Virus record (IMG/VR): IMGVR_UViG_3300042350_000912
Location: 1 to 20,887 of that record
DNA length: 20,887 bases
DNA from: a virus
Strand: one strand, 5' to 3'
This document shows positions 1-20,887 of this stretch, in pieces (within the stretch, counting starts at the first letter, position 1; every line of letters starts with the position of its first letter). Position numbers and translations under genes: made by a program. Below the pieces are notes generated by a model, which worked only from the letters and a program-made list of their open reading frames with translations, searched no databases and had not been told where the DNA came from.

Positions 1-778
1 TGAACTTATTGTCGCGAAGCGGCGCAAGCGCAACGTCAATGAAGTTGTAGCCGCCAACGTAGCTGTAAATATCCGCCGCCTGTATGCGTCCGTAGTTGTT
101 GTTCTTGCCCTTATTGCTGAACACCTGTTCGTACTGCTGATATATCGGGTTGCCCTCATTCCACCCGGCAAGGTACAGCATATATCGATTTTCCAGCGTG
201 TGATCGTCGCAGAGGCGCGACAGTGGCAGTTCCAGCAATGCCACGTCCTCGGTGTGCTGCGCTGCGCCAAAGTAGCCGAAGCGTAGGCGCTCGCTCTTGG
301 TAGGTTGCGGTTTGAATTGGTCGTAAAGTAGGTGCGGCACGTTCTCGCAGATTGTCACGTTGCGGTTGAGCTTGACGATTTCATCGCGGAGGTACGTCGT
401 AGTCGTGATGACCGCATCCGCAAGCTTGACGTGTTCGGCGACGATCGCAGACATGTTCGTGTCGTGGTAGTGCTTGTAGAAGCTATGCCCTGTCCCCAAG
501 TGCCAATAGTCGTCCATGTCAAGAATGATTTTCGCGCCGTACTGTCGTAGGATGTCAGCGACAGGCTTGACCGCCTCAATTGGCCCTGCGATCCAAGTGC
601 GATTATACAGGAACACGTCGATAGTCCGCAGCTCTTCATCGCTCATGGTGCGCACGTCAGCGATGCTCACGAACTCGGCCTCGCTGCCGAACATCTCATG
701 GACGCGACTGCTTGGCATCTCCAAGCGGTAATAGCTGCACCCTGTCGGATGCTGATTATAGACAATACATACACGCAT
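1..778 (-). CDS. Glycosyltransferase (GT-B/GT4-like), 3' end cut by the window edge
   Basis: The first 259 residues are visible, from an ATG at 778 (MRVCIVYNQHPTG...) to the left edge with no stop. The fold looks like a two-domain GT-B enzyme. An N-terminal half contains the acidic motif DMDDYW at residues 87-92. A second half opens with FGYFGAAQHTEDV near residue 167 and reaches VALAPLRDN near 249, which resembles the C-terminal signature of GT4-type enzymes. It would move a sugar from a nucleotide donor to a glycan or protein; donor and acceptor cannot be read. It sits behind a terminator and has its own candidate -7 promoter box (TAACTTTG) four bases before the ATG, so it looks like an independently expressed accessory gene. 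Glycosyltransferase class is fairly sure; family and substrate are not. Confidence 0.72.
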   Translation of the reverse strand, partial: MRVCIVYNQHPTGCSYYRLEMPSSRVHEMFGSEAEFVSIADVRTMSDEELRTIDVFLYNRTWIAGPIEAVKPVADILRQYGAKIILDMDDYWHLGTGHSFYKHYHDTNMSAIVAEHVKLADAVITTTTYLRDEIVKLNRNVTICENVPHLLYDQFKPQPTKSERLRFGYFGAAQHTEDVALLELPLSRLCDDHTLENRYMLYLAGWNEGNPIYQQYEQVFSNKGKNNNYGRIQAADIYSYVGGYNFIDVALAPLRDNKF

Positions 779-782
779 AGAG

Positions 783-790
783 CAAAGTTA
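783..790 (-). promoter_or_regulatory. Candidate Bacteroidota -7 promoter box (TAACTTTG)
   Basis: On the minus strand TAACTTTG matches the Bacteroidota primary-sigma consensus TAnnTTTG. It lies between the U-tract of the terminator at 795-830 and the ATG at 778, separated from the ATG by CTCT. I see no convincing -33 TTG element. A start site at the usual distance would give a leaderless or nearly leaderless mRNA. Confidence 0.42.
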
Positions 791-794
791 GGGC

Positions 795-830
795 AAAAAA
801 AAGAACCCTGCGCCACCATACGCAGGGTTC
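795..830 (-). terminator. Rho-independent terminator after the tail-protein gene
   Basis: A perfect 10-bp inverted repeat (GAACCCTGCG at 803-812, its complement at 821-830, 8-nt loop) is followed on the minus strand by eight Ts (802-795). It lies 32 bp beyond the stop of the gene at 862-1422 and before the glycosyltransferase, closing the structural transcript. Confidence 0.9.
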
Positions 831-861
831 AACAACCAACCAAAACTGATGCTAATATACG

Positions 862-1422
862 CTATCCTTCGAGCGTTTGTGTCGATGAGGTGACAGCGTT
901 TGCCGCGGCAGCCGTAACCTCAACGCATGGCTCTTCTTCCATGCCAGTTAGCGTCAACTCATAGCCGCTTCTATCACCCATCGCCGTACCTGTCTGCGAC
1001 GTTCCAGCACTTACTTCGATGCCATTGTTCTTGCCAAGTAGCCAATACTTGCCATTTCTATCTTTAACAATAGCCATCATACGCGCCGTAGTCACCAGCC
1101 TCAACTCGTTGCGTACAGCCTGCTGCAGCTTGTTGATGATAAGCGTAGCCTCCTGCTGATAAAAGACCGTGCCGTTCTCCGTTGATGCGTTTATCGTTTC
1201 CGTGAACTGGCCGACACCTTTCGGCAGTTCGTATTTGTAGAAGCCGCTGACACCTGCACCTGTTGTGCCGCTGCCAACGCTTCCAGTTATCGCTGTCACC
1301 TGCGATGACGCGTTAGTGACTATGCTTGTGACCGCCGTGAATGGCGCAAGCCTAATCTCCGTAATGCCGCCGACGCTGTCGCGGCATCCTAATTTATATC
1401 CAGTTGTTAGAGCGCAAGCCAT
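862..1422 (-). CDS. Putative major tail (tube) or other virion protein, 186 aa
   Basis: A 186-residue protein starting MACALTTGYKLGCRDSVGG. It has no membrane segment or enzyme motif and is rich in Thr, Ser, Gly and Val, as expected for a beta-rich virion subunit. Residues around 125-135 read KDRNGKYWLLGKNNG, followed by a GDRSGYELTLTG stretch; both are reminiscent of abundant structural proteins in Bacteroidota phages. It is the last gene of the structural transcript, 63 bp after the major capsid gene, flanked by a terminator-like hairpin before it and a strong terminator after it. That isolation fits a protein made in high copy. Tail tube is the best guess from size, composition and position; a head decoration or head-tail connector protein is the alternative. 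Confidence 0.6.
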   Translation of the reverse strand: MACALTTGYKLGCRDSVGGITEIRLAPFTAVTSIVTNASSQVTAITGSVGSGTTGAGVSGFYKYELPKGVGQFTETINASTENGTVFYQQEATLIINKLQQAVRNELRLVTTARMMAIVKDRNGKYWLLGKNNGIEVSAGTSQTGTAMGDRSGYELTLTGMEEEPCVEVTAAAANAVTSSTQTLEG

Positions 1423-1443
1423 ATCTATTTCGTTTAGTTATTG

Positions 1444-1479
1444 ACAAAAGAAAAGAAGCGGGGAGGGTTGCCCCTCCCC
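1444..1479 (-). terminator. Terminator-like hairpin after the major capsid gene
   Basis: A perfect 8-bp stem (GGGGAGGG at 1460-1467, CCCTCCCC at 1472-1479) closes a 4-nt loop that reads GCAA on the minus strand, and is followed by a T-rich stretch interrupted by C and G (CTTCTTTTCTTTTG). It begins 7 bp past the capsid stop. The imperfect U-tract suggests partial termination that would set the ratio of capsid to the downstream structural protein; it could also protect the mRNA 3' end. Confidence 0.7.
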
Positions 1480-1485
1480 ACGAAC

Positions 1486-2511
1486 TTACGCGGTCTTCAG
1501 AGCCGGAGTTGTAGCGTTGTTGCCCAACACCAAGCTGATGTCAGCAGGGAAGGCAATCTGCACGCCGTACTTATACGCGGCTTGGAATCTAACGCTGTCG
1601 TTGTCGTACGATGCCCAAATGCGGAATTGGTCTTCGTCGGAGAGTAAGTCCGTGCCGTAAAACAAGTTGGAGAGAGATCCAGCGAAAATACGCTGCGTGT
1701 TGTTCAATCCATTCACAGCTACGACCTTCATGTTTGTTCCGGGATAGAACATCTCGCCGCCAGCTACCTGTCCGAGGTCGCCCTGATACAAGTTGACAGT
1801 CACCAACTTATGCACGAGCATACGATACAAGTCCCATCCGCAGAAAGCTACCAAGTCGTTGTTGCTGATGACGCGTGTTGGCAGGTTGTTATATGCTGTT
1901 TCAAAGCCACTGACAATCGTCGAATCGCTGAAGTTAGCGCCAAGCTGCGCGGTTACGACGCTGGAAGCACCTGCACCATAGCGTGTCAGCCATAGCAATC
2001 CACCACCACCTGTGCGGTTCAACTGCGCATCACCTGATGGCGACGTTGCGCCTACAGCCCATCCTGCCGTTCCTGATACCGAAGCACTTGCAGCGGCAAC
2101 CGATGGCACTGACTGCCAAATGGCGCGCTCAATACCTTCGGCGATGCGCTTCGCCTTCTGCGTTGCAAAAGCCTGCTCGAATGGCACGCCTTCGTAGTTG
2201 CTGCCTTGCGTCAGCTGCGATGCCAGCCAAGCCGTTTCAAGTGAACGAGGGCATAACTCCTCCTGCACCTTAACGCGAGCGACAGTGATTGTACGCTGGC
2301 TGAATGTGGTAGTGCCGTCGGCGTTCCACGCACACGCGGTTGCATCTTGGAACACAGCGTCGGTGTCCATGATGTTTAACGCTTCCTGCGACTTAATGCC
2401 CACGCGCTTCTGCAATAATGACTGCGTCTTTGCGTCAAATACAGTTTGGGTTATCAGAGGCAGCTTGTTCTGCTCGACGTACCCGGTGATTGTTGCGATT
2501 GAAAATGACAT
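1486..2511 (-). CDS. Major capsid protein
   Basis: A 341-residue protein starting MSFSIATITGYVEQNKLPL. The N-terminal part (FDAKTQSLLQKRVGIKSQEALNIMDTDAVFQD) and a central stretch including WLASQLTQGSNYEGVPFEQ resemble HK97-fold capsid subunits of Bacteroidota phages. Size, absence of enzyme motifs, and position directly after a protease gene and an Ala/Pro/Glu-rich scaffold gene support the call. No long cleavable delta-like coiled coil is present at its N terminus, consistent with a separate scaffold. The start follows the scaffold stop by 3 bp with no Shine-Dalgarno; the upstream sequence is A-rich (AAAAAAATAACCT before ATG). A terminator-like hairpin follows at 1460-1479. The role as shell protein is inferred from context and family resemblance. 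Confidence 0.82.
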   Translation of the reverse strand: MSFSIATITGYVEQNKLPLITQTVFDAKTQSLLQKRVGIKSQEALNIMDTDAVFQDATACAWNADGTTTFSQRTITVARVKVQEELCPRSLETAWLASQLTQGSNYEGVPFEQAFATQKAKRIAEGIERAIWQSVPSVAAASASVSGTAGWAVGATSPSGDAQLNRTGGGGLLWLTRYGAGASSVVTAQLGANFSDSTIVSGFETAYNNLPTRVISNNDLVAFCGWDLYRMLVHKLVTVNLYQGDLGQVAGGEMFYPGTNMKVVAVNGLNNTQRIFAGSLSNLFYGTDLLSDEDQFRIWASYDNDSVRFQAAYKYGVQIAFPADISLVLGNNATTPALKTA

Positions 2512-2514
2512 AGG

Positions 2515-3138
2515 TTATTTTTTTAGGGTTTTTAGGGTTTCTTGTACTTCTGCAAGTCTGCTGGCACGGCTCATCTTCACCGACTCCACAACAGCGTCAC
2601 TTGCTCTCTTCTTCGGTGCAGCCGTAGGCATCTGCGCCAACGCTGACAGCGCCGTGTCAATAGTGCTGAAACGAGCGGCGTTAGCTTCGACCTCTCCGCC
2701 CATCTTCGCCATTATCTCTTCAACCTTTGCGGCCAAGGCAGCGATAGCCGCCTCCATAGCTTGCATACGCTCTTCATGCGGATCGGCGGGTGCGCCTTCG
2801 CCTTCGGGTGCTACTTCAATCTCTACCTCTTGCGCCTCAACAGCTTCGGGTGCAGCTGGTGCCGGTGCAGCGTCGCCGATCTCGACGATCTTGCCGCCTT
2901 CGGTAGTCACAACGCCAACTTCGGGGATTGAGTGCGCGCCATCAGGGGCAGGCAGCAATCCTTCTTCGGTGACGACGTAGACGAGCGTGCCAACGGCTAA
3001 CTCGCCATCAACGCGGATCATCGTGCCATCTTCAAGTTTATAGTCGCTGAACGCCAACGGCGCAGCTGCTGGCGCTGGTGCAGCGGAGAAGCTACGCAGC
3101 ACGCGTGTTAATTCTGAAATTCGATCTGATAGGTTCAT
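2515..3138 (-). CDS. Capsid scaffold protein (putative)
   Basis: A 207-residue acidic, Ala/Pro/Glu-rich protein. Residues from about 30 read LAFSDYKLEDGTMIRVDGELAVGTLVYVV and lead into a TEEGLLPAPDGAHSIPE stretch, a pattern seen in scaffold-like proteins of Bacteroidota phages. A low-complexity acidic linker follows, then a helical segment (EERMQAMEAAIAALAAKVEEIM) likely to form a coiled coil, and a basic C terminus ending in TLKTLKK. Such a basic tail commonly contacts the capsid subunit. I chose the ATG at 3138 (MNLSD) over in-frame ATGs further upstream because it sits exactly five bases after the conserved GATATTTA element shared by three other genes. It lies between the protease and capsid genes. 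It would act inside the prohead and be removed before packaging; this role is inferred. Confidence 0.72.
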   Translation of the reverse strand: MNLSDRISELTRVLRSFSAAPAPAAAPLAFSDYKLEDGTMIRVDGELAVGTLVYVVTEEGLLPAPDGAHSIPEVGVVTTEGGKIVEIGDAAPAPAAPEAVEAQEVEIEVAPEGEGAPADPHEERMQAMEAAIAALAAKVEEIMAKMGGEVEANAARFSTIDTALSALAQMPTAAPKKRASDAVVESVKMSRASRLAEVQETLKTLKK

Positions 3139-3142
3139 AGTG

Positions 3143-3730
3143 TTAAATATCATTGGTTTTGATAGTATGCAAAAAACTTTCAAAGGCTTGGGCAAACTCC
3201 GCCATCGCCAGCTCTATCTCCGTGTCCGTTGGCTGCATCCCGAAGTAGCCTTCAATGCTGAACCCGGTGAACTGTTCGCGATCCTCCCACACTTTGTCGT
3301 TCTCGACCTTGAAGCTACCAAACCAGCTGCCATCCTTCGCGTCCTCGTAGCCATTCGGTGGGTTGATGCCGCGTTCCCTGTCGATCATCCAGCTTTCAAA
3401 CATATACACGCCATCAATGGCGGTGCTGTGTTCAGCGTTGACGTTGTGCTGATTGCCCTGCTTGAAGTACTTCTGCACCATCTTGCGGATGGTTTCCCTT
3501 TGGAAAATAACGAAATACTCGCCCCGCGTTTTGTCGCGGCGTATGATCGGCGTGTCTGCCAGCATCAACGGCCCTGTCAATACGCGCTTTTCCCCTGTTT
3601 CGGTAAATCGCATCTTCTCTTTGCTAAAGGCCTGAAATGGCCGCTCAATCGCAGGGGATTCAACGAGGGCGACGTAGCTGACGCCTTCGTCAACTTCGTC
3701 AATGGTCATCAGGTATACTGGTAGTTCCAT
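3143..3730 (-). CDS. XkdF-like prohead serine protease
   Basis: A 195-residue protein starting MELPVYLMTIDEVDEGVSYVALVESPAIER. Residues from about 65 read TGPLMLADTPIIR, then GEYFVIFQRETIRKMVQKY, then a candidate catalytic His in NVNAEHS and a candidate Ser in FESWMIDRE. This matches the layout of the XkdF/Peptidase_U35 family of capsid maturation proteases as I know it. It would cleave scaffold and possibly capsid inside the prohead. It sits directly before the scaffold and capsid genes. The start at 3730 is preferred over the ATG at 3745 because it is five bases after GATATTTA; the alternative would overlap the preceding stop and add MIFKA. Its own stop codon TAA lies within the GATATTTA element of the next gene. 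Confidence 0.78.
   Translation of the reverse strand: MELPVYLMTIDEVDEGVSYVALVESPAIERPFQAFSKEKMRFTETGEKRVLTGPLMLADTPIIRRDKTRGEYFVIFQRETIRKMVQKYFKQGNQHNVNAEHSTAIDGVYMFESWMIDRERGINPPNGYEDAKDGSWFGSFKVENDKVWEDREQFTGFSIEGYFGMQPTDTEIELAMAEFAQAFESFLHTIKTNDI
3144..3151 (-). promoter_or_regulatory. GATATTTA start-site element (scaffold gene)
   Basis: Minus-strand GATATTTA, followed by ACACT and the scaffold ATG at 3138. It overlaps the protease stop codon. One of four copies with identical spacing; promoter or translation signal not distinguishable. Confidence 0.55.
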
Positions 3731-3735
3731 AGCCT

Positions 3736-3743
3736 TAAATATC
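3736..3743 (-). promoter_or_regulatory. GATATTTA start-site element (protease gene)
   Basis: Minus-strand GATATTTA, followed by AGGCT and the protease ATG at 3730. It lies just past the tape-measure stop codon and decides the protease start between two in-frame ATGs. Confidence 0.55.
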
Positions 3744-3744
3744 A

Positions 3745-5571
3745 TCAGTTCCCCAACTGTGCAAATTGCCGAATGGTGCGCAGCCTGTTTTGTATCCCAC
3801 TCACGTCGGACTCTACGACGTAGGCGCGTAGTGGCTGGCCTTGTGGCTGCCCGGTGTTCGGGTTGATCAACTGGCTATTCGGGTTCAGCGCGTTGCCCTG
3901 TGGCGCTGCCATGCCTCCGCCTCCCCCTGTGCCAGCTGTGCCGCCTCCGCCTCCGCCTCCGCCTCCGCCAGTGATGCTCCTGACCTGCCCGATGCTCGTG
4001 GCTGCAATAGCCGCGATGCGCAGGCCAGCGTTAATCTTCGCCATCGTGCTAAGGCTTAATGCCTGCGTCACGCCAGCAGCACCAGCTGTCAAGGCGTTAG
4101 CAGGGTTCAGCGCTGCGTTGGCGTTGATGCCTGCCAGTTCCTTCTGCAAGTTTATAACAACTTGCGCTATTGCCATGCCTTTCTCCAACGCCAGCGCCGC
4201 CAACATGACGGCTTTGCTCTTGCCCCCGAGCGATCGCATAATCTCAACCACGCTACTCGACGCGGCGTTGTAGAACTGAACACGCGCATCATTGTACTCC
4301 TTCTCACGCTGCAAGTCCTCTTGCCGCAGCTTTTCGCGCTCTGCGTATAGCTCATCTTCAATTTGTACCTGATAGTCCAGCTGCGCCCTCTGCGCATCTA
4401 ACTCCGCCTGATCCGCTGCATCTTGCTGCTCATTGATCTTGGCCGTACGTTCAGCGCGCAGTTGCGCCAGCAATAGGTTAGTGGCTTCCTCGTTGCCCTT
4501 GACCTTAGCGAGGCGCTCCTCATAGCTGGCGTCAATCTGCTCCAACTCGCGCTCGTTGGCAGATAGGCTGTTTTCTAACAACACCTGCCTGCTATTGGCA
4601 ATGATGCCGTCAATTTCCTTCTGCTTCGCGGCTGCAGCTTCCCTCTCCTGCTCCTGTTTTCTCTTGCGCTCTTCGGCGGCCTTGTCGCGCTCTTGCTGTT
4701 TCTTGTCCGCCTCTTTTGCGGCGGCGTCCTGCTTGTCTAACTCCACCTTCTTCAGATAGCTTTCATACTGCGCCCGCAAGACGTTATGCTGATGCCGCGC
4801 CTCTGCCATCTCCTCCTCGTTTTTCGCATTCTGCAGCCGCTTCCTGCTGATGTCGAACTCCATCGCAAAGACCTCCGCCTCGGTAGCGCCGCGCTCCTTG
4901 GCGATTTCAGCGGCACGCTCCATCAACTTAATCTGCTCGTCAAGGTTCTCTTTGACTTTAATCCCCAGAAATCCCTTGACCGCCGCCGTCAGTTTGTCGA
5001 AGTTGGCAATCAGCAAGCCAATGGCTACCACCGCCGCGCCGATGCCTGTTGAAACAAGTGCAATCCTAAACGCCTTGAGTGCGCCACTACTCGTCCCCAC
5101 GGCAATCGCATAGACACGCTGCGCCGCTGCGTTCAGGTTGACCATAAGCGCGGAGTCCTTGTTGAGCGCATTGGCAACAGCCGTAGCGCCATTCACCAAC
5201 GCCAACGCCGCCTGTACCTTCATCATTGCCTTATGCACGTCCTCACTCTCCTCACCGAACAGTGCCGCTGCACCCTGGGCAACAGCAAAGCCGCCTGCAA
5301 TGCCTTGAATCGCAGAGGTGAACGTGTCCAGCGTCCGCGTGTCCGACGCCAACGCCTTGACCTGTGCGCTCGTGTCGCCGATAGCGTCCTTCAGCGATCC
5401 TGCCTCGGCAGCCATCCGCCGGAACTGGTCGGTGTTCTTCTGCCCCGCCGCCTCAAGGTCAAGCATCTGCTTTTGCAGGTCGCGGAGGCGTGCCTTCGCT
5501 GACTGCGTCGCCTTCTGGGTGTCGTCCTCCGCCCTGACCTTGACGGTGATCTCTTTGTCTACATCTGCCAT
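3745..5571 (-). CDS. Tail tape measure protein
   Basis: A 608-residue protein. It begins MADVDKEITVKVRAEDDTQKATQSA, typical of tape measure N termini, and continues with long helical Ala/Lys/Glu/Gln-rich segments. A hydrophobic stretch near residues 170-190 (STGIGAAVVAIGLLIANF) is followed by an extended coiled coil (roughly 205-430, with many charged EERKRKQEQ-type repeats), more hydrophobic Ala-rich helices, and a poly-glycine stretch near the C terminus. In the tail it would set tube length and be ejected with the DNA. At 608 residues it predicts a fairly short tail. The call rests on composition and architecture. The gene starts 3 bp after the upstream tail gene's stop and is followed, unusually, by head genes. 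Confidence 0.8.
   Translation of the reverse strand: MADVDKEITVKVRAEDDTQKATQSAKARLRDLQKQMLDLEAAGQKNTDQFRRMAAEAGSLKDAIGDTSAQVKALASDTRTLDTFTSAIQGIAGGFAVAQGAAALFGEESEDVHKAMMKVQAALALVNGATAVANALNKDSALMVNLNAAAQRVYAIAVGTSSGALKAFRIALVSTGIGAAVVAIGLLIANFDKLTAAVKGFLGIKVKENLDEQIKLMERAAEIAKERGATEAEVFAMEFDISRKRLQNAKNEEEMAEARHQHNVLRAQYESYLKKVELDKQDAAAKEADKKQQERDKAAEERKRKQEQEREAAAAKQKEIDGIIANSRQVLLENSLSANERELEQIDASYEERLAKVKGNEEATNLLLAQLRAERTAKINEQQDAADQAELDAQRAQLDYQVQIEDELYAEREKLRQEDLQREKEYNDARVQFYNAASSSVVEIMRSLGGKSKAVMLAALALEKGMAIAQVVINLQKELAGINANAALNPANALTAGAAGVTQALSLSTMAKINAGLRIAAIAATSIGQVRSITGGGGGGGGGGTAGTGGGGGMAAPQGNALNPNSQLINPNTGQPQGQPLRAYVVESDVSGIQNRLRTIRQFAQLGN
3941..3969 (-). repeat. GC-rich hexanucleotide repeat encoding poly-Gly
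   Basis: A run of CCGCCT units (plus strand) inside the tape measure gene encodes most of its glycine stretch. Such tracts are prone to slippage, so repeat number may vary between isolates or be misassembled. Confidence 0.75.
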
Positions 5572-5574
5572 AGT

Positions 5575-7899
5575 TTAGCTTGTTGGGTTGTCGGGTAGTA
5601 AGGGAATAGCAACGGTTTGGCCTTCATTCAAGTCCAGCATCGTCACAGGTGCGTAGATGCTGGCGTTGATCTCGCCATCGGTCTTGGCGGTTGGGTCATC
5701 GCTAAAGGTTGGGTCAAGCGTTGTAGGCACAAAGGCGTCTATTGGCAGCACCCGGCGCATCGTCACCCTGCACAGCGTTGACTGACCCACCGCGTAGTCC
5801 TTAATCTCTAACAGCCTCCAGTTGATGCCCTTCCAGTAGATCAACTTTCGGAAGTCGAGCGTTGCAATGTCGGTAGACGTCAGCAACATCGTGCATTCCA
5901 CGGTCATCGCCTGCTGGCTCGTCAACTCAAAGATGTAGCCGTTCCAAAAGTTGTTGAACAGGTTGTTGTTGTTATAGCTCATCGGGTTGCCGCTCACGTC
6001 GTAGGTGCGGTAGAAGATACGCCTCGGAATGCCGAATGACAAGTCAAAGTTTCCGCTGGCACTGGTGTCGTATGGATTCTCCAAGTGCGTCGCCAAGCTG
6101 ATGGCAGATGCAACATTGATGACAGATGATGGCACGCTGTTGTTGTAAACTTGGCCGTAGTAAAACAGAAATGTTGGATTCAGTCCTGTGTTGTTCGGCT
6201 GAACGTAGCCGCTGTGTAGCGCCAACCGATAACCCAGCTGCAAGCTGCGCGGATTGCCATTCCCTTCGGTGTCGAAGCCACGCCCCGCAATTAGGTTCGT
6301 CGTGTACTGTGCAGGAATTAGCGTCTTAGCCTTGAGGTCGACAACTTGATCGCCACTACGATTGTAGTTGCCACTGTCGTAGATGCGCGATCCGTACCCC
6401 TCCTTGAACTCGCTCTGGTACAGCTTGCCGAGCGCGTCGCCGCCATCGGCATACTTGAAGACATAGCGTTTCTTGCTGCTCGGATCGCCCATAAGAACGG
6501 TCATCTCCGCGTTTTCGTCAGACTTTTGCGACCAGTCCAGCCGCGTAGTGTTGTAAAAGCTTGTGAACGGCTCAATGTAGATGAGCTTGGGATCAAGTGG
6601 CGACTGATAGAAGTACAGGTTGAACATCTTTTGCAGGTCTTGCAAGAAATCAATCTGCCTCACATCCATCGGCAACCCCTTCTGCATGCTGATCGTGTTG
6701 AACCGCCCCATCGTTGTGCCTCTGATGGTCAGCCTTCGATTGGTAATGGTCGCTCCGCCTGTCATCGTTGCAAGGCGTGTGCAGACGATGTAGAAGCTCT
6801 GCTGTGGTTGCAGATAGATGGTCGTGCGCCAGTTGTGCTGCATTTGGCCAAACAACGAACGCTGCGCGGTATAAACAGGGCCAGTTGGATTTATGTATTT
6901 AATTTCATAGCGCAACACGTTTGCAACGCTCGGCGTACCTGAAGCAATCGCGTCAAAATTCAACTCAATGCCATGCGCAACCGTGTCATCATTGCGGAAG
7001 TAGGTGTCAGCACTTACAACGATTCCGCTGGACAAAGTAAAAGGCGCGGTGTTGTTAGTTGGGAAGGTGACGTTTGTGCCGCCCGTCGCAACTGTTAGCG
7101 TCGTACTCCCGCTCACGTTGCCGCTGATGTCGCTGTTTGCGGTTAGCACCCAGTCATTCGCCCAAGGCACGACCAGCTTTGAAAAGACGTTGCCGCTGGT
7201 GCTGAAGAAGTTCGATTCGTACCGGTAGCCGTGCTGCGCGAAGATTTTATCGACGAGCATCTTGGCGAAGTAGCACGGCCGCCACTGATAGATCGGCACA
7301 AGGTTAGGCGCGATGTAGCCGTATAAGTTCAAAATAGGCGCAAGCGTGCCGGTAGGCACAGTGCCATTGACGTCGGCGTTGCCCTCCGCGTCGATGTAAG
7401 CATAGCAATAGCCACTCGTCGTGCTGTTGGCATCACCCGCGACGATCACGTCAAGGTTGTTGAACTCATGGTCGTAGGTGTCAACTCCTGCCGTTGACGC
7501 AAGCAGCGTTTCACCCATGACGCTGAACAGGCTGACGCTCTCGCCGTAGATGCTGATTTCGTAGGTTGCCACGCCCCGCGTGACCCTCATCGCCATCAGC
7601 TGCATTGATCCGCTGAAGACTTGCACGCCATCACTCCACACCGCGCAGGTGATGCGCTTGTTTGGCGTGAACCCACCGACGAAACTCTGCACGTTGTAGG
7701 CGTGTCTGAAGGCGTTGTCGTTGCGCGGAGTGCTTGGCAGCGTGATCGTCTTGGAGTACGTTCCGCTGCGTCGCGTGATGTCCTGCGCATCCTGTATCGT
7801 GTACGTCAACTCGATGTCGAAGTCCTCCATCAGATCGAGGTCGACACCTGATGCCAGCTTGTTATCGGCGTCCGGGTAGCATACAAACTTTATGTTCAT
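5575..7899 (-). CDS. Large tail protein (tail tip/baseplate candidate), 774 aa
   Basis: A 774-residue protein. The N terminus reads MNIKFVCYPDADNKLASG, and residues around 29-60 include DIELTYTIQDAQDITRRSG followed by TYSKTITLPSTPRN. This N-terminal module resembles large tail-tip proteins in Bacteroidota phages. The rest is beta-rich with many Thr, Ser, Gly and Asn residues and no membrane or catalytic motif I recognise. Its ATG overlaps the stop of the preceding gene by four bases (ATGA), and it ends 3 bp before the tape measure start, so it belongs to the tail cluster. It most likely forms part of the tail tip or baseplate hub at the distal end of the tube. Host receptor binding is possible but not shown by the sequence. 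Confidence 0.62.
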   Translation of the reverse strand: MNIKFVCYPDADNKLASGVDLDLMEDFDIELTYTIQDAQDITRRSGTYSKTITLPSTPRNDNAFRHAYNVQSFVGGFTPNKRITCAVWSDGVQVFSGSMQLMAMRVTRGVATYEISIYGESVSLFSVMGETLLASTAGVDTYDHEFNNLDVIVAGDANSTTSGYCYAYIDAEGNADVNGTVPTGTLAPILNLYGYIAPNLVPIYQWRPCYFAKMLVDKIFAQHGYRYESNFFSTSGNVFSKLVVPWANDWVLTANSDISGNVSGSTTLTVATGGTNVTFPTNNTAPFTLSSGIVVSADTYFRNDDTVAHGIELNFDAIASGTPSVANVLRYEIKYINPTGPVYTAQRSLFGQMQHNWRTTIYLQPQQSFYIVCTRLATMTGGATITNRRLTIRGTTMGRFNTISMQKGLPMDVRQIDFLQDLQKMFNLYFYQSPLDPKLIYIEPFTSFYNTTRLDWSQKSDENAEMTVLMGDPSSKKRYVFKYADGGDALGKLYQSEFKEGYGSRIYDSGNYNRSGDQVVDLKAKTLIPAQYTTNLIAGRGFDTEGNGNPRSLQLGYRLALHSGYVQPNNTGLNPTFLFYYGQVYNNSVPSSVINVASAISLATHLENPYDTSASGNFDLSFGIPRRIFYRTYDVSGNPMSYNNNNLFNNFWNGYIFELTSQQAMTVECTMLLTSTDIATLDFRKLIYWKGINWRLLEIKDYAVGQSTLCRVTMRRVLPIDAFVPTTLDPTFSDDPTAKTDGEINASIYAPVTMLDLNEGQTVAIPLLPDNPTS

Positions 7900-9080
7900 A
7901 GCGCGGTGTTTTCGTAGCCAACTTGAACGTCAACGCTGATCTGCTGCAATTTATCAACCACGCGCTTGCGTACGTTGTAGGTGTTGGTCTGCACCACGAC
8001 CGGCACTAGCTGCGTGCCAAGTTGAATCCAGCACTCCGAAGCGTAGATCATCTCTTGCAGCCATGTGAACTCCGCATCGGTGAGCCAGTCGCTGTTCAGC
8101 GTGTAGGTGTCGCGGTACGTCACCGACCACTGTTTGTCGTAGACGTCATCGCCGTAGACGCTGGCGTTGTAGCCGTAGGTCTTGCGGTCAACATCAACGC
8201 GCTGCCTGTTCATCCGTGTGAACGTGTAGCCGTCAACACCGCCGTACATGTTCCGGAAGAAAACACGTAGGTCGTTGTAACGCTGGCAGTTGTCGATGAC
8301 GTAGGTGTATGCAGCGGTGCGGCTGAACGCGCTTGTATTCGTGCCTGCCGTGTTGAAAGTAACCAAGACCGCAATCTTGCCGCCATCCGTAGGGAAGTTG
8401 ACGCTCCCTGCGTTGCCGTCGGAACACTGCGAAGACGTGAGGTTGTACACCCCATAAGGACCGGCGTTTATGATGTTGCTGATGGCCGAAACGCTGCCAG
8501 TCACCAGAAAGGCTGCACGCGGTGTGCCACCGTCGTAGCTGACGCGTAACGCTATGCCCGAAACGTTGGAAAGCACGCCGATGAAGTCGCTATCACCCGA
8601 TCCAAGCGTTGAAGTCACTGGCCTGTTGCTGAACACCTTAATCGCTGGCGTATCACCCGACACCGTCGCCGCTATGTACGCACTCGGTGAATAGGCCGCG
8701 TAGTCCTGCTGGCGAAACGCCGCCTGCCACGCGATCAGCGACGCTGATGCTGTGCCGCCTGTCGCCACGGTCGGAGGTGAGCCAAACTCCTCGCGAAATG
8801 TCAGGTTCGTGTTGACAGCGTAGCCGCCATCCTGCCAGCCGCTCGTCAGCTGTGGGATCTTCGGCGCAATCAGCGTCTCAACGACCTTGCTAACTCCGAA
8901 GAAGCCGTTGTTCGTCGTCGGCAGTTTGTCGCACTTCAAGCGCGCGGAGGAAAGCGACCCCGACACGTCGCAGACGTAGCGGAAGTTGGCAGAAGCGGTG
9001 TTGTTGCTCGACACAACCACGACGTCGCTGTTGCCGACAGGAAGCAGCGAAGGAAGCGCGGATATTATAGTTATGCTCAT
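7896..9080 (-). CDS. Virion (tail) protein of unknown role, 394 aa
   Basis: A 394-residue protein starting MSITIISALPSLLPVGNSDVVV. It is strongly beta-rich, with many Thr/Ser/Gly/Val residues, and contains a central stretch (PYGVYNLTSSQCSDGNAGSV) and a C-terminal part rich in Tyr and Arg (YNDLRVFFRNMYGGVDGYTF). No catalytic motif, signal peptide or membrane segment is evident. Both ends are coupled to neighbours by ATGA overlaps: its ATG overlaps the stop of the gp10-like gene, and its stop overlaps the start of the 774-residue tail gene. Its position suggests a distal-tail or baseplate component co-translated with the larger protein. The structural assignment is by context; I do not recognise a named family. 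Confidence 0.55.
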   Translation of the reverse strand: MSITIISALPSLLPVGNSDVVVVSSNNTASANFRYVCDVSGSLSSARLKCDKLPTTNNGFFGVSKVVETLIAPKIPQLTSGWQDGGYAVNTNLTFREEFGSPPTVATGGTASASLIAWQAAFRQQDYAAYSPSAYIAATVSGDTPAIKVFSNRPVTSTLGSGDSDFIGVLSNVSGIALRVSYDGGTPRAAFLVTGSVSAISNIINAGPYGVYNLTSSQCSDGNAGSVNFPTDGGKIAVLVTFNTAGTNTSAFSRTAAYTYVIDNCQRYNDLRVFFRNMYGGVDGYTFTRMNRQRVDVDRKTYGYNASVYGDDVYDKQWSVTYRDTYTLNSDWLTDAEFTWLQEMIYASECWIQLGTQLVPVVVQTNTYNVRKRVVDKLQQISVDVQVGYENTAL

Positions 9081-9640
9081 ACGTTGATTGAAATTGATAT
9101 TTTCTTGCCGACGACCTCGGCGATGCTGCTGACGAGCTCATCCAACTTAGCGTCGCTTAGCACTGGGTTGAGGAATGGCCGCCCCTTGATGCCTCTGCGT
9201 TTTATTGACTTGGCGATGTTGTATGCCGCCGCGTCGATTTCGTCAGCAGGGATGCCGAGTGCTTTGTCGATTGCCCACTTGCGGATCGCTGCCACGTGCG
9301 AAGGACTTGGGTTGATACTCCGAAAGCTGAACGGCGCACCCCTGTTGACACGCACGCCATTGACGCCGTATTCGACGAACTTCCAGTACGATGCCATCTC
9401 CATCGCGACCTGCGCGACCTTCTGCTCAACAGGCAACTCCGCGAAGCCTACCGACTGCCGTAGGTTGAGCGTAGCCTTGGCGTCAACGCGCTCAATGCCT
9501 TCAACCGTCAGCTTGATTACATCCTGCATCCACCGAATTAGCGCCGCGTTCACGTCAGGAGATCGCGACAGGCTGAACTCCTTAGTCACGTCAGCGCCGA
9601 TGCCCAGTACGTCGCCTTCTATCTCTGTGGTAAATTTCAT
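9077..9640 (-). CDS. HK97 gp10-like / tail completion protein (putative)
   Basis: A 187-residue basic protein. Diagnostic stretches are TLNLRQSVGFAELP near residue 61, SYWKFVEYGVNGVRVNRGAP near 87, and KSIKRRGIKGRPFLNPVL near 152. The order (an arginine-containing region, a Y-x-x-FVEYG motif, then a GI-x-GRPFL motif) is that of gp10-like head-tail joining or tail-completion proteins. It would cap the tail tube or join it to the head. The ATG at 9640 lies five bases after the GATATTTA element, which supports this start. The 30-bp gap after the chaperone frame carries no other visible signal. The gene's stop overlaps the next start (ATGA). Confidence 0.62.
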   Translation of the reverse strand: MKFTTEIEGDVLGIGADVTKEFSLSRSPDVNAALIRWMQDVIKLTVEGIERVDAKATLNLRQSVGFAELPVEQKVAQVAMEMASYWKFVEYGVNGVRVNRGAPFSFRSINPSPSHVAAIRKWAIDKALGIPADEIDAAAYNIAKSIKRRGIKGRPFLNPVLSDAKLDELVSSIAEVVGKKISISINV

Positions 9641-9645
9641 GCAGG

Positions 9646-9653
9646 TAAATATC
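9646..9653 (-). promoter_or_regulatory. GATATTTA start-site element (gp10-like gene)
   Basis: Minus-strand GATATTTA, followed by CCTGC and the ATG at 9640. It lies in the short gap after the chaperone GT stop, away from any coding constraint, which strengthens the case that the element is functional. Confidence 0.55.
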
Positions 9654-9673
9654 GCAGCGCGGAAATCTATGCA

Positions 9674-10380
9674 CTACGGCATAGCCTTCATCAGCAACAG
9701 CGCGTTCATGAACTCGCGTGCCGGCATCTTAAACACCTGATCCATGCGCAGCGGATCTTTGCCGGCCATACGATAGACCACACCGACCCAGCCGTAGTTC
9801 GGCTTTTTTACGCCTTGGCCGTTGTCGTCGTCGTCCCCTGATCCGTCAAAGACCTCCGCATAATCATCAACAAAGGCTCTGAAAGCTGCAAAAAAAAAGC
9901 GGCATATCCCCAAACGTCACCCATGTTCATCTGCAACATCGCCTCTGCGCGCTGCTTATGACCCTTGCCGTCATACGCCTTCGGCCACCACTTCCACACC
10001 CTGCACTCCCTCGAAAGCGTCGCCAAGATCAAGTGCAAGTTGTCAATCACCCCCTGTTCGCTCGTCATGTCGTAGGAATACAACTCAACCAACTGCCCTG
10101 CGCTTATTTCGTCGATGAACCACTCAAATTGATACCACTTTCCGGCAACCTTGGCGTGACGCTTAGCCGCCAGTGACGATAGCGATTTGCTCGCCGCGTT
10201 GATCTCACCATAACGCTTGTTGACCTCCGCAATCGTCATCTTCTTGACCTGCTCGATCGGGATGCCGTCGAGAACGGCGATGACGCCGATCTTTTTGTCG
10301 CTCGTAATGTAGATTGCGTTGGCCTCAATAGACACAATGCGCTGGAACTGGTCGACGGTGATTTTGTTGAGGATGCTCAT
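9674..10380 (-). CDS. Tail assembly chaperone, frameshifted long form (G-T like)
   Basis: Translation starts at 10380 in the short chaperone frame, reaches the T9 tract (9898-9890) after 163 codons, and slips back one base. The -1 frame is then open to a TAG at 9674, adding 72 residues that begin FAAFRAFVDDYAEVFDGSG and contain a run of aspartates. The product would be about 235 residues. This two-product arrangement through a -1 frameshift is the conserved strategy of long-tailed phages, in which the long form binds both the tape measure and tail-tube subunits. What I see is the slippery tract and two overlapping open frames in the correct -1 relation. Use of the shift is inferred. The extension has no good independent start codon with a matching leader. 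Confidence 0.75.
9808..10380 (-). CDS. Tail assembly chaperone, short form (G like)
   Basis: A 190-residue protein starting MSILNKITVDQFQRIVSIEANAIY. It is mostly helical, with a Trp/Tyr-rich centre (GKWYQFEWFIDEISAGQL), and in-frame reading past the slippery tract gives a tail ending in TDQGTTTTTAKA. The protein itself is only weakly diagnostic; the identification comes from the overlapping -1 frame reached through nine Ts. It would coat the tape measure during tail assembly and is absent from the virion. Its ATG overlaps the glycosyltransferase stop (ATGA) behind an AAAGG sequence that could act as a weak Shine-Dalgarno site. A tail gene is therefore translationally coupled to a sugar-modification gene, which is unusual. 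Confidence 0.7.
   Translation of the reverse strand: MSILNKITVDQFQRIVSIEANAIYITSDKKIGVIAVLDGIPIEQVKKMTIAEVNKRYGEINAASKSLSSLAAKRHAKVAGKWYQFEWFIDEISAGQLVELYSYDMTSEQGVIDNLHLILATLSRECRVWKWWPKAYDGKGHKQRAEAMLQMNMGDVWGYAAFFLQLSEPLLMIMRRSLTDQGTTTTTAKA
9890..9898 (-). other. Slippery T9 tract for -1 ribosomal frameshift
   Basis: On the minus strand the frame-0 codons are GCT TTT TTT TTG. Slipping back one base after the second TTT continues as TTT GCA GCT in the -1 frame, which is open for 72 more codons. The T TTT TTT core fits the X XXY YYZ rule. I do not see an obvious strong stem-loop directly downstream. Confidence 0.75.
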
Positions 10381-11249
10381 CCTTTTATGGCTTTAAGGTA
10401 AAGTGCATAAAGTTGACCGCATACCGTTTCAGTGCGATAGTTAGCAATGTCTGCAGGTACTGTTAGCATCTCGCGCTTGGTCACTGCACCTTCCGCGTTA
10501 AAGTGATAACTCATCACACCCTTGCCACACATCCAAGCCTCAATCGTTGTCCTGCCAATATGCAGACCACAGGCAAAGTGACACCCCTTGACCAAGGCTT
10601 CAATATTAGACACGGCTTCGTAATAGTGGACAGGGTAGCGACTTTTTAAGTCCTCAAGAAAGTCGCCATTGTTGTAGCCAACCAAAAAGAAACGCCTGTC
10701 GTTATCCTTGCACCACGCCGCCGCATCGTAAATCATCGCCTTGCGCATGTAGTCGAGTGTTCCGGCAAGTAAAACGTAATCGCCATCCTGAACGCCATCG
10801 GTGTTGAATCGGCTGTAATCAACTGGATTGTAGATGACGCTTATCTTGTTTAAGGGAACGCCATATCTTGCGTGTATTTCGTGCTTTTCGTGTTGAGCTA
10901 TACTGATGTACTCCTTGATGCTTTCGTGCTTTACAGGTCGCTCTAAATCGAAATAGACGCTATGTATCGTCGCGACCTTTGGCGTTTGTGGGAATAACGC
11001 ACACAAGTAATCAGTGACTTGCTTATGCTGGACGTGGATGACGTTGTAGGCTTCGCGACCTGTCAACTCTGCAAATGGTTTGATCAGCACCCCTGCCATC
11101 TGCGCCTCGGCAGTCATCGGGTAGTCCATGTATGGTGACGTGACCGTGACCTTATGACCCATCGCCTTCAATCCCTTCGCTACCTGCAAGACGTAAAGTT
11201 CCGAACCTGTGTACTGGCGGAAGAACAATGAGGCTATCAGTATGTTCAT
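10377..11249 (-). CDS. Glycosyltransferase family 4-like
   Basis: A 290-residue GT-B type enzyme. The N-terminal domain starts MNILIASLFFRQYTGSELYVLQVAKGL, with the Gly-containing loop and KAMGHKVTV strand usual in GT4 enzymes. IHVQHKQVTDYL and VATIHSVYFDLERP lie in the middle of that domain, and VIYNPVDYSRF marks the linker before the second domain. The donor-binding part contains RTTIEAWMCGKGVMSY, where the Glu corresponds to the first acidic residue of the GT4 E-x7-E motif; the second Glu is less clear. It would use a nucleotide sugar to modify a glycan. Its ATG overlaps the acetyltransferase stop and its stop overlaps the chaperone start, so the three genes are translationally coupled. 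Likely purposes are virion glycosylation or alteration of host surface sugars; the sequence does not decide. Confidence 0.8.
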   Translation of the reverse strand: MNILIASLFFRQYTGSELYVLQVAKGLKAMGHKVTVTSPYMDYPMTAEAQMAGVLIKPFAELTGREAYNVIHVQHKQVTDYLCALFPQTPKVATIHSVYFDLERPVKHESIKEYISIAQHEKHEIHARYGVPLNKISVIYNPVDYSRFNTDGVQDGDYVLLAGTLDYMRKAMIYDAAAWCKDNDRRFFLVGYNNGDFLEDLKSRYPVHYYEAVSNIEALVKGCHFACGLHIGRTTIEAWMCGKGVMSYHFNAEGAVTKREMLTVPADIANYRTETVCGQLYALYLKAIKG

Positions 11250-11713
11250 GGCTTTTGTTTAATTGGTCGCGCCGGGTTGCCATACGCAAGAAAGCCATCG
11301 GGAATATCGCGGGTGACAACGCTGCCTGCACCTACCAAAGCATCAACCCCGATACGAACTCCGCAGATGATTGTGCTGTTGGCCCCAATGCTACATCCCT
11401 TGCAGAAGTATGTTGACCTGAACCTGCCGTTGTTCTTCCAGTCGCCAAACACGCTGGGATAGTAGTCGTTGGTCGTCACCACATTCGGGCCGATAAATAC
11501 ATCATTGCCAATGATGCAGCCGTGATATATGAGCGCGTGATTTTGGATTTTGACGTTGTTGCCAATTTGCACTCCTGTGTCAATGTGCGCACCTTCACCG
11601 ATGACACAGTTGTCGCCAATCTTGGCACCAGTGCGGATGTGTGCAAATGCCCAGACCTTGACGTTCTCGCCAAGTTCTACGCCTTCTTCTATAATTGCGG
11701 TTGGATGTATCAT
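11246..11713 (-). CDS. Left-handed beta-helix sugar acetyltransferase
   Basis: A 155-residue hexapeptide-repeat protein starting MIHPTAIIEEGVELGENVKVWAF. Repeats of the [IV]-G-x-x type run through most of the length (GAKIGDN, GVQIGNNVKI, GCIIGNDVFIGPNVVTTN, GCSIGANSTIICGVRIG, GAGSVVTRDIP). The end, LAYGNPARPIK, is typical of sugar O- and N-acetyltransferases. The nearest known layout is the WbpD/WlbB-type N-acetyltransferase that acts on UDP-amino sugars. The acceptor cannot be read. It directly follows the large terminase with a 13-bp gap containing TAAATTTG, and is coupled by ATGA overlap to a glycosyltransferase, so the pair probably builds or modifies one glycan. It resembles a bacterial surface-polysaccharide gene and is a likely acquired cargo gene. 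Confidence 0.85.
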   Translation of the reverse strand: MIHPTAIIEEGVELGENVKVWAFAHIRTGAKIGDNCVIGEGAHIDTGVQIGNNVKIQNHALIYHGCIIGNDVFIGPNVVTTNDYYPSVFGDWKNNGRFRSTYFCKGCSIGANSTIICGVRIGVDALVGAGSVVTRDIPDGFLAYGNPARPIKQKP

Positions 11714-11718
11714 ATCTG

Positions 11719-11726
11719 CAAATTTA
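11719..11726 (-). promoter_or_regulatory. Candidate Bacteroidota -7 promoter box (TAAATTTG)
   Basis: TAAATTTG on the minus strand fits TAnnTTTG. It fills the gap between the terminase stop (11727-11729) and the acetyltransferase ATG at 11713, with CAGAT between box and ATG. No clear -33 element is visible. It would let the sugar genes be expressed independently of the packaging genes. Confidence 0.42.
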
Positions 11727-12938
11727 CTACATAATCACGTACCTGCCCCCAGCGTTGGCGGATAGCTTGTTGAGTGCGACGTAACGCACCGCGTCAATGG
11801 CGTGGTTGTACCTGTCAATCGGCACTCCCAACGACGCGCCAGTCCTGTCCGTGTCCCAAGTGTAGTTCCTCAACTCCTTGATCAGGTTCGTCGATTCACG
11901 CGTCACGAGCATCGGCTGCCGCTTCAGGATGTCGATGCTGTTCCTGATGCTATCCGCGCCCTTCGTTGCCGGGTGAATGTTGAAGCCAAGGCGATGCACC
12001 TCTTCGATACTCTTGGGTTCAGCACTGTCAGCGATGATCGGCCACGACCTGCCAATGCCCAGCTTGCGTAGGTGTTCAGCAATGTCTTGATTGGTGAGGC
12101 CGTTTTGGTAGAGTAGTTCATGCAGGAGAATAGCACTGCCACGCTTGTAGACGGCCACCACCGCCGTAGGATCGTTGGTGTAGCCCCAGTCAAGCCCGAT
12201 GGCGACCAGCTTATCACCTGCAAAGTCGATGCCGTCAACCTGCTGCCAATCGTCAAAGACCACGCCCTGCAGTGATCCGACTTCGCCCAAGCCGTAGACC
12301 TTCCACCAGTTCGCCCAGTACGTCGATGTTGCCGCCTTGACCTGCGCCGCTTCGATGTCGTCGCGGATCGTCGCCGGCAGCGCCTCGTTGTCGCGGTATG
12401 TCAGCACCAGCAACTCACTGTCTTGCTCGGCTAAGACCTCCGTGTGCGCCCAGAACTCCGACACCGGGTTGAAGTCGATGTAGATGGCTTCGCTCGTTCT
12501 GATGGCCAGCTGATGGTACGCCTCAAACTGGATGTTGTTGGCCTCGTTTATGTATAGCACCTGCCGCCGTGCGCCGCGTAGCTTCGCCTCCTGGTCTGCG
12601 CTGAAGAATTCAATCGTGCTGCCGTTGGCGAAGGTGTAGGTTAGCAGCGTCTTGTTCCAGCCTTCGTCACGCCAGCGGTTCGTCCACTGCATGACCTTGC
12701 CAAAGTCCTTCATCGCACCACGTCGCAGGTGCGGGATTGATTCAGATACGACGCTGATCTCGGTTTTAGCTTTTGCGGCTATGTTGATAAGCACAGCAAG
12801 GATGGCGATGGTTTTTCCGTTCCCCCACCAGTTGCCCAGTGGGGGTCAACATCCAGCAGATGTTCCGCCCTGAATCACCTTCTTCCGAGCGGCCACCTGC
12901 CGAATGCGCTTTATCGCTGTTGTGTGATGAAATGCCAT
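11727..12938 (-). CDS. terL: Terminase large subunit, Walker A interrupted by a bypass-like 36-nt gap
   Basis: The packaging ATPase-nuclease. Reading from ATG 12938 gives 29 residues (MAFHHTTAIKRIRQVAARKK, then VIQGGTSAG). TGT and an in-frame TGA follow. After the second GGA the same frame continues KTIAILAVLINIAAKAK to a TAG at 11727. Omitting 36 nt restores the Walker A GGTSAGKT and a 391-residue protein. Counting without the gap, Walker B is VLYINE at about 115-120. Candidate RuvC-like nuclease acids are D238 (GLDWGYTNDP), D292 (IIADSAEP) and D370 (NHAIDAVRY). The segment EISVVSESIPHLRRGA is characteristic of this terminase group. Everything but the gap looks intact, which argues against a dead gene. 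No start codon between the TGA and KT would allow reinitiation with a complete P-loop. The gene follows small terminase and MazG-like genes and a tRNA-like element. Confidence 0.88.
12816..12854 (-). other. Candidate translational bypass element in terL
   Basis: The take-off codon would be GGA (12854-12852). Next come TGT and the stop TGA (12848-12846). A hairpin follows at once: CCCCCACTGG and CTGGTGGGGG (12845-12822), ten pairs including two G-T wobbles, closing a GCAA tetraloop. Then comes AAC and the landing codon GGA (12818-12816), after which the frame continues AAA ACC. A GGGGGA purine run sits just before the landing codon and could pair with the anti-Shine-Dalgarno sequence. Matched GGA codons, a stop beside the take-off codon, a hairpin in the gap and a purine-rich site before landing are all features of phage T4 gene 60. 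The gap (33 nt, or 36 with the landing codon) is shorter than T4's 50 nt. That the ribosome hops here is inference. Confidence 0.55.
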
Positions 12939-12941
12939 TTG

Positions 12942-13038
12942 TAACCGAGGTGGGGTTCGGACCCACGTTTACAACTTCTGTTTACGGTCGGGGTGCGCAC
13001 TCCCTAATTGTCGTTTTACCACTTAAACTACTTCGGTT
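12942..13038 (-). tRNA. tRNA-like element with expanded anticodon loop (identity unassigned)
   Basis: On the minus strand the order is: acceptor AACCGA pairing with TCGGTT; a good D arm (GTTT AAGTGGTA AAAC, matching the A-box pattern TRGYNNANNNGG); anticodon-type stem ACAAT with GTTGT; variable region AAAC; and T arm GTGGG TCCGAAC CCCAC; then discriminator A. CCA is not encoded. The anticodon loop is 31 nt instead of 7, so no anticodon can be assigned. The T loop has C where position 55 is normally U, and the inner acceptor pair is mismatched. The length of about 97 nt recalls tRNA-Sec, but no UCA anticodon or long variable arm is present. It overlaps the end of the MazG-like gene by 16 bp and ends 3 bp before the terL ATG. 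It may be a decayed tRNA, a processed tRNA with an insert, or a tRNA mimic. Confidence 0.45.
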
Positions 13039-13241
13039 TTTTCTAATATTATTTTTTCCCCAATTTCCCCCTTCAGCTTTTCAACGTAGACCGCCGCATC
13101 CATCAACTCCTCCTGCAAGTGTTGCAGCCACTGCATCAGCGTCAGGTCATCCCTCTCCATCGTTGTGCCGTACTTCTCCTTGCCCTTTTCTGCTCTTGTC
13201 CGAAATTGGTCAATGACTGATTCGACTATCTTGTCACTCAT
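13023..13241 (-). CDS. Small MazG-like / phage helical protein
   Basis: A 72-residue protein from ATG 13241 (MSDKIVESVIDQFRTRAEKG). The core stretch LMQWLQHLQEELMDAAVYVEKLK has the EExxD-type acidic helix seen in all-alpha MazG-like nucleotide pyrophosphohydrolases and in small phage relatives. It is shorter than full MazG domains (about 100 residues), so enzymatic activity is uncertain. Its ATG overlaps the small-terminase stop by eight bases, which fixes the start; the longer in-frame reading from 13349 would overlap the upstream gene heavily and adds an Arg/Cys-rich, unconvincing N terminus. The last codons lie within the tRNA-like element. If active, it would remove unwanted nucleotides during replication; this is inference. 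Confidence 0.55.
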   Translation of the reverse strand: MSDKIVESVIDQFRTRAEKGKEKYGTTMERDDLTLMQWLQHLQEELMDAAVYVEKLKGEIGEKIILEKTEVV

Positions 13242-13584
13242 CGCCGAATAGCGGCTGTTCGATGTGTACAATGCTTTCCACCTCCTGCTTCGGCAATCCG
13301 TACACCCGCGATAGCAAGGTTTCAAGGCTGTAAAGCGTTCCCTTCTCAATGCTCTTGCGCATTGCGGATGCGATGGTTTTCTCCAATATGGTCGCCTTTG
13401 GATTATCCCACACCTGCTTTAATTCGTCAACGGTCATCGCCATCATATTCTGAATCGTGTCGTTGATTTCGGAACGCTTGTAGCCTTGGTCAACCAGCAG
13501 GGTCACGTACTTACGCGGCCTTCCGTTGGGGTTGCCTGACTGCCCTTTTTCAAATGGCTTGTTATTTGGTATCGGATTGCTCAC
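13234..13584 (-). CDS. Terminase small subunit-like DNA-binding protein
   Basis: A 116-residue protein starting, from a GTG, MSNPIPNNKPFEKGQSGNPN, followed by GRPRK. The FEKGQSGNPNGRPRK motif is a known N-terminal signature (DUF5681 type) often found in phage proteins next to terminase genes. The rest is helical (RSEINDTIQNMMAMTVDELK, then AMRKSIEKGTLYSLETLLSR) and ends in VHIEQPLFGDE. As the small terminase it would recognise phage DNA and load the large subunit. It lies 5 bp after the methyltransferase stop and two small features upstream of terL. No helix-turn-helix is clear, so the role rests on the motif and the position; another DNA-binding regulator is possible. Confidence 0.65.
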   Translation of the reverse strand: MSNPIPNNKPFEKGQSGNPNGRPRKYVTLLVDQGYKRSEINDTIQNMMAMTVDELKQVWDNPKATILEKTIASAMRKSIEKGTLYSLETLLSRVYGLPKQEVESIVHIEQPLFGDE

Positions 13585-13589
13585 GGCTG

Positions 13590-14765
13590 TTAGTCGGCTG
13601 TTTTGTACGGCTGTCCGTTTCGGGTGATGGTCAGTGTCGGGTGAAGTTTCCGCATCCTGTCAATTATCACTTGGCAGTACTTCGGGTCAAGTTCCATTCC
13701 GTAGCACTTGCGGTTTAGTTGGTGGGCTGCGACCATTGTAGAACCGCTGCCTAAAAAGAAATCAAACACCAAACTATTTGCGTGAGAACTTATCTTCATT
13801 TCATTTGCAATTAATTCAATTGGCTTCATTGTTGGATGCAATCCACTTTCCCTCCCAAATTCCAAACATCGTGAATAGTTAACATCTTTTAATCCGTTGT
13901 TCCAGATTGCTGACTTTCTAAATAACAAAAGATATTCAATGTCGGGTCTATGAGAATCTCCAATTGGAATTGCATTTGGCTTTTTCCAAATCAAAACATT
14001 GAATGAATACCCAGCATCTCTTGCCCAAACTAAATAATCGGGCAATAACTCTTTATTGCAAAAAATATACGCATTCATATTTTTACCAAACACTAATGGC
14101 AAAACTTGTAAAAATTCTGATGGTTCAAAATTTGAAATAAATTCAATGTCTTTGCCTTGTTTCTTTAGCCCAGCACCAATACTTCCCTTTGCTCCGCCTT
14201 CTGTTTCTATTTTATACGGCGGGTCGGTAAAAACCATGTCGGCTTTCTGCCCATCCATTAACCTTGCAACTGCATCGCTATCCGTGGAATCCCCACAAAG
14301 CAAACGATGCTCACCAATCTCAAACAAGTCGCCCAGCACGATGTCGGTCTTTAATTCGTCAGGCATTTCAAAGTCATCCTCCTCCGCTTCCAATTCCTTC
14401 GCCTGCTCAAACTCGGGAAGGTCAAGACCCCACTCGTTTAGTTCATCGGCATCCCACTCATTCGCCAGCATATCCCAATCCCACTCGCCACCGCTTACGT
14501 TGTCCTTGATGATGAACTGCCTTTGCTTGTCCTCATCCCAATCCACGACTTGAATCGGCACGTCCTTCCATCCAGCTTCGCGCATTGCTTTCAATCGCAT
14601 ATTGCCACCCAGCACGACCATATCGGTATTAACGACAACGGGTCGAACCTCGGCCATCTCGGGAAGGTCTTTGATGGACTGCACCAGTTTCTTGAACTTG
14701 TCATCCTTGATGATGCGCGGGTTGTTCGGGTTCGGCTTCAACTCGCCAATGGCTACCTTCTTCAT
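13590..14765 (-). CDS. ParB-like nuclease domain fused to a DNA N4/N6 methyltransferase
   Basis: A 391-residue two-domain protein. Residues 1-90 form a ParB/sulfiredoxin-like domain with the motif GGNMRLKAM near 53-61. An acidic linker follows (about 105-140), then a methyltransferase with catalytic DPPY at 181-184, a conserved HPTMKP at 310-315 and the AdoMet-binding FLGSGS at 337-342. DPPY precedes the FxGxG motif, the order of beta-class enzymes making N6-methyladenine or N4-methylcytosine. This fusion is common in phages and prophages and would protect phage DNA from restriction, or mark it. The start overlaps the preceding stop (ATGA) just behind GGAGG, one of the few good Shine-Dalgarno sites here. 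The segment 13740-14210, covering the catalytic core and likely target-recognition part, is visibly more AT-rich than both flanks. Confidence 0.88.
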   Translation of the reverse strand: MKKVAIGELKPNPNNPRIIKDDKFKKLVQSIKDLPEMAEVRPVVVNTDMVVLGGNMRLKAMREAGWKDVPIQVVDWDEDKQRQFIIKDNVSGGEWDWDMLANEWDADELNEWGLDLPEFEQAKELEAEEDDFEMPDELKTDIVLGDLFEIGEHRLLCGDSTDSDAVARLMDGQKADMVFTDPPYKIETEGGAKGSIGAGLKKQGKDIEFISNFEPSEFLQVLPLVFGKNMNAYIFCNKELLPDYLVWARDAGYSFNVLIWKKPNAIPIGDSHRPDIEYLLLFRKSAIWNNGLKDVNYSRCLEFGRESGLHPTMKPIELIANEMKISSHANSLVFDFFLGSGSTMVAAHQLNRKCYGMELDPKYCQVIIDRMRKLHPTLTITRNGQPYKTAD

Positions 14766-14953
14766 GCCTCCATGTTTGTAACGATGTCAATGATCTTTTC
14801 TATGACCGCGACCTTGGCGTGCATCGCGTTGGGTGCTGTGCTGTCTTCGAGCGAATCGAGGACGTTTGACAGGTTTGTCAACAAATGTCCGCGATCCTGC
14901 CAGTCGAGTGCTCGTGCATCCTGTTCGATTGTAATGTCGGGTTGTGTCTGCAT
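14762..14953 (-). CDS. Hypothetical protein, 63 aa
   Basis: A small acidic, helical protein starting MQTQPDITIEQDARALDWQD and ending VIEKIIDIVTNMEA. No motif is recognised. I use the ATG at 14953 and not the in-frame ATG at 14968 because 14953 lies exactly five bases after GATATTTA, as in three structural genes. The gene sits between a Cys-containing small protein and the methyltransferase, and its stop overlaps the methyltransferase start. The reading frame continues cleanly into that overlap and the last codons supply the Shine-Dalgarno for the next gene. Function unknown. Confidence 0.6.
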   Translation of the reverse strand: MQTQPDITIEQDARALDWQDRGHLLTNLSNVLDSLEDSTAPNAMHAKVAVIEKIIDIVTNMEA

Positions 14954-14958
14954 AGTAG

Positions 14959-14966
14959 TAAATATC
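14959..14966 (-). promoter_or_regulatory. GATATTTA start-site element (63-aa gene)
   Basis: Minus-strand GATATTTA, followed by CTACT and the ATG at 14953, just after the stop of the preceding small gene. It is the only copy outside the structural block, showing that the element is not tied to one functional module. Confidence 0.55.
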
Positions 14967-14967
14967 A

Positions 14968-15195
14968 TTAGATCGATAATCGTGCGCGTGATTCCTGTGC
15001 ATCAGCCATCATCTCCTGCAATCGGGAAACGGCGCATGATCCGCACCACCAGTTCGTACGTCCGTAGCCGTTGGCGTTGGCGACGTTTTCAAGCATCGCG
15101 ACCTCGCTTGGCGATAGCGACATGGTCTGCGACGCGTAGTAACCGTCAAGTTTGTGCTTAACCGAAAGCACCTGCAATGCTTCGTCAAGTGTCAT
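14968..15195 (-). CDS. Hypothetical protein with NWWCGSC motif, 75 aa
   Basis: A 75-residue protein starting MTLDEALQVLSVKHKLDGYY. Near residues 48-54 it contains NWWCGSC, a CxxC pair that could bind metal or be redox-active, followed by a helical segment AVSRLQEMMADAQE. The segment SLSPSEVAMLENVANANGYG is reminiscent of small proteins I associate with Bacteroidota phages, but I cannot name a family. Its ATG overlaps the membrane-protein stop (ATGA) behind a GGAG sequence three bases away, supporting co-translation. Function unknown. Confidence 0.6.
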   Translation of the reverse strand: MTLDEALQVLSVKHKLDGYYASQTMSLSPSEVAMLENVANANGYGRTNWWCGSCAVSRLQEMMADAQESRARLSI

Positions 15196-15446
15196 TTCTC
15201 CGAGAGTTTAATAGTCAGCACCGTCAACCCGGCAGCCGATAGGCCGACCGGTATGGCAAGCATCCAGTGCAGGTTGGAGGCTGCGATGGTCAGCACCACC
15301 CCCCACCAAAATGCGAGGCAGGTCAGGCAGGTCAGCGGCTTGCATTTCGCATAGCGGTAGTACCACGCTGGCAGGACGTTATAGCGGTTCATCGCCAAGG
15401 AAGTCATAGTGGCCAAAAGCAAGATAGTAATCAGATCCAAGTTCAT
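15192..15446 (-). CDS. Small membrane protein with CxxxxCxxC motif
   Basis: An 84-residue protein with a hydrophobic N-terminal segment (about residues 4-20, LDLITILLLATMTSLAM) and a second long hydrophobic region (about 44-80) that could form one or two spans. Between them lies CKPLTCLTCLAFWWG. The Cys-x2-Cys-x2-F-W-x-G arrangement recalls small DUF1360-like membrane proteins, in which such a cysteine motif precedes a membrane helix. Lysis or membrane-associated replication roles are conceivable but unsupported. It overlaps the sigma-like gene by 68 bp and the next gene by 4 bp, so it is tightly packed in the replication transcript. Confidence 0.6.
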   Translation of the reverse strand: MNLDLITILLLATMTSLAMNRYNVLPAWYYRYAKCKPLTCLTCLAFWWGVVLTIAASNLHWMLAIPVGLSAAGLTVLTIKLSEK

Positions 15447-15948
15447 GTTTTAGTCGTTGTTTGCAGTTGTTGATTGTGTACGAAATTGATCGCCAAGGTA
15501 TCTTGGTGAGTCGCTCGATGAGTTTCTTGTTACCCAGTTCGAGCCATAGGAGGAATAGCTGCTTGTCGTATGGGTAAGCGCCGGCTTTTGCCCAGCTATC
15601 CATGACTTGTAGCGCGCGTTGATAAATCGCATCAGGCCTATCGTCATACGGCTCATCAGCTGCTTCAAGCTGTATCTCGGTGATTTCCTCGCGCAGTTCA
15701 TTGTGTCGGAAGTCGCGTTGAAATTTAGAGTTGCGACTTCGGTAAAGGTTGATAGCCATTCGCACGACGTAGAAGTTGAGGTAACCTCCTGCGTGCATTG
15801 CTTCGATCTTATCGGCTGGCTTTTCATATAAGCGGATGACAAGTTCATGTTCGAGGTCAGGCGCAAGGTCAGGCGTTGCCAGCTGCCTCGCTATCTGCCG
15901 CAGCTTGCCGCTCGTGTAAAGCGTTAGTATGATTGTGCGTGCCTCCAC
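15379..15948 (-). CDS. Sigma-70-like (ECF-type) transcription factor, putative
   Basis: A 189-residue protein from a GTG start (residues MEARTIILTLYTSGKLRQIA). The region DLEHELVIRLYE and GGYLNFYVVRMAINLYRSRN (about 30-75) resembles sigma region 2, with aromatic and basic residues suited to promoter opening. The C-terminal stretch LTKIPWRSISYTINNCKQRLKHEL (about 145-169) resembles the helix-turn-helix of region 4. Together they suggest a divergent sigma factor that could redirect host RNA polymerase to phage promoters. It overlaps the DnaA-like gene by 80 bp in another frame. A TATATTTG box lies nine bases before the GTG. A target is not shown; the recurrent GATATTTA element is a natural candidate. 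A DNA-binding protein without polymerase contact is the alternative. Confidence 0.58.
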   Translation of the reverse strand: MEARTIILTLYTSGKLRQIARQLATPDLAPDLEHELVIRLYEKPADKIEAMHAGGYLNFYVVRMAINLYRSRNSKFQRDFRHNELREEITEIQLEAADEPYDDRPDAIYQRALQVMDSWAKAGAYPYDKQLFLLWLELGNKKLIERLTKIPWRSISYTINNCKQRLKHELGSDYYLAFGHYDFLGDEPL

Positions 15949-16276
15949 ATTGGTCGCAAATATACATAGTATCTTTTGGTCTAATATTGTGCGGCTCGTA
16001 GCGCTTAATTTCTTTGAGCCACGTGTACTTGTTCATCGTAACTTGCAAGACGTAGATGACCTCCAAGCCGTGGTGTACTGTCGAGTAGTGGCGGCGCATC
16101 AGCTTGGCTATCTCCATCAGCGTCATTTTCATTTTATGGCGCATGAGGTAAATCAGGCAGTAGCGTGCCTCCGCGACTTCGCGGTGGCGGTCTTGGCTCT
16201 GCATCTGGCGCAGGCCAACGCCTGTGCGCTTGGTCACCTGCTCGGCGTAGTAGTAGAACTCCCTTTGTCTATTCAT
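15869..16276 (-). CDS. Stand-alone DnaA domain IV-like DNA-binding protein
   Basis: A 135-residue protein. Residues about 30-76 (DRHREVAEARYCLIYLMRHK, then MKMTLMEIAKLMRRHYSTVH) match the layout of the DnaA C-terminal helix-turn-helix. That layout is an ARxxxxYL helix, a short turn, a SLxEIG-like helix and a basic RxHSTV-type recognition loop. There is no AAA+ domain, so it can bind DNA but not act as an ATP-driven initiator. The C terminus holds C107, C110, H114 and H116 (CDQCGGTHNH), a possible zinc site. The gene starts within the VRR-NUC stop (ATGA). A plausible job is binding repeats at the phage origin or repressing its own promoter. The domain match is by eye. Confidence 0.68.
   Translation of the reverse strand: MNRQREFYYYAEQVTKRTGVGLRQMQSQDRHREVAEARYCLIYLMRHKMKMTLMEIAKLMRRHYSTVHHGLEVIYVLQVTMNKYTWLKEIKRYEPHNIRPKDTMYICDQCGGTHNHTNALHERQAAADSEAAGNA
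15957..15964 (-). promoter_or_regulatory. Candidate -7 promoter box (TATATTTG) before the sigma-like gene
   Basis: TATATTTG on the minus strand fits TAnnTTTG and lies eight bases before the GTG of the sigma-like gene, inside the 3' part of the DnaA-like gene. Because it lies in coding sequence and has no evident -33 element, chance is a fair alternative. Confidence 0.33.
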
Positions 16277-16611
16277 TGGTTGGTGGTTGGTTTGTTGATT
16301 GCTTTTAGAAAATCATCCAGTGATCGAACTATGTAGTACTTGTATCCTGCAGCTTCGATCTGCATCTGCCAAATCTTCTGCGCCACGTTTTGCCTACCTG
16401 TTTCGGTCTTAAACTCCAGCGCTATCATCCCTGACGGCGACAGGTATAGCATATCCGCGACACCAGCAACGACACCCATGCCCTTCATGACTGCGCCTTG
16501 ATAGCTGTTGTTGCTGTTGTTGTTCACCGCAAAGAGTAATCCGCGCTCTGCTTGGTAGTTGTTCCAGTGATAGACGAAACACTGGGATTGAAGTCTGAAT
16601 TCTGAAGACAT
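16273..16611 (-). CDS. VRR-NUC domain nuclease
   Basis: A 112-residue protein that is essentially one VRR-NUC (PD-(D/E)xK superfamily) domain. The signatures are GVADMLYL (Asp 53), EFKTETGRQ (Glu 66, Lys 68) and a following Gln-containing helix (KIWQMQIEAAGYKYYIVRS). Phage members are small nucleases; relatives resolve branched DNA such as Holliday junctions or act with SF2 helicases. It directly follows the SF2 helicase gene, overlapping its 3' end by 88 bp in another frame, an unusually long overlap that suggests tight co-expression. It probably acts in replication, recombination or clearing branches before packaging. Family confidence is high; the exact substrate is inferred. Confidence 0.85.
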   Translation of the reverse strand: MSSEFRLQSQCFVYHWNNYQAERGLLFAVNNNSNNSYQGAVMKGMGVVAGVADMLYLSPSGMIALEFKTETGRQNVAQKIWQMQIEAAGYKYYIVRSLDDFLKAINKPTTNQ

Positions 16612-18059
16612 GAGAATAGTGGTTGATTGTGTTCGTTTTTAAGGTCTTGAAGGATCATAAAATACCCCCTTTTGTAGCCGCACAAATTTAGCAAATGCTT
16701 GGCAGTGTGTTTGTCATTGATGAGCGTGTGCAGCACCCAGTACAGCTTAATCTTCTTCAGCTTAATCAATGCCGCCACTTCTTTCAGTGTAGCCTCCTTC
16801 GCAATCTTGCGGTAGTCGCTTGGCGTGTAGTTCGGGTTGATTTGCAGGATAACTTCTTCGCCCATCTCTCCGATTTTGACAGGTGCGACGTAGTGGCACG
16901 ATGGACACTCGGCAAGTCCTGATGGCATCATGTAGCCACACTTCCTGCAGTTCTTCTGCGGTGCAATGCCTTTGCTTTTCTTGGCTTTTTTCTCCAGCAT
17001 CCAAACGCGGTCAAACTCCCACGCCTTGTGCTGCTCCCTGTTGTTGCCAAAGTCCAGTATGGTAAACTCCTTCTTGGTCGGTGTCACCCGGCTGCCTCTG
17101 CCGCACATCTGCAAGTATAGCGGCAGCGACTTTGTCGCGCGGTAGAGGATTACGACTTCAACATTTGGATCGTCAAAGCCAGTCGTCAAGATGCCGCAGT
17201 TGCACAGGATGCCGTTTGCACTGTCTTTGAACCACGCCAACACCTCCTGCCTCTCATCCGCTTTCATCGTGCTGTCCAAGTGTCGCGCTGGCAGTCCTGC
17301 GTCTTGCAGTTCTTTGCATAGTTCTTTGCTCGACGCAATACTTGGCGCAAATGCCAGCGCCTTCTTATTTGAGCAGTAAAGGAGGTAGTTCGTTATCACG
17401 CCGCGAAAGACCTTCTGCTTGCTGTACGCTACCCCCAGTTGCGCCGCATCGTAGTCGCCGTTGTATGTTCGCACTCCTGTTAGGTCAACTGGCACGCTGT
17501 ACGTCGTTGGCGTGGCGAGGTAGCCATCGTCTATCAACTCGCGAATGGTGACAGGGTCGACGATTTTCGTGTAGAATTCCTTGAGCGCCTTTTGGTTGCC
17601 TTCGCGATGCGGCGTTGCTGTCGCGCCTATGACCGTTGCTTTTTCCGGAATGTAGGCAAAGAGTTTGTCAAAGCTGCCTTTGTGCGCTTCGTCGATGATT
17701 ACGAGGTCAATATCCTGCATCATCTTTTCGTATTCGGCCTTTGCCATTCGTCGGTTCAGCGATTCAATCATCGCGATGTAGCATGTTGATGGCTGCAGCT
17801 TTGCTTTGCCTTGCTTGATGGCTATTGGTGAAACGTCAAAGCGCGTCAGTGCGCCGTCTGTTTGCGTCAGCAGTTCGACGCGGTCGGTGACGATCAGCAC
17901 CTTCTTGCCTTTGCTTAGCGCGGATTTTACCATTGCGCTGAACATTACCGTCTTTCCGGCACCTGTTGGAGCGCAGAGGATCACGCGCCTGTTGCCCTCG
18001 CCAATGGCAACGCGCAGCTGCTCAATGGCTTTTTGCTGATAAGGTCGGAGTGTAGTCAC
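16524..18059 (-). CDS. SF2 (DEAH-type) helicase with C4 zinc finger
   Basis: From a GTG at 18059 the protein is 511 residues, starting MTTLRPYQQKAIEQLR. SF2 motifs are Walker A APTGAGKT at 30-37, DEAH at 123-126, ATATP at 146-150 and motif VI QMCGRGSR at 317-324. A zinc ribbon follows (C371, C374, C385, C388). It is an ATP-driven DNA translocase of the type II restriction-helicase/RecQ-like architecture used in phage replication or repair. Longer starts exist at ATG 18128 and 18146, but they add a Cys/Lys-rich tail unlike helicase N termini and read through the repeat cluster at 18051-18272, so I prefer the GTG. The frame stays open upstream to 18608 only by chance inside the primase gene. 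The 3' end overlaps the VRR-NUC gene. Confidence 0.85.
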   Translation of the reverse strand: MTTLRPYQQKAIEQLRVAIGEGNRRVILCAPTGAGKTVMFSAMVKSALSKGKKVLIVTDRVELLTQTDGALTRFDVSPIAIKQGKAKLQPSTCYIAMIESLNRRMAKAEYEKMMQDIDLVIIDEAHKGSFDKLFAYIPEKATVIGATATPHREGNQKALKEFYTKIVDPVTIRELIDDGYLATPTTYSVPVDLTGVRTYNGDYDAAQLGVAYSKQKVFRGVITNYLLYCSNKKALAFAPSIASSKELCKELQDAGLPARHLDSTMKADERQEVLAWFKDSANGILCNCGILTTGFDDPNVEVVILYRATKSLPLYLQMCGRGSRVTPTKKEFTILDFGNNREQHKAWEFDRVWMLEKKAKKSKGIAPQKNCRKCGYMMPSGLAECPSCHYVAPVKIGEMGEEVILQINPNYTPSDYRKIAKEATLKEVAALIKLKKIKLYWVLHTLINDKHTAKHLLNLCGYKRGYFMILQDLKNEHNQPLFSCLQNSDFNPSVSSITGTTTKQSADYSLR

Positions 18060-18272
18060 TTGTAGTTGGTTTGTAGTAGGTTTTTTGCAAGATAAGTTAC
18101 TACAAAAAAACGGCCTTTGCAATATCATGGAGGGCGTTTTTTGCATTTGTAGTAAGTGTAGTAAGACTTTTTTAATAAAAAGAGTATGTATTATATGATG
18201 ACGATATGAATAATATTCACGCGCATATAGGGTTTCAAAAGTGCGTTTGTAGTAACTACATCTTACTACAAA
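18051..18272. repeat. TTTGTAGTAA repeat cluster, candidate replication origin
   Basis: The gap between the primase-helicase and the SF2 helicase holds a repeated element TTTGTAGTAA. Plus-strand copies are at 18146-18155 and 18246-18255, a one-mismatch copy TTTGTAGTAG starts at 18070, and shorter TGTAGT copies occur at 18051, 18061 and 18157. Inverted copies TTACTACAAA are at 18097-18106 and 18263-18272. The copies at 18246-18272 form a perfect 10-bp inverted repeat with a 7-nt spacer that overlaps the primase stop. Between them lies an AT-rich stretch (about 18164-18225). Repeats plus an AT-rich zone beside replication genes is the usual look of an iteron-type origin; an operator for a repressor, or mRNA hairpins, are alternatives. 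Confidence 0.6.
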
Positions 18273-20455
18273 ATTGGGGGAATGTACGTTTCCAAGTCGC
18301 TGGGGCATATTTGCCATTTTTTGATTGGACACTTGCTTCCTTCTTCCCGGCGGCTTTGCTGGATGTAGCCGAGTGCTTTCAGCTGCTGACCTGTCTTGTG
18401 GAGGCTTACGGATTGCCTTGAGTTCAGGTCGATGTAGACTTTTATCTCGCTCGTCGTCATCCACTTCTGCACGTTTGTGCTTGGCGGCTTGAAGTACTTG
18501 ACTATCAACTCGCGCTCCAAACTTGGCTGTTCGTTGTCCATCGTGTTGTTGTTGAGGTACGCCGTGTCTTGCGTATCTAAATACCATGCCTTTGGGTTTG
18601 CCTTCCATTCGTTGTATAGCTCAACCCACAGGTCTATTTTGTCGATGGCTTCGTAGCTATCCCAGTCAATGCTGACCACGTCAATCGGCACGATGCGTCT
18701 ATTGCCGGTCGGGTCATTTATTATTTCGGCCTCGTTTGACGTGCCGCACAAGACTGCTATTCGTCGCAGCTCTTCATGCACTTTGCCGTAAGGCTTGCGT
18801 ATTGTAAATGTCTGTCGGCTGGAAAGTTCTTTCAGCTTCTTCGCCTCCTGCTTGCTCTTTCCGCCAAATTCGTCATCGCACAGTATTATCTTCTTGCACA
18901 TCAGAATCTCATCATCCTTACCGGCATCGAGTTTTGATTCACCGTAATACGAGCGCAGTTCTTCGGGTAGCAGGTATCGGAAGAAATTTGTCTTGCCGAT
19001 GCCTTGCGCTCCTGTCAGAACAAGGCAGATGACGGAGTAGTCGTAGTGCATGGATGCGACTACGCCATGTAGCCATTTTTTAAGGAAATTAGCGACGTAG
19101 AAGGGATCATGACCTTTTGCGTGTATGCAGTCCACCAACTGGATGAAGTTGCCTCTCGGTTGACGTGAGGCGTGTTTAGCGAAGAACTCTGCAAATGGGT
19201 TATATCGTGCTGTGTTTTCGGAGTCGATAATGTCAAAGACGAGTTGCTTTTTAACCTTTGATCCGTAGGCGTGAACGGCTTGCAGGTAAATCGTGTTGAG
19301 TTCGCGATCAGTCACTGGCTCTCCTGATCTCTCGTAGTTCCTTGTGACTTCGTTAAAGCGGATATTGATGCCTCCGATAAATGTTTTGAGTGCGTCGAGC
19401 ATTTCATCAGCACTTGGCTTCTCGATGTCTTTTTCTTCCAGCGCAAATGATTGCGTGACTCGGTCTTCTACATCTTCAAGGCCGTCGACTTCGGTGAGGT
19501 AGCTGATGGTTTCCTTGCGTGCGTCGTCCGTAGATCGGAAGCCACCAGCGACACCAACACGCGCTCGGTTAATCAGCGACATGCGCTCGATTCGCTTAGT
19601 CTGCTCGGTCTGCGTTTCTACGCCAGCGGCGCGCGCCATGTAGACGAGTGTTGCAAATGTGATTTCACGACGTGAGGATCGCTGCAACTCTGCGTATTTA
19701 GCGTCGCACTTTTGTGCGTTGTACTTAGCACTCATCTGCGACAGGGTGTGGAAGTGATCCAGTCCTTTCGGATCGTCTTTGTATTTGCTGATTAAGGCGC
19801 AGCCAACGCGATACCAGTCTTGATAGCCTTCGCATAGGTTTATGTTGCGACTTACGATTTGCGCGATCATGTAGTCGCTATCTGATTCGTTGCCGACGTA
19901 CTGCGCTCGCATCGGTGCCGATGGCTTTGGCAGGTAGTCTTTGAATCGTGCTGGCTTTTTCTCTGAGATGTAGAGGTCTGGATCATAGCTGACATAGCGC
20001 AGTCGGGTGACGTCCTTGCAGGCACGGTCAACGATTAACTCGTACCTGTCTGCAATGCGCTTCTCAATTCCAAGGTAAGCGTCGAGGTGCCTGTTCGGAT
20101 CAATAGAAAATATGGCGCAGTAGCCTTTGCCTCCAGCGGAGCGGAACATCGCGTATAGCAGTGGATCGTGGCGCAACTTGGCAGCACCTTCTTCGATGTT
20201 TGGGTTGTCCTGCTCATCGATGTCCATGCAGATAAAGCCGCTGTGCTGGATGAGCTGGTCGGACTTGCGTGCTTTGAACTCTCCGCTTGTGGTGAATGCT
20301 GGCAGTCTGTCTTTCCCTGTTTTCCCTGTTCGGTAGTCAAGGATGTAATCCTGCCATCGTCCATCTTTGATGTTGGCAAGAATGGTGTTGAGGTCAGCAG
20401 AATTTACTGGCGTGACGTTGCGGTGTGAATCGAATATCGAAACTTTTATAGACAT
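18266..20455 (-). CDS. Primase-helicase (BT4734-like / PriCT / VirE domains)
   Basis: A 729-residue replication protein. Residues 1-175 resemble the BT4734/VirE N-terminal (AEP primase-like) domain, with the hDhD-type motif MDID at 77-80, FRSAGGKGY at 104-112 and RLRYVSYDPD near 151-160. Residues about 190-278 resemble the primase C-terminal PriCT_2 domain (GYQDWYRVGCALISKY). Residues about 430-640 form a VirE-type helicase with Walker A GAQGIGKT at 482-489, Walker B KIILCDDEFGG at 522-532 and GTSNE at 571-575. It would prime and unwind phage DNA at the fork. The ATG at 20455 has no Shine-Dalgarno. A promoter-like box at 20580 and a strong terminator at 20480 lie upstream. The stop codon lies within the inverted repeat of the candidate origin. 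Confidence 0.88.
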   Translation of the reverse strand: MSIKVSIFDSHRNVTPVNSADLNTILANIKDGRWQDYILDYRTGKTGKDRLPAFTTSGEFKARKSDQLIQHSGFICMDIDEQDNPNIEEGAAKLRHDPLLYAMFRSAGGKGYCAIFSIDPNRHLDAYLGIEKRIADRYELIVDRACKDVTRLRYVSYDPDLYISEKKPARFKDYLPKPSAPMRAQYVGNESDSDYMIAQIVSRNINLCEGYQDWYRVGCALISKYKDDPKGLDHFHTLSQMSAKYNAQKCDAKYAELQRSSRREITFATLVYMARAAGVETQTEQTKRIERMSLINRARVGVAGGFRSTDDARKETISYLTEVDGLEDVEDRVTQSFALEEKDIEKPSADEMLDALKTFIGGINIRFNEVTRNYERSGEPVTDRELNTIYLQAVHAYGSKVKKQLVFDIIDSENTARYNPFAEFFAKHASRQPRGNFIQLVDCIHAKGHDPFYVANFLKKWLHGVVASMHYDYSVICLVLTGAQGIGKTNFFRYLLPEELRSYYGESKLDAGKDDEILMCKKIILCDDEFGGKSKQEAKKLKELSSRQTFTIRKPYGKVHEELRRIAVLCGTSNEAEIINDPTGNRRIVPIDVVSIDWDSYEAIDKIDLWVELYNEWKANPKAWYLDTQDTAYLNNNTMDNEQPSLERELIVKYFKPPSTNVQKWMTTSEIKVYIDLNSRQSVSLHKTGQQLKALGYIQQSRREEGSKCPIKKWQICPSDLETYIPPIL

Positions 20456-20479
20456 GAAATAGGTTTGGGATGTAGGTAG

Positions 20480-20514
20480 AAAAAAATACCCCGACTGGTC
20501 GAAGGCAGTCGGGG
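20480..20514 (-). terminator. Rho-independent terminator upstream of the primase gene
   Basis: A perfect 9-bp stem (CCCCGACTG at 20489-20497, CAGTCGGGG at 20506-20514) with an 8-nt loop is followed on the minus strand by TA and seven Ts (20486-20480). It ends the SSB transcript 24 bp before the primase ATG, and sits downstream of a candidate promoter at 20580. Confidence 0.88.
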
Positions 20515-20579
20515 CAGGCCAAGGTAGCGGCTTTGCTTACGTCATTGATTGGCTTCGACTCCGCTCTCTGACTCTATCA

Positions 20580-20587
20580 CAAATATA
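20580..20587 (-). promoter_or_regulatory. Candidate -7 promoter box (TATATTTG) upstream of the primase gene
   Basis: TATATTTG on the minus strand fits TAnnTTTG and lies in the gap after the 73-residue gene. No convincing -33 element is seen. A transcript from here would run through the terminator at 20514-20480 before reaching the primase, which would make that hairpin an attenuator. Confidence 0.4.
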
Positions 20588-20591
20588 ACGA

Positions 20592-20813
20592 TTATTCTCT
20601 CACAGCGCCACGCCGATCGTGATCATCTGCAACTTTACGCATCGCGTCAATGATGTTGTTGTCGACGTACGTTGCGGCAATCGCAAGGTCGTAAAACAAC
20701 TCCGCCAGTTCAGTAGCGGTGAGGTCGCTGTCGTCACTTTCAATGCTGATGCGCTTGCCATCGATTTGCAGGCTTAGCTTTAAGCCGAGGTCAGAATGGG
20801 AGGTCGCTGCCAT
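20592..20813 (-). CDS. Hypothetical protein, 73 aa
   Basis: A 73-residue acidic protein starting MAATSHSDLGLKLSLQIDGK, with a helical C-terminal half (LTATELAELFYDLAIAATYV, then DAMRKVADDHDRRG). No family recognised. Its start lies inside the last codons of the SSB gene in another frame (23-bp overlap), so it is probably co-translated with SSB and last in that transcript before the terminator at 20514. A replication accessory role is possible from context only. Confidence 0.6.
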   Translation of the reverse strand: MAATSHSDLGLKLSLQIDGKRISIESDDSDLTATELAELFYDLAIAATYVDNNIIDAMRKVADDHDRRGAVRE

Positions 20814-20887
20814 TGTCTTGGATGTTTAGGTTATTGTGCGATTCTGCCTTCGGCTTGCCAGCGTAGTAGTCCGCGCTGTTCGGCGAT
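20791..20887 (-). CDS. ssb: Single-stranded DNA-binding protein, C-terminal fragment
   Basis: Only the last 31 codons are in the window (frame read from 20886); the N-terminal OB fold lies outside. The visible end is a flexible, polar linker (SPNSADYYAGKPKAESHNNL) ending in DNGSDLPF and a TGA stop. The acidic tip with a terminal Pro-Phe is the hallmark of bacterial and phage SSB, used to recruit replication and repair proteins. Position at the head of a replication block and upstream of the primase-helicase supports this. The evidence is a short tail, so another protein with a similar tip cannot be excluded. Confidence 0.7.
   Translation of the reverse strand, partial: SPNSADYYAGKPKAESHNNLNIQDNGSDLPF

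Follow-up and report, generated by a model that had tools for sequence, protein, structure and literature searches.

The large terminase gene (terL) of the virus DNA analysed here is interrupted within its Walker A motif by 36 nt bounded by two GGA codons. Comparison with related genes makes translational bypassing of this element by the ribosome very probably the best explanation for the interruption, and the insert itself looks like a small mobile element linked to an HNH endonuclease. More broadly, inserts of 32-45 nt are likely to represent widespread, previously unrecognised phage mobile elements that act as translation-level introns. Each would be a portable module composed of a 5' stem-loop, any codon, 5-6 nt, a GNRA hairpin, a few nt and the same codon; the inserts would shield the genes for terminase, DNA polymerase B and a tail-like protein from homing endonucleases and would have spread horizontally many times.

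Interruption of terL within the P-loop

The window, i.e. the whole stretch of DNA that was analysed, is a virus record of 20,887 bases and probably a fragment. On its minus strand, terL is open from the ATG at 12938 to a GGA (Gly) take-off codon at 12852-12854. This 5' ORF (12852-12938) encodes a 29-codon leader, MAFHHTTAIKRIRQVAARKKVIQGGTSAG (29 aa), whose C-terminal part ...KKVIQGGTSAG ends with GGTSAG at the take-off GGA. The gap begins with the 6-nt spacer TGT TGA (12846-12851), in which the TGA at 12848-12846 is in frame, and continues with a 10-bp hairpin closed by a GCAA tetraloop (CCCCCACTGG-GCAA-CTGGTGGGGG; 12822-12845; z -3.65). The stretch AAC (12819-12821) then leads from the hairpin to the landing GGA (Gly; 12816-12818), from which 363 codons are open to the stop at 11727. 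The 3' ORF (11727-12815, minus strand) resumes with AAA ACC (KT...), encodes the remainder of the ATPase together with the nuclease domain, and is identified as terL by matches to Terminase_3/Terminase_3C and phrog_2. The Walker A motif is split as GGTSA-G^KT, with a GGA-to-GGA distance of 36 nt.

Direct reading of the minus strand confirmed what had originally been predicted for this locus, namely a terL frame open from 12938, cut by an in-frame TGA in the P-loop and resuming with KT, with identical GGA codons bounding 36 nt and a 10-bp GCAA hairpin between them. The position of the stop needed correction: the TGA does lie in the gap, but it is the second codon after take-off (GGA UGU UGA) rather than following GGTSAG directly. 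When a covariance model built for the family is run on the window, it has a single match, at 12822-12854 (45 bits, E about 1e-9).

Insert types and their distribution

Among 79 close terL loci from IMG/VR, 27 including the window carry the identical 36-nt insert (type A), three carry a 32-nt insert (type B2) and the 49 without an insert read GGTSAGKT unbroken. Pattern and protein scans added a second 32-nt form (B1) and two 35-nt forms (C1, C2), each of them occupying this same codon. Several locus ids denote the same contig, and after deduplication by the sequence around the site there were 70 non-redundant terL carriers (A 35, B1 18, B2 3, C1 12, C2 2) and 117 empty loci, 66 with GGTSAGKT and 51 with an alternative serine or other form. 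Alignment of homologous terL genes, proposed with the original prediction, showed that exactly the insert is missing in the relatives. The identical 36-nt insert occurs in dozens of contigs, and carriers of all insert types together represent more than 40 IMG metagenome identifiers; since inserts are found at the same site in independent contigs, an assembly error is not the cause. The insert-free relatives of B1 (among L139-L176) read GGTSASKT, a Ser replacing the Gly that precedes the P-loop Lys, so that gain of the element also changes a P-loop residue.

Searches with the linked endonuclease and with the hairpin core brought up four further types. In more distant terL genes, type D occupies the serine codon of the same P-loop as UCC[...]UCA with 39 or 40 nt, and type E has the form GGU[...]GGC with 39 nt. 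Type F (L355) lies in a family-B DNA polymerase gene as GCU[CGATGA-hairpin-TAAATAA]GCU (40 nt); at the join, the sequence of a 634-kb phage is the uninterrupted NALQLALKLVLNGSYG. A probable type G (L362) lies in a tail-like gene as CAA[...]CAA (45 nt); its join is putative, since phages and plasmids yielded no insert-free homologue. The host genes thus number at least two, terL and DNA polymerase B, and probably three with the tail-like gene. Types D and E indicate that take-off and landing codons need only be synonymous, and types F and G that the bounding amino acid is not fixed.

The gap lengths of 36, 32, 35, 39, 40 and 45 nt span all three frames, and exact removal always restores the protein. 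Readthrough is therefore no general answer (32 and 35 cannot be divided by three), and neither readthrough nor one frameshift would restore the protein throughout.

Several features of individual copies were observed in addition. Types D, E and F (L287, L292, L355) have an in-frame UAA triplet directly before the landing codon, which is absent in A-C. In one type D copy (L350:3306-3338) the UAA after take-off has become AAA with the remaining element kept, suggesting that the stop is not essential. On the 28-kb contig of type F, the polymerase piece with the element begins, as does T4 gene 60, with a short ORF of its own; an intein-like stretch follows YGDTDSVF, 3' of the element-bearing piece, and a DUF7487 protein, which may be an endonuclease, precedes on the other strand.

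Gap hairpin and bounding codons

The 12 variants of types A-F align with a 6-nt spacer throughout, a stem of 9-10 bp starting CCCC, wobble pairs near the loop, and either GNRA loops (GCAA, GUAA, GAAA) or UAAC. The hairpin is separated from the landing codon by 1-3 nt (types A-C) or 6-8 nt (D-F). Over these variants 117 of 117 stem cells form standard pairs, compared with 80.6% in shuffles, and 22 stem cells are double-changed where shuffles give 7.5; individual hairpins have z-scores of -2.4 to -3.9. The codon-hairpin-codon layout with compensatory stem changes, which had been suggested as a pattern to look for in related phages, is thus present in the related inserts. The covariance model gave a single match in every carrier locus searched and no other match in about 0.6 Mb; type G fits only its hairpin part (26.8 bits).

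Take-off and landing codons are both GGA in 68 of 68 A/B/C carriers, while empty loci show GGC, GGG, GGA, GGT or a Ser codon at the take-off position. Across the types the bounding codons are always synonymous (GGA/GGA, UCC/UCA, GGU/GGC, GCU/GCU, CAA/CAA), identical in A-C, F and G and only synonymous in D and E. A stop directly after the take-off codon, as in T4, is not general: types A, C, E and F place it at the second codon after the take-off codon and most D at the first, with none nearby in B and L350. A hairpin with a stable tetraloop near the gap start is present, located 6 nt downstream of the take-off codon and not over it. The Shine-Dalgarno role first proposed for the purine run GGGGGA is doubtful because the run forms part of the 3' strand of this hairpin.

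Some candidates were discarded. A first hairpin pattern had the wrong spacing and gave chance matches only. Inspection of L104, L108, L133 and most of L370-L395 revealed chance pattern matches, L370-L395 being largely terminator-like hairpins, and other insertions at P-loop-like patterns (L219-L249) had no hairpin or no coherent reading.

Upstream stem-loop and leader peptide

A second RNA structure, a 5' stem-loop in the coding RNA (12855-12899, minus strand), ends 2 nt before the take-off codon and has the outer stem CAGGTG...CATCTG. Its minimum free energy is -19.7 (z -3.6), and only 16 of 2000 synonymous recodings were as stable. The outer pairs are formed 6/6 in all 23 distinct A/B/C carrier leaders, compared with a mean of 3.4/6 in 71 distinct empty leaders (p 2.8e-12). 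A 5' stem-loop adjoins the take-off codon in types A, B, C, D, F and G, with support from synonymous recoding in A-D and F (z -2.7 to -6.5) and from shuffles in G; type E showed no significant 5' fold against synonymous recodings (z -1.4). In type D the stem-loop has shifted with the take-off codon and not with the gene, and the uninterrupted DNA polymerase homologue lacks both hairpin and 5' stem-loop. The structure is not unique to carriers, since the type A fold also occurs in 5 of 38 distinct GGTSAGKT empty leaders. These loci (L068, L072, L075, L076, L077), which possess the type A leader together with its 5' stem-loop, either represent the lineage from which type A arose or have lost the element precisely.

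The leader protein is conserved (dN/dS 0.055 in type A), with changes among carriers being synonymous. The basic character attributed to it in the original prediction, with Lys/Arg at 10, 11, 13 and 18-20, is real, but it is not specific to carriers, as the N-terminus of empty loci is almost identical. With regard to a KKYK-like stimulatory peptide, the leader is basic in carriers and empty loci alike, and comparison of the two groups disclosed no carrier-specific nascent peptide signal.

Mobility and the HNH endonuclease

Carriers and empty loci are intermixed on the terL tree, implying 44 changes, at least 32 of them on well-supported branches, although recombination inflates these counts. 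Where a carrier and an empty locus are nearly identical, most of their differences fall in a tract of ~100 nt that surrounds the insert. In the pair L098/L013 this tract covers 60 nt upstream and 40 nt downstream, and co-conversion of flanks is also seen in L096/L008 and L117/L140. Such a tract is the footprint of gene conversion.

An HNH_3 gene is located directly upstream of terL in 12 of 65 carriers and in none of 109 empty loci (p 3.7e-6). It was found with types A, B1 and C1, its stop adjoining the terL start codon and the gene ending 76 nt before take-off. The gene also accompanies D and E, which were partly discovered through it. The window has no endonuclease gene upstream of terL, as would be expected if the endonuclease was lost and the insert persisted; most type A copies have none there either. 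HNH relatives in cultured phages (L397-L404) have no element nearby.

The stretch upstream of terL (L040, L056, L068, L030) is a hot spot for endonuclease genes, methylases, small ORFs and unusual tRNA-like sequences, and its contents vary between near-identical phages. In the window it comprises a tRNA-like gene at 12943-13037 (minus strand; Rfam tRNA, 32.9 bits), which ends just before the terL ATG and whose anticodon loop has 31 nt where 7 would be normal. Conserved with and without the insert, it may represent a tRNA with an interruption or some other structured RNA. A link between the element and a split tRNA-like gene upstream was dropped, with 3 of 66 A-C carriers having one against 13 of 112 empty loci.

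Proposed bypassing and alternative explanations

According to the bypassing model, ribosomes would translate the 29-codon leader up to the P-loop GGA, with the 5' stem-loop folding behind the ribosome and the GNRA hairpin just ahead. The peptidyl-tRNA-Gly would then release GGA, the mRNA would shift by 36 nt, and the tRNA would re-pair with the second GGA. Decoding would restart at AAA ACC, giving an uninterrupted GGTSAGKT and a normal TerL; the joined product would contain ...GGTSAGKTIAILAV. Gene conversion, probably driven by the HNH endonuclease gene that some carriers have just upstream, would spread the element between phages. With the insert in place the endonuclease would lose its site, and the essential gene would remain functional through bypassing. 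Take-off, sliding and landing, as well as the activity and target of the endonuclease, are what we infer from the sequences.

The central proposal of the original prediction, that the 36 nt are skipped during translation in a manner like T4 gene 60, finds support in the precise absence of inserts from relatives, the compensatory stems and the non-triplet lengths. A further suggestion, that the hop serves the timing or regulation of terminase synthesis, is unsupported, the element rather looking like a tolerated mobile insert. Some points count against bypassing. Unlike in T4, a sense codon stands in the A site at take-off in types A, B, C, E and F, and B and L350 have no early stop. The bounding codons of D (UCC/UCA) and E (GGU/GGC) differ at the third base, and UCC/UCA needs a tRNA reading both. 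Bypassing would also have to unwind the stem of 9-10 bp or carry it past. Further points on this side are type E with no significant 5' fold, the 5' fold of some empty leaders, the lack of a carrier-specific nascent peptide signal, and the majority of type A copies with no endonuclease gene upstream.

Excision from the mRNA as a tiny intron or by another route, followed by ordinary translation, appears improbable, yet it fares best among the alternatives. Exact removal would restore the protein in every type and frame, and insertions in conserved enzyme motifs beside homing endonuclease genes are typical of introns. However, a hairpin of 22-24 nt with a few additional nt falls well short of the known self-splicing introns in size. 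No recognisable group I or group II intron fold was matched in Rfam, and an archaeal intron was rejected as there is no bulge-helix-bulge and no exon-exon helix (little pairing between the two exons, 0-3 expected pairs). Splicing would not require synonymous bounding codons, yet GGA/GGA is found in 68 of 68 A-C carriers and synonymous pairs elsewhere. Synonymous codons that excision does not need, a gap of this size and the lack of an intron fold make splicing the less likely route, and it would leave the exonic 5' stem-loop unexplained.

Translation of the insert itself, by UGA readthrough in A and frameshifting in B and C, would yield a TerL with ~12 extra residues. The UGA is the only stop in the type A gap, and the landing frame of B and C is open through the gap. 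We nevertheless hold this to be very improbable: each type would need a different recoding event at unrelated sites, D, E and F contain additional in-frame stops, and the extra residues would split Walker A, the resulting NWWGNGKT, LTGGGGKT and RVGVGKT failing to rebuild GxxxxGK[ST]. Selenocysteine insertion or UGA readthrough was rejected as in-frame readthrough is impossible for the types of 32, 35 and 40 nt.

The in-frame stop could also mark a broken gene, either a pseudogene or one replaced by another terminase, or an assembly artefact, and the window, being a fragment, leaves room for a second terL elsewhere. Against this stand the independent contigs from the metagenomes counted above and the finding that no second terL was present in 20 carrier records of up to 33 kb. 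None of 68 carriers has a disabling change in terL downstream. Among carriers dN/dS of the downstream terL is 0.03-0.12, pairwise purifying selection partly reflecting history before arrival of the element, and carrier sister pairs have a pN/pS of 0.047. A broken gene or artefact is, on these data, scarcely credible. The element itself shows 0 variable sites in the 39 nt from take-off to landing over 34 type A copies, and 7 and 12 in the adjacent 39-nt coding blocks; such invariance alone is no proof of function, because gene conversion can also homogenise the element. Equally implausible is the production of two proteins, the 29-aa leader and a downstream product made by re-initiation, the first start listed in the window being a GTG at 12794. 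The gaps of B2 (AUA) and C offer no start codon in the landing frame, a protein begun downstream would be without an intact P-loop, and matched codons, landing GGA and RNA structures would go unexplained.

Comparison with known systems

To our knowledge, large programmed bypassing in bacteria and phages has for decades been represented by one gene only, T4 gene 60. The elements described here likely form a second family of ribosome hopping, as far as their sequences tell. If this is true, the second family has an unrelated RNA, dozens of natural variants and at least two, probably three, host genes, and its essential parts (matched codon, hairpin, 5' stem-loop) become separable from dispensable ones (adjacent stop, special nascent peptide). 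Origin, mobility and mechanism are directly testable because natural pairs with and without the element exist, a tract of ~100 nt apart. Gene callers will misread element-bearing genes as broken.

Like the present elements, T4 gene 60 (50-nt gap) has GGA take-off and landing codons, a gap not bound to frame, a tetraloop hairpin, an upstream 5' stem-loop and a short 5' ORF (46 codons, compared with 29 in the terL of the window), and its mobA cassette shares the linked HNH endonuclease and an insert precisely absent in relatives. The RNA is unrelated, however, and the family covariance model does not match T4. The hairpin of the phage family starts 6 nt after the take-off codon, whereas that of T4 includes it; moreover, in the phage family a sense codon usually occupies the A site, the gaps are not as long, codons besides GGA serve as bounds, several genes are occupied, mobility is wide and no carrier-specific nascent peptide was found. 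The T4 parts considered here, i.e. matched GGA, stop, take-off tetraloop hairpin, 5' stem-loop and short 5' ORF, are as described in PMC5009743, PMC3014915 and PMC11194080. The gap is tied to mobA as a mobile cassette according to PMC5009743 and to the title of Bonocora et al. 2011 as given in PMC4592705.

The mitochondrial byp elements of Magnusiomyces capitatus are likewise short, probably mobile, skipped by ribosomes and bounded by matched or near-matched codons; on the descriptions in PMC5009743 and PMC4592705, by which alone they were compared, they differ in their mitochondrial setting and massive numbers per genome. A hop in a terminase had originally been thought new, a view that needs qualification, as a short bypass candidate in the terminase gene of Streptomyces phage Hau3 was proposed earlier (PMC5009743). 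That gap is much shorter, lies at a UUA codon and was proposed to be regulatory, with no hairpin cassette or endonuclease link described (PMC5009743).

Host range and gene context

Among cellular genomes, those of Bacteroidota (Flavobacterium, Cytophagales) hold the closest relatives of this terL; the nearest phages in culture have Flavobacterium as their host. The scanned Bacteroidota loci did not contain the element; the one covariance model match in 396 Bacteroidota genomes was a terminator-like hairpin and was rejected. In the window, glycosyltransferase-like and hexapeptide-transferase genes (2-778, 10377-11249 and 11246-11713, minus strand) lie among the structural genes and are possibly involved in sugar modification of the virion or the host surface.
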